Assembly (NCBI GenBank): GCA_016125455.1
Contig: WGLS01000012.1
Coordinates: 186,001 to 250,000, forward strand
Reading direction: 5' to 3'
DNA length: 64,000 nt
Source of the DNA: Alphaproteobacteria bacterium
GTDB taxonomy: Bacteria; Pseudomonadota; Alphaproteobacteria; Caulobacterales; Parvularculaceae
Shown here in pieces: positions 1-64,000 of the stretch. Positions within the stretch are counted from its first letter, which is position 1, and each line of letters opens with the position of its first letter. The notes beneath the pieces are model-generated. The model was not told the origin of the DNA. It did no database searches and was given only the letters and a program-made list of their open reading frames with translations. A program made the position numbers and the translations under genes.

Positions 1-68
1 ACGCCGACGTGATCCTAGCGTTGACGGACAATCGTCAGGCGCTGCCTCCCGCCGGCGGCGGTCATTAA
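1..68 (+). CDS. C-terminal tail of an unidentified protein (5' cut by window edge)
   Basis: The reading frame starting at base 3 runs without a stop to a TAA at 66-68 and gives 21 residues ending in PPAGGGH. The rest of the gene lies outside the window, so no function can be given. It converges on the RNase P RNA gene, whose 3' end lies about 20 bases downstream on the opposite strand. Confidence 0.4.
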   Translation, partial: ADVILALTDNRQALPPAGGGH

Positions 69-87
69 GCCGTATCAGGAACAAAAG

Positions 88-505
88 CGCGTCAGGCGAT
101 CATGTAAGCCGGGTTCTGTCCCTCGGCGAAGCCCGCGAACGGACATATTCGAGGGGACGGCCATCCATCTGGGACCGGCCTTGCGGCCGGACTCAAGCAA
201 CCTACCCGGACGACTCGGGCCGAAGACCGCCCTGCCGCGAGCAAGCCCGCGGCGCGTCGTCCCTATTCGGTCTTGCTCCAGGCGGGGCTTGCCATGCCCG
301 TCCCATTGCTGGTCCGGCGGTGCGCTCTTACCGCACCTTTTCACCCTTACCCTCCGCAGAGGGCGGTCTGTTTTCTGCGGCGCTTTCCCTCAGGACCGCC
401 GCGAACGACGGCCCCGGCCGGGCGTTACCCGGCGCCTTGTCTCCATGGAGCCCGGACTTTCCTCAGGGACCGAAGCCCCCGCGACCGTCCGACCGCCTGA
501 CGCGA
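88..505 (-). ncRNA. rnpB: RNase P RNA (class A)
   Basis: This is the catalytic RNA of RNase P, which removes 5' leaders from tRNA precursors. On the minus strand the conserved block GAGGAAAGTCCGGGCTCC lies near the 5' end and the conserved ACAGAACCCGGCTTA near the 3' end. A 10-base helix P1 can be drawn exactly: GCGTCAGGCG near 503-494 pairs with CGCCTGACGC near 99-90. Ends are placed at this helix and may be off by a few bases. The length, a little over 400 nt, is normal for alphaproteobacteria. All short reading frames over this stretch are artefacts of the RNA gene. Confidence 0.93.
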
Positions 506-621
506 CCGAGATGTGATCGCACGAGCGGCGGAGGTCAATGCTCGCCGGCCGGCCTCGTGCGAGCAGTGGATGGCGCCTTGCGTCCCTGATAAATAGCGTG
601 TCTCGATGAGGGACGCTCTTT

Positions 622-1233
622 ATGGCGACCAATAAAAGCAAAGCCGCGGGCCTGTTGGCGATCATCGCGCTCGCGCAGCTGTCGGTCTTTCTGCTGCTGT
701 TCGCCGGGAACCTGACCGCAGTCCCGGCTTATCTCGGCTTCGCGAGTCTCAACGCGATACCCGTTTCCGCTTGGGGCTCGGCGGCCGCCGCGACGATTGT
801 CCACGTCGCTTGGGCGGCGACGCTGTCGCCGGTGCGGCACTATTTGTTTCGACTCGATTTTCTGAAGCTCTTGGCGGTTTTCGCCGCATTGCTCGCCCGC
901 ATCGTTGAAGAAGTCGTCTTCCGCAAGCTCCTGATGGACTGGCTCAACGGCGCCGGCTACGGTCTCGCTGCGCAGGCGGCCGCCTCCGGGCTCGCCTTTG
1001 GCCTCGTGCACCTGATCTGGGGCGCCAAACGCCTGACGGCGGGCATCAACGCTTTTCTGTCCACCACGATGCTCGGCGTCGGGCTTGCCGGTGTATACAT
1101 CCTATCCGGGCGCAATCTCGCGCCATGCGTGATTGCGCATTTCGCGGTCAGCGCCCTGATCGAACCCGGCCTGCTTCTGGCGGCGGCTAAAGATCGCCTC
1201 GGGGCGTGGCGCGAGCGCGCGCCCGCGGACTGA
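622..1233 (+). CDS. CPBP family intramembrane metalloprotease-like protein
   Basis: The product is 203 aa, very hydrophobic, with about five or six membrane segments. It carries the CPBP/ABI (CAAX protease) signature: a paired glutamate motif (EEVVFR, near residue 94), a FGLVH motif near residue 134 matching FxxxH, and a C-terminal H in the HFAVSALIE segment. The family includes glutamic proteases of prenylated substrates and bacteriocin self-immunity proteins; the substrate cannot be told here. It is monocistronic, between rnpB and a convergent amidase gene. The ATG has a GAGGGA sequence nine bases upstream. Confidence 0.8.
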   Translation: MATNKSKAAGLLAIIALAQLSVFLLLFAGNLTAVPAYLGFASLNAIPVSAWGSAAAATIVHVAWAATLSPVRHYLFRLDFLKLLAVFAALLARIVEEVVFRKLLMDWLNGAGYGLAAQAAASGLAFGLVHLIWGAKRLTAGINAFLSTTMLGVGLAGVYILSGRNLAPCVIAHFAVSALIEPGLLLAAAKDRLGAWRERAPAD

Positions 1234-1252
1234 TCTCCGCCGCCAGCGCTCT

Positions 1253-1942
1253 TCAGCCCGCCGTCGCCTCAGCGCCCCATAAAGCGGCCGCCTTCGTCAG
1301 CGGACTTAGGCCCTGCCCCAAGGCTGCCGGGCAGAACCGCCGCTGGAAGGCCAGCACCGCGGCGGCGTGGGCTTTCTCCGGCACGTCGTAGCCGATCGCG
1401 GCGATCGCCTTCAGGGCGTCGGAATAGTCGACCGACGGGTCCGGCGGGCCCGCGTACGGACCAATCGCCAGCCCTTCGGCGGCGAGGCGGTCCCACGGGA
1501 ACAGCTCGCCGGGATCTTCCTTGCGCAGGGGCGCGACGTCCGCGTGGCCAACGACGCGCGCCCGGCAGACGCAGTGGCGCGCAGCGATGGCGGCGACAAG
1601 CGCGACAACCGTCTCAACCTGTCGCTCCGGGAACGGACGGTAGCCCCATTCATGGCCCGGATTGACGATCTCGATCCCGACCGACCGGGCATTGATGTCG
1701 GTCTCGCCGCGCCACGAGGCGACGCCCGCGTGCCAGGCGCGCATTTCCTCCGGGACCAGCCGGAACGCCCGGCCATCCTCCTCGACAAGGTAGTGGGCGG
1801 AGACCCGCGCGGCCGGATCGCGGAGCCGCGCGAGCGCCTCGCCGCCGGTCGGCATGCCCGTATAGTGCAGGACGATCATGTCGACCGACCGTCCGCGTTC
1901 GTCGAAATTCGGCGATGGCGCATCTTCAATGGCGAACGTCAT
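1253..1942 (-). CDS. N-acetylmuramoyl-L-alanine amidase, AmiD/AmpD type
   Basis: The 229-aa product has an Amidase_2 fold: zinc-site elements VLHYTG (near residue 25), AWHAG (near 70) and GHADVAP (near 130), plus the catalytic-region VGIEIVNPG. A short C-terminal domain ending in LAFQRRFCP and LSPLTKAAAL resembles a peptidoglycan-binding PGB_1 module. It would cleave the muramoyl-L-alanine bond in cell-wall turnover. No signal peptide is obvious, so a cytosolic recycling role like AmpD is as likely as an envelope role like AmiD. The ATG overlaps the stop of the upstream transporter gene by 4 bases, so the two are probably co-translated. Confidence 0.85.
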   Translation of the reverse strand: MTFAIEDAPSPNFDERGRSVDMIVLHYTGMPTGGEALARLRDPAARVSAHYLVEEDGRAFRLVPEEMRAWHAGVASWRGETDINARSVGIEIVNPGHEWGYRPFPERQVETVVALVAAIAARHCVCRARVVGHADVAPLRKEDPGELFPWDRLAAEGLAIGPYAGPPDPSVDYSDALKAIAAIGYDVPEKAHAAAVLAFQRRFCPAALGQGLSPLTKAAALWGAEATAG

Positions 1943-2877
1943 TTACTTTCCCTGGGGTCTGGCGGCCGGCGGAAAAACCCTGCCCCACGCGCGCCAGGCT
2001 CCGCCGCAGCGCGATTCGAGCGCAACAGAACGATGGCGACGCCGGCCATGGTCATCGCGCCGCCGATCAGGAACGGCAGCGTCAAAGGATCGCCAAGAAT
2101 GATGACCGATGCGATAACCGCGATCAGCGTCGTAATGAACGCGCTTGGCGCCACGAGCGAGATGGGCAGGCGCTGGATCAGCCAGTAATAGGACGTATGG
2201 CCTATGATCGACGCGCCAATCGCGGAATAGACGATCGCGCCGGCAAGACGCACGGGATCGGCCGCCGGGATCGCCCTGACGCCATTGGGCTCAAGCAGGA
2301 GCGCCAGCGGCCACAGACACGCAGCCCCGATCACCGAGAACCACGCCAGCAACTCGATCGGCCGGAAGCCGCTCGTCCGCTTGATGACGATCGCGCCAAC
2401 CGCTTCGAACATGACGCCGAACGCGACCAGCGCGACGCCAAGGGACTGGGTCTCGGCGGCCGCCGCGTCGCCTTCCCCGCCGCCGAGCGCGATCACGACG
2501 ACGCCCGCGAACGCGAGCGCGATGCCGGTCGTGCGACGCCAGCCGATCGTCTCTTTCAGAAACACGAACGACAGTATGGTCGCAAAGGGCGTGTAAAGCT
2601 CGACCGCGACCGCGCTAGCCGACGCCGTCGCCAGCCCGACGCCATTGAACATGAACGCGTAATTCAGGACGCCAAGGCATAGGCCGGCGGCAAAGACCCG
2701 GTGCATGACGCCCGGTCGCCAGCGCAGGAAAGGCGCAAGCAACGCCGCTACGAGAGCCATGCGCGCCGCGGCATAGGTCGTCGGCGGCAGTTCGCCGAGC
2801 GCGACCTTGATGACGATGAAATGCAGCCCCCAGACGAGGCACATCGTCATCAGTACGCAGAATTCCCTGAGATTCAT
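1939..2877 (-). CDS. DMT-superfamily (EamA/RhaT) transporter
   Basis: The 312-aa protein has about ten membrane helices in two EamA repeats: the first opens with LVWGLHFIVIKVAL and the second is near residues 150-290. The family exports amino acids, metabolites or drugs; the substrate is unknown. I placed the start at the ATG giving MNLREFC, because the preceding 18 residues are charged and unlike the family N-terminus. The downstream amidase overlaps by 4 bases. Confidence 0.85.
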   Translation of the reverse strand: MNLREFCVLMTMCLVWGLHFIVIKVALGELPPTTYAAARMALVAALLAPFLRWRPGVMHRVFAAGLCLGVLNYAFMFNGVGLATASASAVAVELYTPFATILSFVFLKETIGWRRTTGIALAFAGVVVIALGGGEGDAAAAETQSLGVALVAFGVMFEAVGAIVIKRTSGFRPIELLAWFSVIGAACLWPLALLLEPNGVRAIPAADPVRLAGAIVYSAIGASIIGHTSYYWLIQRLPISLVAPSAFITTLIAVIASVIILGDPLTLPFLIGGAMTMAGVAIVLLRSNRAAAEPGARGAGFFRRPPDPRESK

Positions 2878-3093
2878 GCGGCCCACCGGCTTCGTTGCGC
2901 AACCAGGCCGCGTCGGCGCGTCGCGAGGCATACACTAGCCCGGCTAAGGCCGGCGCGAAACGGGCCATGCCGGCCTGCGGCGCCTCCCTTTCATGTCCGG
3001 CCGCGCCCTTCGCCGCCGCGGCGACCCAACGACGTCAGGACCGTGGAGGCTACCCGCCGCCGGGATGGGATCAGCCAACGCCCGGCGCGAGAC

Positions 3094-3339
3094 TCAGGCG
3101 TGGGAGATTGTCCGCCAGCCAGCCCGCCCGGCGCGCGAAGGGGCCGCGCCCGCAAGTCCGAACGCCGCAACAGCAATTGGCGCGACAAGCGCCAGGGTCG
3201 CCAGCGCCGCGCCGCCCGCCACGAGGGCGCCGAAGATGGTCGCTGCGTCCACGGCGCGATTGCGCCACTCAAGGACCATCGAATTCGACCGTGCGGCCCA
3301 AGCCGAAGGCTGACGCTCAAGGTTGCGCGGCTGCCTCAT
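3094..3339 (-). CDS. small single-pass membrane protein, unknown function
   Basis: The 81-aa product has a hydrophilic, positively charged first 35 residues and then a long Ala/Leu/Val segment (about 40-68) that would span the membrane. I recognise no family. The start is chosen because GGAG lies 7 bases before this ATG; an upstream ATG 30 bases earlier has no such site. It lies between the DMT transporter and the DjlA-like gene on the same strand, but with gaps that do not demand co-transcription. Confidence 0.45.
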   Translation of the reverse strand: MRQPRNLERQPSAWAARSNSMVLEWRNRAVDAATIFGALVAGGAALATLALVAPIAVAAFGLAGAAPSRAGRAGWRTISHA

Positions 3340-3421
3340 CGTTTCGCTCCATTGCCGCCGGCGCTGCAATTTTTCGGCGGTCCGATAAGGTTACGCAAAA
3401 ACTGCGCCGTTGGTCCAGTTG

Positions 3422-4108
3422 TCAGGCGACGCCGTTGGCGCGCTCCATCGCCCGGGCATAAGCGTCATTGATTGCCGCCATCCGCCCCTGGGCGATGCCG
3501 ACAAGATGTTCCGGCACGCCCCGGGCGACAAGGGCGTCCGGGTGATGCAGGCGCGCCAGGCGCCTGAACGCCCCTTTCACCGCATCGGCGTCGGCGTCCG
3601 GCGGCAGGCCGAGGATGAATAACGGATCGTCGCCTTCGATGCCGAGGTGGGCGGCCTTGATCCGGGCGAAGCACCCCGGCGCGATGCCAAATGCCTTGGC
3701 GGCGGTTTCCAGCATCTCCAGCTCACGTGGATGGGCGACCCCATCTGCGGCGGCGATATGGAACAGGCAGTCCACCACATCTTCAAGTATCGCCGGCGCA
3801 GCGGCGTAGAGCTCAGCGACCTGTTTTACGTAGTGCTCAAAGCCCGCCACGTCTTGCTTGGCGAGATCGTAAATCATGCGGACCTTTGGGGCTTCCTCCT
3901 TTGGAAACGCGAAAAAGTCCTCGAATGCGGCGAACTCGTCATCGGTCGCGGCCCCGTCCGCTTTCGCGATTTTCGCAGACAGCGCAATCAGGGCCATTGA
4001 AAAGGTCGCCGCGTCGCGCCTCGCCTTTGCGTCGCCGAGCGCCTTCAGAGCGACGCCGACCGTCTTTTCCCGCGCCGTTTCGAGGGCGGCGCCCAGCTGT
4101 GCCCACAC
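3422..4108 (-). CDS. DjlA-like co-chaperone (TerB + J domain)
   Basis: The 228-aa product has a TerB-like helical domain (about residues 30-145, with SAKIAKADG and HIAAADGVAHPRE) followed by a J domain (about 160-220). The J domain keeps the HPD motif within LARLHHPDAL that stimulates DnaK. This order is that of DjlA, but the N-terminal membrane helix of enterobacterial DjlA is missing. I chose a GTG start (VWAQLG): GGAAGGAG lies 7 bases upstream, and the resulting N-terminus resembles other alphaproteobacterial DjlA proteins. The frame is open for another 56 codons with no comparable ribosome site. Confidence 0.82.
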   Translation of the reverse strand: MWAQLGAALETAREKTVGVALKALGDAKARRDAATFSMALIALSAKIAKADGAATDDEFAAFEDFFAFPKEEAPKVRMIYDLAKQDVAGFEHYVKQVAELYAAAPAILEDVVDCLFHIAAADGVAHPRELEMLETAAKAFGIAPGCFARIKAAHLGIEGDDPLFILGLPPDADADAVKGAFRRLARLHHPDALVARGVPEHLVGIAQGRMAAINDAYARAMERANGVA

Positions 4109-4317
4109 CGGTTTTCTCCTTCCAGCATCGTGTCGCGCAACGCCGGTCGCGCCATAGCTTGCGACCGACGACAGCCCGGTCAATAGCCGCCCGTACGCGA
4201 CGCGGTCCGTCGCATAAAGGACAGGATTCACCAATCCTTCACATTTTTCATGCGTACACGCGCACGTCGTGCGCAAAGGGCGTTATCAATGCTTTGCAAT
4301 TCCGTCACAGGGGAGTC

Positions 4318-4452
4318 ATGTTCCGCCAAACCAGCGCTGGCGCAGAGGCTAACATGAACGCTCTCAAGTCCCAGTTGCGTCTTGCCTGCGCCGGCGTACT
4401 TTGCGGCGCGATTTCCATGACGGTGCTTCTGGCGCTCGTCAAAGCGATCTGA
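4318..4452 (+). CDS. possible 44-aa membrane peptide
   Basis: An ATG preceded by CAGGGGAG opens a 44-codon frame. Its second half (LACAGVLCGAISMTVLLALV) is a credible membrane helix after a basic stretch. An internal ATG at 4354 would give a 32-aa version that keeps the helix. It sits alone between two minus-strand genes. No family is recognised, and short frames of this kind occur by chance, so confidence is low. Confidence 0.35.
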   Translation: MFRQTSAGAEANMNALKSQLRLACAGVLCGAISMTVLLALVKAI

Positions 4453-4467
4453 ACCCGTCGCGTCCCG

Positions 4468-7122
4468 TCATCGACCGGGATCGTAGGCGAGGATCGGCGA
4501 CAGCCATTTTTCGGCGACGGCGCGCTCCATGCCCTTGCGCTTGGCGTAGTCGCGCACCTGATCTTCCGCAATCTGACCGACCCCGAAGTAAAGCGACGCA
4601 GGGTGCGCAAGGTAGAGGCCGGAAACGGAAGATGGCGGCGTCATAGCGAGGCTTTCGGTCAGCGCCATTTCGGCATTCTCCTCCGCGGACAACAGATCGA
4701 AGATCGTGCGCTTCTCTGTATGGTCGGGCTGCGCCGGATAGCCGGGCGCAGGCCGGATGCCCCGGTACTTTTCCGCGATCATCTCTTCCGGCGACAACGT
4801 CTCATCCGCCGCATAGCCCCACAATTCGCGGCGAACCTTCGCATGCAGCGCCTCGGCAAACGCCTCGGCAAAACGGTCGGCAAGCGCCTTCGCCATGATG
4901 GCGCTATAGTTGTCATCGGCTCGGTCAAAGCTCGCTGCGAATTCTTCCTCGCCATGTCCGGCCGTGACGGCGAACGCACCGATATAGTCCGCCTTGCCGG
5001 ATGAAACTGGCGCGACAAAATCGGAAATGCAGTAGTTGGGCGCGCCCGCCTCGCGCTTAGGCATCTGCTGGCGAAGGCCATGGAACCTCGCGATCTCCGA
5101 TGACCGGTTTTCATCCGAATACACCACAATATCGTCGCCATCGGCGTTCGCCGGCCAGAATCCGACGACGCCGTGGGCGGTCAGCTTCTTCTCCGCGACG
5201 ATGCGCGCAAGCATGTCCTTGGCGTCGGCGTAAAGGCTTCGGGCGGCCTCCCCCACGACATCGTCGTCGAGGATGCGCGGAAACTTGCCGGCAAGCTCCC
5301 ATGACGCGAAGAACGGCGTCCAGTCGATATAGCGCGCGAGGTCGGCGAGGTCGTAATCGCGGAATGCCCTGACGCCGGTAAAGGAAGGGCGCGGCGGATC
5401 GTACGCCGCCCAATCGATCTTCGCGGCGTTGGCCCTCGCCGACGCGATCGGCAGACGCGGGCTGCGGCCTGCCGACGCCTCGTGCCGCTCCCTGACGGAC
5501 GCGTATTCGGCGTTGATGTCGGCGAGATACTTGTCGCGCCGTTCCGCGGAAATCAGCGAGCCGACGACGCCCACGGCCCGGCTGGCGTCGGTCACGTAAA
5601 TGACCCCGGCGTCGTACTCCGGCGCGATCTTCACCGCTGTATGAGTCCGGCTTGTCGTCGCGCCGCCAATCAACAGGGGCGTCGTAAAGCCTTCGCGCTT
5701 CAGTTCCGCCGCGACATGGCGCATTTCGTCAAGGCTGGGCGTGATCAGGCCGGACAGCCCGATAATGTCGACATTGTGCTTTTTCGCTTCGGCGAGAATC
5801 TTGTTCGACGGCGCCATGACGCCGAGGTCGATGACCTCATAGTTGTTGCACTGAAGAACGACGCCGACAATGTTCTTGCCGATATCGTGGACGTCGCCCT
5901 TGACGGTCGCCATCAGGACCTTGCCGTTTGCCTGGCCCTGCTCCAGTCCCGCTTCTTCCTTCTCTTTTTCCATGAACGGCGTCAGGTACGCCACCGCCTG
6001 CTTCATGACCCGGGCGGATTTCACGACCTGCGGCAGGAACATCTTTCCGGACCCGAACAGATCGCCAACCACGTTCATGCCGTCCATCAAAGGCCCTTCG
6101 ATGACATAGAGAGGCCGACCGAGCTTGTCGCGCGCTTCCTCGGTGTCGTCGACGATGAAATCGGTGATGCCTTTCACAAGCGCATGCTTCAGACGCTCTT
6201 CCACTGGCGCCTCGCGCCATGACAGGTCGACCTCGTTCTTCTTCCTCGCGCCGCCGCGGTAGCGTTCGGCGACTTCGAGCAACCGTTCGGTCGCATCCTG
6301 ACGGCGATTGAGGATGACGTCTTCGACGGGCTCGCGCAGGTCCGCGGGAATGTCGTCATAGATTGCGAGTTGGCCGGCATTCACGATGCCCATGTCCATG
6401 CCGGCGGCGATGGCGTGGTAGAGAAACACCGAGTGCATCGCTTCGCGCACCGGCTCATTGCCGCGGAACGAGAACGATATGTTCGAGACGCCGCCCGACA
6501 CCCGCGCGCCCGGCAGCGTTTCCTTTATCTTGCGGGTCGCCTCGATGAAGTCGACGGCATAGTTATCGTGCTCCTCGATGCCTGTGGCGACGGCGAAAAT
6601 ATTCGGATCAAAGATGATGTCCGTCGCCGGAAAGCCGACTTTCTTCGTCAGGAGTTCATAGGAGCGGGTGCAGATCTCAACCTTTCGCGCGGCCGTATCC
6701 GCCTGCCCGTCCTCGTCGAACGCCATGACGACAGTCGCCGCGCCGTAACGCATGATCTTGCGCGCTTGCTCGAAGAACTGGTCCTCGCCCTCCTTCAGCG
6801 AGATCGAGTTGACGATGCCCTTGCCCTGGACATTCTTCAGGCCCTCTTCGATCACTTCCCATTTTGAGGAATCGATCATTACCGGCACCCGGGCGATATC
6901 CGGCTCGCCGGCGATAAGCCGCAGGAAGCGGCGCATCGCCTCAACGCCGTCAAGCAGCCCCTCGTCCATGTTGACGTCGATTACCTGGGCGCCGTTCTCG
7001 ACCTGCTGGCGCGCGACGGCGAGGGCCTCGTCATATAGCCCATCTTTGATCAGCTTTCGGAATTTTGCCGATCCGGTCACGTTGGTGCGTTCGCCAATAT
7101 TGATGAAGGTCGGTCGCGTCAT
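4468..7122 (-). CDS. metH: cobalamin-dependent methionine synthase, C-terminal three domains
   Basis: The 884-aa product covers the methyltetrahydrofolate-binding domain (about 1-280), the cap and B12-binding domains (about 300-560) and the AdoMet-dependent reactivation domain (about 580-884). The cobalt-ligand motif is intact (D410-V-H412-D-I-G415). The roughly 350-residue homocysteine-binding/zinc domain at the start of E. coli MetH is absent, and the protein begins directly with [14 protein letters not shown]. This is a split MetH, so a separate homocysteine methyltransferase subunit must exist elsewhere. The ATG overlaps the stop of the preceding gene by 4 bases, placing it last in the ArsR-MT/metF/PPOX/metH operon. 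Confidence 0.95.
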
Positions 7123-7715
7123 GATGTCGTCGCTTTGTCGCTGGTTTCGGGCGTCGGGGACTGCGCGTCCGGCGCAACCAGTCCCTGAAGGCCGTCAATG
7201 GATTGCGCGTTGCTCGCATACCGCCGCGCGCGCCACTCGTCATAGGGCTTGTCGTCGACCCACCGCCGGAGCTGGTCGCGTTCGCTCTTGAAGTCATAGA
7301 ACGGCACGCCCCATCCGCAGCTGTCGGCAACCCGTTCGACCCTGACCGTGACGATCGATCGCGCGCGGTCATGGCCGGGAAAGAGAGGCTTCAGCTCGGC
7401 AAAACGCGGCTCGTCAAGACCGTGCGCCGCGCCCCGGCCATAGGCGCGCAATATGTTCGCGCGCCCTTCGAACGCGCACCACATCAGGGTGATGCGGCCA
7501 TTCTCCTTCAGGTGCGCGAGCGTTTCGATGCCGGATCCGCCAAGGTCGATCCAGGCGATCGTATGCGGATCAATGACGACGAGGCTGTCGTAACCCTTGG
7601 GCGACAGGTTGATGCGGCCGTCGCCGGACAGCGGCGACGTCGCCACGAAGAACATCTTCTGGGATGCGATGAAGTCCATGTGCGCTGGTTGAAGACGATC
7701 GTAGGCGTCCGCCAT
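7119..7715 (-). CDS. PPOX-class (pyridoxamine 5'-phosphate oxidase fold) flavin-binding protein
   Basis: The 198-aa product has the split-barrel fold of the PPOX family: [16 protein letters not shown] near the start, [13 protein letters not shown] near residue 45, and [12 protein letters not shown] near 82. The family binds FMN, F420 or haem; the ligand here is not determined. It sits between metF and metH with a 4-base overlap into metH, where related bacteria may carry the homocysteine-binding half of methionine synthase. A role in reductive reactivation of cobalamin is conceivable but pure inference. The start at MADAYDRL follows a purine-rich repeat. Confidence 0.8.
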
Positions 7716-7752
7716 GTCCGTGTCCCTGTGCCTGTCCCTGTGCCTGCCCGCA
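7716..7752 (-). repeat. short tandem repeat in the leader of the PPOX gene
   Basis: Read on the minus strand, the unit GGCACAGGGACA occurs twice in tandem with partial copies on both sides, ending directly before the PPOX start codon. The repeat supplies the only purine-rich ribosome-binding candidate there. Copy-number change could alter translation. Confidence 0.6.
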
Positions 7753-7792
7753 TTGCCGCCCTGGTCGATTGCCCGCCGTCGGCCAGTTCCGC

Positions 7793-8671
7793 CTAGGCGG
7801 CGGCCCCTTCCTGAATGGCCGGCTTCGGCCGCAGGCCAAGCATGCGGCACAGCGCATAGGCGAGCTCTTCTCGATTCAACGTATAGAAATGAAAGTCCTT
7901 GACGCCGCGCTCGGCGAGATCGAGGCACTGTTCGGCGGCGACCGCGGCGGAGATCAGCTTGACGATCTCCGGATCGTCTTCGAGGTTCTGGAAAAGCTTG
8001 ACCAGACGGCCGGGGATCGTCGCGCCGCAGATGTCCGACATCCTGCGGATCGACGCGAAGTTCGTAACCGGCATGATCCCGGGAACGATCGGAATGTCGA
8101 TGCCGGCCGCCCGGACGCGGTCGAGATACCGCAGGAACGCTTCGTTGTCGAAAAAGAACTGGGTGATCGCTCGTGTCGCGCCCGCGTCGACCTTCTTCTT
8201 GAGCAACTCGATGTCGGCCGCGACCGAGGGGGAATCAGGATGCTTTTCCGGGTAGCAGCCGACGGAAATCTCGAACGGCGAGATGCGACGCGCGCCTGCC
8301 GCAAGTTCAGCAGCGTTGGCGTACCCGCCCGGATGCGGCGTATAGGGATCGCCCGGCCCGCCCGGCGGGTCGCCGCGCAGGGCGACGATATGCCTGACGC
8401 CGGCGTCCCAATAAGCGCGCAACACATCATCAACTTCCGCTTTCGTCGCGGCGACGCATGTCAGGTGCGCAGCGACCGGCAAGCCGGTTTCCTCAATGAT
8501 TCGAGAAACGGTCTGATGGGTGCGCTCGCGGGTCGAACCGCCTGCGCCATAGGTCACCGAAACGAAAGTCGGACTGAGCGGACGCAGTTTTTCCACCGTC
8601 GACCAGAGGCGCTTTTGCATGGCCTCGTTCTTGGGCGGAAAGAATTCGAATGAAACGTTGAGGTCTGACAT
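7793..8671 (-). CDS. metF: 5,10-methylenetetrahydrofolate reductase
   Basis: The 292-aa product fits the family length. It opens with NVSFEFFPPKNEAMQ, has SVTYGAGGSTRERT, the ALRGDPP turn, and TQFFFDNEAFLRY in the FAD barrel. It reduces methylene-THF to the methyl-THF used by the MetH encoded downstream. The start at MSDLNV removes 46 unrelated residues in the open frame. It is the second gene of the methionine operon. Confidence 0.95.
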   Translation of the reverse strand: MSDLNVSFEFFPPKNEAMQKRLWSTVEKLRPLSPTFVSVTYGAGGSTRERTHQTVSRIIEETGLPVAAHLTCVAATKAEVDDVLRAYWDAGVRHIVALRGDPPGGPGDPYTPHPGGYANAAELAAGARRISPFEISVGCYPEKHPDSPSVAADIELLKKKVDAGATRAITQFFFDNEAFLRYLDRVRAAGIDIPIVPGIMPVTNFASIRRMSDICGATIPGRLVKLFQNLEDDPEIVKLISAAVAAEQCLDLAERGVKDFHFYTLNREELAYALCRMLGLRPKPAIQEGAAA

Positions 8672-8756
8672 CCTTGTGCCTCTGGCTTTGCGCCCCTGAT
8701 TGCGGGCGAATGTGCGGCGGGCGCGGATGATCCGACGCCCCTGCGAAAGGTTTCGG

Positions 8757-9776
8757 TCAGGACATCGCCGACGTCCGCGGTTCCAGCCGACGCAATGTGC
8801 CGACCGCACGGAAAAGCCAGAGCTTGACCGTCAGTCCGGGGCGGGCGCCGGGCGACGGCGCCAGCGAAATTGATGACACCGGCGACAGATCCGCCGTTTC
8901 GGCCCATCCCTTGGCTTCCTCTTCGGAAAACCCGAGCCGCCGGTGGGCATGGTCGTCGCGCAGGAACTCAAGGTCGTGCGGCGCAAAGTCGGACACTACA
9001 AGACGGCCGCCGGGGCGCAGGATCCTTGCCGCTTCGGCGACGGCCGCGCCCGGTTCGGCGAGATAATGCAGCACATGGTGCAGGCATACGACGTCCGCCG
9101 AGCCGGTCGGCGCGGGCAGCGCAAGCGCGTCGCCTAGCCTGACCTGGGCATGGGCGATGCCGTCGCGATCGAGCCGCGCACGCGCCACCGCCAGCATTTC
9201 GCGCGACAGGTCATAGCCGATGCCCTCGCGGTAGAGGTCGGCAAACGCCGAAAGCATCCGCCCCGTACCGGTGCCAAGGTCGACGAACACGCCGATCGGC
9301 TCGTCGCCGAGCAACTCGCGCATGGTCGCCTCAATTTCCGACTCCGGGATGTGCAGGCCGCGAATCCGGTCCCAGTCTTCGGCATTCGCGCGGAAATACG
9401 ACGCTGCGAGGGCCGCCCTCGCTTCGCGGATCTGGTCGAACCGTTCCCGGTCGCGATCAAGGATCCGGTCGTCCTCGTCGCCGAGATCGGCGATCGCGGC
9501 GTCGACCGCCGCTACCGCGCGCCCGGCCCGACCGATTCGCGCATTGATGAACCGATAGAAAATCCAGGATCCCTCGCGATGCCGCTCAACGAGGCCCGCA
9601 TCCGCCAGAATCTTCAGATGCCGGCTGACCCTCGGCTGGCTCTGGCCGAGTATCTGGGTCAGTTCGGACACGGTGAGCTCTCCTCGGCGCAACAGCGCCA
9701 TGATCCGCAGACGCGTTTCCTCGCCCACAGCCCGGAACACATTCAGAATGACATCCAGGGACACGCTCGCGATCAC
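8757..9776 (-). CDS. ArsR-type regulator fused to a SAM-dependent methyltransferase
   Basis: The 339-aa product has an N-terminal winged-helix ArsR domain (about 1-95; LTQILGQSQPRVSRHLKIL is the recognition region). A class I methyltransferase domain follows (about 130-310), with the SAM-binding FVDLGTGTGRML and a second motif LRPGGRLVVSDF. No cysteine pair for metal binding is seen in the ArsR part. Since it heads the operon with metF and metH, it probably senses SAM or SAH and controls methionine synthesis, comparable in logic to SahR regulators; this is inference. A palindromic site lies 22 bases upstream of the start. Confidence 0.88.
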   Translation of the reverse strand: MIASVSLDVILNVFRAVGEETRLRIMALLRRGELTVSELTQILGQSQPRVSRHLKILADAGLVERHREGSWIFYRFINARIGRAGRAVAAVDAAIADLGDEDDRILDRDRERFDQIREARAALAASYFRANAEDWDRIRGLHIPESEIEATMRELLGDEPIGVFVDLGTGTGRMLSAFADLYREGIGYDLSREMLAVARARLDRDGIAHAQVRLGDALALPAPTGSADVVCLHHVLHYLAEPGAAVAEAARILRPGGRLVVSDFAPHDLEFLRDDHAHRRLGFSEEEAKGWAETADLSPVSSISLAPSPGARPGLTVKLWLFRAVGTLRRLEPRTSAMS

Positions 9777-9798
9777 CTGTCAGCTCAACATCCAAAAG

Positions 9799-9818
9799 AC
9801 ATAAACATATCTTTATAT
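9799..9818 (-). promoter_or_regulatory. AT-rich inverted repeat, likely operator of the methionine operon
   Basis: The core ATAAACATATCTTTAT (9801-9816) is a 16-base dyad with 14 of 16 positions symmetric, and the outer A/T pair at 9799/9818 also matches. It stands out in otherwise GC-rich DNA and lies just upstream of the ArsR-methyltransferase start, where an autoregulatory ArsR-family repressor would bind. Confidence 0.6.
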
Positions 9819-9968
9819 CCGGCTCAATTGCCGAGATCGTCCCGTCGAAATTATTTTGCGGATGCGTTGCGGCGCGCGGGGTTGGGGTTACAAAGTCCCT
9901 ATTCGCGCCGGCAGGCCACGCTTTACGGCCTGCGACGGAATGCGAGGCGGCCGGGTGGGAGGCACGAG

Positions 9969-10862
9969 ATGACTTTACGCGCGTATCGACGCCTCGCTGC
10001 ATTGGCCATGGCCGCGACCCTGGCGGCTGCGCCCGCCAGTGCGCAGCAAGGCCCATCGGGCCAGGCCGGCGAGGAAATCGACCCTGGCCGCATTGAAGAA
10101 GCGATCGCTGCGGGCGAAGCGCCGATGGGCGACGCCGGCGTCGATCCCTGGGCTGGCTTCAACCGCAATATGTTCGCGGTCCACAATTTCTTTGACGCGA
10201 CGCTGCTCGTGCCGATTTCGCTTGCCTATCGCCACGCGACGCCGAAACGCGGCCGCCGCGGCATACGACGCTTCCTCGCGAACCTCAGCGCACCGACGGT
10301 CATCATCAACGACCTGCTGCAGGGCGAGTTCGACAGGGCGCGGAAGACGGCCGGGCGGTTCGCGATCAATTCTACCTTGGGCGCGGGAGGTTTCGCCGAC
10401 CCGGCGAACCTGATGGGCGTTGAGGGGCATCGGGAGGATTTCGGACAGACCCTTGCGGTCTGGGGCGTCGATTCCGGTCCTTACCTGTTCCTGCCGCTAT
10501 TCGGCCCGTCGACGGCGCGCGATCTCTTTGGATCAGGCGTCCAGATCCTCTTCGATCCGCTGTTCTATGTGCGCACGCCTCCGGCGAACATTGCGCGTTA
10601 CTCCCGCGCCGGCGTCGGCGGGATCGCGGCGCGCGAGCCCTTTATCGAACCGCTCGCAGACATGCGGACGAACTCGCTCGATTACTACGCATCATTCCGG
10701 AGCTTTTACCTGCAGAACCGCCAGCGCCAGATCCTCAACGACCGGGGCGACATTCAGCCCGCCCCCGTAGGCGACGAGAGCCTTGACGAGCTGGAGGCGG
10801 AACTAGACGCGCTCGATGCGGAGCTTTCGGCGCAGGACGATCCGGATTCGGATCAGTACTAG
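9969..10862 (+). CDS. mlaA: MlaA/VacJ family outer-membrane lipid asymmetry protein
   Basis: The 297-aa product contains the VacJ core: DPWAGFNRNMFAVHNFFD (about 60-77), RRFLANLSAPTVIINDLLQG, FAINSTLGAGGFADPA, EDFGQTLAVWGV and YLFLPLFGPST. MlaA removes misplaced phospholipids from the outer leaflet of the outer membrane. The N-terminus is a signal peptide ending APASA-QQ with no lipobox cysteine, so it is probably not a lipoprotein here. The C-terminus is acidic (EAELDALDAEL). The ATG has GGGAGG upstream. A long in-frame extension before it is shadow of the opposite gene. Confidence 0.93.
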   Translation: MTLRAYRRLAALAMAATLAAAPASAQQGPSGQAGEEIDPGRIEEAIAAGEAPMGDAGVDPWAGFNRNMFAVHNFFDATLLVPISLAYRHATPKRGRRGIRRFLANLSAPTVIINDLLQGEFDRARKTAGRFAINSTLGAGGFADPANLMGVEGHREDFGQTLAVWGVDSGPYLFLPLFGPSTARDLFGSGVQILFDPLFYVRTPPANIARYSRAGVGGIAAREPFIEPLADMRTNSLDYYASFRSFYLQNRQRQILNDRGDIQPAPVGDESLDELEAELDALDAELSAQDDPDSDQY

Positions 10863-10878
10863 TCGGCGGGGCCCGCCT

Positions 10879-11994
10879 TCAGGACGGGTCGCCAATCAGG
10901 CGGCGCGATGGGCCATCTGCTGGCCGGCGCGCCGTCGCGGCAAAGCATCCGAGACTGAGGAACATTATCCAGAAGCTTGGCGGCAGCGGCGTCTCGAGCA
11001 CGGCCGCGCCGTCTTCGGGACCGTTATCGACAAGCGCAATCGGCGGATTGCCGTTCTGGTCGTCAATGCCTTCTTCGTCGTCAGCCGCAGGGTCATCGTC
11101 CATGACGTCGCCGGCGACAAGATCGCTGACCTGATCGGAGAGACTGTCGCCGGGTTCCGCCTCGTTGTCGGGATCCGGCGCTTGCGGGCCCGGATCGTCA
11201 TTGTTCGCCGAATTGTTGTCCTGGCCATTGCCGGAGCCGTTATCTGGCCCACTATCCTGCTCGCCGCCCGATGCCCCCGGAAATCCGCCGGAACGGCCAG
11301 TTGGGCCGCCAATCGAACCTCCAGATGAACCTCCGGTCGGACCTCCAGCCGCCTCGCCGCCGCCGATCAGGCCGGCGCGGGGCGAGCGCGCAACGGGGCC
11401 GCCGCCCCACCCTCCCACGAGCACGCCTGGCGAATGCCGGTTGTCGATCAGGAAAGCCAGTTCCTCGTCGACAGGCCCGTCCGGCGCTTCGTCCACAAGA
11501 TCAGCGATGAGGCGGTCCTTGTCCGTACAGGATGGATTCGCGTCGAGGCCGATGACGGCGTCAATGGCGGCGGCGTCAAACCATGCCTCATCGACCGAAG
11601 CGCTTACCTTCACCAGCTCAAACTGGCCCTCGGCGTTAAGCACGCACACGATGCGTTGCACGACGTCCGTCTGCGGATCGTCATGGGCCGGGCCTTGAAC
11701 AGGGGCCAACGCATTCACCGGCGTTGCTGGCGGACGCTGCGCCGACCCTGGGCCCCTGATGGCGGGCGAACGCCGTGGGGGCGCGCGGTCCCACTCCGTC
11801 AACAGGCGCTGCATCGGGATGCCGCCAGATAGCTCGTCGTCGAGCGGATCGCCGCCGGCGTAGGCAATCGAGCCGATCCAGGCGCCGAAGCTTGCGCCAA
11901 GCAGGACTCCGACGCTGGCGACGCCCGTGCGCAGGATCGTCCGGCGCGCGCCGCGGCGGCGGAAGTTCGCCAATAATATGGTGAACGCAAACAA
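10879..11994 (-). CDS. exported low-complexity protein with a PEP-CTERM-like C-terminal sorting signal
   Basis: The 371-aa product has a basic N-terminus and a hydrophobic anchor (about 25-46). A middle part around 110-190 has two cysteines (RIVCVLN, NPSCTDKD). A long Gly/Ser/Asp/Asn/Pro-rich linker follows (about 200-335). The end is tripartite: LETPLPPS, a membrane helix (FWIMFLSLGCFAA), then an Arg-rich tail. That end resembles PEP-CTERM/VPxxx-CTERM signals processed by exosortases. No function is recognised. The start is uncertain: only TTG codons (11994 or 11973) are available before the anchor and none has a good ribosome site. Confidence 0.6.
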   Translation of the reverse strand: MFAFTILLANFRRRGARRTILRTGVASVGVLLGASFGAWIGSIAYAGGDPLDDELSGGIPMQRLLTEWDRAPPRRSPAIRGPGSAQRPPATPVNALAPVQGPAHDDPQTDVVQRIVCVLNAEGQFELVKVSASVDEAWFDAAAIDAVIGLDANPSCTDKDRLIADLVDEAPDGPVDEELAFLIDNRHSPGVLVGGWGGGPVARSPRAGLIGGGEAAGGPTGGSSGGSIGGPTGRSGGFPGASGGEQDSGPDNGSGNGQDNNSANNDDPGPQAPDPDNEAEPGDSLSDQVSDLVAGDVMDDDPAADDEEGIDDQNGNPPIALVDNGPEDGAAVLETPLPPSFWIMFLSLGCFAATARRPADGPSRRLIGDPS

Positions 11995-12208
11995 GTTGAA
12001 CTGCGCCTTCGATTGCTCGAGGCGAAATCAGCAAGACCCGTGCCACGGGAAAATTCATCGGTCCGCGCAACAGGAACGGTTGGCGGCGATGGCGTTCAGG
12101 CGGCAATCGCCCGAGGCGAGACCGCCGGCCACGGACGCAATCGCCCCATGAGGCCCGGGCGCCGGAGACGTGCGCGATTGAGATATTGGCCGCCGGCGCC
12201 GCAAGCCA

Positions 12209-12988
12209 TCAGGACCGCAAGGAAAATGGCGAGAAATCGGTGCCGGCATCGTAGACGTCGACGCCTTCAGCGCGCTTCAGCATGGCCACGACCCTGTAGG
12301 TGACCGGCGTCAGGAATGCCTCCCACAGAACTTTCAGTAGATAGTTCGTCACCAGAACGGTCGCCACCTGCGACGTCGACCATACGCCGAGAAACGCAAG
12401 CGGATAAAAGATCAGGCTGTCGACGCCCTGCCCCACAATGGTCGATCCTATCGTGCGTTGCCATAGATGCGCGCCACCGGACGCAACCTTCATCCGCGCC
12501 ATGACGAACGCGTTCGCGAATTCGCCCGCCCAGAAGGCCATGACCGAGGCAAGGACGATGCGCGGCGTCATCCCGAAAACCTGTTCGTAAGCGGGTTGCC
12601 CCTCCCAGCCGGGCGCCGGCGGCAGGGCGACGACGACCCATGACATGAACGCCATGAAGAGCACCGCGGCGAAACCGGCCCAGACGACGCGCCGCGCCCG
12701 GGCGTAGCCATAAACCTCGGTCAGGACGTCGCCGAGAATGTAGGACAAAGGGAAGAACAGGATGCCGGCGCCAAACTCGCCGAAGGTCCACCCAAAAAGC
12801 TCCGCTTCAAAGAACTGGGCCGGCTTCGCGGCGCCGATCAGGTTCGAACAGATCAGGATCGCAACGAAAGCCGCCATCGCGAAATCATAGTACTTGAAGC
12901 GATGCGCGGAGAGACGGGCGGCGTCGTCGACGCGGTCGATTGACGGCGAGGCGTGATCGACGCCGACGGGCGGGCTATCGATTGGCAA
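12209..12988 (-). CDS. queuosine precursor transporter (YhhQ family)
   Basis: The 259-aa protein has about six membrane helices and YhhQ-family features: LICSNLIG, a FPLSYILGDVLTEVYGY segment, the WAGEFANAFVMAR helix and STIVGQGVDSLIFYPL. The family imports queuine or preQ1 for tRNA modification. The start codon is TTG with AAGGGGA 7 bases upstream; the first 35 residues are a hydrophilic cytoplasmic tail. Confidence 0.85.
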   Translation of the reverse strand: MPIDSPPVGVDHASPSIDRVDDAARLSAHRFKYYDFAMAAFVAILICSNLIGAAKPAQFFEAELFGWTFGEFGAGILFFPLSYILGDVLTEVYGYARARRVVWAGFAAVLFMAFMSWVVVALPPAPGWEGQPAYEQVFGMTPRIVLASVMAFWAGEFANAFVMARMKVASGGAHLWQRTIGSTIVGQGVDSLIFYPLAFLGVWSTSQVATVLVTNYLLKVLWEAFLTPVTYRVVAMLKRAEGVDVYDAGTDFSPFSLRS

Positions 12989-13058
12989 GCGCGGTTCCCC
13001 TTCTCTTGATCCGCAAGCGCGATAGGCAAATCCGATCCGCCAGATCCGCCCGTGTCCG

Positions 13059-13856
13059 TCAGTCCACGTCCTGGCGCGGCCGGTCCAGCGTTTTGATCAC
13101 GCCACGAAGCGTCCGCACTTCGCCATCGCTAAGGCCCGCCCGCGACAACGCGACGCGCAGGTTGCGCTCCTTCGCGTAGCGCTTTTCCGGCGGGAAGAAA
13201 TAGCCGCGGCTGTCGAGCGTCGAAAACAGATGGTCGATGAGCGCTTCGAACTCGTCCTTGCCCGCTGGAACCGGGCGGCCGGTCGACCCTTCTGCGGCCG
13301 GCGTCGGCGTGTCGGCGCGCGTCATTGCCCGTTTTCGCCATTCATAGGCCAGGAGCAGCACTGCCTGGGCGAGGTTGAGCGAGGGGAAATAGGCATTGGT
13401 CGGGGCGGCGATAATGCCGTCGCACCGCAGGACGTCCTCGTTTTCCAGCCCGCGCCGTTCCGAGCCGAAGACGAGCGCGCACCTGGCGCCTTCATCGGTG
13501 CGCCGGTCGATCTCGACAGCCGCCATAGCGGGCTCGAAAACCGGCAGGCGCATTTCCCGCGAACGGGCCGTGGTGGCCAGCGCGAAATTCACGTCCGCGA
13601 GCGCTGCGTCCAGCCGCTCGTAACTGCGCGCCCGCTCGAGCACCCCAATGGCGCCGGAGGCCATTGCGATCGCCGCGTCGTTCGGCCAGCCGTCGCGGGG
13701 CGCAACAATCCTGAGATCCGTGAAGCCGAAATTCAGCATCGCCCGGGCAGTTGCGCCAATGTTTTCCCCCAGTTGCGGACCCACGAGCACGACCGCCGGC
13801 GCCCGCGGGTCCGCCCCGTCCAGCCCGCGCGCGACATTTTTCGGTTCCGTTCGCAT
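13059..13856 (-). CDS. trmJ: TrmJ-like tRNA (SpoU/TrmH superfamily) 2'-O-methyltransferase
   Basis: The 265-aa product shows the three SPOUT motifs: ENIGATARAMLNFGF near residue 28, ALVFGSERRGLENEDV near 130, and PSLNLAQAVLLLAYEW near 163. A C-terminal helical tail matches TrmJ (FFPPEKRYAKERNLRVALSR). TrmJ methylates position 32 in the tRNA anticodon loop. The start is the ATG giving MRTEPK; upstream codons run into the divergent gene region. Confidence 0.85.
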   Translation of the reverse strand: MRTEPKNVARGLDGADPRAPAVVLVGPQLGENIGATARAMLNFGFTDLRIVAPRDGWPNDAAIAMASGAIGVLERARSYERLDAALADVNFALATTARSREMRLPVFEPAMAAVEIDRRTDEGARCALVFGSERRGLENEDVLRCDGIIAAPTNAYFPSLNLAQAVLLLAYEWRKRAMTRADTPTPAAEGSTGRPVPAGKDEFEALIDHLFSTLDSRGYFFPPEKRYAKERNLRVALSRAGLSDGEVRTLRGVIKTLDRPRQDVD

Positions 13857-13932
13857 AATCGGTTCGATAGGCCGTCGGGGCGCGACGGCGCAAGCCGAAC
13901 GACGCCTGTCCGGATGCGAGGGTTCGCCGCGA

Positions 13933-14481
13933 ATGCCAACGCCACATAGACCGCTGCCGGTAATCGACATTGCAACGGAGCGATTGAAACTTGTCGCCCC
14001 GACCATCGATGACGCGCCTGATATCGCCAGGTTTGTCGGCGACCGCGACGTCGCGATCCGGCTTGCCAGCGTGCCCCATCCCTACGGCCTAGAGGACGCC
14101 ATCCATTTTATCTTGCGCATCATGCCGGTCCATTCCGTCTGGGCCGTCCGCCGCAAGTCCGACGGCCGGTTCATCGGGGTGATTGGCCTCGCGCCGACCG
14201 ACCGGCCCGACGCCGACGCCGAGCTCGGCTACTGGTACGGCAAGCCTTTCTGGGGCGCAGGCTACGCCACCGAAGCAGCGCGCGGCCTCCTCGGCTATGT
14301 GGATTCAGCGGGACTGTCACGGCTCGAAGCCGGCTACTTCGAGTTCAACCCGGCCTCCGGACGGGTGCTCGAAAAGGTGGGGTTTCGCGAAACCGGTCGC
14401 TCGCGGCGCGGCAATCTCGTGTTTCAGGGCGAGCGCCCCCATGTCGACATGAGGCGCGTTGCCGTCCCTCCTTCGCCCTGA
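13933..14481 (+). CDS. GNAT family N-acetyltransferase (RimJ/RimL type)
   Basis: The 182-aa product follows the RimJ/RimL pattern: TERLKLVAPTIDDAPDIARF at the start, GRFIGVIGL, then ELGYWYGKPFWGAGYATEAA, which is the acetyl-CoA-binding region, and NPASGRVLEKVGFRETG near the end. It would acetylate an amine of a protein N-terminus or small molecule; the substrate is unknown. It is divergent from the trmJ-like gene, with 76 bases between the start codons. Confidence 0.85.
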   Translation: MPTPHRPLPVIDIATERLKLVAPTIDDAPDIARFVGDRDVAIRLASVPHPYGLEDAIHFILRIMPVHSVWAVRRKSDGRFIGVIGLAPTDRPDADAELGYWYGKPFWGAGYATEAARGLLGYVDSAGLSRLEAGYFEFNPASGRVLEKVGFRETGRSRRGNLVFQGERPHVDMRRVAVPPSP

Positions 14482-14804
14482 CGCGGGACTTTGATGCGGA
14501 ACATTGGGCGGGACGCGGGCGGGAGCTAGGACGACATGCAGTGATGCGAGGGTTTCCGTGCTTATCCGCGCCAGCGCCGTTTCCCGTCGAGATCCGCCGT
14601 TTTTGGCCAAACTAACCGCATCCGCCCTTTGCGCGCCGCGATGGGCATTGATATAGCCCACGGCGACTGGCGATACCGGCCGCCGATCCGGAACGGGGCG
14701 GCGGCGCGCCGGCGCGGCCGCCACTATCCTGCGCGCGTTCGAAAATCCCAGGGTTCGCAGTTCCCACGCTCGAAGTTCACTCAAGGTCAGACCGAGGCAA
14801 GTCG
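14482..14804. other. intergenic region upstream of icd
   Basis: I see no convincing gene in these 323 bases. A perfect 10-base palindrome TTTGGCCAAA lies at 14602-14611; its meaning is unknown. The promoter of icd must lie here but I cannot place it. Confidence 0.5.
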
Positions 14805-16019
14805 ATGAAAAAGATCAAGGTAGAAAACCCCATCGTCGAAATGGATGGGGACGAGATGACGCGGATCATCTGGCAGATGATCAAGGACAAGTTCATCCAC
14901 CCCTACCTCGACATCGACCTGAAGTATTTCGACCTCGGCATGGAAGAACGCGACCGCACCGACGACAAGGTGACGGTCGAGGCCGCTGAAGCGACCAAAA
15001 AATACGGCGTCGCGGTCAAGTGCGCGACAATCACCCCGGACGAGGCGCGCGTCGAGGAATTCGGCCTCAAGCAGATGTGGCGATCGCCGAACGGAACGAT
15101 CCGGAACATCCTCGGCGGCGTTGTCTTCCGTGAGCCAATTATCATCTCGAACGTGCCGCGGCTCGTGCCCGGCTGGACGCAGCCGATCATTATCGGCCGG
15201 CACGCCTTCGGCGACCAGTATCGCGCGACCGACATGCTGTTCCCGGGCAAGGGAAAGCTTTCCCTGAAATGGGAGGGCGACAATGGCGAAGTTATCGAAC
15301 GGGAAGTCTACGACGCGCCTTCGAGCGGCGTTTACATGGGCATGTACAATCTCGACGAGTCGATCCGCGATTTTGCCCGCGCCTGCTTTAACTACGGCCT
15401 GCAGCGTCAGTACCCGGTTTATCTGTCTACGAAGAACACCATAATGAAAAAATACGACGGCCGCTTCAAGGACATATTCGCCGACGTCTTCGAGACCGAG
15501 TTCAAGGACAAGTTCGCCGCCTATGGCGGAACCTACGAGCACCGGCTGATCGACGACATGGTCGCCGCGTGCATGAAATGGTCCGGCGGATATGTCTGGG
15601 CCTGCAAGAACTATGACGGCGACGTCCAGTCCGACACGGTCGCCCAGGGGTTCGGCTCGCTCGGCCTGATGACGTCCGTGCTGATGACGCCGGACGGCAA
15701 GACCGTCGAGGCTGAAGCCGCCCATGGCACCGTCACGCGCCACTATCGCCAGCACCAGAAGGGCGAGGCGACGTCGACCAACTCGATCGCCTCGATCTTC
15801 GCGTGGACGCGCGGGCTTACCTATCGCGGCAAGATGGACGGCAATGACGAACTCGTGACATTCGCCGAAACGCTCGAGAAAACGGTCATCCGGACGGTTG
15901 AAAAGGGATTCATGACCAAGGATCTGGCGCTCCTGATCGGGGCGCAGCAGAAATGGCAATCGACGAGCGGCTTCATCGACAAGGTTGACGAGTTTTTCCG
16001 CGAGGCGATGAGCAAGTAA
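14805..16019 (+). CDS. icd: NADP-dependent isocitrate dehydrogenase
   Basis: The 404-aa product is the eukaryote-like, homodimeric class of NADP-ICDH. It begins [17 protein letters not shown], has [18 protein letters not shown] (substrate loop, about 95-112), [13 protein letters not shown], the metal-binding [11 protein letters not shown], and [14 protein letters not shown] for the cofactor. It oxidises isocitrate to 2-oxoglutarate in the TCA cycle. The ATG has GAGG 8 bases upstream. Confidence 0.97.
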
Positions 16020-16196
16020 GGCCGGCGCGCCACGACGTCCGTCGCAAGATAGCGGCGGCTCATCCCAGCCGCGGTTGCGTCCGTTGGGAGGGAATTGCAG
16101 GCTGGGCGGGAATGCTGTCCGCACGGGGCGGCCCAGAGAATCGTAACGAGATCCGCAATCGGCTGACAACAACGCACGTCGAAGCGGCAGGATCAA

Positions 16197-16889
16197 ATGA
16201 GCGGAGATGGCGACATGGCGACTTTTCGACGGATGCCTGGCCAAAGGACCGAAGGTCGGCTGATAACGGGCGCAGCGATTTCCGCGCTCCTGGTTTCGAT
16301 GCCCCTCGCTTCGGCGGCGGCGGAGACGCGGACCTTCGACTTTGACGACTTTAACGAAGTGGACATTGCTGCCGGCGTCGATGCGACGGTCACGGTCGGC
16401 AGCGACTTCGCCATTGCCGTCGAGGCGGACGAAAAGGACCTTGAGCGGCTTCGCATCGAGGTAAAGGACCGCACCCTGAAGATTTCGCGGGAGTACCGCG
16501 GCATGAGCTGGTCAGACGGCAGGGGCAAGATCGTCGCGACGATCTCCATGCCGACCCTCGTCGGCATCGAAGCCTCCTCGGGCGCATCCGTCGTGGCGAC
16601 AGGCATCGACGCCGGCGCCTTCGCGATCGAAACATCCAGCGGCGGATCGGCGGAAGCCACAGGGCGCTGCGAGAGCCTTGACGCCGACGCATCGAGCGGA
16701 TCGCGCCTCGATGCTGAAGCTCTGCAATGCGCGCGGGTTGTCGTCGACGCCTCGTCCGGCGCGTCGGTTCGTGCGTACGCGGATGAAGAAATGACAGCCG
16801 ATGCGTCGTCCGGCGCGTCCGTCAAGATTTTCGGCGACCCTGCGCGCCGGGATGTCAGCAAGTCCTCCGGCGCGTCCGTCAGCTACTGA
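16197..16889 (+). CDS. secreted GIN-domain (DUF2807) protein
   Basis: The 230-aa product has a signal peptide ending near PLASAAAE. A right-handed beta structure of the GIN/DUF2807 type follows: FDFDDFNEVDIAAGVDATVT at the start of the mature part, then recurring Ser/Gly steps such as IEASSGASV, DASSGSR, DASSGASV and KSSGASV. The family is common but functionally unassigned (once called putative auto-transporter adhesin head). Two starts are possible: ATG 16197 or ATG 16215, the latter with GGAG 8 bases upstream. Confidence 0.82.
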   Translation: MSGDGDMATFRRMPGQRTEGRLITGAAISALLVSMPLASAAAETRTFDFDDFNEVDIAAGVDATVTVGSDFAIAVEADEKDLERLRIEVKDRTLKISREYRGMSWSDGRGKIVATISMPTLVGIEASSGASVVATGIDAGAFAIETSSGGSAEATGRCESLDADASSGSRLDAEALQCARVVVDASSGASVRAYADEEMTADASSGASVKIFGDPARRDVSKSSGASVSY

Positions 16890-16901
16890 CCCCGCCGCTC
16901 A

Positions 16902-16924
16902 GCCGGACCGACGTCCGGCCTTGA
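16902..16924. terminator. hairpin between convergent genes
   Basis: GCCGGAC (16902-16908) and GTCCGGC (16913-16919) pair perfectly around a CGAC loop. The following T-run is weak (CTTGAC). The position between two convergent genes fits a terminator. Confidence 0.4.
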
Positions 16925-16988
16925 CTGACGCGCCCGGCGCAGGACGCTGAGGGCGAAAGGCCTGGGTCGTAGATTTAGGCCACCGACC

Positions 16989-19655
16989 TCAGGCCGCCGC
17001 GCCGGCGTCAATCGCCGCCTTGATCGCGCCGATCGCGGCTTCGGCGTTCGCGCCGTCCGGGCCGCCAGCCTGCGCCATGTCCGGCCGGCCGCCGCCGCCC
17101 TTGCCGCCGATCGCCGCCGATCCGGCGCGCGCGAGGTCTACCGCCGACAACCGGTCCTTCAGGTCGTCCGTCACGCCCACAGTGAGCGCGGCCTTGCCCT
17201 CATTGACGCTGATGAAAGCGGCGACGCCCGATCCGAGCGTCGACTTCGCCTGATCGACGAGGCCGCGAAGGTCTTTCGCGGCAACATCTGTCACCACCTT
17301 GCCGATGAATTTGACGCCGCCGACATCGATAGTCGGGTCCGCTGACGTGCCGCCGCCGCCGAGGGCGAGCTTTTTCTTCGCTTCCGCAAGCTCACGGTCG
17401 AGCTTGCGACGTTCTGCAACAAGCGCATCAATCCGCGCGGCCAAATCGCCAGGCACGGTCTTGAGCGCCGCCGAGGCGCGCTTTGCGATGTCGGCCTGCT
17501 CCTCAAGGTAGAGCCGCGCCGCCTCGCCGGTCAGCGCCTCGATCCGGCGCACGCCAGAGGAAACGCCGCCCTCGGCGACGATCTTGAACAGCGCGATGTC
17601 GCCGAGGCGGCGCACATGGGTGCCCCCGCACAACTCGACCGAATAGGCTTCCGCGTCGCCTTCGATTGCCGCGCCCATCGTCAGCACTCGAACTTCGTCG
17701 TCGTACTTTTCGCCGAAGAGCGCGATCGCGCCCGACGCAACCGCATCGTCATAGGTCATCAGTTTCGTCTCGACGGGCGCATTCTGGCGCACGACGGCGT
17801 TCACCCGCCGCTCGACTTCGGCGATTTCGCCTGCCGACATCGGCGCGTCATGGGAGAAATCGAACCGCAGCCGCTCGTCGCCGACGAACGAGCCCATCTG
17901 ACGAACGCCGGAGCCCAGAACCTCGCGCAATGCCTTGTGCGCAAGGTGCGTCGCGGAATGGTTCGCCCGCGTCCGGTCGCGGCGGATAGCGTCAACCTCA
18001 AGGCGATAGGTCTCGCCCACCTTCAGGCCGCGGTCGCCGACGACGCCCACATGCACATGCAACCCGCCGCCAGCGCGCTTCTTGACATCGGCGACGCGAA
18101 AAACCTCGGCGCCATTTGCGCGTACGGCGCCTGCGTCGCCCTGCTGGCCGCCGGATTCAGCGTAGAACGGCGTGCGGTCGAAAACGAGATGGGCCTTCGC
18201 GCCCGGCGGCGCGACATCGACCCGCGCGCCATCGACGACGATCGCGCGCAACGTCGCTTCGTCCGTATCACGATCATACCCTGTGAACGTCGTATCGCCG
18301 AGCTCGGCGCGGGTCTCGTTCCATATGGCTTCGTCGCCGGCGTCGCCAGAGCCCGACCAGGCGGCGCGGGCCGTCTCGCGCTGCGCGTTCATCGCGCGCT
18401 CAAATCCCTCAATGTCTACGCCCCGCCCCTCCCGGCGCAACGCGTCCTGGGTCAGGTCGATCGGGAATCCGAAAGTGTCGTAAAGCCTGAACGCCGCCTC
18501 GCCGGGCAATGGCGCTCCCCCGGGAAGCTTCGCCGTTTCTTCCTGCAACAGCCGCAGGCCCCGGCCCAGCAGGTCCGCGAAGCGCTCCTCCTCCGCGGCA
18601 ATCGTCGCCGCAATGACATCCGCGCCGCGACGAAGGTCGGGGTAAGCCACGCCCATTTCCGCCGCCAGCGCCGGCACGAGCCGCGACATGAGGGGCGTTT
18701 TCGGATTAAGGCCATTTGCATACCGCATTGCGCGGCGCATGATCCGCCTCAGGACATACCCCCGCCCTTCATTGGAGGGCTGGACGCCGTCGGCGATCAG
18801 AAACGCAGTCGCGCGCAAGTGATCGGCGACGACCCGGTGCGCCGCGGCGTTCTCGCCCGTCGCCTTTGCGCCGGAAATCTCTTCGCTTGCCGCAATCAGG
18901 GTGCGGAACAGATCGACTTCATAGTTGGAATGGACGCCCTGCAGAACCGCCGCAATGCGCTCCAGCCCCATCCCGGTGTCGATCGAGGGCTTCGGCAGGT
19001 TGCGCTCTTCGCCGCCTTCGAGACGCTCAAACTGCATGAAAACGAGGTTCCAGATCTCGATGAACCGGTCGCCGTCCTCGTCCGGCGATCCGGGCGGGCC
19101 GCCCGGCACCGACGGGCCGTGATCGTAGAAGATTTCCGAGCACGGCCCGCACGGGCCTGTGTCGCCCATTGACCAGAAATTGTCGCTCGTCGCGATACGG
19201 ATGATGCGCTCGTCGGGGAGCCCAGCGATTCTCGCCCACAGCGCCGCCGCCTCGTCGTCCGTATGGTAGACCGTGACCGTCAGGCGATCCGGGGCGAGGC
19301 CGTACTCCTTTGTGACGAGGCGCCAGGCGGCGTCGATCGCCTCCTCCTTGAAATAGTCGCCGAACGAAAAGTTCCCGAGCATCTCGAAGAAGGTGTGATG
19401 GCGCGCGGTATACCCGACATTGTCGAGGTCATTGTGTTTGCCGCCGGCGCGGACGCATTTCTGCGAGGAGGCCGCGCGGGAATAGGGGCGCTTCTCCGCG
19501 CCGGTAAAGACGTTCTTGAACGGGACCATGCCGGCGTTGACGAACAGAAGCGTCGGATCGTCCGCCGGCACCAGCGATGCGGACGGCACGACGTCGTGGC
19601 CGCGCGCGCGGAAGAAATCGAGAAAGGTCGATCGGATCTCATTCAGTGACGGCAT
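16989..19655 (-). CDS. alaS: alanyl-tRNA synthetase
   Basis: The 888-aa product is full length for the family. It begins [23 protein letters not shown] and contains the class II motif 2 region [21 protein letters not shown]. The editing domain has [16 protein letters not shown] and [15 protein letters not shown] (zinc-type HxxxH and CxxxH elements). The C-Ala domain is Gly-rich ([16 protein letters not shown]). The start MPSLNE is preceded by GAGG; upstream in-frame codons are unconserved. Confidence 0.98.
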
Positions 19656-19784
19656 GTCGGCGCCTCGAAGCTTCGGGGGTCGGGGCAAACGCGGCCTTCT
19701 TCAGCGGTCTCGCCCGTCGGAGCGCGGACTATGGCCGTCCCGCCGCCTTTTTCAAGGCGTGCGGCAATCGGCATGGCGCGCCAT

Positions 19785-20168
19785 TCAGGCCTCGCCGGTC
19801 ATGCAGAAGACATTCAGCTTGTTGCCGTCGAGATCCCGGAAGTAACCGGCGTAGAAGCCGCCGCCACGAGGACCGGCCGGCCCCTCATCGGTCGCGCCGA
19901 GTTCAAGCGCCCGTTTGTAGAGGACGTCGACCTTCTCTGGCGTTTCGACCGCGAGCGCCACCATAACGCCATTGCCGACCGTCGCTGGCTTGCCGTCATG
20001 GGGATACATGACCCCGAGACCTGCCTGCTTCGGGTCGGGGCCCATCCAGGCGACGTGATTATCCCCCTCCATGAATCGCGACCCGCCGAGGCCGTCAATT
20101 ATGAGCGCATCGTAGAAGGCCGCGGCCTTCGCGAGATCCCTTGTCCCCAGCGTCACATATCCGATCAT
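19785..20168 (-). CDS. VOC-superfamily (glyoxalase/bleomycin-resistance fold) protein
   Basis: The 127-aa product has the paired beta-alpha-beta modules of the VOC fold: MIGYVTLGTRDLAKAAAFYD, GVMVALAVETPEKVDVLY and YAGYFRDLDGNKLNVFC (a typical FRDPDGN-type ending). Such proteins bind a metal and act on small molecules; the substrate is unknown. It lies 32 bases downstream of recA on the same strand. Confidence 0.85.
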   Translation of the reverse strand: MIGYVTLGTRDLAKAAAFYDALIIDGLGGSRFMEGDNHVAWMGPDPKQAGLGVMYPHDGKPATVGNGVMVALAVETPEKVDVLYKRALELGATDEGPAGPRGGGFYAGYFRDLDGNKLNVFCMTGEA

Positions 20169-20200
20169 GATCGAGGGCTCCCTGTTTCCAACCGCCGGCG

Positions 20201-21304
<1,104 letters not shown>

Positions 21305-21347
21305 GTCATCGCTCCGTTGCCTGACGCCGCCAACAGCGTCAACCCGG

Positions 21348-21376
21348 AAAATGTTCTATTTTTGTTCCGCTGTCAA
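21348..21376 (-). promoter_or_regulatory. recA promoter with alphaproteobacterial LexA box
   Basis: On the minus strand a perfect -35 TTGACA (21376-21371) is followed, after 17 bases, by CATTTT (21353-21348) as a weak -10. Inside the spacer lies GAAC-N7-GAAC (21367-21353), the direct-repeat LexA operator typical of Alphaproteobacteria. LexA bound there would block RNA polymerase. Confidence 0.88.
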
Positions 21377-21522
21377 TCGCGGCGTTCACCATGTCGCGCC
21401 GATCTTTCCGGTGGCGCGGGTTCCGCATTGGCGTCGGCGACGGTCGCCGCTAGATTGCGCAGGCGTTGCCGGTTTCGGCTGTCGCGCGTTCTTGATGGGC
21501 GCGCTCAAGAAGGAAGTGCTTC

Positions 21523-23583
21523 ATGCGGTTTGTTGGCGGCCTCATCGCCCTCGTCGTCCTTCTCGTCGCCATTGCGTTCATGGCCGCCGCCCTGGTTCCG
21601 GCGTCGGCGTACAAGGACAAGATCGAGGCGGCCGCGAGCGAACGGACCGGCCGAACGGTGACCCTCGGAGACGACATCTCCTTCCAGGTCTTTCCCCGGA
21701 TCGGATTTCATGTCTCGTCGCTGAGCGTGGCCAATCCAGAAGGGTTCACGACCGACGCGTTCGTCACGGTTGAAGAGGCCGACCTTGGCGTCGATCTTCT
21801 CGCGCTTGCGCGCGGGGAAGTGGCGATCGAGCGGTTCGTCCTGACGCGCCCGATCATCAATCTTGAGCGGCGCGCCGATGGCGCGGGCAACTGGGTGCTC
21901 GGCGCCGCCGCGCCCGATGACGCCAGCTCGGATGATTCGGGGACGGATGGTTCCGTCGGCGCGGATGCCGTCCGCGACGTCCGTCTCGGCGACGTGCGCA
22001 TCATCGACGGCGCTGTCGCCTATGCCGACGCAGCGACTGCCGCGCGTTACGCCGCGACCGCGGTCGATGCGACGGCGCGGCTCGACAGCCTCTCCGCGCC
22101 ATTCGAGGCCGACGGCGCAATGACCTTCCAGGGCGCGCCATCGACCTTCAACCTGATCGTCACGACACTCGCCAACCTGCGGGACGGCGAACCGGCGAAC
22201 GTCAAACTCGACATGACGGCGGGCGAATCGCGGATCGGCGCCGACATCAAGGTGAGCGCGTCGGAAAACGGGTCAACGTTCGAAGGGCCGCTGTCGATCG
22301 ACGCGCCCGACCTGCCGGCGCTGGCGGCGCTGTTCGACGCGCCGCTGGAGGATGCGCCCGGCTTTGATTCCCTGTCGGCGTCCGGCGACGCCGCGGGCGA
22401 CGCAAATGCAGTCACGTTCAAGAACCTCGACATCCGCCTCGACGCAATTGACGCCAGCGGCGAGATGACTCTGCGCCTCGACGGCGCAAGGCCCAAGGCG
22501 ATCGGGGCGCTGCGCACCGGCTCTCTGGACCTGCGGCCTTACCTGCCGCCGCCCGGCGAGAAGCCCGCAGGCGGCGCAGCGTGGTCCGACGCGAAGCTGA
22601 ACCTCAACAGTCTGCGCAATGTCGACGCCGAGCTTGAACTGGCGGCGGACCAGATCCTTCTGAACGGCATCGAGACGGGAAAAAGCCGGCTGGCGATCAA
22701 TCTCGCCGGCGGCCGCCTCACCGCCGACCTGCCGCAGCTTCAGGTTTATGACGGCGGCGGCTCGGGCCGCATCATTGTCGATGCATCGGGCGCCGCCCCT
22801 CGGATGCAGGGCTATTTCGACCTGCGCGCCGTCCAGGCCCAGCCGCTCACCCAGGACCTTCTGAGCACGGATCGCCTGCTCGGGATCGGCGCCTTCCGAA
22901 TCGAGTTCACGGCGCGCGGCGACAGCCAGGCGGCGATCATGAACTCCCTGGACGGCGAAGGCGGATTCGATCTTGCGGACGGCGCCCTCAAGGGCGTCAA
23001 CATTGCCAAACTCGTCGGATCAGTCCGCGACGTCGTCGAGGGCGGCAGCCTTGCGCCCGCGGCGCTCACCTCGATCGTGTCGGCGGCGCGCAGCCCGAAC
23101 GAAGCGACCGACTTCACGGAATTCCTGTCGGCCTTCAAGATGGACAACGGCCTCGTGAGGGCGTCCGAGATCGCCATGAACGGCCCCTTCCTGCGCATGA
23201 CCGGCTCGGGTCTTGTCGACCTGCCGAAACAGACACTCGACATTCGTCTCGCGCCGCGGGTCACGGAAACCATCGACGGCGCGGAAGGACGCGCCTTCAC
23301 CGCCCCGATGCGAATCACCGGATCAATGTTTGCCCCGCAGATCGCCGTCGACGCCGAAGCGCTGTTGACCGACAAGGTCAAGGATCAGGGCCGCCAGCTG
23401 CTTGAAAAGGCGCTCGGTCTCGATACGCCTCCGCCATCGGGCGACGCTGCGGCGGCGGACGGCGCCAAGCCGAAACCGGCGGAAGATGCGGCAAAGTCGC
23501 TGTTGCGCGGCATTCTCGGATCCGGCGCGAAGAAACCGGCTGAGGAAACCCCGCCCGAGGGCGACACGCCGGAAGACGACTAA
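21523..23583 (+). CDS. AsmA family envelope protein
   Basis: The 686-aa product has one N-terminal membrane helix (about 4-27) and then a long periplasmic beta-rich part. It opens with the AsmA signature: VTLGDDISFQVFPRIGFHVSSLSVANPEGF. The C-terminal AsmA_2 region holds the LLGIGAFRIEFTARGDS and SGLVDLPKQTLDIRLAPRV segments, and the tail is Lys/Pro/Glu-rich. AsmA-like proteins are bridge-like lipid-transport or outer-membrane assembly factors. AAGGAAG precedes the ATG. It is followed after 217 bases by the DivL-like gene. Confidence 0.9.
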   Translation: MRFVGGLIALVVLLVAIAFMAAALVPASAYKDKIEAAASERTGRTVTLGDDISFQVFPRIGFHVSSLSVANPEGFTTDAFVTVEEADLGVDLLALARGEVAIERFVLTRPIINLERRADGAGNWVLGAAAPDDASSDDSGTDGSVGADAVRDVRLGDVRIIDGAVAYADAATAARYAATAVDATARLDSLSAPFEADGAMTFQGAPSTFNLIVTTLANLRDGEPANVKLDMTAGESRIGADIKVSASENGSTFEGPLSIDAPDLPALAALFDAPLEDAPGFDSLSASGDAAGDANAVTFKNLDIRLDAIDASGEMTLRLDGARPKAIGALRTGSLDLRPYLPPPGEKPAGGAAWSDAKLNLNSLRNVDAELELAADQILLNGIETGKSRLAINLAGGRLTADLPQLQVYDGGGSGRIIVDASGAAPRMQGYFDLRAVQAQPLTQDLLSTDRLLGIGAFRIEFTARGDSQAAIMNSLDGEGGFDLADGALKGVNIAKLVGSVRDVVEGGSLAPAALTSIVSAARSPNEATDFTEFLSAFKMDNGLVRASEIAMNGPFLRMTGSGLVDLPKQTLDIRLAPRVTETIDGAEGRAFTAPMRITGSMFAPQIAVDAEALLTDKVKDQGRQLLEKALGLDTPPPSGDAAAADGAKPKPAEDAAKSLLRGILGSGAKKPAEETPPEGDTPEDD

Positions 23584-23620
23584 GGATAGCCGTCACGAGC
23601 GAAAGCCTGCCGAGAATGCA

Positions 23621-23656
23621 ACTGGCCAAAGCAGCGGAACAAAACCGCTGGCCAGT
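23621..23656. other. long interrupted hairpin downstream of the AsmA gene
   Basis: ACTGGCCA and GCGG on the left pair with CCGC and TGGCCAGT on the right, with a 5-base bulge on the left and the loop AACAAAA. No T-run follows, so it may be a factor-dependent terminator or an mRNA-end structure. Confidence 0.4.
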
Positions 23657-23800
23657 GGGGCCGGCGGCGGCGGAAGGCGCAAACGGGGGGAAATTCCGTC
23701 TGCAATTTCACTAGCCGAAGGCTGCGAACCACCTGACATTGATGGCTTCGCAGGGCGCTTCGCCGCCCTCAGGCATCTTTGCATCCGAAATCGGAGCGAC

Positions 23801-26563
23801 ATGGCTCATCCACCGGCGACACATCGCAACGTCAGACACGACCTGACGGCATGCCGGCGCGCCGGCGCGGCTGCCTGGCGTGCGCTCGGCGGCGTTTCCG
23901 CGATCGCGCTAGCGGCTGGCGCGGCGGCAATCGGCACGGCGCATGCGCAGGGGGGCGCGTCCCTTGACCTCGAGCCGGCGATCGTCGCGGCGATTGGCTC
24001 TGCGGCGCTCGCGGCGGCGGCTCTTGCCTGGGCGGCGCGCGCATCCGCCGGCGCCCGGCGCGGCGTCGCGGACTGGTCGCGGCGCCTTGCCGAAATGGAG
24101 GCGCGGCTGGAGGACACCGAAGCGGTGCTGTCCGCCTATCGCGGGCTCATTCTTGTCTGGGACGACAATGAGGAAGACGGCGCCGACGACGGCTGGGGAC
24201 GACCGAAAGTGCTCGGCGGACCGGCGGCGCTGGCGTCGCTGATGTCATTCGCCGGTGACGGCGCCGGCGGCGCCAGCGCCGTCGACCGGCTGTTGAACGC
24301 GATTGGCGAGCTGGAGCTTGCCGACGGCGGCGAAGAGCCAGCATCGCTCAGGCGCCGGGTCGGCGAACTTCGCCGGCACGGGGTGCCGTTCGTCGGCGCG
24401 GTGCACACGAGCGAAGGCCGCGCCATCGAAGTCGAAGGCGCGATCGCCGGCGGGCAGGCGGCCCTGTGGCTGACCGACCCCGCCGCGCGGATTGCCGAGA
24501 AGGGCGCCCTGCTTGGCCGCGCCAATCAGAGCGCTGAGGATCTCCATGGCGCGCTCAATCTGCTGGAAAGCGCCCCCGCTCCGGCATGGCGGCGCAATGG
24601 CGACGGGCGCATCGTGTGGGTGAACCGCGCCTATGCGGACGCCGTTGAGGCGCGCTCGCCGGGCGTCGTCTGCGATGACCAGATCGAACTTGATTCGGCC
24701 GTCCGCCGGCTTGCGGAAAAGGCCGCCCGCGACAAGTCAGCCGTCGAGGCGCGCATTGCCGTCAACGTGAAGGGCGAGCGGCGGATTTTCCGCGTGATCG
24801 AGCGGCCGACCCATGTCGGCGAGGACGCCGGCCTTTGCGGCATCGCGTTCGACGTAACAGAACTCGACGCGACGAAGGCGGACCTCGCGCGGCACATCGA
24901 AACCAACCGTCGGACCCTCGACCAGATCCCGGTCGCGGTCGCCATGTTCGGCGTCAATCAGGAGCTGTCGTACTACAACGAGGCGTTCCGCCGGTTGTGG
25001 GCGCTGGAGCCGGCCGAGCTGGACGGAAGGCCGACCCATGGCGACATCCTCGATCGCCTGCGGCACGCCGGGCGCCTGCCCGAGCAGGCCGACTATCGCG
25101 GCTGGCGGCAGCAGCAGGTCGCTCTTTATACGGAAGAATCCGCTCCCGGCGTCGACCGCACGGGCGCCGCGCCGGATGACGTATGGGCCCTGCCTGACGG
25201 GCGAACCCTGCGCGTTGCGAAGGCCCGGCACCCCCTTGGCGGCGTCGTTGTCGTCTTCGAGGACATCACCGAGCGGCTGCGCTTCGAGGCGCTTCACAAC
25301 ACCCAGATAAAGGTCCAGCGGGCGACGCTCAACAATCTGTCCGAGGGCGTCGCAACGTTCGGCGCCGATGGCCGCCTCAAGCTGGCCAATGACGCGTTCG
25401 GCGAGCTCTGGCGCCTTGACGGCGAGTTCATGGCCTCCCGGCCGCACATCGAGGCCGTGCTGACCCGCATGCGGGCCTTTACGGCCGACGGCGGCGACGC
25501 GCTCGGCCTCGTGCGGCGGCGCGTGACGTCAATGACCGCCGAGGACCGTACGTCGGTTTCCGAACAGCACCTCGCCCTGACCGATGGCCGCACCCTGTCG
25601 TTGGGCACCGAACCCCTGCCCGACGGCGCGACGCTGATCTATTTCCTCGACATCACCGACAGCTGCGAACGCGAAAAGGAACTGAAGGAGCGCAACGCGC
25701 TCCTTGAGGACATCGACCGTCAGAAGTCGAAATTCGTCGATCACGTGTCCTATCAGCTGCGCACGCCCCTCAATACGATCATCGGCTTTTCCGAGATGAT
25801 CGACGGCGAGATGTTCGGCGTACTGAATGAGAGGCAGAAGGACTATGTCGCGAGCGTCCTGTCGGCCGCCTATTCGTTGAAGGACCTGATTTCCGACATC
25901 ATGGACCTTGCGGCCATCGACGCGGGCAAGATGTCGCTGGAGGAAAGCGACGTCGACATCCGGGAGCTGCTGACGAATGCGGCGGCGTATGCCGCGCTGA
26001 AGGCCGAAGACACCCAGGTCGCGCTGAAGGTCGACTGCGCCGCAGACATCGGCGCGATCGCCGCAGACGAGCGGCGCCTGAAACAGGTGCTGTTCAATCT
26101 CCTCTCGAACGCGTTCGCCTATACGAGCGCCGGCGGCAAGGTGACGCTGTCAGCCGACCGCGCGCCGGGTCTTGTCAGGATTTGGGTCGAGGATTCCGGT
26201 CGGGGCGTATCGCCGGAAGACCAGGCCAAGGCCTTCGAGGCGTTCGAGGCCAGCGGCCCTTCGGCCGGGGCCGGCCTCGGCCTCGCCCTCGTGCAAAGGT
26301 TCGTCAGCCTGCACGGCGGCTGGGTCCGCATGGAATCAGCGCCGGGCGCCGGCACGCGGGTCACTCTGTTCCTGCCATCGACCCGCCGGGCCGGCAGCGG
26401 TGACGACACCCCGCCGCCGCCCCAGCGACCGACGGGCGCGCGCAACCGGAAAACGGCGCCGGAAGAGGCCGACCGATCCAAGACGGCCGCGGCCGGCGCG
26501 AAAAGACGAGGCGGCGCGGCGCAGTCGACGCGGCGTCCGTCGCGCCGCGAAGCGGCGGAATAG
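23801..26563 (+). CDS. divL: DivL-like tyrosine/histidine kinase homologue with PAS domains
   Basis: The 920-aa product has two N-terminal membrane segments (about 28-80), PAS-like domains near 253, 372 and 509, a HisKA dimerization domain and a complete HATPase (N box about 756-770, VEDSGRGVS, GAGLGLALV). The H box reads FVDHVSYQLRTPLN: Tyr651 stands where histidine kinases have the phospho-accepting His. That substitution is the hallmark of Caulobacter DivL, which interacts with DivK and CckA to control CtrA activity. The C-terminal 60 residues are basic and low complexity. The start ATG has GGAG upstream; the open frame before it belongs to the AsmA gene end. Confidence 0.85.
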   Translation: MAHPPATHRNVRHDLTACRRAGAAAWRALGGVSAIALAAGAAAIGTAHAQGGASLDLEPAIVAAIGSAALAAAALAWAARASAGARRGVADWSRRLAEMEARLEDTEAVLSAYRGLILVWDDNEEDGADDGWGRPKVLGGPAALASLMSFAGDGAGGASAVDRLLNAIGELELADGGEEPASLRRRVGELRRHGVPFVGAVHTSEGRAIEVEGAIAGGQAALWLTDPAARIAEKGALLGRANQSAEDLHGALNLLESAPAPAWRRNGDGRIVWVNRAYADAVEARSPGVVCDDQIELDSAVRRLAEKAARDKSAVEARIAVNVKGERRIFRVIERPTHVGEDAGLCGIAFDVTELDATKADLARHIETNRRTLDQIPVAVAMFGVNQELSYYNEAFRRLWALEPAELDGRPTHGDILDRLRHAGRLPEQADYRGWRQQQVALYTEESAPGVDRTGAAPDDVWALPDGRTLRVAKARHPLGGVVVVFEDITERLRFEALHNTQIKVQRATLNNLSEGVATFGADGRLKLANDAFGELWRLDGEFMASRPHIEAVLTRMRAFTADGGDALGLVRRRVTSMTAEDRTSVSEQHLALTDGRTLSLGTEPLPDGATLIYFLDITDSCEREKELKERNALLEDIDRQKSKFVDHVSYQLRTPLNTIIGFSEMIDGEMFGVLNERQKDYVASVLSAAYSLKDLISDIMDLAAIDAGKMSLEESDVDIRELLTNAAAYAALKAEDTQVALKVDCAADIGAIAADERRLKQVLFNLLSNAFAYTSAGGKVTLSADRAPGLVRIWVEDSGRGVSPEDQAKAFEAFEASGPSAGAGLGLALVQRFVSLHGGWVRMESAPGAGTRVTLFLPSTRRAGSGDDTPPPPQRPTGARNRKTAPEEADRSKTAAAGAKRRGGAAQSTRRPSRREAAE

Positions 26564-26668
26564 AGACAGCGCGCGACGGCGCGGGCGCCGCCGGCGTGGT
26601 GGTCGGCCGGGCCAGATCCCGTTTCTGGCAAGGCTCTTGGCCTGAGCCGCAGGCCAAGCCAACCCGCT

Positions 26669-26742
26669 GCTCCCCCAGCTTGTGCTTGCCCCGCCTGTGC
26701 TTGCCCCCGCCTGTGCTTGCCCGAGTCTCTGCTTGCCCCTTC
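26669..26742 (+). repeat. imperfect short tandem repeat in the divL-TPR gap
   Basis: Four to five degenerate copies of CCGCCTGTGCTTGCCC occur in tandem upstream of the TPR gene. They contain no gene and no obvious dyad. Confidence 0.6.
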
Positions 26743-26774
26743 CTAAGCCCCCGGCCTGCTGATAGGCATTCGCC

Positions 26775-27611
26775 ATGTCGACAGCTCTTGCGCTTTTTCT
26801 GTTGTTGTCCCCCGAAGCGCCGTTTCAGCCGGCGTTCGACCGGCCCGACGCATTGACCCGGTACAGCTCGACGACGGCGCAGTACGCCGACTGCGTCAGC
26901 CTCATTTCCGAAGACCCGGCGATTGCGGCGGAAGGCGCGCGGACCTGGATGTTCGATGGCGGCGGCGCGCCGGCGATGCATTGCGTCGCGATCGCGGATC
27001 TCGCCCTGGGCCGGCCACGGCTTGCCGCTGTCCGTTTGCTTGAACTCAGCGAGCGCCCGGACGTCGGCGACACGAACGCGCGGGCGAGCGTGCTCGGCGA
27101 AGCGGCGCTGGCGTGGATCGACGCCGGAGAGCCTGGGTTTGCGGTGGAGGCCGCCGAAGCGGCGCTCGCGACGGCGCCCGGTCGGCCCGACCTTTCCGTC
27201 GTTGCGGCAAAGGCCTACGCGGCCGACGAAGAGTGGCAGCAGGCCGCGGACGCGGTGACGGCGGCCGCCGACGGCGGCGCGGCGACGTCCGAGACCTATC
27301 TGATCCGGGCCCGGGCGATGCGCGCTCTCGGCAAGAACCAGGCCGCGGCGGAAGACGTTGTCAACTCGCTGTCGAAGGATCCCTTCAATCTCGATGCGCT
27401 TGTCATGCGCGGCGAGCTTATTCAGGCAGGCATATTCATCGACGCGAACTATCGACGGACAAACGACGTTGCGGCAAGCGCCAGCGGACAGGCGGCAAAT
27501 CGTCCGCAGGCGGAAGACATTGGCTGGGCGTTCACGCCGGCGCCGGAGGAGAAAAGCGGCGAAAATGGCGAGACGGCGCGCGACGCGGAATCGCCCGATC
27601 TCAGGGACTGA
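26775..27611 (+). CDS. exported TPR-like protein of unknown function
   Basis: The 278-aa product has a short hydrophobic N-terminus (STALALFLLLSPEAP) that can serve as a signal peptide, two cysteines near 40 and 62, and Ala-rich helical pairs (about 70-205) with TPR spacing: AALAWIDAGEPGFAVEAAEAAL and RARAMRALGKNQAAAEDVV. The C-terminus is hydrophilic. I recognise no specific family; it is probably a periplasmic scaffold. Confidence 0.6.
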   Translation: MSTALALFLLLSPEAPFQPAFDRPDALTRYSSTTAQYADCVSLISEDPAIAAEGARTWMFDGGGAPAMHCVAIADLALGRPRLAAVRLLELSERPDVGDTNARASVLGEAALAWIDAGEPGFAVEAAEAALATAPGRPDLSVVAAKAYAADEEWQQAADAVTAAADGGAATSETYLIRARAMRALGKNQAAAEDVVNSLSKDPFNLDALVMRGELIQAGIFIDANYRRTNDVAASASGQAANRPQAEDIGWAFTPAPEEKSGENGETARDAESPDLRD

Positions 27612-27718
27612 CCGCCGCCGACTGCATTTCCCCAGTTTGCCCCGAGCCTGGTTTGACGGCCGCCTGCCGGCCGATCGAAAAACAAGGCCGAAGAGTCCGA
27701 CCCGAAAGGAGGCCGCCC

Positions 27719-28168
27719 ATGGCCGCTGCGACCGCGCAGGACATTATCGAACGCCTGTCCCTCGCCCGGCATCCCGAAGGCGGCTGGTACCGCGAGACCT
27801 TTCGCGACAAAGCGGCATCCGGCGCCGGCATGGCGCGAGGGGCGTCGACGGCGATTTATTATCTGCTTGAGGCGGGCGAGCGATCGCACTGGCACAGGAT
27901 CGACGCCGCGGAAGTCTGGCACTTTTACGCCGGGGGCCCGCTCGCCCTGACGATTTCCCCGAATGGCCACGACGTCGAGGCGATCCGTCTCGGCCCAAAC
28001 GTGCTGGCCGGCGATCATCCGCAAGCGATCGTTCGGCCGGGGGCCTGGCAGACCGCGGAGCCGCTCGGGGCCTGGACCCTTGTCGGTTGCACCGTCGCCC
28101 CGGCCTTCGACTTTGCGCACTTCGAACTTGCGCCGGATGACTGGCGGCCCAGCCCGCGCGGCGCTTGA
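27719..28168 (+). CDS. cupin-fold DUF985 protein
   Basis: The 149-aa product matches the DUF985 cupin family: ARHPEGGWYRETFRD at the start, AIYYLLEAGERSHWHRIDAAEVWHFYAG in the core with metal-ligand-type His residues, then GAWTLVGCTVAPAFDFAHFEL. The family is bound to sugar or small-molecule chemistry without firm assignment. The ATG follows a strong AAAGGAGG. The 3' end lies in a 20-base direct repeat. Confidence 0.88.
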   Translation: MAAATAQDIIERLSLARHPEGGWYRETFRDKAASGAGMARGASTAIYYLLEAGERSHWHRIDAAEVWHFYAGGPLALTISPNGHDVEAIRLGPNVLAGDHPQAIVRPGAWQTAEPLGAWTLVGCTVAPAFDFAHFELAPDDWRPSPRGA

Positions 28169-28200
28169 GCGCAAGACAGTCCCGCGCGGCGCTTGAGCGC
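28153..28200 (+). repeat. 20-base direct repeat at the 3' end of the cupin gene
   Basis: CCCGCGCGGCGCTTGAGCGC occurs at 28153-28172 and again at 28181-28200, 28 bases apart. The first copy contains the cupin stop codon. A similar but degenerate sequence lies at 61759-61777, at the 3' end of another gene, so a small palindromic repeat family (core GCGCTTGAGCGC) is possible. Confidence 0.7.
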
Positions 28201-28328
28201 GAAAAGTAGAGTCCGAGAGGCCACTTGCCCCGGTCGACATGCCGGCTTGAGTGCAGGGGGCAGATTGCAGAGGGGGGCAAATCGGCTGATTCGTCTATTG
28301 GTCACGACAGCATTCCGAGGCCCGAAAC

Positions 28329-29129
28329 ATGTTCGATCTGGCGCGCCGGCAACTGGCAGCGATGGCCAAGAGAACGACGCCGGCGGACGGCCCGTCCGTA
28401 CGGGACCTGCAGCGCGCGGCGGCAAGCGCGCGACGTTCGAAACGAACGCGCGGCGTCGATGACCTCTCGCGCAGCGCGCAATTGCAGCTGATCGACGACC
28501 TTTCCCGCAGCGGCGACGCCGGCATTGCCGTGCTTGTGGGCGCCAGCGCATTGATGGCGGTGACCTTCGGCGCAGCGGCCCCGGGCCGCGCCGCACTGTG
28601 GATGGCGCTCGTTTTTGCGACGGCCTACGCCGCCGGCCGGCTGCGCCGGACGTTCCGCCGTGGCGAGAAGATCGCCGGCAAGCCGTTCCGCTGGCGCGCC
28701 AACTACACCGCCAGTCTTGCGGCGCTGAGCGCCGCCGTCGGCGCTGGCGCAATTCTCCTCAATCCGGCTGATCCGACCCTGCCGGACGCCGCCGGGGCGA
28801 TACTGACGATCGCCCTGGCTGCACCGGTTGCGGCGTGGTTCCACCGCGCCCACCGGGTCACGGTCCTGACCACGGCGGCGCCGGCGATGGCGTTCGTCGG
28901 CCTCGCCGCGGCGCGCGAAACCGCGAGCGCCCCGGCCATGGCCGCGGCGGCGGCGGCCATAGCAGCGGCCGGCCTCATCCTCGCCCTTGCCGCCTCGACC
29001 CGAGCCATGCAGGCCGCAGCCCTGGCCCATCCGCCGACCCGGATGCCGCGGCGCCGCAATGACGACGGGCGGCGCGACCTGTCGGCTACCTTGTCTGGCG
29101 CCGGATCGGATGGCGCGGCGCGGGCATAA
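28329..29129 (+). CDS. multi-pass membrane protein of unknown function
   Basis: The 266-aa product has a basic cytoplasmic N-terminus (about 1-60) followed by about six Ala-rich membrane helices and a basic, disordered tail. No motif or family is recognised. GAGG lies 8 bases before the ATG. It lies just upstream of the NAD-glutamate dehydrogenase gene. Confidence 0.6.
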   Translation: MFDLARRQLAAMAKRTTPADGPSVRDLQRAAASARRSKRTRGVDDLSRSAQLQLIDDLSRSGDAGIAVLVGASALMAVTFGAAAPGRAALWMALVFATAYAAGRLRRTFRRGEKIAGKPFRWRANYTASLAALSAAVGAGAILLNPADPTLPDAAGAILTIALAAPVAAWFHRAHRVTVLTTAAPAMAFVGLAAARETASAPAMAAAAAAIAAAGLILALAASTRAMQAAALAHPPTRMPRRRNDDGRRDLSATLSGAGSDGAARA

Positions 29130-29304
29130 AAAAGTCGCCGACGCTGAAGCGCCTTCGTGAATCAACAATAAGTCCGTGTTATGCGGCGTTGGAAACGACC
29201 GACTGCGCAAGCGCCCTTTTGCGCGCGGCCGACATTGTCCGCGACGCCGCGCTTCCTTGTTCTTGCCACCCGCGCCGGCCTAGCGATCCAGAGGAATGCG
29301 CGTC

Positions 29305-32300
29305 ATGGCCGAAGGCTTTACGTCGATCGAAGACAGGAAAATTCTTGGCGAGGTTCTCGCCCTTGCGCGCGGGGACGCCTCGACGCCCCGCACGCCAGGC
29401 GGCGACGTTGACCCGTCCTTCGAAAGCCTGCTGCACCAGATCGTTTATTTCGCGACCGGCGAGGACCGGAACTGGGACGAGCCGGCCTGGCTTCTTGAGC
29501 GCGGCTGCGCCTTCTGGTCGGTCGGGGCTGAGCGGGCCGCGGGAACCGACATCGTCTCACTGAAGATCGAACCGCGCGCCGGCGAGCGGCGCTCGCGAAT
29601 GGTTCTTGAGATCATCACCGACGACAAGCCATTCGTGGTGGATTCAATCACCGCGGCGCTTACCGACGCCGGCAAGCCGGTGTCGTTCTTCGTCAACGCC
29701 GTCATCGACGTCCACCGCGACGAGGCCGGACGCCGCGGCGCGATCAGCGAAGGCGTAGCGATCCGCGAATCGATGATCCGCGCAGAGATGGATCCGCCGG
29801 TAGACGCGCGCGAGGCCGACGCCCTGCGCGCGGAGATTGAGACCGTCCTCGCGGATGTCGGGCTCGCCGTCACCGACTGGGAGCCGATGCGCGCGCGTCT
29901 TGCCGCCTGCATCGCCCAGCTCGAACGCTCGCGCCCCGCGGGCGTCGACCGCGACGACCTGCGCGAATCGATCGAACTGCTCAAATGGCTGTGGGACAAC
30001 CGCTTCGCCTTTCTCGGCGTGCGCCGCTATCGCTATAGCGAGGCGGACGGCAATCCGACCTTCGAGCGCGACACGAGCGGCGATCTTGGAATCGCGCGCG
30101 ACCCCGAAAAGCGCATCCTGAAGTCCACCTATCTCGACGATGGCTCGCCATCGCCGCAGGTGCTCCATTTCATGCGGTCGGGCGAGCCGATCCTGATCGC
30201 CAAGGCCAACACCAAGTCGAGCGTGCACCGCCGGGTCCACATGGATTATCTCGGGGTCAAGAGCTATTCGGTCGATGGCCGGGTCACCGGCGAGGACCGT
30301 TTTGTCGGCCTTTTTACCGCCGACGCGTACAATCGTCCGGCGTCGGACATTCCGTTGTTGCGGTCAAAGGTCAGGAAGATCGCCGAAGGCGCCGGCTTCG
30401 TGCCGGGAGGGCACAACGAAAAGGCGCTGCTCAACATCCTTGAGACGTTTCCGCGCGACGAGATGTTCCAGAGCGACCTCGATTCGCTCCGCGACAACGC
30501 GCTCGGCGTGTTGCGGCTCTACAAGCGCCCCCGCGCAAAACTTTTCGTCCGGCGCGACCGTTTTGACCGGTTCGTCTCGGCGCTCGTGTTCATACCGCGC
30601 GATCGCTTTTCGTCGTCCGTCCGCGAACAGATCGGCGACCTCCTGAGCGACGCCTACGAAGGCTGGGTCGCAGCGTTCAACCCGCATTTCGGCGACGCCG
30701 CGCTCGTGCGCGTGCATTTCATCATCGGCATAAATCCGGGAGCGCCCGATGGGCCGGGAATCGGCGAGCTGACGCGCCGCATCCGCGAGATCACCCGGAA
30801 CTGGTCGGACGCGCTCCTCGACGCCATGCGCAGTTCGAGCGCCGGCGCGATCTCCCAGTCGCTCTATTCGAAATACGACCGGGCGTTCGATGCCGGCTAT
30901 CGCGAAGCGAATTCGCCTGAACAGGCGCTCGGCGATATTGAGGCGTTCGAAGCGCTGGGCGACCGCACGGTTGACCTGAAAGCCTACCGCCTCGATGGCG
31001 AGGCCGAGAATTCCCTGCACATCCGGCTCTACTCGCAAGGCACCCGCTTTCGCCTGTCCGACCTCATTCCGACGATGGAAAACCTCGGCCTGAGGGCGAT
31101 CTCGGAAATCAATCACGCCATCCGGCCGGCGCAAGGCGACAAGACCTACAGCATCAACGACTTCAGCGTTGAAGACTGCAGCGGCCGGGCGATCGATCTC
31201 ACCGCGATCCGGCAACATCTGGAGGGCGCGTTCCTCGCGGTGCTCGGCGGCAGGGCCGAGGATGACGGCTTCAACGCGCTGATCGCCCAGGCCGGGCTCT
31301 CATGGCGCGAAGCGGCGGTCCTGCGCGCCGCGGCCAAGCACGCGCTGCAGACCGGGTTCCCCGCCTCCCAGGCGTATATCGAAGAGACGCTCGCCAAGCA
31401 CCCGTCGCTCGCCCGCGGCCTCATCGAGGTTTTCCACGCGCGGTTCGACCCGGGCGTCGCCGGCGACGTCAAATCGCGCGAGCCGATGATGAAGGCCGCC
31501 GCGGAACGCGTGCTCGAAGGCCTGCAGGACGTGGAGAGTCTCGACGAGGACCGCATCATCAGGCGTTTCCTGAACTTCTTCGACGCCACGACGCGCACGA
31601 ACTATTACCAGACCGCCGCCGACGGCGCGCCAAAGCCCTATGTCTCCTTCAAGATCGACACCCACGTCCTGACCGAAGCGCCGAACCCCAAGCCCTACCG
31701 CGAGATATTCGTCTCCGGCCCAAGGGTCGACGGCGTGCATCTGAGGTTCGGCCCGGTGGCTCGCGGCGGCCTGCGCTGGTCCGACAGGCGCGAAGATTTT
31801 CGTACGGAGGTACTCGGCCTCGTCAAGGCCCAGCGCGTCAAGAACGCCGTTATCGTGCCGAACGGCGCGAAGGGCGGCTTCTATCCGAAGCAGTTGCCGA
31901 CGGGCGGGGACCGCGCCGCACTCTATGAGGAAGGCCGCGCCGCCTATATCGAGTTCGTCAAGGGCCTTCTTGACGTCACCGACAATATCATCAGTGGCGA
32001 GACAATTGCCCCGTCGAACGTCGTCTGCTGGGACGAGCCGGATCCATATCTCGTCGTCGCCGCCGACAAGGGAACGGCCGCCTTTTCCGACACCGCGAAC
32101 GCCGTCTCCGCCGAATACGGCTTCTGGCTCGGCGATGCGTTCGCCTCCGGCGGATCGGAAGGCTATGACCACAAGGTGATGGGCATCACCGCCCGCGGCG
32201 CGTGGGAGGCGGTGAAGCGCCATTTCCGCGAAATGGGCAAGGACATCCAGTCCGAACCGTTCACGGTCGCCGGCGTCGGCGACATGTCCGGCGACGTATT

Positions 32301-34209
32301 CGGCAACGGCATGCTGCTGTCGAAGCAGATCCGCCTGGTTGCGGCTTTTGACCATCGCGACATCTTCATTGATCCGAACCCGGATCCGGCGACCTCATGG
32401 GAGGAGCGCCAGCGCCTCTTCACGACGCCGCGCACCTCCTGGCAGGACTATGACCGGGCGCTGATTTCCGCCGGCGGCGGGGTCTTCGCGCGATCTGCAA
32501 AGTCGATCGCACTGTCGCCCGAAATCCGCTCTCTCCTCCGGCTGTCGACCGATCGGGCAACGCCGCAGGAGGTGATGCGCGCTATCCTGAAAGCTGACGT
32601 CGAGTTGTTCTGGCTCGGCGGCATTGGCACCTATTTCAAGGAGGCCGGCGAGGACAACTGGCGCGTTGGCGACCGCGCCAACGACGCGATCCGGATCAAC
32701 GCCGACGAGATGCGCATGTCCGTGGTCGGCGAAGGCGCAAACCTCGGCGTGACGCAAAAGGCGCGGATCGAGTTTGCCCGGCGCGGCGGACGGATCAACA
32801 CCGACGCCATCGACAATTCCGCGGGCGTCGACTCCTCCGACCACGAAGTGAATATCAAGATCCTGTTGTCCGCGGCGATTGAGGACGGCTCGCTCGCCGC
32901 AGCGGACCGCGGCGCCCTGCTGCGCGACATGACCAACGACGTTGGCGCGCATGTCCTGCGCAACAACTACGAACAGACGCGCGCCATCTCTCAAATGGTG
33001 TTCCACGCGTCGCGCGACCTTGACGCCCATGCCCGCCTGATGGCGCAGCTCGAACGCGAAGGCCGTCTTGACCGCGCGCTGGAAGATCTGCCCGGCGACA
33101 AGCGCCTCAGCGCCATGCGACGCGCGAAGGAAGGCCTCACCCGGCCCGATCTGGCGGTGATCCTCGCCTACGCAAAGCTGCAGCTCTTCGACGAGCTTGT
33201 CGCTTCGCCCGCGCCGGACGATCCGGCGTTCGGCCGGGAGCTCGTCGCCTACTTCCCGCACCAGCTGCATCGCTTTGACAACGCGCTGAAGGGACATCGC
33301 CTGCGCCGGGAAATCATCGCCACGCGGCTCGCCAACGAGATCGTCAACACGTGCGGCGCGCCATTCGCCCAGCGGGCCGCCGAAGCCACAGGCGCGCGAC
33401 TGCCGCAAATCGCCCTCGCCTACGAAGCCGCGCGCCAGACCCTCGATCTGTCCGCCTTCGCACGATCCGTAGACGCCCTTGATAACCTGGCGCCGGCGGA
33501 AACCCAGAACGACCTCTACATTGGCGCCTCGACCCTCATTTCCGAGGTGGTCTATCAGATGTTCCGCGACGCCGACGCGATCGAAACCCTCGAACGCGAA
33601 GGCGTCGGCGGCGTGGTCGCGGCCTACAAGGGACCGTTCGAAGCGCTGCGCGCCGACCTGCCCGGGCTTCTGACGCCCGTCAGCGCCGCGGCGCTCAAGG
33701 AGCGCGCCGCCGACTGGCGCGGGCGCGGCGCCCCGGAGGATGTCGCCCACCAGGCGGCGCTGATCCCGATGCTGCAGTTCGCAATGCCGGTCATCTCGCT
33801 CGCGCGACGCACGGGCTGGAGCCCGTCGGCGGCCGGCGCGCTCTTTTTCGCGATCGGCGACAGCTTCCAGATCGAAGCCGCGTACAACGCCGCCCGCGCG
33901 CTTATCCTCGACCAGCATTTCGACCGGCTGGCCATGCGACGCCTGACCGACAGCCTGATCGAGCAACAGGAGCGCCTCGCCGAAAACGCGGCCGCCTTCG
34001 CCGGCGCCGAGCCTGAGGAGAAGGCGGGGTCATGGGCGCACGACCTTATCGGCCAGTGGCGCGAGGCCCATGACGCCCTGATTATCCGCATGGAGGATTA
34101 TATCGACGGTCTCGACATGTCGGCGAACCTCGGCGTCGGCAAGGTGACGCTGTTCGGACAGAAACTCGCCGAACTCGTTGAACGGACGCGCCGCCGCGAC
34201 GGGATCTGA
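29305..34209 (+). CDS. gdh: NAD-specific glutamate dehydrogenase (large, 180-kDa class)
   Basis: The 1634-aa product matches the Bac_GDH family in length and order: N-terminal ACT-like regulatory segments (about 80-700), then the catalytic core. The core has GPVARGGLRWSDRREDFRTEVLGLVKAQRVKNAVIVPNGAKGGF around 815-860 (substrate Lys and Gly-rich loop) and an NAD-binding part near GVGDMSGDVFGNGML. A helical C-terminal domain follows. It deaminates glutamate to 2-oxoglutarate. In Caulobacter the related GdhZ also links metabolism to FtsZ. The start at MAEGF is preferred because GAGGA lies 9 bases upstream. Confidence 0.95.
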   Translation: MAEGFTSIEDRKILGEVLALARGDASTPRTPGGDVDPSFESLLHQIVYFATGEDRNWDEPAWLLERGCAFWSVGAERAAGTDIVSLKIEPRAGERRSRMVLEIITDDKPFVVDSITAALTDAGKPVSFFVNAVIDVHRDEAGRRGAISEGVAIRESMIRAEMDPPVDAREADALRAEIETVLADVGLAVTDWEPMRARLAACIAQLERSRPAGVDRDDLRESIELLKWLWDNRFAFLGVRRYRYSEADGNPTFERDTSGDLGIARDPEKRILKSTYLDDGSPSPQVLHFMRSGEPILIAKANTKSSVHRRVHMDYLGVKSYSVDGRVTGEDRFVGLFTADAYNRPASDIPLLRSKVRKIAEGAGFVPGGHNEKALLNILETFPRDEMFQSDLDSLRDNALGVLRLYKRPRAKLFVRRDRFDRFVSALVFIPRDRFSSSVREQIGDLLSDAYEGWVAAFNPHFGDAALVRVHFIIGINPGAPDGPGIGELTRRIREITRNWSDALLDAMRSSSAGAISQSLYSKYDRAFDAGYREANSPEQALGDIEAFEALGDRTVDLKAYRLDGEAENSLHIRLYSQGTRFRLSDLIPTMENLGLRAISEINHAIRPAQGDKTYSINDFSVEDCSGRAIDLTAIRQHLEGAFLAVLGGRAEDDGFNALIAQAGLSWREAAVLRAAAKHALQTGFPASQAYIEETLAKHPSLARGLIEVFHARFDPGVAGDVKSREPMMKAAAERVLEGLQDVESLDEDRIIRRFLNFFDATTRTNYYQTAADGAPKPYVSFKIDTHVLTEAPNPKPYREIFVSGPRVDGVHLRFGPVARGGLRWSDRREDFRTEVLGLVKAQRVKNAVIVPNGAKGGFYPKQLPTGGDRAALYEEGRAAYIEFVKGLLDVTDNIISGETIAPSNVVCWDEPDPYLVVAADKGTAAFSDTANAVSAEYGFWLGDAFASGGSEGYDHKVMGITARGAWEAVKRHFREMGKDIQSEPFTVAGVGDMSGDVFGNGMLLSKQIRLVAAFDHRDIFIDPNPDPATSWEERQRLFTTPRTSWQDYDRALISAGGGVFARSAKSIALSPEIRSLLRLSTDRATPQEVMRAILKADVELFWLGGIGTYFKEAGEDNWRVGDRANDAIRINADEMRMSVVGEGANLGVTQKARIEFARRGGRINTDAIDNSAGVDSSDHEVNIKILLSAAIEDGSLAAADRGALLRDMTNDVGAHVLRNNYEQTRAISQMVFHASRDLDAHARLMAQLEREGRLDRALEDLPGDKRLSAMRRAKEGLTRPDLAVILAYAKLQLFDELVASPAPDDPAFGRELVAYFPHQLHRFDNALKGHRLRREIIATRLANEIVNTCGAPFAQRAAEATGARLPQIALAYEAARQTLDLSAFARSVDALDNLAPAETQNDLYIGASTLISEVVYQMFRDADAIETLEREGVGGVVAAYKGPFEALRADLPGLLTPVSAAALKERAADWRGRGAPEDVAHQAALIPMLQFAMPVISLARRTGWSPSAAGALFFAIGDSFQIEAAYNAARALILDQHFDRLAMRRLTDSLIEQQERLAENAAAFAGAEPEEKAGSWAHDLIGQWREAHDALIIRMEDYIDGLDMSANLGVGKVTLFGQKLAELVERTRRRDGI

Positions 34210-34235
34210 GCGGGGAACCGCGCGGGTTATCGCGA

Positions 34236-35375
34236 TTATAGCGGCATGATCATCGCGCCAGTGCGCACGAGGTCGGCGAGCGAACGCGCGCCAAGCTTGT
34301 CGATGAGGTTTCGCACGTGCCAGCGAACGGTTTGCACCGAGCGGCCAGCTTCAATGGCAATGTCGTCAATCGACTTGCCCATGACGAGCATCGCAAGGAG
34401 CCGACGCTCCGTCTCCGTCAGGTCGTCCATTGACCCGATCGCGCCGTCGCGACCGCTCGCCGAATCAACAGGCTGGAAGATTGCTACAAGCGCATCTTCG
34501 GGCGGCGAAAAATACTGGCGATCTTCAAGATGTATCTCGCCGCCGCGCGCGCGCACCAGCTGGACAGCCCAACGCGCGCCCCCGCTGTCCCGTACGACAA
34601 GGGATCGCTGCCGCCGTTCGGGCGACGTTTCGCGCCAGAGATTATCGACTGCATCGCGCAGCCGCGCATCGCGAACCACCAGTTTATCTCTCAGCGTCCG
34701 GATAATATCGCCAACTTCCAGCAACTTCTCGCCGGCGTCATTGGCGAAGACCAGCCGCCCTTCGGCGACAATCAGGATTGCAAGGCCGCTTGATGAGAAC
34801 AGCGAACCAACAAGCGCATTCGCCGGCGCCGCGACCTCAAGCCGATCGGTCAGCATCGCAGCGCGACCTATGTGCGGGGACAGAAATTCCGCAAGCCGCC
34901 ATTGATCGTCATCGAACAGCGGCGTCGCGCCGCCCTTATTGAGGCAAAGCGAGGCGAACCATCCGCCCATCAATGGAACGACAAAGGAGACGTGGTCTGA
35001 AACGTCAGCTACACGACAGATTTCATTGTAAAAGGACGTTTTCTCAAATTCCGCAAAAGGTATCTGGCGCGCGCCCTGCATGATGAATGGACCGAGTCGC
35101 GCCCTGGCTGGGTCGGACTTTGCGACCGCATCGGCCGCCCACGGATCTTCTAGGGATACTCGATCGCCAAATTCGAGGATCGCTGACATGTTTTCGTAGC
35201 CGGAAAAGGTGGACTTGCGCACTTCGCCGCGCGCGGGGTGATAGAGGACGGTATGGGCCCCCACCGCCCCGAAGGCGCCTGCGATCCGGGCGATAGCGGC
35301 GGCCCAGCCGTCCGGCGTCAGCACTGCATCGTAGATCGCCTCAACAAGCGCGGCCCGCTCCGTTTCATCGGTCAC
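34236..35375 (-). CDS. LuxR-type transcriptional regulator
   Basis: The 379-aa product has a long N-terminal sensing region (about 1-300, PAS-like around 190-240) and a C-terminal LuxR HTH: LTETERRLLAMLVMGKSIDDIAIEAGRSVQTVRWHVRNLIDKLGARS. No receiver aspartate or autoinducer-domain signature is clear. The GTG start has GGGAGG 8 bases upstream. It is divergent from the VPLPA-CTERM gene, with 167 bases between, so that gene is a likely target. Confidence 0.82.
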   Translation of the reverse strand: MTDETERAALVEAIYDAVLTPDGWAAAIARIAGAFGAVGAHTVLYHPARGEVRKSTFSGYENMSAILEFGDRVSLEDPWAADAVAKSDPARARLGPFIMQGARQIPFAEFEKTSFYNEICRVADVSDHVSFVVPLMGGWFASLCLNKGGATPLFDDDQWRLAEFLSPHIGRAAMLTDRLEVAAPANALVGSLFSSSGLAILIVAEGRLVFANDAGEKLLEVGDIIRTLRDKLVVRDARLRDAVDNLWRETSPERRQRSLVVRDSGGARWAVQLVRARGGEIHLEDRQYFSPPEDALVAIFQPVDSASGRDGAIGSMDDLTETERRLLAMLVMGKSIDDIAIEAGRSVQTVRWHVRNLIDKLGARSLADLVRTGAMIMPL

Positions 35376-35542
35376 CGGCGTCGCCTCCCGTTTTCAACTC
35401 CCCAGGATCTTCTCACGATGGGCGATGGATCAACGCCATTCAACGTTGCGTTGCATTTGTTGCGCCCCATCAAAAGTGGGGGGGCGCAGCGGGGTGGCGG
35501 AGCGCTAGCTCGTCCGGTGACAACTCGCCATGGGGGACAATC

Positions 35543-36157
35543 ATGACGCCGACCTTGCTACGCCGCGCCGCTCTTGGCCTCGCCGCCTGTCTGTCGTTCG
35601 CCGCTGCGCCGGCGAGCGCGGCGGTTCTGAATGTTGGTCTGGATGGCCAACTCGCAGGCGCCGACGGCGTTAACGTGAACGGTACGCTTTACGACGTAAT
35701 ATTCTTCAACGCCCAATGTATACAAGCATTCGATGGCTGCGACTCTGTCGACGATTTTGCTTTCAGATCTTCCGAAGACGCGTTCGACGCTGCTACGGCG
35801 CTATTCGATCAAGTCCTTGTTGACGGCCCTCTTGGCGCCTTCGACACTAATCCGTCTTTGACCTTTGGATGCATGTTCGGCGCAGACTGTAGAATAGCGA
35901 TTCCATATGCATTTGATCCGTTTGGCGCCGTGCTCACAAGATCGGCGAACAATAGAGTCAGCGGCGATATAGTGGCATTCATTACAGCTTCACCAACACT
36001 TGAAGCAGGGTCGATCAACAACTTCGTCTACGCCCGCTTCACCCTCGCCGACACGCAAATGAGCGAGGTCCCGCTTCCCGCCGCCCTGCCATTGTTCCTT
36101 ATGGGGATCGCCGGACTTGGCGCGGCGAGGTCGCGTCGCGAAACGCGCGCGCATTAG
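35543..36157 (+). CDS. secreted VPLPA-CTERM sorting-domain protein
   Basis: The 204-aa product has a clear signal peptide (AAPASAA, cleavage about residue 28) and a mature domain with four cysteines in two CxnC pairs. The tripartite C-terminus is EVPLPAALPLFLMGIAGLGAARSRR: the VPLPA motif, a membrane helix and an Arg-rich end. Such proteins are processed by exosortase-type enzymes and are often linked to exopolysaccharide. No exosortase was found in this window. The mature domain has visibly lower GC and is not recognised. Confidence 0.85.
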   Translation: MTPTLLRRAALGLAACLSFAAAPASAAVLNVGLDGQLAGADGVNVNGTLYDVIFFNAQCIQAFDGCDSVDDFAFRSSEDAFDAATALFDQVLVDGPLGAFDTNPSLTFGCMFGADCRIAIPYAFDPFGAVLTRSANNRVSGDIVAFITASPTLEAGSINNFVYARFTLADTQMSEVPLPAALPLFLMGIAGLGAARSRRETRAH

Positions 36158-36207
36158 GCTTCGACCGCGCTTCTTGTTGCGCGAAGCGGCGAGGCCGCCA
36201 AAAGGGC

Positions 36208-37467
36208 TCAGCGCGGCGCGGCGTTCGCGGCGCTCTCCGTCGCCGCCCGTCGCGCCTGCAGGTCTTCGAGCGGCACATAGTCGAAGTCGAAGCCGAAATG
36301 GCGCGGGCCGATGAGCTCGACGCCTTTCTCGCTGCGCCATTGCGCCGGCGCCGGCACGCCGACGACGGCGACCTTTTCCCCGACGACATAGCCGCCGTAA
36401 CCGACGCCAAGCGTCGCCTCGCCCGTGTCGGGATCGAGATTGTAGATATAGTCCGGCGAAATTGCGTCGAGTTCGCCATCGATCCACGCGACGATGTTCT
36501 CGTTCTTGACGAAAATCCGGTAGCTGCGGCCAGCGTAGGCGCCGACGCCGTCGAGCGTCGCTTCGACCCAGTTGAAACCGCGCTCGCCGCGGTCTTCGGC
36601 TTTCACGACAACGCCGTCGAACAGCAAGTAGCCGCCGGCCGCCCGGACAAGGGCGGCGACCGGATCGTCGCCGGCCGCCCGCGCCTCGCGCACGGTCCGA
36701 CCGAAGAGTTCCGCCTCGCTCAGGCTGCCGGCAAGGACCCCGCGCGCCAGCTCGTCGCCCCGCATCGGGGTCATAGTGATCGTCGCGTCGCCGGCGCTCG
36801 CCACCGCGATCGCCCGGGCGATGTCTTCGATCCGGTATTCGTCGACGGCGCTCTCAATGATGATCCGGTCGCCCCAGGGCGTGATGATCGCGGTCGGCGC
36901 GGAATCGATTCCGTTTATCCATGGAATGGACTGCTGCACCTCGGGGACGGCGCGGCCGGTAATGCAGGCGTCGAGCGTCGGCACGCCGAGGTTCGCGGCC
37001 AGCATGAGCGCGGTCGCCGTCGCGTCGGCGGCCTCGGAACGCACCAGCGCCGAGACCGGACGCCCGATATGGTCAGCGAACAGATCAACGACCTGGCGGC
37101 CCGGATCGTCGATCCGCTTCAGCCCCTGTTGATCGGTCCGGTCGATCACGTGCCGCCACGGCCCGCCGCCGCCGATGCCCTGGACCGCGACGACGATCCC
37201 GTCGGCGGGCACATTCTCAGGGGCAATGATGTTGAAGGTCTTGCCCTCGGCAAGCGCGCGCCTCGCCTCGGCGATGGACTCGCTCGGGTCGCAGTTGCGG
37301 GTCGACTGGATGCATGACCCGACCAGAATATCAACGAGTTCCTGCTCCTTCAGCGTGCGGACCGATAACTCGGCTGCGTCCTTCGCAAGGGCCGGGGCCG
37401 CGGCCGCGCAGGCGACGGCCGCCAGCATGGCGATGGCGCCTTGTGGGTTGAACCATGTCGCGCGCAA
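36208..37467 (-). CDS. DUF917 family protein with a signal peptide
   Basis: The 419-aa product matches the DUF917 family (hydantoinase-related, including S-methyl thiohydantoin desulfurase): LGVPTLDACITGRAVPEVQ, GATLDGVGAYAGRSYRIFVKNE-like segments (about 300-325), then SPDYIYNLDPDTGEATLGVGY. The start is a TTG with AGGAGGGAG 7 bases upstream, giving MRATWFNPQG and a signal peptide ending APALA-KD. Known DUF917 proteins that I can recall are cytosolic, so export is unusual. The first conserved block is interrupted by a cysteine-containing insert (SCIQSTRNCDPSE). Confidence 0.75.
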   Translation of the reverse strand: MRATWFNPQGAIAMLAAVACAAAAPALAKDAAELSVRTLKEQELVDILVGSCIQSTRNCDPSESIAEARRALAEGKTFNIIAPENVPADGIVVAVQGIGGGGPWRHVIDRTDQQGLKRIDDPGRQVVDLFADHIGRPVSALVRSEAADATATALMLAANLGVPTLDACITGRAVPEVQQSIPWINGIDSAPTAIITPWGDRIIIESAVDEYRIEDIARAIAVASAGDATITMTPMRGDELARGVLAGSLSEAELFGRTVREARAAGDDPVAALVRAAGGYLLFDGVVVKAEDRGERGFNWVEATLDGVGAYAGRSYRIFVKNENIVAWIDGELDAISPDYIYNLDPDTGEATLGVGYGGYVVGEKVAVVGVPAPAQWRSEKGVELIGPRHFGFDFDYVPLEDLQARRAATESAANAAPR

Positions 37468-37561
37468 GAGAACTCCCTCCTGTAGGTTTGCCGGCCTGTT
37501 TCTTGTTCCGCCGGGATGGCGGCCTGATGCCGCCGCGTTTGACGCCAAGCTGCGATAGTCC

Positions 37562-39145
37562 CTAGTGCCGGAAATGCCGGACCCCGGTGAACACCATGGC
37601 GACGCCAGCCGCATCCGCCGCGGCGATCACCTCGTCGTCGCGGATCGACCCGCCCGGCTGGATCACGGCGCGCGCGCCCGCGGCGACGGCCGCCATCATG
37701 CCGTCGGCGAACGGGAAGAACGCGTCGGACGCGACGACCGAGCCTTCCGTCAGCGGATGGTCGAGCCCCGCCTCGACGGCGGCGTCCTCCGCCTTTCGCG
37801 CGGCGATGCGGCTGGAATCGAGGCGGCTCATCTGGCCGGCGCCGATGCCGACCGTCGCTTCTTCCCGGGCATAAACGATAGCATTCGATTTCACGTGCTT
37901 GGCGACGCGGAAAGCAAAAACGAGATCGCGCACTTCATCATCAGTCGGCGCACGCTTAGTCACGACTTTCAGATCCTGCGGGCCGACGCGCGCGGCGTCC
38001 CGGCTCTGGCGCAGGAAGCCGCCGGCCACGGGCGTGACGACGACGCCCGGCGCAGCGGGATCCGGCAGGCCGCCGGCAAGCAGGAGGCGAAGGTTCTTCT
38101 TGCGCGAAAAGACCTCGAGGGCGCCTTCATCCGCATCCGGCGCAATCACGACTTCCGTGAATACCTTGACGATCGCCTCGGCGGCGACGGCGTCGAGGGT
38201 GCGGTTGACCGCGATCACGCCGCCGAACGCCGACACCGGATCGCAGCGAAGGGCGGCGGCGTGAGCCGCGGCGAGATCGTCGCCGACCGCGACGCCGCAG
38301 GGGTTCGCGTGCTTGATGATCGCGACCGCCGGCCGGCCGCTGTCGAACTCGGCGACGAGTTCGAACGCCGCATTGGTGTCATTCAAATTGTTGTAGGACA
38401 ACTCCTTGCCCTGAACCTGCCTGGCCGTCGCGACGCCGGGCCGCGGGGGCCCGGAATGGTAAAATCCGGCCGTCTGGTGCGGGTTCTCGCCATAGCGAAG
38501 CACCTGCGCCCTGTCGCCGGCGAGCGTCGCCCGGCGGGGCGCCTTGTCCCCCAGCCGGCTCGCGAACCACGTCGAAATCGCCGCGTCATAGGCGCCGGTG
38601 CGCGCAAACGCGTCCGCCGCGAGCCGCCGGCGCGTCGCATGGCCGAGCCCGCCCGTCCGCTCGATTTCATCCGCAACCGGACCATAATCCTCGACGTCGA
38701 CCACGACGCCCACATGGGCGTGATTTTTCGCCGCCGCCCGGATCATCGCCGGGCCGCCGATGTCGATATTCTCCACTGTCGTCGGCTCATCCGCGCCGGA
38801 CGCGACTGTCGCCTCGAACGGGTAAAGATTGACAATGACGAGGTCGATTGCGCCGATGCCCTGTGCGGAAAGGGCGTCGACATGGTCGGGCTTGGAGCGA
38901 TCCGCGAGGATGCCGCCGTGAACGCCCGGATGCAGCGTCTTGACGCGCCCGTCCATCATTTCAGGATAGCCGGTCAGCTCGGCCACGTCGCGCACGGCAA
39001 GGCCCGCTTCGCGCAGGGCGCGCGCCGTGCCGCCGGTGGACACGAGTTCAACGCCGGCGCGAGCGAGCCGAGCGCCGAAGTCGACGAGGCCCGTCTTGTC
39101 GGAAACGGAGAGGATCGCTCGTCGAACGGGAACGAGATCGGGCAT
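37562..39145 (-). CDS. purH: bifunctional AICAR transformylase/IMP cyclohydrolase
   Basis: The 527-aa product has the N-terminal MGS-like cyclohydrolase domain ([34 protein letters not shown]) and the transformylase domain with [13 protein letters not shown] and [16 protein letters not shown], whose Lys-His pair is catalytic. It makes IMP in the last two steps of purine synthesis. The long plus-strand frame over the same region is only its shadow. Confidence 0.98.
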
Positions 39146-39343
39146 GGACGAACCTTTACGCTAGGGACCGCGGCGACGACTCTGGGGCCGCTGGCATCGA
39201 AAACGGACATGTCGAGGGCGATGCCGACCGGCCCGCCTCGCCCCGATCATGTGCGGCGAGTCGCGCGGGACGACGACGCCGGAAACCTGATTGTTGCGCC
39301 CTTGCGCCAGGATTCTTGCCGGGAGTTGTTCATGCCAGGAATT

Positions 39344-40546
39344 TCATGACCTGTGCTGGGGCTGGTTCGCGCCGGGCCCCTGCTCGCGGGCCGGGCTGAA
39401 TTCCGGGACGAGATGGTGCACCGCTTCGTCGACGGCTTCCTGGTCGCCGGAAAGGGCGCTTTCGATGACGTCGGTGAGGCGCGGATTGAGCAGCGGCAGG
39501 TCGATCATCGCAGGCGAAGCGAGCAGGACCCCGTCGGCCCCGGTCTTGATCAGTTTGTCCGTATCGAGAAAAATCTCTTCGAACAGTTTTTCGCCAGGCC
39601 GGAGCCCTGTGAACCGGATTTCGATATCCTGTCCAGGCGCAAGGCCCTTCCACTCGATCATCCGCTTGGCGAGGTCGAGAATCCGCACCGGCTCGCCCAT
39701 GTCGAGCACGAAGACGCGTCCGTCATGGGTGACGATGGACTGGTTGCCGCGCTCGAGGCTGGCCGACTGGAGCACGAGCTGCACGGCCTCGCGGGTGGTC
39801 ATGAAGAACCGCTGGATGTCCGGATGGGTGACAGTGACGGGACCGCCCCTGGCGATCTGGCGCGCAAACAGGGGCACGACGGACCCTGTCGACCCGAGGA
39901 CGTTGCCGAACCGGACGGTGACGAAGCGGGTGTCGTTCTGGGCGACGTCCAGCGCCTGGGCGTAGAGTTCGGCGATGCGCTTGGTCGCGCCCATGAAGCT
40001 TGAAGGGTTCACCGCCTTGTCGGTCGAAATAAAGACGACGGTCTCGGCGCCTGCGTCGATGGCTGCGTCGAAGACGTTCTTGGCGCCGAGGACATTCGTC
40101 AGCGCGCCGGCGCAGCGGTTCTGCTCGACTATCGGCACGTGCTTGAAGGCCGCGGCGTGGATGACAATCTCCGGCTTTACGATGTCGAACACTCGCTCAA
40201 GATGCTCCGTGCGGCAGACATCCGTCAGGGTCGTGAACAACTGCGCGCCGAGGCCGGCTTCGCGCAGCTCCATGTCGATCTGGTAGAGATTGAACTCCGA
40301 GTGGTCGAGAATCGCGAGCATCGCCGGTTCGAAGGAGGATACCTGGCGCGCGAGCTCAGAGCCGATCGTGCCGCCAGCGCCAGTGACGAGAACGCGCTTG
40401 CCGCCGATCAGCGTGCGCGCCGCGCGCTGGTCGACCCGGCGCAGGGGACGCGGCATCAGGGCGGCGATTTCGTCGTCGGTGAACTGAACCGGTCCGCGGG
40501 GCGCGGCCGCCGGCTTTTGCATTGCCTGGAACAGGTTCTTGAACAC
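39344..40546 (-). CDS. soluble CapD/PseB-like nucleotide-sugar 4,6-dehydratase
   Basis: The 400-aa product is an extended SDR: NAD-binding VLVTGAGGTIGSELARQ (about 52), the catalytic-region FISTDKAVNPSSFMGATKR with Met in place of the usual SDR Tyr, and FVTVRFGNVLGSTGSVVP. It lacks the four-helix membrane domain and CoA-binding domain that begin CapD/WbpM/PglF proteins. It is likely UDP-GlcNAc 4,6-dehydratase for an envelope glycan. The GTG start is chosen because TGGAGG lies 7 bases upstream; the preceding 18 codons lack a site. Confidence 0.85.
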   Translation of the reverse strand: MFKNLFQAMQKPAAAPRGPVQFTDDEIAALMPRPLRRVDQRAARTLIGGKRVLVTGAGGTIGSELARQVSSFEPAMLAILDHSEFNLYQIDMELREAGLGAQLFTTLTDVCRTEHLERVFDIVKPEIVIHAAAFKHVPIVEQNRCAGALTNVLGAKNVFDAAIDAGAETVVFISTDKAVNPSSFMGATKRIAELYAQALDVAQNDTRFVTVRFGNVLGSTGSVVPLFARQIARGGPVTVTHPDIQRFFMTTREAVQLVLQSASLERGNQSIVTHDGRVFVLDMGEPVRILDLAKRMIEWKGLAPGQDIEIRFTGLRPGEKLFEEIFLDTDKLIKTGADGVLLASPAMIDLPLLNPRLTDVIESALSGDQEAVDEAVHHLVPEFSPAREQGPGANQPQHRS

Positions 40547-40703
40547 GCCGCGGCCTCCAAAACTTGGCTGCGCCCCGACCCTTCCGCGTCGCCCGACCAA
40601 GGACGGCGCGCCGGCAAGAGGCGCGTTCCGGGGACGGACAAATACGCCGCTGGGCGCGCGCCATCGCGCCGCCCGGCAAAAATGCGGCGCGCGTCGTTCC
40701 GCC

Positions 40704-42476
40704 CTACGCGGCGACGCGCCGCCAGCCCCACTTCACCACCATATCGCCGCGAGGCTGCGCTTCCAAGCGCTGGCCGGCAAGGACGATCTGCTCGGTCGAC
40801 TGGGGCGCGCCGCCGGCGCCGCAATAGACGCTGCGTTCAAGGGTCATGGCTCGCCAGTTCGACTTGAACCGCCAGCCTTCGCCGCCCGGCAACAGGACCA
40901 GCGCGGACCGACCGTCGCGGGCGATCGAGGCGCGCACCCCGGGCGCCAGGTGGAAACGGATGCGCCAGGCGGCCGCCTGGGCCGGCGAGGGTTCGATCAG
41001 GATGTCCTCGCCCAGCAACTCCTCGCCGCCGTGGCGCAGGAACAGCCGGCGCATGTGCCCGGCCTGGGCGGCCAGATCGCCGGCGCGCCGATCGTCGCGC
41101 GCGCGGTCGGGGAACCTGAACCGTCGGTCGATCTCGATCAGCTGACCCTGATCGTTTTCCGCGCGGCGGTGGGCGGCCGGGCCGAATTCCGCCGCCAGGC
41201 CCGGGACAGGCTCGAAGGACAGCGCGCTGTGGGCGGACGCCTGCCGCAGGGCGAGATCCCATTCGGGCGAAAGCCGCGCGCCGGCGCCGCAATTGACGAT
41301 CAGCCGCTCCCGGCCGGCGGCGAGGTGGAACGACCCGACGCCGTCAAAGCCGCGGCGGGATCGCCCGCCCGCGTCGTCGAGGTCCGGCGCGCCGACTTCC
41401 ACGGCAAGGACGGACCGACCGCTGTTGAGCCGCTGGTACCCGGAGTACCGCGCGAAGCCGATCAGGCTTTCTTCGTCTGGCGCGCCAATTGCGGCGTCTA
41501 CCGCCGCCGCGGTTTCTTCGTAGCCTCCATTGAACACGGCGAGCCGGCCATCGCCTAGGCGAAAGATGGCGAGGTGATCGGCGGCCCGCGCGGTGAGGTG
41601 CCGGAGGAAGCTGGGCGGCGCAACCGACCGCCGTTCGAATGCCTCAAGCGTCTGACGGAGGCGCAGCACAATCTCCAGTTGACGAGAAGGATTTCGGCTC
41701 AAGTGCCCGCCATCGCTTCGGAATTGAAGTCGGGCCTCACGACGAAGCAATTCAAGGCCCCGCTCCATCGGCTCTTCGCAGCCAGGCAGGCAAAGGCCAA
41801 TCAGCGTGAGGGCAAGCGCCGCTGTCAGGCGATCATAGGCGCCGGGCGTCTTGTGGCCGGCGTAGGCGAGATGGCGGGTCTGTCGCGCGACCGTTGCGAG
41901 GAGCCGGCTGCGCCAGACGGCGTCGCCGCCCTGCAGCAGGATCTCGCCATGTCGGCACAGCGCGATCAGCCGTTCGCCCACCTGGGGCGCGCGCCATTCA
42001 GGCGGCGACCAGTCTTCGTACCGGTCGCACCAGGCGGCCGCCAGGGCGCGCGCGGCCGCCGGGGCGTCGGCGCCGAGCGGCGACAGGTCCGCCAGCCACC
42101 GCCAGCCATGAATATATGCGAATAAGGGCCGTCCGGGGCCAACGGCGTCGAATACCGACGCAGGATCGGCAACCCCCTCGGTCAGGCAATCGATTTCGTC
42201 CGGCGGCGCGGCGAACCGGCCTGCGAGAATGGCGTCCGCCACAGCGCGGTCATGGGGCGTTGGATCCTTGACCTGGCAATAGAACCGGTCCGGCGCCGGT
42301 CCATGCAGACGCGACTGGTAGAACGGGCTGCGGCCCCAGGCCTTCTGGAGCCGGGACAGAACGGCCGGCGCGCCGGCGGCATCGTGCTCGGCGCTTTGAC
42401 GAGCGTTCTGTCGGGGATCCTGCCGAGGGTCATTTCTGGCGCGCTGGCGGCGATTGCGGATGGCGTCGTCGGACAT
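40704..42476 (-). CDS. heparinase II/III family protein
   Basis: The 590-aa product has an (alpha/alpha) helical first half (about 60-330, with GWRWLADLSPLGADAP and AYAGHKTPGAYDRLTAALAL) and a beta-sandwich second half (GVGSFHLAAGRERLIVNCG, RRFRFPDRARD). This matches the family of polysaccharide lyase-like proteins found in polysaccharide loci. The N-terminus holds a degenerate PRQ repeat (DPRQDPRQNARQ). The start is an ATG 5 bases after the rpe stop; a TTG overlapping that stop is also possible. Confidence 0.82.
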   Translation of the reverse strand: MSDDAIRNRRQRARNDPRQDPRQNARQSAEHDAAGAPAVLSRLQKAWGRSPFYQSRLHGPAPDRFYCQVKDPTPHDRAVADAILAGRFAAPPDEIDCLTEGVADPASVFDAVGPGRPLFAYIHGWRWLADLSPLGADAPAAARALAAAWCDRYEDWSPPEWRAPQVGERLIALCRHGEILLQGGDAVWRSRLLATVARQTRHLAYAGHKTPGAYDRLTAALALTLIGLCLPGCEEPMERGLELLRREARLQFRSDGGHLSRNPSRQLEIVLRLRQTLEAFERRSVAPPSFLRHLTARAADHLAIFRLGDGRLAVFNGGYEETAAAVDAAIGAPDEESLIGFARYSGYQRLNSGRSVLAVEVGAPDLDDAGGRSRRGFDGVGSFHLAAGRERLIVNCGAGARLSPEWDLALRQASAHSALSFEPVPGLAAEFGPAAHRRAENDQGQLIEIDRRFRFPDRARDDRRAGDLAAQAGHMRRLFLRHGGEELLGEDILIEPSPAQAAAWRIRFHLAPGVRASIARDGRSALVLLPGGEGWRFKSNWRAMTLERSVYCGAGGAPQSTEQIVLAGQRLEAQPRGDMVVKWGWRRVAA

Positions 42477-42481
42477 GGCCG

Positions 42482-43147
42482 TCAAACGCTCCCGCCGCGC
42501 AAGGCCGCGATATTGCCGGCGTAGGCGTCGCGCCCGCCCCTGAACACCGCCGACCCGGCGACAAGGGCGGTCGCGCCCGCGGCGATCGCGTCAGGCGCAG
42601 TCTCCGGGTTCACGCCGCCGTCGACTTCCAGGATGATCTCGCGTCCGCTGGCGTCGATCAGGCGCCGAACCGCCTCGATCTTGCGTAGCTGGGATGGAAT
42701 GAACGCCTGGCCGCCGAAGCCCGGATTGACCGACATGACAAGGACAAGGTCGACGTCGTCGATCAGCGGCTCAAGGGCCGCAACCGGCGTACCCGGATTG
42801 AGCGCGAGCCCCGGCTTTATTCCGCGCGCCCGGATCGTCTGCAGGGTGCGGTGGACGTGCGGTCCGGCCTCCGGGTGAACGGTGAGAATGTCCGCGCCGG
42901 CGTCGGCGAATTCTTCGATGAAGGGGTCAACCGGGGCAATCATGAGATGGACGTCGAACGGCGTCTCGACAATCCCGCGAAGCGCCTTCACGACCATCGG
43001 CCCGATCGTCAGGTTCGGCACGAAATGGCCGTCCATCACGTCCACATGGATGAGGTCCGCGCCGGCCGCCGCGACGGCGGCGACGTCCTCGCCGAGGCGC
43101 GCGAAATCCGCCGCCAGTATCGAAGGCGCGATCTTCACTGAAGCCAT
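42482..43147 (-). CDS. rpe: ribulose-phosphate 3-epimerase
   Basis: The 221-aa TIM-barrel protein has [17 protein letters not shown], the metal-site [49 protein letters not shown] and [18 protein letters not shown]. It interconverts ribulose-5-P and xylulose-5-P. It is closely followed by the heparinase-like gene, so they are likely one transcript. The start MASVKIAP is the family N-terminus. Confidence 0.97.
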
Positions 43148-43453
43148 AATACGCCTGCCCCTGAAACCCTGCATTCAAACCGTGATTCTACCGCTTGGTC
43201 AGGTCGGGCAAGTATCCGATTGGAAAGGGGGGCTGGCGTCGATAGCGCCCCGATGGGCGATCGCCGACAAGGAAAAGCCGCCGTCGACTTGCATCGGCGG
43301 CGGCTTCTCGGGCGGGATGTTGCAAGCAAGTCGGCAGAATGTGTCGACCGACAAAGGGATCGCAAATCTATTTGGCGAAATTGGGGCAGCGGCGCATATT
43401 TATTAGATAAGTATTTATTAAAATTAACAAATTTCTAATTCAGCAAGACCGCG
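43148..43453. other. intergenic region upstream of rpe
   Basis: These 306 bases contain no convincing gene. They hold the minus-strand terminator at 43271-43306 and a very AT-rich block at about 43398-43440 that stands out from the surroundings. The rpe promoter is expected between the terminator and 43147. Confidence 0.5.
43271..43306 (-). terminator. rho-independent-type terminator on the minus strand
   Basis: Read on the minus strand, AAGCCGCCG pairs over 9 bases with CGGCGGCTT across a 14-base loop and runs into TTTTCC. It would end transcription of the minus-strand gene ending at 43454. Confidence 0.5.
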
Positions 43454-44074
43454 TCAAATCGCCGGACCGGCCTCTTGCGCGGCGGCGGCTGAGCCCTTCG
43501 ACAGCATCCGGACAAGCGCTCTTGCAGCAATGAACGCCGCCGCCGCGAGCGGCAGCGCGAATGCCGGCGCCGACAGAAACGCGGCGATCGACGCGCCAAT
43601 AGCTGCGGAAAAAATGATCGCGCGGGCGGCCGTTGCCCCTGCGGTTCGGTATGCGCCCAGCGTGGCCTTCAGCGATGGGCGACCGAAATCATCTGACGAC
43701 CCCTTCAATGGACCTGGCGCCGAGGCCGGTCGGCCGACGCGGATTGCCCCATTGGGCCGGGCGATGCCTTGGCGGATCTTGCGGGCAAGTGCGGCGAGCA
43801 GGATCGTCAGCGCCGCGGCCAGTCCGATGCGCGTCGACAGCGCAAGCTCCGGCATCGGGTCGCCGGTCCGCGGCATTGCGTCGGCAGCGCGGACCGGGAG
43901 CGCAATCGCGCTTGTTGCATCGCCCGTCATCGTGGTCGCCAGGGGCGACGCCACCGCAATCGACATCGCGGACGCCGTCGCGGCGAAGGCGGCGATCAGC
44001 GCAGGCCGACAGGCTTGCCTTTTTTTCTGACGGGGGCGGCGTGGCGGCGTCGCGGATGGCGCATGCTGTATCAT
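43454..44074 (-). CDS. hypothetical membrane protein
   Basis: The 206-aa product has a basic N-terminus with one hydrophobic segment (about 24-50), a second near 82-98 and a hairpin of two Ala-rich helices near 150-190. There are no recognised motifs. It is on the strand of, and just downstream from, the membrane/glycosyltransferase pair, so it may belong to the same envelope locus. Confidence 0.5.
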   Translation of the reverse strand: MIQHAPSATPPRRPRQKKRQACRPALIAAFAATASAMSIAVASPLATTMTGDATSAIALPVRAADAMPRTGDPMPELALSTRIGLAAALTILLAALARKIRQGIARPNGAIRVGRPASAPGPLKGSSDDFGRPSLKATLGAYRTAGATAARAIIFSAAIGASIAAFLSAPAFALPLAAAAFIAARALVRMLSKGSAAAAQEAGPAI

Positions 44075-44128
44075 GGGCGTAATGCTACCCTCGCAGCGGC
44101 CGGCCGGAAAGGGCGCCTCGGGGCGAGG

Positions 44129-45463
44129 CTATTCACTCGCCGGCACGGCGTTCGCCGGCTTGGCCGGCTTTCCCTCCGGCAAAAGGAGCGGCGCCGTCCG
44201 CCCAAACAGCGCAAGCCCCGCAAGGAAGCAAATCGGCGCAAAGTTCAGGTGGGTGAACGCGGCGTGAATCTGCGCGTGGTTCGACAGGAGTTCGAGGAAC
44301 GCGAGCGGCGCCGCCGCGAGCGCCAGAGGCAGCCGGCCGCGCCGCCAGATCGAGACAAGACCGGCCCGGGCGTCGGCCCGGATCAGCGGCGCGGCGACAA
44401 AGAGCCCGATCGCAACAGGGGCCCAGAGCGACTTCAGCGCGGCGACATTCCTGTAGAGCGCAAGCCCCGGCCAGTAGGCGTCAACGAGATCGCTCTCGCC
44501 CCTTATGCGGAACGCGGCCTGCCCCATGGCGTCGGCCCACGCCGCCGGACCGATAACCATTGCGGCGATGGCGATCTTCGCCGCCCACAGGCCGGCATAG
44601 CCGGCGGTCCAGAAAGCGCCGAGGGCGATCACGTCCCGCCAATCGACGCGCCAATCGGCGTTCCGGTCAGCTTTCCCGTCAGCGCCGCCCGCCGCCGCCG
44701 CGCCGCGCCGGCGATACATCACCCACACGATCGTCGGCAGGCAGAAAATCAGCGCCGGCGCAGTCAGGAAGTCGAAAAAGGCCGTCAGCGACCCGAGCGC
44801 GAAATACGCGACCAGCGGCGCGGGCCGGTCGCCGCGCCGGGAAAATGCAAGGCACGCGCCCACGGCCAGCGCAAAAGTCGTCGCCTTGGTCGCCACGACC
44901 CAGTAGCCCAAGGCGTTCAGCACGAAAAACGGCAGCACGAAGGCAAGACCCGCCGCCGCCCCGAAGTCGCGGCCGATGCGCCATGTCGCCGCGCCGAGCA
45001 AGAGGACGCAGGCGGTGAACGTCAGCCCACGCAGATCATTGTAGGCAAGGACCGACAGGGCCGGACGCGTGACGACAAGATGGCCATGCCAGTAGCGAAA
45101 GTACTCGCGGATCTCGTAGGGATCGCCCGTTTCGAGAAAGGCGAGAAAGGGCTCGCAGCCGTACGCGCTTCGCGGGGCCATCGCGCGGGCGAACGCAGTT
45201 TCCCCCGCGCGAACCGGCGCGCCGCCCGACATGCCTACCGAAAGGCCGATGCATTCCGTATCCGCATCGATGACGCGGCCATTGTCGGCGCGTCGCGACA
45301 GAAGGACGTCGGGCCGGTCGAGAATGTTTGCTGCGATCGGTTCGTCCGGCAGGCTGAGGACAAGCGTTGCAAGGAGCGCAAAGGTCCCGGCGAGCGCCGG
45401 CGCGAGGAGCGCGCAGGCCATGGCGCGCTTCAACGCGTGACGCAGGTATGCGCCGTCGATCAT
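44129..45463 (-). CDS. polytopic membrane protein of an envelope-glycan locus
   Basis: The 444-aa product has about ten membrane helices and an N-terminal extracytoplasmic loop with a conserved-looking acidic stretch (REYFRYWHGH, near 120). The topology resembles GT-C glycosyltransferases or polymerases, but I do not see a definite family signature. It overlaps the GT2 gene by 4 bases (ATGA), which argues for joint function. Confidence 0.6.
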   Translation of the reverse strand: MIDGAYLRHALKRAMACALLAPALAGTFALLATLVLSLPDEPIAANILDRPDVLLSRRADNGRVIDADTECIGLSVGMSGGAPVRAGETAFARAMAPRSAYGCEPFLAFLETGDPYEIREYFRYWHGHLVVTRPALSVLAYNDLRGLTFTACVLLLGAATWRIGRDFGAAAGLAFVLPFFVLNALGYWVVATKATTFALAVGACLAFSRRGDRPAPLVAYFALGSLTAFFDFLTAPALIFCLPTIVWVMYRRRGAAAAGGADGKADRNADWRVDWRDVIALGAFWTAGYAGLWAAKIAIAAMVIGPAAWADAMGQAAFRIRGESDLVDAYWPGLALYRNVAALKSLWAPVAIGLFVAAPLIRADARAGLVSIWRRGRLPLALAAAPLAFLELLSNHAQIHAAFTHLNFAPICFLAGLALFGRTAPLLLPEGKPAKPANAVPASE

Positions 45464-46392
45464 TCCGGCGCCTCGCCGGCGTCCGGCCCGGGAATGCCGA
45501 GATAGACGAGCCGTTTGGTCTCGGCGAAGTACTGGGCCTGCGCGTCCAGGATAATGCCGACGACGAAGAAAATCACCGATGCGAGGCCGATGGCAACGGC
45601 GACGATCAGGGTCGGGAACCGCGGCACGAGGCCCGTGCTCAGGAACTCCGCCAGGATCGGCGCAAACAGAAGCGCAGCGACCGTCAGGCTTAGGCCGGAC
45701 AGCGCGCCATAGACGAGGCGCGGCCGATGCAGCCGGAGGAACCTCAGCATGCGGCGGAAAATCGCGGCGCCGTCGCGAAACGTGCGCAGCTTGCTGGCGC
45801 CGCCGTCGTCCCGGGCGCGGTAGGCCGTCTCGACCTCGACCGCAGGCAGCCGCAGGAGCGCCGCGTGGGCGGCCATTTCAAGCTCGATCTCGAAGCCGCC
45901 CGCAGATAGCGGGAACGACTTCACGAAGCGCCGCGACAGAACGCGGTAGCCGCTCAGAATGTCGGTGAAGGTTGCGCCGAAAAGGCCGCGAAAGAGCGCG
46001 CTGAACGCCCGGTTGCCGAACACGTGGCCGGGCCGGTAGGCCGCCGCTGCGACGTGGGCGCGCGCGCCGACCACCATGTCGAGCCGCTCGCGCGCAAGCC
46101 GCGCCACGAGGGCCGGGGCCGCCGACGCGTCATAGGTGTCGTCGCCGTCCGCCATCACGTAGACGTCCGCTTCAACGTCGGCGAAGGCGCGCCGCACGGC
46201 GTTCGCCTTGCCCTTCGCCGGCTCCGAGCGGACAATTGCGCCGGCCGATGCGGCGCGCACTGCGGTGTCGTCGGTGCTTGCGTTGTCAAACACATAGACG
46301 GCGGCGTCCGGCAGCGCGGCGCGGAACGCCTCGACGGTCGTCCGGATTGAGGCGGCCTCGTTGTGGCACGGCAGGATGACGGCGACGCGCAT
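45460..46392 (-). CDS. family 2 glycosyltransferase, DPM1/DPMS-like with membrane anchor
   Basis: The 310-aa product has VAVILPCHNEAASIRTTV at the start, DNASTDDTA, and the metal/nucleotide motif MADGDDTYDAS. Two C-terminal membrane helices follow (about 230-285). This layout is typical of enzymes that load a sugar onto a lipid carrier such as undecaprenyl phosphate. GGAGG precedes the ATG. The stop overlaps the start of the polytopic membrane protein, a likely partner using the lipid-linked sugar. Confidence 0.9.
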   Translation of the reverse strand: MRVAVILPCHNEAASIRTTVEAFRAALPDAAVYVFDNASTDDTAVRAASAGAIVRSEPAKGKANAVRRAFADVEADVYVMADGDDTYDASAAPALVARLARERLDMVVGARAHVAAAAYRPGHVFGNRAFSALFRGLFGATFTDILSGYRVLSRRFVKSFPLSAGGFEIELEMAAHAALLRLPAVEVETAYRARDDGGASKLRTFRDGAAIFRRMLRFLRLHRPRLVYGALSGLSLTVAALLFAPILAEFLSTGLVPRFPTLIVAVAIGLASVIFFVVGIILDAQAQYFAETKRLVYLGIPGPDAGEAPE

Positions 46393-46463
46393 GAAGGCCT
46401 CCGGTCCCGGCAAGGCGCGCCCCGCCGAAGAGTCCCTTCTTGCGCTCGCGGCGGGCCCGACGC

Positions 46464-46763
46464 CTAGTTGAGGCCGATCCGCAGCATCAGCCAACGGTTC
46501 ATCTCCCGCGCGAAGTAGACGCCGAGCAGGAGAACGACCGGCGACAAGTCGAGCCCGCCAAGGTTCGGCATGACCCGGCGGATCGGCGCCAGGAGCGGCT
46601 CGGTCACGGCGACAAGCGCTCGCCAGATCGCATCCACGAACTGGTTGTGCCGGTTGATCACGTTGAAGCTGAGCAGCCACGACATGATCACCATGATGAA
46701 CACTGCGAACTGATAAAGCTGCAGGATCGCATCGATTAGCATAAAGACCGGCGTCGGGATCAT
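46464..46763 (-). CDS. YggT family membrane protein
   Basis: The 99-aa product has two membrane helices and the YggT core: LIDAILQLYQFAVFIMVIMSW, then EPLLAPIRRVMPNLGGLDLSPVVLLL. The family is implicated in osmotic tolerance and, in other bacteria, in division-site positioning. It is same-strand with the GT2 gene, 71 bases upstream of it. Confidence 0.88.
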   Translation of the reverse strand: MIPTPVFMLIDAILQLYQFAVFIMVIMSWLLSFNVINRHNQFVDAIWRALVAVTEPLLAPIRRVMPNLGGLDLSPVVLLLGVYFAREMNRWLMLRIGLN

Positions 46764-47159
46764 GAAAAGGCGTCTCCTTGCCTTAGCGGTGGTTTGCTCT
46801 TGCGGCGGTTTGCCCTTGCGGCTGTGCGCCTTTCCGGCTCGCGGCCCCAGGGGGCGGTTTGCCCCTTGGCTCTCGGCCCTCGGGGCGGCAGTGCCCGGGC
46901 GCAGCCGGGCGGCGTCAGGTTGGCCCCGTTTCCGGCGGCCGGGCTAACGGGCAGTCGCGGCCCGCGCCGCCGCCCGGTCAACCCGTTGTACTCGGCCAAT
47001 TGAACTCGGCCCGTTGGATTCGAGCTCTTGAATACGGTTTTGCGCGCGCCGGCAACGGCGACGTCACATAGGCCGGGCTGCCGGCGCGGACAACCCGCCG
47101 CCCCTCATTCTGCGCCCTCGCCCGGCATCCCGCCGGCGCGCCGCCGCCGCGCTCCTCGA
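46764..47159. other. intergenic region between yggT and tRNA-Ala
   Basis: No convincing gene is visible in about 400 bases. The part near yggT (46785-46870) contains short imperfect repeats of CGGTTTGCCCTTG and GGGCGGTTTGCCCC type. Open frames here have the composition of non-coding GC-rich DNA. Confidence 0.5.
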
Positions 47160-47188
47160 TTGACAGCCGGCGGGGGCCGCCCTAACAT
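47160..47188 (+). promoter_or_regulatory. sigma-70 promoter of tRNA-Ala
   Basis: A perfect -35 TTGACA (47160-47165), a 17-base spacer and -10 TAACAT (47183-47188) lie directly before the tRNA, giving a start site a few bases before 47201. Confidence 0.8.
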
Positions 47189-47200
47189 CCTCGCCCTTAC

Positions 47201-47276
47201 GGGCCTGTAGCTCAGTTGGGAGAGCGCCTCGTTCGCAATGAGGAGGTCAGCGGTTCGATTCCGCTCAGGTCCACCA
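47201..47276 (+). tRNA. tRNA-Ala (anticodon CGC)
   Basis: A full cloverleaf can be drawn: acceptor GGGCCTG with CAGGTCC (one G-U), D arm GCTCAGTTGGGAGAGC, anticodon stem CCTCG/TGAGG with loop TTCGCAA (anticodon CGC, reading GCG), T arm with GGTTCGATTCC, and an encoded CCA at 47274-47276. It is the last feature before the lower-GC region and a plausible integration target. Confidence 0.96.
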
Positions 47277-47289
47277 AGCACTGTAAATT

Positions 47290-47313
47290 AGAACCAATGC
47301 CCGTTGGTTTTTC
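47290..47313 (+). terminator. rho-independent terminator of tRNA-Ala
   Basis: AACCAA (47292-47297) pairs with TTGGTT (47304-47309) across TGCCCG, with a following run of five T (47308-47312). It lies 15 bases after the tRNA end. Confidence 0.75.
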
Positions 47314-47513
47314 TTCGATTGCAAGGCTCTTCATTTTAATCAAATCGGTGTGGATGATTTGCTTGCAGTCCATCCATCTTGAACTTTTCGATCGGTTGCC
47401 AATCGCCAACGTATAATTCGCTAATTAAGAACGATACCATATAATCAATATAATTTATAAAAGAACGGTCGCTGCGTATACTGACGTCAGGATTAACAAG
47501 CGCGAGCGAATTC

Positions 47514-48509
47514 ATGGCTGCTTCACTGCGAGTGATTGATGGAGGGCTCAACGACGCCCCCGACAGGCGCGTCAAGGTGTGCGTGTCGGAACGCATTGAA
47601 CAGGCTGAATCGGTCGCGAAACTCTTAAGCGCGCTCGCGCCGGAACTCACTGCCAACGTTGAGCAACGTCATAATGCTTCACCAGGCGATGCTCAAACTG
47701 CTCGCCTTTCGGACCTGCGATTCTCGCTCTTCAGCGATTGTCAAAGTGATCCGATTCTTTGGACCTCGAAGCTCGGCGCTCTGCGCGGAACATTTCGCAC
47801 GCTCGTCGACAAACTGGACGTTGAGCTGATTGCGATCTGTTCAGATCGCGTCGAAACGCTCGCCCAGGCTCTAGATCTTGCCAAAGCGGCTGGACGTTCA
47901 TCGCCATGCATTATTGAAAATTCCGGTGAGATTGCCTTCGCGCCGAGCGTAGGCAACGCCGTCCACGAAATATTCGGAGCCGACGCTGGTCTAGCTCAAA
48001 TGGGCTGCCTGGACGCGATTGCCCAGTTCGTTTGCGGCCGCTTTCCTCATGACGTTGTCATTGCGCGCGCCGAGACCGCCATTCTGCTTGAAACGCTTGG
48101 CGCTGAACTGATCGGGGCGACGCCATTGCGCGCGCGATGCTGGCGGTATGCGGAAGGGATTTCCAGCGCCGGAATTGCGAGTCAGTCCGATCGAGACGTG
48201 GAAGCGTTCTCAATCGCCGCTGACATCACGGCGTTAGCCGACCTCCTCGGCGCCGCCGGCTGGCGTCAGGCCTCCATGTCGTTGAGCAACGCCCTGATCA
48301 GAACTCTGGAAGACAATTTTCATACTGACGGTATACCGACCATCATGCCTTATGCGCGCCGGGTCAATGATGTCGAATTCATCGACGCTGTCACGCAAAG
48401 GCTTGGCAAACTTCCGAAACATGCCAAGCCCCTGGTCTACGCCCCAGATCACAGCCATCGCCAGGCCATGGGCGCACGATCATCCTTGCAACTTGTCCAC
48501 TCCGCCTGA
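47514..48509 (+). CDS. hypothetical protein next to the tRNA
   Basis: The 331-aa soluble-looking product has mixed alpha/beta composition and eight cysteines spread without a motif. I do not recognise a family. The upstream 200 bases are very AT-rich and presumably hold its promoter. Codon use is less GC-biased than in genes left of the tRNA, consistent with transfer. It converges on the arsR gene, with 11 bases between the stop codons. Whether it belongs to the dab operon's function is unknown. Confidence 0.6.
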   Translation: MAASLRVIDGGLNDAPDRRVKVCVSERIEQAESVAKLLSALAPELTANVEQRHNASPGDAQTARLSDLRFSLFSDCQSDPILWTSKLGALRGTFRTLVDKLDVELIAICSDRVETLAQALDLAKAAGRSSPCIIENSGEIAFAPSVGNAVHEIFGADAGLAQMGCLDAIAQFVCGRFPHDVVIARAETAILLETLGAELIGATPLRARCWRYAEGISSAGIASQSDRDVEAFSIAADITALADLLGAAGWRQASMSLSNALIRTLEDNFHTDGIPTIMPYARRVNDVEFIDAVTQRLGKLPKHAKPLVYAPDHSHRQAMGARSSLQLVHSA

Positions 48510-48520
48510 GCGATCAAGAA

Positions 48521-48877
48521 TCAGCAAAACGCCTCTCTCCAAAGCCGCTTGGCGTCTTCGCCCTGTTCTCGGGACACCTCTTCATAGCGGTCGATTACGA
48601 AATCGACGCCGTCGACCAGCCAGGGCGCAATCCCCGGAATCGTCAAATCGTAAATCCGGTGACGTCCATCGCTGCGTTCTTCGACGAGCCTGTATGCCCG
48701 AAGGGTCGACAGATGTTGCGAAATAAGCGTTGCCGGCAGATCTAGAGCGTCGGCAATGCTTGCAACGCTATGTTCGCCAGCCGCAGCCAGCAGTTGAATA
48801 ATCTGAATGCGGTCCGGGTGGGATACGACCCGCATCAGCTCTCCCAGGTGTTTTGCAACAAGACGACGATTGGGCAT
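48521..48877 (-). CDS. ArsR-family transcriptional regulator
   Basis: The 118-aa product is a single winged-helix domain: HLGELMRVVSHPDRIQIIQLL, SVASIADALDLPATLISQHLSTLR (recognition helix) and YDLTIPGIAPWLVDGVDFVIDR. The only cysteine is the last residue, so the metal or persulfide sites known from many ArsR proteins are absent; the ligand is unknown. It is last in the dabB-dabA-cysD-DUF6671 operon, 22 bases after the preceding stop, and probably feeds back on it. The start MPNRRLV is chosen over a long unconserved extension. Confidence 0.85.
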   Translation of the reverse strand: MPNRRLVAKHLGELMRVVSHPDRIQIIQLLAAAGEHSVASIADALDLPATLISQHLSTLRAYRLVEERSDGRHRIYDLTIPGIAPWLVDGVDFVIDRYEEVSREQGEDAKRLWREAFC

Positions 48878-48899
48878 GGCTTTCTTTTCGTTCGATGAT

Positions 48900-49766
48900 T
48901 CAGGGATTACAGGAGAGGCAATACGTCGGCGAGGACCGCTCAAGGCCATCCGGCCGTGGTCTTTCTTCTCGATGCGCGCAGCGCGTGCAGCCATAGACCA
49001 GCGCCCTGATGAGCGTGCTTTCGTGTCCGCAGTCTTCGCAGGGCAGGCCGGCGATCTTGTCAACCGCGCCGAAACCGGGCGCATCGCAGGTCGGGCATGA
49101 CTGAGCGAGACGCTTGGCGAGCTTTTCGGCAAGCCTGCCAATCTCACCCATACGCGTCGGATTGAAAAACGCGCGCATATCGGTTTCGATCCGCGCACAC
49201 TCATCGCTCGACTGTGCTGAGAATTCCCTGAGAGCGGCCTTGAGGGTTTCCGGGTCGGTTACGCCTTTGATGACGCCGGGGTCGTGGCCGGCAGCCGGAG
49301 CGTTGGCGCGCACGATCACCCCGTGATCCGGAAATCCCGCCTTCTTCAGAAACTCGTTTGGTTCCTCGTTGGCCTTGAGCGCAATATGAGAGAAATTTGT
49401 CCCCTCAACGATAAGGCTTTCGCTGACGACGATGCCAAGGACGTCATCGACATAGGTCATCACTTCCGATCCGCCCGGAATGAAATGATAGATCGGGTGG
49501 GCCCCGTAACTCCCTTCGCTGGCGATTCCGGCCTCGGCGCCCGCAAGACGCATGCCCTCTCGCGCTTTCAGGACCGCCGTCTCGAGGACGCTGCCACGTC
49601 GTTCTATCTCGCCGCTGAACATCCCAAAGGCGTCGGTGTTAATTCCGGTCGCCTGAACCGGGATCATGCCGAGCGCTTGCTCAAACGCCGGCGCGATCGC
49701 CTGCTCCTTCCCATGCATGGTCGCGATAGCAACGCGGCGGCCAGCAAGAAAAGACGGCGTTTCCAT
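48900..49766 (-). CDS. DUF6671-like protein with C-terminal zinc-ribbon cysteines
   Basis: The 288-aa product starts RRVAIATMHGKEQAIAPAF, then GINTDAFGMFSGE, IASEGSYGAHP and EGTNFSHIALKANE, a pattern I associate with DUF6671 (recalled, not searched). The last 65 residues hold four CxxC pairs (224/227, 243/246, 260/263, 283/286), enough for two zinc ribbons. No membrane segment is present. Its start codon overlaps the cysD stop by one base (TGATG), so translation is coupled. Function is unknown; its place after DabAB and CysD suggests a role with them. Confidence 0.75.
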   Translation of the reverse strand: METPSFLAGRRVAIATMHGKEQAIAPAFEQALGMIPVQATGINTDAFGMFSGEIERRGSVLETAVLKAREGMRLAGAEAGIASEGSYGAHPIYHFIPGGSEVMTYVDDVLGIVVSESLIVEGTNFSHIALKANEEPNEFLKKAGFPDHGVIVRANAPAAGHDPGVIKGVTDPETLKAALREFSAQSSDECARIETDMRAFFNPTRMGEIGRLAEKLAKRLAQSCPTCDAPGFGAVDKIAGLPCEDCGHESTLIRALVYGCTRCAHREERPRPDGLERSSPTYCLSCNP

Positions 49767-50659
49767 CAGAAGTAGCCGCTGCGCTTCTGCGCCTCCAGGG
49801 AGCCGTCGTCACTAACGCGCCCGCGCCGTTCGGAGATAGACGCCGTCAGATTTTCCGCGATGACCTTGGCCGTCGTCGCCGCATCAGATTCAATCGCGCC
49901 AGTCACCGGCCAGCATCCGAGCGTCCGAAACCGGACCATTCGCTTGACCGGATGCTCGCCTTCGCACCAGCGCATCCGCGCAGGATCATCGACGACAATA
50001 AGCGCGCCATCGCGATCAACGACCAAGCGCTCAGCCGCATAATAGAGCGGGACGAGCGGCAGATCGCGGGCGGCGATATAGGCCCAGATGTCGGCTTCGG
50101 TCCAGTTTGACAATGGATATGCGCGTATCGTCTCGCCCTTGTCAGTTCGCCAGTTATAGATCGACCAAAGCTCCGGACGCTGACGGCGTGGGTCCCAGAC
50201 ATGGCCGGGCGCGCGCACTGACGCGACGCGTTCTTTCGCCCGACTCGCCTCTTCGTCCCGTCGGGCGCCGCCAAAGATGACGTCATAGCCGCCAGCATCG
50301 AGCGCCTTCTTTAGGGCGTCAGTGCGCATCATGCTCGTATAGACGTCGCCGTGTTCGAAGGGATTGAGGCCCATTGCGCGGCCTTCTTCATTGGCGTGCA
50401 CGTGGAGTTCGAACCCATGACGCGCGGCGAAGGCATCGCGGAAGCCGAGAAGCTCCGCGAACTCCCAGGTCGAATCGACATGCAGGAGCGGCAGCGGCGG
50501 CCGCGAAGGATAGAAAGCCCGGAGCGCGACGTGCGCAAGCACGGTCGAGTCTTTCCCGGCTGAAAACAAAAGGACCGGGTTGCGCGCTTCGGCGACGCCG
50601 TCGCGCAGAATGTGGATCGCCTCGCTTTCAAGCGCCGAGAGATGCGGGCTGAGGTTCAT
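49766..50659 (-). CDS. cysD: CysD-like sulfate adenylyltransferase small subunit (orphan)
   Basis: The 297-aa product matches CysD end to end: PP-loop SAGKDS (33-38), PLPLLHVDSTWEF, MGLNPFEHGD, FGGARRDEEASRAKERV, RQRPELWSIYNWR, YPLSNWTEADIWAYI, RFRTLGCWPVTGAIESDA and the terminal SGYF. CysD forms adenylyl-sulfate from ATP and sulfate, normally as a heterodimer with the GTPase CysN. No cysN or other sulfate-assimilation gene is in the window. The start MNLSPHL overlaps the dabA stop by 4 bases; the longer open frame upstream lies inside dabA and is not real. Confidence 0.92.
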   Translation of the reverse strand: MNLSPHLSALESEAIHILRDGVAEARNPVLLFSAGKDSTVLAHVALRAFYPSRPPLPLLHVDSTWEFAELLGFRDAFAARHGFELHVHANEEGRAMGLNPFEHGDVYTSMMRTDALKKALDAGGYDVIFGGARRDEEASRAKERVASVRAPGHVWDPRRQRPELWSIYNWRTDKGETIRAYPLSNWTEADIWAYIAARDLPLVPLYYAAERLVVDRDGALIVVDDPARMRWCEGEHPVKRMVRFRTLGCWPVTGAIESDAATTAKVIAENLTASISERRGRVSDDGSLEAQKRSGYF

Positions 50660-53103
50660 GCGGCAGGCTGCAATTCGCGCGCAGCGTGAGACGGTATATC
50701 CATCCATCGGCCGTCGCGGGTAAGGCGCTTGAAACTGCGGCCGTCGTCGTCCATGGCGATGAGATGCAGCCAGCCGTTGGCGAAGAGCGCGCGGACATTG
50801 GCGTGTTTTTCGAGAACCGCGTCGATCCGCTCGGTCGGCGCAGCGATCAATGCCGTGAGCCGCAGGGGGTCGTGGAACAGGCGAGCGCCGGTATGGACCG
50901 ATTGAAGCGGCAGTCCCGACCGGAGGTCGCCGCCGCACCCCTCGAGAACGCCAAGACCGCCGACGACATTGTGCAGCGCCTTGTCGCCGCTGCCGAAGCG
51001 CGCGTTGTCTATGGAAGATCCATAATATTGAAGGCTGATCCAGCTCGCGACAACGAGCGGCGCCGTCATGATCAGTTCCAAGATCGAATTTTCCTGGTCG
51101 GCCTTCCAGTCATAGGAATGCAGGAAGGTCCGACCTTGAAGATCGAGGCCTTTGGTCAGGGCGCGCGGTGCGGCGATAAAGGCCGCGCAGCCGGCAAGGC
51201 CCCACTCGGGGCGCACTTCCGCCCAATCACGGCTCTTCGCCAGAACTTTTCGATCAAGGCCCGGGCCTTCCTCAAGCCCGAGCGACGCGGCGCGATCGCG
51301 CCGGGAAAGCCGGCTGGCATCAATGAAATCCCGTTTCAAATGGGCGAGGTCCTGCGCGTGGCTATCGGGGATGCGCGATTCGTCAAAGATTTTGATCTCG
51401 TCAGTCGTCGTATCATGAAGCGCGGCGATGAAGATCGTATCGTCGGGGATTGGGAGGCCGGATTCCTTGAGCGCCTTGCGCACCGCCGCATCGTTCAGGA
51501 TCTCGGCGGCGACGCGCGCGTTTGCCTCGCCCGTGTGTCCGCCACAGGCCCCGCAATCAAGGCCTGCCGCATAAGGATTGTTCGTCGTCGTCGAACCATG
51601 GCCAACCAGCGCGACGAGCCGGGCGAAACCGTCGGTTAGCGATATGCCGGCGAGCGCGCCCTTGGCGAGCGCAATCCGGTCGTCGAGCGGAATGCCGGTC
51701 TTTTGGCCGCCGCACGAGCCGGCTGAAGAGTCGATCGCGCCGAGCGGATTTTCTTCAGGGGCGGGCCGTCCCATGAGGTCCCGCAAGAGAGCGCCGGCGA
51801 AGGCCGCGCCCCAGCTTTCGACGAAGGCGAAGGAGGAAACAGCGCCGGTCTTGAAGCGCTTCCACGCGCCCGCAAAGGTCTGGGCGCTCCACGCGGTTTG
51901 ATCGCGAGGAGCCTCGCGCACGGTGTGGGTTGGCTCCAGAAGGACAGGGCACTGATCATGCGTATCGACGACGCGGGAGAGCGCGATCGGCACGCCGAAA
52001 AAGCCGGCGAAGCCGAAGGTTTCGATGTCGCCATTGATGCTTTCCAACGCGCGGCGGATGCGTTCGGAGCGAACGTCGATGCAGAACACCGCCTGCGCCG
52101 CTGGCCGGTCCGGTCGGGCGCTCGGCAGGTTGCTTGCAATACCCTCGATCAAGCGTTCCTGATATGCGAGCTCCCTTGCGCATTGAGCGATAATCCGGGG
52201 TTGAACATCTGCAGCGGGAGCATGATCGCGCAACAGAACATCCCGCCAGCTTTGAACTGAGAGTTTTGGTTTCAGGCTTTCATGGATGGCGTAGTCGAAG
52301 GCCGCCCGGATCGCCAGAATGTCGATGACGCCGCTCGGCCCTTCGCCTTTCAGTTCACCGCGCCAACCCTGATAGCGGCGATAGCCCGCCCAGCCGGCAA
52401 GCGTCGACAATAGCCGCGCAAAATAGGCTGGGCGCGCTTCAGCCGGCAGGCCGAGATCGGCAACGATCCGGCGCATTGCTTCAATTGCATCCTCAGGCAG
52501 GCTCGCAATAACGCCGCGAAAACCTTTGAGCCCCATGATTTCCGGCGTGCGGTCAAAGCTCGCCTGTTTGCGCCAGGCAGCGAAAGGCGCCTGATCCCGC
52601 CACGGACTTTTCCAGGCGCTCTGCCCTTCATCGAAATACCCAGACGCCCAGAAGGAGATTTGTTCGACGGCGAATCGCGGCCAGTCCTCGCCGGTTGCGA
52701 CCTCTGCATGATCAGCAAGCGTTTGAACTTCCAAAGTATCCTCGCCCGCCGCGCCGGTAAGCGCCGTCGTCACCTCATTGACGCTTAGCGCCTCCTGCGC
52801 TCCGGCAAGCTCAATCGCCTCAGCGAGGTGTCGCTCGTCAAACGCGCCCTTGCCAAGCGCATCCGCATAGTCCTGGCGATCGAGAAGAAGCCGCGCATTG
52901 AGATTGTTTGCGAGGCTTTCAACGGCTGTTTCAAAGGCCTCGTCTGCCTGTCCAAGCATTGGATTGACCGCGACAAAGCTCTTCAGCGGCCAAAGAGGGG
53001 CGATCTGGTGGCAGGCGTTAAGCGCCTCCATCATCAGATCGGCTTCAAGGGCGCTGACGTGCATGTCTTTCGTCCGAGGCTTAAGTGCGGCGATGGCGGT
53101 CAT
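50656..53103 (-). CDS. dabA: DabA, inorganic-carbon-accumulating carbonic-anhydrase-like subunit (DUF2309)
   Basis: The 815-aa product is a DUF2309 protein. The active-site zinc residues established for Halothiobacillus DabA are all present: C341 and D343 in FCIDVRSE, H502 in VGHGST, and C517 in GLDCGACGG, with the same 15-residue spacing of the last two. DabA hydrates CO2 to bicarbonate in an energy-coupled complex with DabB. The N-terminal WPLKSFVAVNPMLG segment is conserved. Start and stop each overlap a neighbour by 4 bases. No RuBisCO is in this window, so the DIC may serve anaplerosis or pH balance. Confidence 0.94.
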   Translation of the reverse strand: MTAIAALKPRTKDMHVSALEADLMMEALNACHQIAPLWPLKSFVAVNPMLGQADEAFETAVESLANNLNARLLLDRQDYADALGKGAFDERHLAEAIELAGAQEALSVNEVTTALTGAAGEDTLEVQTLADHAEVATGEDWPRFAVEQISFWASGYFDEGQSAWKSPWRDQAPFAAWRKQASFDRTPEIMGLKGFRGVIASLPEDAIEAMRRIVADLGLPAEARPAYFARLLSTLAGWAGYRRYQGWRGELKGEGPSGVIDILAIRAAFDYAIHESLKPKLSVQSWRDVLLRDHAPAADVQPRIIAQCARELAYQERLIEGIASNLPSARPDRPAAQAVFCIDVRSERIRRALESINGDIETFGFAGFFGVPIALSRVVDTHDQCPVLLEPTHTVREAPRDQTAWSAQTFAGAWKRFKTGAVSSFAFVESWGAAFAGALLRDLMGRPAPEENPLGAIDSSAGSCGGQKTGIPLDDRIALAKGALAGISLTDGFARLVALVGHGSTTTNNPYAAGLDCGACGGHTGEANARVAAEILNDAAVRKALKESGLPIPDDTIFIAALHDTTTDEIKIFDESRIPDSHAQDLAHLKRDFIDASRLSRRDRAASLGLEEGPGLDRKVLAKSRDWAEVRPEWGLAGCAAFIAAPRALTKGLDLQGRTFLHSYDWKADQENSILELIMTAPLVVASWISLQYYGSSIDNARFGSGDKALHNVVGGLGVLEGCGGDLRSGLPLQSVHTGARLFHDPLRLTALIAAPTERIDAVLEKHANVRALFANGWLHLIAMDDDGRSFKRLTRDGRWMDIPSHAARELQPAA

Positions 53104-54638
53104 GAGGCGCTCCTTGAGACGTAAACATCCCGGCCGACACGCAAGGCGCCGATCAGGCGATTAAAGATGGCGTTGGCGTAAAAACCCTGGGCCGCATGGA
53201 CATAGAAGGCGCGAACCTTGTCCGTGGCAGGAAGATGAAAGACTTGCGCGAACGCGACGACGGCGAATGAGCCGAGCGCGATGACGATAACAGCGTTCCC
53301 AACCGCATCAGGCGCGAGCGGCGCAGGGATAGCGCCGGCAAGAAGCGTGGCGAACGCGTTTTGCAGAAGGAAGTAGAAGGCGGTGGCGAACCCTGCGAGA
53401 CCGAGTCCGAGCGCGCGTGAATTTGTATCGGCAAGCAGCGCCGAGAGATACATCGACAGACCGATGATATAGATTGCGCCAAGGGCCAGGATCGCCGGCT
53501 CTTCACCGGCTCGACCGCCAAATGGCACACCGATAGCCAAATAAAGCGCAAGCGCTGAGAGGACCGCGAAGACGGCGTCTCGCTTTTTTTGCGTCATGGC
53601 GGGGCGGGAAATCCGCGACAGGGTGACCGCGCGGCCCGAGGACAGGAAGGCGTGCGCCTTGTAAAGCGAGTGCGCAATGATGTGCAGGGTCGCCGCCGAA
53701 AAGACGCCGAGCCCGCACTGCAGAAGCATGAAGCCCATTTGCGCGACGGTCGAATAGGCGAGCGAGACCTTGATGCTGGTCTGGGTCAGCATGACGATCG
53801 ACCCGAAGAGCGCGGTGAACCCGCCGATGAGCGCAAGCGCATGCATCGCCGAACCGTTCAAAAGCATGACGTCGGCAAACCGGATTATCAGGAAACCGCC
53901 AGCGTTAATGATGCCTGCATGCAGGAGCGCGGAGACCGGCGTCGGCGTCTCCATGACCTCGCCGAGCCAGCCATGAGTCGGGAACTGACCGGATTTGAGG
54001 ACGGCCGCGATCACCAGAAAGACGGGCGCAAGGGCGAGCAAGCCAGGCGCGCCGCCGGTTGCTTTCATGTTCTGGGCGCCTTCCAGGATCGCGGCAATCT
54101 CAGCCGTCCCGAATGCGTTCATCATCATGTAGACGGCGCCGAGCAGGGCTGCGTCGCCAATGCGCGCCACGATGAATTTTTTCCGGGCGGCGATGATGGC
54201 GCGCGGCCGCTCGCTTCGAAAAACGAGGAGCTTATGCAGCGCGAGGCTCGTAGCGATCCAGGCGAGCGCGAAAAGCCGAAGATCGCCGGCAATCACGAGC
54301 GCCGAAACCGCTGCGAGCGTTAGACACAGCCAGGACATAAAGCGTGGCTGATCCGGATCGCCGTCGAGATAGGTAATTGAATACCGGACGACGACGAAGC
54401 CGACAAAGGTGATCAGCGTGAGGATGGCCGCGCTGAAGGCGTCAAGAAAAACAGGCGACCCGGCTTCAGTGCCCTTGGCAAGCGCAAGGAGAATATCGCA
54501 AAGGACGGCAGCGGCGAAGGCGCCGGCGGCAAGAAAGAGCCCAACGCGGAAAAAGTGTTGCTTCCGAAAAGCAAATGCCGCCGTTAAATACACTAAGGGG
54601 GCGCACAACCCTGCAAAGCCAACTATCGAAATCATCAT
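53100..54638 (-). CDS. dabB: DabB, NuoL/Mrp-like ion-conducting membrane subunit
   Basis: The 512-aa product has about 13-14 membrane helices and the Proton_antipo_M pattern: TFVGFVVVRYSITYLDGD, then FPTHGWLGEVMETPTPVSALLHAGIINAGGFLIIRF (about 228-262) and SLAYSTVAQMGFMLLQCGLG. It is a NuoL-family protein but stands next to dabA rather than in a nuo or mrp cluster, which identifies it as DabB. It should supply proton or sodium motive force to DabA. The start is the ATG following GAGGAG; a TTG 6 codons earlier overlaps that site and is unlikely. Confidence 0.92.
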   Translation of the reverse strand: MMISIVGFAGLCAPLVYLTAAFAFRKQHFFRVGLFLAAGAFAAAVLCDILLALAKGTEAGSPVFLDAFSAAILTLITFVGFVVVRYSITYLDGDPDQPRFMSWLCLTLAAVSALVIAGDLRLFALAWIATSLALHKLLVFRSERPRAIIAARKKFIVARIGDAALLGAVYMMMNAFGTAEIAAILEGAQNMKATGGAPGLLALAPVFLVIAAVLKSGQFPTHGWLGEVMETPTPVSALLHAGIINAGGFLIIRFADVMLLNGSAMHALALIGGFTALFGSIVMLTQTSIKVSLAYSTVAQMGFMLLQCGLGVFSAATLHIIAHSLYKAHAFLSSGRAVTLSRISRPAMTQKKRDAVFAVLSALALYLAIGVPFGGRAGEEPAILALGAIYIIGLSMYLSALLADTNSRALGLGLAGFATAFYFLLQNAFATLLAGAIPAPLAPDAVGNAVIVIALGSFAVVAFAQVFHLPATDKVRAFYVHAAQGFYANAIFNRLIGALRVGRDVYVSRSAS

Positions 54639-54667
54639 TGTGCGGAGTCTCCTCAAAATTTGCCTGA

Positions 54668-54736
54668 GGATATATTTCCGCTATCCATAAATGAAATATA
54701 ATGTTACGATTAGATCGTTCTAAAATAGCGAACGAT
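54668..54736. promoter_or_regulatory. two LysR-type dyads between dabB and the LysR gene
   Basis: GGATA-N9-TATCC (54668-54686) and ATCGTTC-N9-GAACGAT (54714-54736) are both interrupted inverted repeats with a T-N11-A core, the classical LysR-type box. Their centres are 48 bases apart. The second ends 3 bases before the LysR start codon, suggesting autoregulation; the first lies in the dabB leader. The region is AT-rich and should contain both divergent promoters. Confidence 0.65.
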
Positions 54737-54739
54737 AAA

Positions 54740-55627
54740 ATGGGCCATCTGAACTACAATCACTTGCGGTATTTCTGGGCCGTCGCCCACGACGGCAACC
54801 TCACGCGCACGGCCGAAAAACTGAACGTCTCCCAGTCGGCGCTGTCGCTTCAGATCAAGAAACTGGAGGATCGGCTCGGGCAGCAGCTCTTCGAGCGACG
54901 GGGCAAACAGCTCGTCTTGACGGAAGCCGGATCGATCGTGCTCGGCCATGCCGACGTGATATTCGCGGCCGGCGAAGAGCTACTCGACACCATTCTTGAG
55001 AGGGACACAGACCGCGAGGTCCTTCTTCGGGTCGGCGCACTCTCAACCCTGTCCCGGAACTTCCAGATCGAGTTCCTCAACCCCTTGTTCAGCGAAGAAA
55101 AAGTCCGGTTGACGATTCGGTCAGGGAGCTTGACGGAACTCACCGCACTCCTTCAGGCGCAAAAAATCGACGTGGTCTTGACCAACCAGTCGCCAGTGCG
55201 CGGCAGCGACACGCCTTGGCTGATCCATCCGATCGCCGAACAAAAGGTGAGTCTCGTAGGGTTCCCAAAGCGCGTGAAGAAACGCCGGCCCTTGAAGCAA
55301 CTCCTTGAGAGCGAACTCCTGATCTTGCCCTCGAAAGAAAGCAGCATCCGGCTTGGCTTCGACGCCCTGATTGATCAGCTCGAGGTTCGTCCAAGGATAT
55401 TCGCTGAAGTCGACGATATGGCGCTCTTGCGGGTTCTCGCGCGGGAGGACATCGGCCTTGCCGTCGTACCGCCGATCGTCGTCAAGGATGAGCTGTCGAG
55501 CGGAAAGCTCGTCGAAATCGAGCAGTTGCCGAAAATCTCAGAGACATTTTACGCGTTGACGATGCCGCGGCGGTTTCCAAATTCAGCTCTTCGGATGGTG
55601 CTTGATGCGTCGTCCGGGCTTAAATGA
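54740..55627 (+). CDS. LysR-family regulator, NhaR-like
   Basis: The 295-aa product begins GHLNYNHLRYFWAVAHDGN with the HTH LTRTAEKLNVSQSALSLQIKKLE, then a type-2 periplasmic-binding-like effector domain (about 95-290). The opening LNYNHLRYFW is characteristic of NhaR, the Na+/H+-responsive activator, rather than of CbbR. It is divergent from dabB and likely controls it in response to ion, pH or carbon status. The ATG at 54740 is preferred over 54701, because the LNYNHL start is the family N-terminus and a palindrome occupies the intervening DNA. Confidence 0.88.
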   Translation: MGHLNYNHLRYFWAVAHDGNLTRTAEKLNVSQSALSLQIKKLEDRLGQQLFERRGKQLVLTEAGSIVLGHADVIFAAGEELLDTILERDTDREVLLRVGALSTLSRNFQIEFLNPLFSEEKVRLTIRSGSLTELTALLQAQKIDVVLTNQSPVRGSDTPWLIHPIAEQKVSLVGFPKRVKKRRPLKQLLESELLILPSKESSIRLGFDALIDQLEVRPRIFAEVDDMALLRVLAREDIGLAVVPPIVVKDELSSGKLVEIEQLPKISETFYALTMPRRFPNSALRMVLDASSGLK

Positions 55628-55748
55628 TTTACGGTTAGACGCCTATGGCTCGCTCGCCGGCCTGGCCGAGAAAATCACCCGCAAAGTCACTGACGTCGCA
55701 GAAAGCCTGCAATTCCACATCGACTGGGAGGCAATGGCGCGTAGCTAG
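55605..55748 (+). CDS. possible 47-aa remnant or small protein overlapping the LysR 3' end
   Basis: A frame from ATG 55605 overlaps the last 23 bases of the LysR gene and runs to TAG 55746-55748. Its second half (AGLAEKITRKVTDVAESLQF) is amphipathic and protein-like, ending HIDWEAMARS. It may be the tail of a lost gene or a genuine short product. No family is recognised and no good ribosome site is seen. Confidence 0.25.
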   Translation: MRRPGLNDLRLDAYGSLAGLAEKITRKVTDVAESLQFHIDWEAMARS

Positions 55749-55782
55749 CCGCGCGCGTCGGTCGATCTGCCGGACGCCCCGC

Positions 55783-57246
55783 TTACATTGCCAGATCGCC
55801 TGGCGCGATCGCGCCGCCGCCGACGGCCCGATAAGCGCCGATCATGGTGGCGAGCTGGCGCTGCTTGATGTCGATCAGTTCGATCTCCGCATCGAGCGCC
55901 TCGCGCTGGGTCAGTAGAACTTCCGTGTACTCTGCCCGAGCCGACGCGAAGAGACGGTTCGCCGCCTCCACCGAGGCTTCGAAGGCCTCGACCTGTCTGA
56001 CCTTGCGTTCAAGTCCGAGTTCCAGATTGCGCGCGCTGACCAGCAGTGTCGCGACTTCGGTGTAGGCTTCCAGCACCGTCTGCTGATAGTCGTAAAGCGC
56101 CTGAAGCTGCCGGGCGGTTGCGCTGCGAAACGCGGCCTTGACGGCCGAGCGATTCACCAGCGGCGCCGCCAGATTCGCCGCGAGCCGGTAGATCAGCGAC
56201 TCAGGGGTCATCGCGAGACTTGACGTCTGGAAGGATTGCAGGCCGACAACGGCGTCAACATCAAGCTGCGGCAGGAACTGCGCGCGCGCGACTTTGACGT
56301 CGAGGTCCGCCGCCTTCAGCTGCAGTTCCGCCTGGCGAATGTCGGGCCGCGCCGCAAGAAGTTCATCAGGACGGGCGATCCTGATGCAACGTACAGGGAT
56401 CGTCCGGAACTCGGACTCTGACCGTACGATGTCGCCGTCATGCCCTCCGAGGAGGAGCCGCAGCCGATTCTCCGTTTCGACGATTTCTTGTTGCAGCGTG
56501 AACCGTTCGCTTTCATTGCCAAGCACCTCCGCCTCGAAGCGCCTGACGGCGAGTTCGGTGGAGCGCGCGGCGGCCTTTTGGAGACGGACGGTCTCGAGCG
56601 CCGCCTTCTGAAGCTCGATGGTCTGGCCGAGAATGTCGAGGCGGGCGTCAAGCGCCTCCAACTCGTAATAGGTCTGCGCAATTTCGGCGACGAGGCGCGT
56701 CACCATAAATCTGCGTCCCTCTTGCGAGGCGAGATAGCGGAGCACCTGCGCTTTTCGGGCGTTGCGGAGTTTCTTCCAGATATCGACTTCCCAGGACAGT
56801 TCTGCGCCAACCACATAGTCCGGCAGGAACTTCGGGAATTCCTCGCCTTCCCGAATCTCGAGGTTTTCTTCCACGGCGCCGGCGCGAGTGAACGCGCCGA
56901 CTTTTTCGCCCTCCGCCGCCGCGCGCAGCCGCACGACGGGAAAGAGTTCTCCCGTCCGCGCGCCGACTTCGGCGCGCTCGACTTCAATCTCCTGCAGGAG
57001 AATGTTCAGTTCCTGATTCTTCGAAAGGGCTTCGACGATATAGCCGGCAAGTATCGGCTCATCGAAAAAGGCGCGCCATGGGGCCGTCTCAAGCGGTTCG
57101 CCGCTCTCCCCGCCAACCGGAAACTCATCCGGGATCGGCAGGCTGTCGCGCAGCTCCGCCGCGGTCATGGCGTGCGGCGTTGCGCATGCGGATAATGTCG
57201 AAACGCCCAGCAGAAGGCCGAGCACGGCCAGTCGACGGTGTTTCAT
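55783..57246 (-). CDS. RND efflux outer-membrane lipoprotein (OprM/NodT family)
   Basis: The 487-aa product has a lipobox LSAC with the acylated Cys at residue 21. Two OEP repeats follow: LSWEVDIWKKLRNARKAQVLRYLASQ (near 150) and AANLAAPLVNRSAVKAAFRSA (near 360). It forms the outer-membrane channel of the tripartite pump. It starts 2 bases after the RND gene stop, so it is third in the operon. Confidence 0.93.
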   Translation of the reverse strand: MKHRRLAVLGLLLGVSTLSACATPHAMTAAELRDSLPIPDEFPVGGESGEPLETAPWRAFFDEPILAGYIVEALSKNQELNILLQEIEVERAEVGARTGELFPVVRLRAAAEGEKVGAFTRAGAVEENLEIREGEEFPKFLPDYVVGAELSWEVDIWKKLRNARKAQVLRYLASQEGRRFMVTRLVAEIAQTYYELEALDARLDILGQTIELQKAALETVRLQKAAARSTELAVRRFEAEVLGNESERFTLQQEIVETENRLRLLLGGHDGDIVRSESEFRTIPVRCIRIARPDELLAARPDIRQAELQLKAADLDVKVARAQFLPQLDVDAVVGLQSFQTSSLAMTPESLIYRLAANLAAPLVNRSAVKAAFRSATARQLQALYDYQQTVLEAYTEVATLLVSARNLELGLERKVRQVEAFEASVEAANRLFASARAEYTEVLLTQREALDAEIELIDIKQRQLATMIGAYRAVGGGAIAPGDLAM

Positions 57247-57248
57247 GA

Positions 57249-60200
57249 TTAGGCGTCCTTGTACTCGAACGTTTCAGAGAGGGGCGTATCGTGTTCGTCG
57301 CGCAACAACTTCCGGTTTTCGCCCAGCGTCGCAAAGACGAAATAAAGCCCCGGAATAATCAGTACGCCGAGCAGCGTGCCGAGGAGCATGCCGCCGGCCG
57401 ATGACGCGCCGATCGTGCGATTGCCGATGGCGCCCGCTCCGCTTGCCGCCACCAACGGCACAAGACCCGCGATGAAGGCGAAAGACGTCATGATGATCGG
57501 TCGGAACCGGACCCGCGCCCCTTCGACCGCCGCATCAAGGACGCTCATGCCTTCATGGTGTTTCTGCACCGCGAATTCCACAATCAGGATCGCGTTCTTC
57601 CCGAGCAGGCCGACCAGCATAACGAGGCCGACCTGGGCGAATACGTTGTTCTCGAGTCCCATGATCTTCAGGAGGAGAAAAGAGCCGAGAACGCCGACCG
57701 GCAAGGAGAGAATGACCGCGAGCGGCAGGAGGAAGCTCTCATACTGTGCGACCAGGACAAGATAGACAAAGATTACCACGATCACGAAAATATAAAGCGC
57801 TTCATTGCCGCGCTCGACCTCGTCGACGGCGAGACCGGCCCAGCCGATGTCATACCCGCGGGGCAGGACTTCGTCCGCCACTTCCTGGATCGCGGCGATC
57901 GCGTCACCTGAGCTGTAGCCTGCCGCAGGCGCGCCCTGGATGGCGGCTGAAGGGTAGGCGTTGAAGCGCGTGATCTCGTTGAGACCCTGCTTCTTGACCA
58001 TGGTCATGAAGGCCGAATAGGGAACTTGGTCGCCGTCTTCATTCTCCACGAACATGCTCTCTACGTCGCTAGGCAGGCGGCGATACTCCGGCGCCGCCTG
58101 GGCGTAGACCTTGTAGAACTGGCCGAACCGCACGAACCCCTGCTCATAGGTCGAGCCGATCATGATGGAGAGATTGTCCATCGCCTTCTTGATCGAAACG
58201 CCTTTTTGCATCGCCACCTGATTATCGATGACGAGCTCATACTGGGGATAGTCGTCAGTAAAGAAGGTGAAGAGCCCGCGAAGTTCAGGACGCTGACGAA
58301 GTGCCCCCATGAATGCGTCGTTTACAGCGCCAAGGCGCTCATAGTCGCCCGTGTTCGTCTTGTCGAGCAATCGCAGCGAAAAGCCGCCCGCAGCCCCGTA
58401 ACCGGGAATCGCGGGCGGGCCGAAGAACTCGACCGTTGCGCCAGAGAGACTTTTCATCGCCGTCTCCAGCTCTTCAATGATTTCCTCGACGGTATGTTCG
58501 CGTTCGTCCCAAGGTTCGAGGTTGATCAGGCAGGTGCCGGCATTCGATCCGCGCCCTTCCGTAAGGACCTCATAGCCTGCTAGCGTCGACACGGACTTCA
58601 CGCCTTCGATTTTCTCGGCGATCGTCTGCAACTCGCGGGTCTTCGCATATGTCCGCTCAAGGGTCGTGCCGGGAGGGGTTTGAACGATCGCATACAGAAT
58701 TCCTTGATCCTCGTTCGGGATGAAACCCGAGGGAAGAACGCCGTTCAGCGCGACCACGCCTCCAATTGCCGCCACAAGCGCAATAAAGGTCAGCGCCCGC
58801 CGCGGCGCGATGCGCGTAAGGAAACCCGCGTACCGTCCTGTCAGCCATTCGAATCCGTGATTGAACGCCTGGAGGGGCAAGCTGAGGGGGTTTTTCCTGG
58901 CCGGCGCTTCGTGATTGGGCTTCTTCAAGATCATGGCGCACAGAACCGGCGTCAGGGTCAGCGCAATCAGGCCAGAAAGTACGATCGCGACGGCCATGGT
59001 GATCGAAAACTGCCGGTAGAACACGCCGACAGGACCGGTCATAAAGGTCACCGGCACAAAAACGGCGGCCATCACGAGGGTGATGGCTATAATGGCGCCG
59101 GAGATCTCGTGCAGAACTTCCCTTGTTGCGCGATATGGTCCGAGGTCGGTATCATGCATCTTGGCGTGGACCGCTTCGACCACGACTATCGCGTTGTCGA
59201 CGACAATGCCGATGGCGAGCACCAGGGCGAACAGGGTGATGAGATTGATATTCACCCCGAAAAGACCCATGAAAAAGAAGGTGCCGATCAGGGATACTGG
59301 GACCGCGAGGGTCGGGATCAGCGTCGATCGCCAGTCGCCAAGGAAAACAAACACAACAAGGGCGACGAGAACGAAGGCCTCGACGAGCGTGTGAAGCACC
59401 TTTTCGATGGACGCGTCGAGGAAACTCGAAACGTCGTAGCTGACTTCATAGTCCATGCCCGGCGGAAAGCTGTCCTCCTTGATCTCTTCAAGCTTCGACT
59501 TGATCCGCTCAATGACTTCGCTGGCGTTCGAGCCCGCGCTCTGCTTCAGCACGAGAGCGGCCGACGGATAGCCGTCAAGGTCGGAGTATATATCGTAAAA
59601 CTCGGAACCGAGTTCGACGTCGGCGACATCCTTAAGGCGCAGGGTCTGACCTTCTTCCGTACTGCGAAGGACAATGTCGCCATACTGCTCCTCGGTATTA
59701 TAGCGGCCGGGGTAGGTCAGCACATACTCGATTGATTGCGACACTTTCCCGGTCGCCATGCCGAGACGCCCTGGGGATCCGATGACGCTCTGCTCAGCGA
59801 GGGCTTCCATGACGTCTTCACTTGAAATCCCGTAGGCGCGCATACGGTCCGGCTTTAGCCAGACACGCATCGCATACTGCCGGCTACCTAGTATTGTCGC
59901 CGTCCCGACGCCTTCAATCCGTTTAATTTCGGGCAGAATGTTGGCGTTGGCGTAATTGAACAGAAACTTCATGTCCGCCTGCTCGTCCTTCGAGTACAGG
60001 TTCACGTACATAAGCATTTGCGGCATGATCGGCGTAATGATCAGGCCTTCCCGCTGCACCAGCGGCGGCAGCTGCGACTTCACCTGATCGACGCGCTGAA
60101 TGACGTTGACGACCGCCTGGCTGGGGTCGGTCCCTGGGCGGAAGACGATCTGGATGGTCGCTTCGCCGGCGCTCGTTGCGTCAGAGATCATGTAGCGCAT

Positions 60201-60422
60201 GTTCTGTACGCCGTTGATCGAGCGTTCGAGAGGGATGAGCACCGAATCTTCGAGAACCTTGGCGCTTGCGCCGGGATAAGCGATAAAGACCGACACCTGC
60301 GGCGGCGCGACGGCAGGAAACTGAGATACCGGCAATGTCAGAATGGACAGACCCCCGAGAAAGGTGAGTATCAGCGAAATGACGATTGCGAGGGCCGGGC
60401 GGTGGAGGATTTTTCCGAACAC
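57249..60422 (-). CDS. RND efflux pump inner-membrane transporter (HAE1 family)
   Basis: The 1057-aa product has the AcrB/MexB architecture: TM1 at 11-30, two large periplasmic loops, and two six-helix halves (GDWRSTLIPTLAVPVSLIGTF near 362; GLLGKNAILIVEFAVQKHHEG near 940). In TM4 the usual Asp-Asp proton-relay pair reads VVDNAIVVVE, that is D409-N410, while the TM10 lysine is kept. The substrate is unknown. It is flanked by its adaptor and outer-membrane genes with gaps of 9 and 2 bases. Confidence 0.95.
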   Translation of the reverse strand: MFGKILHRPALAIVISLILTFLGGLSILTLPVSQFPAVAPPQVSVFIAYPGASAKVLEDSVLIPLERSINGVQNMRYMISDATSAGEATIQIVFRPGTDPSQAVVNVIQRVDQVKSQLPPLVQREGLIITPIMPQMLMYVNLYSKDEQADMKFLFNYANANILPEIKRIEGVGTATILGSRQYAMRVWLKPDRMRAYGISSEDVMEALAEQSVIGSPGRLGMATGKVSQSIEYVLTYPGRYNTEEQYGDIVLRSTEEGQTLRLKDVADVELGSEFYDIYSDLDGYPSAALVLKQSAGSNASEVIERIKSKLEEIKEDSFPPGMDYEVSYDVSSFLDASIEKVLHTLVEAFVLVALVVFVFLGDWRSTLIPTLAVPVSLIGTFFFMGLFGVNINLITLFALVLAIGIVVDNAIVVVEAVHAKMHDTDLGPYRATREVLHEISGAIIAITLVMAAVFVPVTFMTGPVGVFYRQFSITMAVAIVLSGLIALTLTPVLCAMILKKPNHEAPARKNPLSLPLQAFNHGFEWLTGRYAGFLTRIAPRRALTFIALVAAIGGVVALNGVLPSGFIPNEDQGILYAIVQTPPGTTLERTYAKTRELQTIAEKIEGVKSVSTLAGYEVLTEGRGSNAGTCLINLEPWDEREHTVEEIIEELETAMKSLSGATVEFFGPPAIPGYGAAGGFSLRLLDKTNTGDYERLGAVNDAFMGALRQRPELRGLFTFFTDDYPQYELVIDNQVAMQKGVSIKKAMDNLSIMIGSTYEQGFVRFGQFYKVYAQAAPEYRRLPSDVESMFVENEDGDQVPYSAFMTMVKKQGLNEITRFNAYPSAAIQGAPAAGYSSGDAIAAIQEVADEVLPRGYDIGWAGLAVDEVERGNEALYIFVIVVIFVYLVLVAQYESFLLPLAVILSLPVGVLGSFLLLKIMGLENNVFAQVGLVMLVGLLGKNAILIVEFAVQKHHEGMSVLDAAVEGARVRFRPIIMTSFAFIAGLVPLVAASGAGAIGNRTIGASSAGGMLLGTLLGVLIIPGLYFVFATLGENRKLLRDEHDTPLSETFEYKDA

Positions 60423-60431
60423 GTATCGCCC

Positions 60432-61550
60432 TCACTCTGCTTCGGTTTTGAGTTGCGCAAAGACGACATGCGGCTCGACGAATTCGAACTCCGCATGCTC
60501 GCCGTCGCGGACGAATCGGACGCCCTCGACGACGATCTGCTCGTCCGGCAGAAGCCCGCTCTCGATGATGAAGATGTCCTCAAGTTCCTCAGCGATCTTC
60601 ACATTGCGCTGGTGGGCGACCCCTTGCTCGTCGATCACGAAAACATAGGTCTGATCGAGGACCTCGAATGTCGCCTTTTGCGGGATAATGAGCGCGTCGT
60701 TGATCCGCCGCGTCATTACGATATTGCCAGTCTGCCCATTACGGAGCAGCGCATCCGGGTTCGGGAAATCGGCGCGAAATGCGATCGTTCCTGTCTGGGG
60801 GTCGAAGTCCGCTTCGATCGTCGTCACGGTCCCAGACGATCCGAAAAGCGTTCCATTAGCGAGACGCAGGCGAACGGCGTTTTCTCCATCGGTCCGCGTA
60901 GACGTTACGTAGTCGAGATATTCGGCCTCGGGGACGTTGAAATAGACCCACATCGCGCTGTTGTCGGATAGTGTGGTCAATTGCTCGCCTTCCTCAACTA
61001 GACTGCCTTCTCGCGCTTCCAGCCGATCGACCATGCCGGCGAAAGGCGCCTTGATTTCCGTAAAGCCAAGATGGGTCTCGGCGAGCTCGGCTTCCGCTTT
61101 AGCAGTGCGGAATCGGGCTTCCGACAACGCCACCTCGGTCGGCGCGACGACCTTGCGGTCGCCAAGGCTCTTTGTGTTCTTGTATTCGAGTTCAGCCGCC
61201 TCCGCTTCGGCAGCGGCTTTCCGGAATTCCGCCTCATAGGCGGCGGGAAAGACCTTGAACAAAAGCTGGCCTTCCTCGACGCGCTGACCTTCATTGACGG
61301 CGACGCTCTCAAGATATCCCTCGACAAGCGCACTGACCGCGATATGGCGGCTCGATCGAACCACCGCCACATACTCCCTGGCAGCGTCGATATCCCGGAT
61401 CATCGGACGGCTGACATGTAAGGTCGCTTCCTGATGCGCGGCGCTCTCCGAATGGTCGTTTTCGCCGTGTGCTCCGGAACACCCGGTTAGCACAACGAAC
61501 AGGCTAGCGAGAGCAACACCGAGGGCCGGTCGCAGAGAGGCATAGGTCAT
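60432..61550 (-). CDS. RND efflux periplasmic adaptor lipoprotein (HlyD/AcrA family)
   Basis: The 372-aa product has a lipobox LTGC (Cys24), a lipoyl half-motif with VSALVEGYLESVAVNEGQRVEEGQLLF (about 70-98), a helical hairpin (about 100-165), the second lipoyl half FTEIKAPFAGMVDR and beta-barrel and membrane-proximal domains. It links the RND transporter to the outer-membrane channel. The start is the ATG giving MTYASLRP; the open frame before it lacks a signal sequence. It is first in the efflux operon; no dedicated regulator is adjacent. Confidence 0.93.
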   Translation of the reverse strand: MTYASLRPALGVALASLFVVLTGCSGAHGENDHSESAAHQEATLHVSRPMIRDIDAAREYVAVVRSSRHIAVSALVEGYLESVAVNEGQRVEEGQLLFKVFPAAYEAEFRKAAAEAEAAELEYKNTKSLGDRKVVAPTEVALSEARFRTAKAEAELAETHLGFTEIKAPFAGMVDRLEAREGSLVEEGEQLTTLSDNSAMWVYFNVPEAEYLDYVTSTRTDGENAVRLRLANGTLFGSSGTVTTIEADFDPQTGTIAFRADFPNPDALLRNGQTGNIVMTRRINDALIIPQKATFEVLDQTYVFVIDEQGVAHQRNVKIAEELEDIFIIESGLLPDEQIVVEGVRFVRDGEHAEFEFVEPHVVFAQLKTEAE

Positions 61551-61770
61551 GATCGTTCTTTCTCTTGCCGGCCCCCTGGTTGATTGAAGGGCGACGGCCA
61601 AAGGGGACGGCCGGCGGCTTGGCTGGCGCGTACGGACGGATTGGTTTGGAATTCTGGAATGGGCGGCGCGACGGACTGACCAAAGCCGCGCTCGCCGCAT
61701 GGCTCGCGCTGGCAGGTGATCATTCACGACTTGAAGGCGGTAGACGCCTGCCGCCTTGCCGCGCGGCGCT

Positions 61771-62112
61771 TTAAGCGAGGCGCGGCGGTCCGCGGCCAAA
61801 CGGCCGCAGAATCTCCGCGCTGCGTCGCAACGCGTTATCCGAAGGCCGGCCGCGAGTGTTGAGAGCCGCGAGCCGGACGCCGGGAAGAGACTGCGCCGCC
61901 GCTACACCGTAATCGCCGTCGCCCGTCGAATCGACATTGAAAACCGCGAGGGAGCTTGGCTCTTGATCCCTCTCGATCGCTTCTTCCTCGGCGCCTGTAC
62001 GGCCGAATGCCGGCTCCGCGCACAAGACGCAAAGCATCGTCGCGATGAGAACGCCTGCGAGGGCGCCAAGTCGGGCGTTGCCGCCTAGGAGCGTTGAAAG
62101 CGCGTGAACCAC
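61771..62112 (-). CDS. possible small exported protein, unknown
   Basis: The 113-aa frame starts with GTG directly after an in-frame stop, so no longer version exists. It gives a hydrophobic N-terminus (LGALAGVLIATMLCVLCAEPAFG) usable as a signal peptide, and a short mature part with an FNVDSTGDGDYGVA stretch. No ribosome site is evident and no family is recognised. Its 3' end lies in a sequence resembling the repeat at 28153. Confidence 0.35.
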   Translation of the reverse strand: MVHALSTLLGGNARLGALAGVLIATMLCVLCAEPAFGRTGAEEEAIERDQEPSSLAVFNVDSTGDGDYGVAAAQSLPGVRLAALNTRGRPSDNALRRSAEILRPFGRGPPRLA

Positions 62113-62246
62113 AAGGGTTCATAACCGATTTTGCATTGCAATAAAATGAATTTCTTGACGCTCGCGTCCAAGGATGCGGCGCCAGGAAGGTTGCGCTATT
62201 GGAGGGATCGCCACCTTTAGCCGCAAATCCTGGAAGTCGTCCCGCC

Positions 62247-62957
62247 ATGCAACACGCGCCGGAAGCGGTCTTCCTTTCTCTCGTCGCCGGTTCAGCGATC
62301 GGGCTCGGCGCCCTGTTCGCGTTCGCGGAGCAACGTGCGCCGCGACAGGTGGATGCCGAGTTTCCGGTTTTCATGACCGCCCTCGGCGGCGGGGCCCTGC
62401 TGGCCGCCGTGGCGCTTGTTCTGATCCCGGAAGGGCTTGAGACGCTGCCTATCTATGCTTCATCCCTTAGCTTTGTCGCCGGCGGCGGCACCGCACTCGC
62501 AATCGATCGCTACTTCGCCGCCCGCAAGGGCGCCGCCGCGCAGCTTTCGGCCATGCTTCTCGATTTCATCCCGGAGACCATCGTCATCGGCGCGGTCATC
62601 GCGGCCGACATAGGTAAGGCGGTGTTCATGACGCTGATTATTTTCCTGCAGAACGTTCCGGAGAGTTTCGCCGCCTATCGCGAATTGTCCCGGCAAGACG
62701 AAGTGCGCCCCTCCGTCCTGTTGCTGGTCTTCGGCGCGGCGACCGTCAGCGGTCCAGTCTTCGTCTTTATCGGCGCGGGGCTATTCCTCGGCCACCCGGG
62801 GCGGCTCGGCGCGCTCATGACCTATTGTTCGGGTGGGATCATCTATTTTCTGTTCAACGACATCGCGCCTAAAGCGACACTGAAAAACCATTGGTGGCCG
62901 CCGTTCGGCGCGCTGATCGGTTTCCTGATCGGCATGATCGGAGATGCCCTGACCTAA
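62247..62957 (+). CDS. ZIP-like metal-ion transporter family protein
   Basis: The 236-aa product has about eight membrane helices in the ZIP layout: VAGSAIGLGALFAFAE, FVAGGGTALAIDRYFAA, AMLLDFIPETIVIGAVIA and LIIFLQNVPESFAAYREL. The Pro-Glu pairs in the fourth and fifth helices stand where ZIP proteins have HN/HE metal ligands, so the substrate is uncertain. I prefer ATG 62247 over an upstream TTG. It is divergent from the small exported frame. Confidence 0.75.
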   Translation: MQHAPEAVFLSLVAGSAIGLGALFAFAEQRAPRQVDAEFPVFMTALGGGALLAAVALVLIPEGLETLPIYASSLSFVAGGGTALAIDRYFAARKGAAAQLSAMLLDFIPETIVIGAVIAADIGKAVFMTLIIFLQNVPESFAAYRELSRQDEVRPSVLLLVFGAATVSGPVFVFIGAGLFLGHPGRLGALMTYCSGGIIYFLFNDIAPKATLKNHWWPPFGALIGFLIGMIGDALT

Positions 62958-63095
62958 AGCGGACGGAACCGCGGCCGGTTATGACGCGACGCATCCCGCG
63001 TCCCGGTCGACCGCATTTAGGCACTGGTTCGATTGCATCCGGTGGGAATACCGCCAATTGAGTTGCTCGCACAAGAACCTTGTCAGTCTAATGAG

Positions 63096-64000
63096 CTATA
63101 ACGACAGGTAGCTACCGCGACTGCGCCGCCGATTGCGCTCAGAATCGTCGGGACGGGCAAGCCCGCGGATGTAGTCGGAGGCTTCCCGTCTGAGCTGGCG
63201 CAACAGTTCGGCTTGGCGGCTTCGGTCCACCTTGATCGCCGCCTGAAGTTTTCGGCGTTCGGCAAGCTGGCGCGCGATCATTGCCTCGCGTTCTGATCGG
63301 TCGCGCTTCATTGCAGCCGCGATATCCGCTTCGAGACCGTCCGCAATTTTCCGGTAGCGGCCCGTCACGCGCAGCCAAAGAGCCTTCAGGCCTTTCGGCA
63401 AAAGCTTAGCGCGCTCAAAGGCTTCGCGCTCGTTTCGTTTCTTATGCTCTTCGGCCAGCTTCGCGCGTTCGGCACGATGGCGTCCGACCATTTCGGCCTT
63501 CTTGTGCGCGACCGCCATGCGGGATTGGAAAGATCGCCTCGCTTCGGCGATGTGGTTCTTCAGCGCCGGCGTCATGCGCTCGGCGATCAGGGCTTTGGTG
63601 TCCTCAACGCTGCGCAGATCGCTTTCGTCGCCGAGCCTGCCGCGCAAATCCTTCGCCTTCACGCCGACAAGCCGCGCCAGCGACCAGACCTCACCCTGGA
63701 AGTCGAGAACCGCAAACCCGCGCCGGTCGCCCCGGGCGAGCCAGAACCCGCGTTCCCCCAGTGCATGCTCGAACGAGGCGCGGCTGTCCGACACCGCCCA
63801 GCAGTCCTGCACCGTCTCTTTCAAATGCCGCGGATCGGTTCCGGCGCGCTTCGCCTGTTGCCACTCCGCGAGCGTAAAATTCGTCGGGTCGCGCTCGGCG
63901 GCGTTCATCAGACCGCGCGGCATCTTCCATCCATGCTCGAGATACAGCTCGCGCGAGATGTCCCGCAGCTTCACCTTGAAGTGCGAGAGCTGCTTCGCCT
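63096..64000 (-). CDS. relaxase/mobilization protein, C-terminal part (5' cut by window edge)
   Basis: The frame is open to the window edge; at least 301 residues are present and an apparent GTG start at 63974 is internal. The visible part has RDPTNFTLAEWQQAKRAG and FEHALGERGFWLARGDRRGFAVLDFQGEVWSLAR, then a Lys/Arg-rich coiled coil (about 120-280 of the visible part). This matches the C-terminal half of alphaproteobacterial VirD2/MobA-like relaxases; the catalytic Tyr/HUH domain lies beyond the edge. It indicates a conjugative or mobilizable element extending rightwards. Confidence 0.78.
   Translation of the reverse strand, partial: AKQLSHFKVKLRDISRELYLEHGWKMPRGLMNAAERDPTNFTLAEWQQAKRAGTDPRHLKETVQDCWAVSDSRASFEHALGERGFWLARGDRRGFAVLDFQGEVWSLARLVGVKAKDLRGRLGDESDLRSVEDTKALIAERMTPALKNHIAEARRSFQSRMAVAHKKAEMVGRHRAERAKLAEEHKKRNEREAFERAKLLPKGLKALWLRVTGRYRKIADGLEADIAAAMKRDRSEREAMIARQLAERRKLQAAIKVDRSRQAELLRQLRREASDYIRGLARPDDSERNRRRSRGSYLSL

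Follow-up and report, generated by a model that had tools for sequence, protein, structure and literature searches.

The window, by which we mean the whole stretch of 64,000 nucleotides that was analysed, carries an operon with the gene order dabB-dabA-cysD*-DUF6671, in which every junction between genes is an overlap of stop and start codons (ATGA, ATGA and TGATG). We write cysD* for the third gene and for the relatives that fall into one clade with it, and ordinary CysD for the subunit of the CysDN ATP sulfurylase. In dabA (PF10070) and dabB (PF00361), which are adjacent and overlap, we recognize a DAB operon. The locus shares these two genes and a divergent LysR gene with the DAB / MpsAB operons, and differs from them by the additional cysD* and DUF6671 genes (Table 1).

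Table 1. Genes of the dab-cysD* operon and of its flanks, with their positions in the window.
Gene	Position	Strand	Assignment and evidence
Uncharacterised gene, convergent to the operon	47514..48509	+	Distant homologues beside three other dab-cysD* operons
Small ArsR-type regulator, immediately 3′ of DUF6671	48521..48877	-	NF033788, 66.7 bits (longer ORF); start inferred
DUF6671 protein	48900..49766	-	PF20376, 167.5 bits; start overlaps cysD* stop (TGATG)
cysD*	49766..50659	-	N-type ATP pyrophosphatase, CysD-like, 297 aa; ORF, Pfam PF01507, NCBIfam, separate clade
dabA (DUF2309), inorganic-carbon uptake subunit	50656..53103	-	PF10070, 845.7 bits; stop overlaps cysD* start (ATGA)
dabB, proton-conducting membrane subunit	53100..54656	-	PF00361, E 1.7e-43; stop overlaps dabA start (ATGA); start codon uncertain
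LysR-type regulator, divergent	54701..55627	+	PF00126/PF03466

A LysR gene (above 150 bits) is found in 57 of the 80 best CysD* loci, a set described below, and its place is kept in most of the related loci. The ArsR-type gene is perhaps the last gene of the operon; since it has no match above 45 bits across the same 80 loci, we regard it as a local feature. The product of the convergent gene is 33-36% identical over 64-148 residues to proteins of loci L069, L110 and L144, and these homologues occupy the same place beside dab-cysD* in Parvularcula (L069) and in two Kordiimonas loci (L110, L144). Its C-terminal part weakly matches a C-terminal stretch of isocitrate dehydrogenase.

The cysD* reading frame is intact, from an ATG at 50659 to a stop at 49766-49768. 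A preliminary description of this DNA had reported all CysD motifs, including the PP-loop SAGKDS, and that is what we observe: the complete frame matches both Pfam PAPS_reduct (PF01507, E 1.2e-42) and the NCBIfam CysD family TIGR02039. The scores are just over the curated cut-offs (405.9 bits against 396.6 for TIGR02039, and 413.7 against 413 for NF009214), and when four dab-linked relatives were scanned, one was over the TIGR02039 cut-off and none over that of NF009214. In 48 host genomes, drawn from 49 of the 80 best loci, the TIGR02039 cut-off is reached by 39 of 49 CysD*, which score 369-437 bits versus 464-533 bits for the full-length ordinary CysD of the same genomes. CysD* scores straddle the TIGR02039 and NF009214 cut-offs, and as a result databases call some of these proteins "sulfate adenylyltransferase subunit CysD", with sulfate-assimilation GO terms.

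A predicted structure of CysD* (pLDDT 81.6) has as its best solved match 1zun_A, the CysD of the Pseudomonas syringae CysDN complex, to which it is 50% identical over 209 columns (347 bits by sequence). CysD* and the CysD of CysDN ATP sulfurylase have in common the fold, the length, the PP-loop SxGKDS, the motifs RRDEE..RAKER and SNWTE, and the GYF terminus. They differ in company: the ordinary gene almost always has cysN adjacent, whereas the window gene has no cysN beside it, its neighbors being DUF6671 (next) and dabA (previous), so the preliminary description was right on this point too.

Does the host have a complete sulfate-activating enzyme elsewhere? The preliminary description had proposed looking for other cysD and cysN genes, and the genome (3.6 Mb, 96% complete) has four PF01507 matches. 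Two of them (C11 and C27) are ordinary CysD, in each case with a cysN-apsK fusion behind the gene, and CysN-type C-terminal domains occur in the genome only there, each behind another cysD. These two CysD proteins share 74% identity, and with the window CysD* they share 59% and 58%. Since the genome has two complete cysD-cysNC pairs besides, the window cysD* is a third paralogue. The pairs themselves (G000:C11 and G000:C27; L007 and L006) amount to a redundancy in sulfate activation. The fourth match (C20) is a distant relative and presumably CysH. The host looks heterotrophic, because its genome has no match to the RuBisCO large subunit and one beta-carbonic anhydrase.

The locus set comes from a scan of genome contigs with two CysD*-type peptide patterns, which favour CysD*. 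The scan yielded 211 stretches with 167 relatives, and the best 80 loci were analysed; by their record titles they belong to Alpha- and Gammaproteobacteria. Of the 80 loci, 70 contain dabA. In 62 it is the direct 5′ neighbor of cysD* (no more than 160 bases from the matched ends); seven have it further 5′, and one has it in a different placement. DUF6671 lies directly 3′ of cysD* in 37 loci and elsewhere in 2, and 41 are without it; many loci end at contig ends, so that these presence counts are minima. As dozens of genomes show this arrangement, its occurrence in the window is not due to chance. An all-against-all clustering of neighboring ORFs was noisy due to antisense ORFs, and we used it as a lead only.

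The preliminary description had also stated that cysN almost always accompanies cysD, and our sample agrees: in 51 of 52 cases an ordinary cysD has a cysN no more than 1.5 kb away. In contrast, cysN (above 150 bits) occurs in 0 of the 80 best CysD* loci. Neither dabA nor DUF6671 is found near ordinary cysD in any of the 52 control loci (1.5 kb on each side); these control windows are smaller than the CysD* loci, which strengthens the contrast in cysN and weakens that in dabA.

As for a partner elsewhere in the genome, CysN is present above cut-off in 45 of the 48 host genomes searched, together with an ordinary CysD, which is whole in 43 and, in two (G443, G478), broken into pieces next to cysN. 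The remaining three (G463, G471 and G484) are MAGs with no CysN above cut-off. They look incomplete, because a full-length ordinary CysD was also not found in them and, in G471, a piece of CysD lies at the end of a contig, and they probably lack the partner for that reason. CysN is thus normally available in the hosts, and CysD* is an addition, not a remnant after loss.

Among 61 related genomes, dabA is present in eight. CysD* stands behind dabA in five of these (the host, G004, G022, G049 and G053), and dabA occurs without CysD* in the other three (G002, G046, G050), as does the second dabA of G004. CysD* is therefore not needed for DAB. Identity to the window CysD* is 64-73% for the CysD* of these relatives versus at most 60% for ordinary CysD. 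The CysD* of G004, a member of the same family as the host, is identical to that of the Parvularcula lutaonensis locus L069. In G053 (L025), dabA is reduced to a C-terminal fragment next to an ORF that by eye resembles a transposase, and cysD* and DUF6671 remain open, which suggests that they are useful without DAB. More widely, CysD* is rare: at E 1e-131 or better it was seen in 3 of 385 sampled genomes of the class, and by score in 2 of 299 of the phylum. A fourth match in the class sample, G315/L064 (445 bits by HMM), proved to be ordinary, with cysNC behind its cysD, and we count it among the ordinary CysD.

We aligned 84 CysD* with 61 ordinary CysD. Left out of the CysD* rows were G315/L064, L146 (with stop codons within cysD*), six exact duplicates, and the second copies of the window and G651 sequences. 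Three positions separate the CysD* without exception in their own set: 66 is Glu in 84/84 (ordinary CysD: Lys in 57 of 61, and Asn in four, which are distant and linked to cysN), 112 is Arg in 84/84 (ordinary: Lys 57, Gln 4), and 250 is Trp in 84/84 (ordinary: Tyr 55, Met 4, Trp 1, Ser 1). Three others are invariant in the 61 ordinary sequences and nearly so in CysD*: position 63 is Ser in 83 of 84 versus Thr, position 288 is Leu in 83 of 84 versus Met, and position 47 is Arg in 79 of 84 versus Lys. Further substitutions are L42A and L252V. All 84 CysD* also have a one-residue deletion after position 106, where about 10% of ordinary CysD have a gap, and a one-residue insertion at 227 that is absent from 98% of them. 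The catalytic residues K36, D37, R133, R134, D135, E136 and K142 do not vary in either set, such that the PP-loop and RRDEE..RAKER motifs are unchanged at the checked positions in 84/84 CysD*.

Two other candidate marks of the clade were dropped. A three-residue C-terminal deletion is present in only 22 of the 84 CysD*, the window's included (of the others, 61 are as long as ordinary CysD and one is truncated at the end of its contig), and the Lys of RRDEEK is present in only 46.

A family tree, the second check proposed in the preliminary description, puts the CysD* on one side of a single branch with SH-aLRT 100 and length 0.69, and not among the ordinary CysD. The tree includes all 61 ordinary CysD and 40 of the 84 CysD* (34 picked for their context and 6 at random), and was built by a quick method without bootstrap. 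With its root unplaced, CysD* is by sequence a sister or a derived clade within the same superfamily. The sbtA- and ccr-linked CysD* described next fall inside the CysD* clade, so that the signature in the sequence is kept without dab genes. The preliminary description had named two outcomes that would speak against a special CysD, a cysN with no second cysD in the genome and clustering with ordinary CysD; neither occurred. Its suggestion of a paralogue with a new role stands as far as the paralogue goes, given the cysDN pairs elsewhere and the separate clade, and a putative new role has the support of the genomic context and the conserved switches. Its other suggestion, that the enzyme acts alone, may also hold; in 45 of the 48 host genomes searched, though, a CysN and an ordinary CysD could provide a partner.

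What accompanies cysD* when dabA does not? The ten of the 80 best loci that are missing dabA are informative. In L096, cysD* is directly behind sbtA, which encodes a Na+-dependent bicarbonate transporter (PF05982, 404.8 bits), and a P-II-like gene (PF00543), a pair also known from SbtA loci; three Arthrobacter plasmids have sbtA beside DUF6671. We know of no Sbt system described with CysD. In the Methylocystis loci L137 and L142, and in G651 (outside the 80), cysD* is behind LysR and a crotonyl-CoA carboxylase/reductase gene, ccr (TIGR01751, 599 bits in L142), and the ccr-linked cysD* of L137, L142 and L192 have no pump in the stretch examined. In L068, L087, L104, L133, L138, L140 and L147, inspection by eye showed neither a carbon-uptake nor a carboxylase gene nearby; in L133 DUF6671 adjoins CysD*, and L138 has a DUF6671 match on the other strand. 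These seven loci without dab, sbtA or ccr tell against a strict rule of linkage to carbon uptake.

Other genes, too, are found in these islands. As an example, a Methylocystis rosea plasmid has the order dabB-dabA-bioD-ccrA-cysD*-bioA, and beyond these genes lie fhcA, an acyl-CoA carboxylase gene and DUF6671. Among the 80 best loci, TsaC occurs in 7 (between dabA and cysD* in L086, L115, L119 and L143), PyrC in 5 (directly after DUF6671 in L090, L100 and L101), Ccr in 6 (the match in L077 is partial and uncertain), FhcA in 4, PccB in 3 and BioD in 3. At least one of the six is present in 18 of the 80 and none in 62; the queries were picked after viewing the neighbors and close relatives were counted separately (five Methylocystis-type and three Dyella/Lysobacterales loci), so these counts are a description and not a test. 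The same queries match in 0 of 52 ordinary cysD loci, in smaller windows. As a rough background, 31 of 32 window ORFs outside the operon (some spurious) match no locus, and one matches one.

Dihydroorotase (PyrC), FwdA and the Mur ligases work with a carbamyl-lysine; for BioD, Ccr and PccB, CO2 or bicarbonate serves as a substrate. Enzymes of the IlvD/EDD family carry a carbamylated Lys (PMC5770437), and the human mitochondrial system for t6A formation shows a Km of 31 mM for CO2/bicarbonate (PMC5951830). The shared theme of the gene company in the CysD*/DUF6671 islands is dependence on CO2, and the island enzymes would presumably be second copies in their genomes. We also considered zinc limitation as the theme. 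PyrC and DabA are zinc enzymes; TsaC, IlvD, Ccr and BioD to our knowledge are not, and DUF6671 is itself Cys-rich, so we rejected this theme. A paper on bicarbonate depletion in S. aureus (PMC11394868) makes no mention of cysteine, sulfur, pyrimidine, ilv or carbamyl.

DUF6671 and CysD* are separate modules, because each occurs without the other. The AlphaFold model of DUF6671 (pLDDT 92.3) shows over residues ~1-222 an ITPase/HAM1/YjjX fold: Foldseek gives E 3.6e-4 to 1k7k, and structural comparison gives Z 13.0 to the HAM1 homologue 1vp2, Z 12.8 to RdgB 2q16_A (rmsd 2.7 over 125 residues), and Z 11-13 over the best dozen chains. DUF6671 is thus predicted to be an ITPase/HAM1-like fold with a Cys-rich C-terminus. 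Unlike the ITPase/HAM1/YjjX pyrophosphatases, whose fold is alike, it adds the Cys-rich part, has no HAM1 Pfam match, and has invariant motifs of its own, such as MH.K, ASEG and D.RA.

A tblastn search of plasmids with DUF6671 gave 15 places in 12 records, and we viewed the best place of each. These 12 stretches include dabA in eight, sbtA in three (Arthrobacter), and neither in one, the Pseudomonas hygromyciniae plasmid pSDM007 (L151:4014-12669). There, DUF6671 is surrounded by raiA, TerC, PyrC, IlvD-like, TsaC-like and MurF pieces, which make up a set of CO2-dependent enzymes with housekeeping roles; the plasmid is typed as conjugative. TsaC is also found in the island of a Nocardia plasmid, and IlvD in those of Fuscovulum and two Arthrobacter plasmids. 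TerC-family membrane proteins are near DUF6671 in 5 of 9 plasmid stretches (L149, L150, L151, L152, L153). In this analysis DUF6671 islands occur in two phyla, and CysD* in Proteobacteria only.

Our tentative reading, in which we place a little less than even confidence, is that CysD* is a carbon-limitation isoform of the sulfate-activating subunit, within a module for growth at low CO2/bicarbonate. The LysR-type regulator would probably switch on the divergent operon, with low CO2 as the presumed inducer. DabB/DabA, or SbtA in another lineage, would load the cell with bicarbonate, and in some islands extra copies of enzymes that need CO2 or bicarbonate would keep sensitive steps running. CysD* would take over or supplement ATP-dependent oxyanion activation where ordinary CysD works badly; that ordinary CysD is insufficient under low CO2, and for what reason, is a supposition of this reading. 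The reaction would most likely still be APS synthesis, with sulfate as the putative substrate and the CysN(C) of the housekeeping pairs as the probable, borrowed partner. Such chemistry appears to be the simplest reading because the catalytic set is intact. The tie between CysD* and CO2 limitation is one of guilt by association, drawn from gene neighborhoods, and the CysD* switches could equally mean a changed substrate or lost CysN binding.

A lost dependence on CysN, or a new acceptor, is in fact the main rival to the isoform reading. CysD* would then act independently of CysN and adenylate some other compound (for example a carbonate/carbamate species, RNA or a cofactor), which we think unlikely but well worth weighing. 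The complete absence of cysN from the 80 best loci favours it, as do the long stem with two one-residue indels, the 12 to 15 switched residues near the PP-loop and the segments DSTWEF, MRTDALK and GCWPVT, and the three MAGs that have CysD* and no CysN above cut-off. Against it, CysD* keeps the CysD catalytic motifs, its best solved relative is a CysD, and the three MAGs look incomplete.

Position 66 allows for a more specific proposal, which we regard as improbable. Ordinary CysD would itself depend on CO2, through a carbamylated Lys of HVDTxWKF, and CysD* with its Glu would be the CO2-independent version. The distribution of Glu and Lys at this position is as such a proposal would have it, and like islands carry the CO2-dependent IlvD and TsaC (PMC5770437, PMC5951830). 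It is at odds with the Asn of the four distant cysN-linked CysD, and with the Lys retained by the island IlvD (3/3 read) and PyrC (6/6 read). A general rule that island copies replace the carbamylated Lys was rejected on the same sequences: the IlvD keep CDK, and the PyrC keep Lys before YPA/YPQ. Among the papers listed by open-licence literature searches, none was relevant to CO2 dependence or carbamylation of CysD or ATP sulfurylase, and a review of carbamates (PMC8920986) makes no mention of "sulfurylase" or "dihydroorotase".

Alternatively, the cytosolic bicarbonate or carbonate raised by DAB could, being an oxyanion, compete in ordinary CysD, and CysD* would be a sulfate-selective isoform that tolerates it. 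The frequent link to pumps (dab, and sbtA in one locus) agrees with this, and the ccr-linked cysD* with no pump in the stretch disagree; we consider it quite improbable. It is very improbable that CysD* is an assembly or regulatory factor dedicated to DabA. The gene does stand directly 3′ of dabA in 62 of the 80 loci, with overlapping codons in the window; yet cysD* is also found with sbtA, with ccr and alone, G053 keeps cysD*-DUF6671 behind a dabA fragment, and several dabA do without it. That CysD* is an ordinary CysD which gene transfer left at this site, with no significance, is scarcely credible, for although family profiles still assign it to CysD, it is monophyletic, with clade-wide switches and a linkage conserved across Alpha- and Gammaproteobacteria (by record titles).

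We found no open-licence paper that joins cysD or sulfate adenylyltransferase with dabA, DUF2309 or bicarbonate transporters, and none that names DUF6671. Members of the CysD* clade are annotated as sulfate-assimilation genes, and most of them sit with inorganic carbon supply. If ordinary CysD did depend on a carbamylated Lys, bacterial sulfate activation would fail at low CO2 unless a carbon-uptake island supplied CysD*. Together, CysD* and DUF6671 mark what appears to be a portable low-CO2 module of bicarbonate pumps and CO2-dependent enzymes, found on chromosomes and plasmids. If that is true, DUF6671, a domain without an assigned function, would gain its first context, and the module would point to an unexpected tie between CO2 and sulfate activation.
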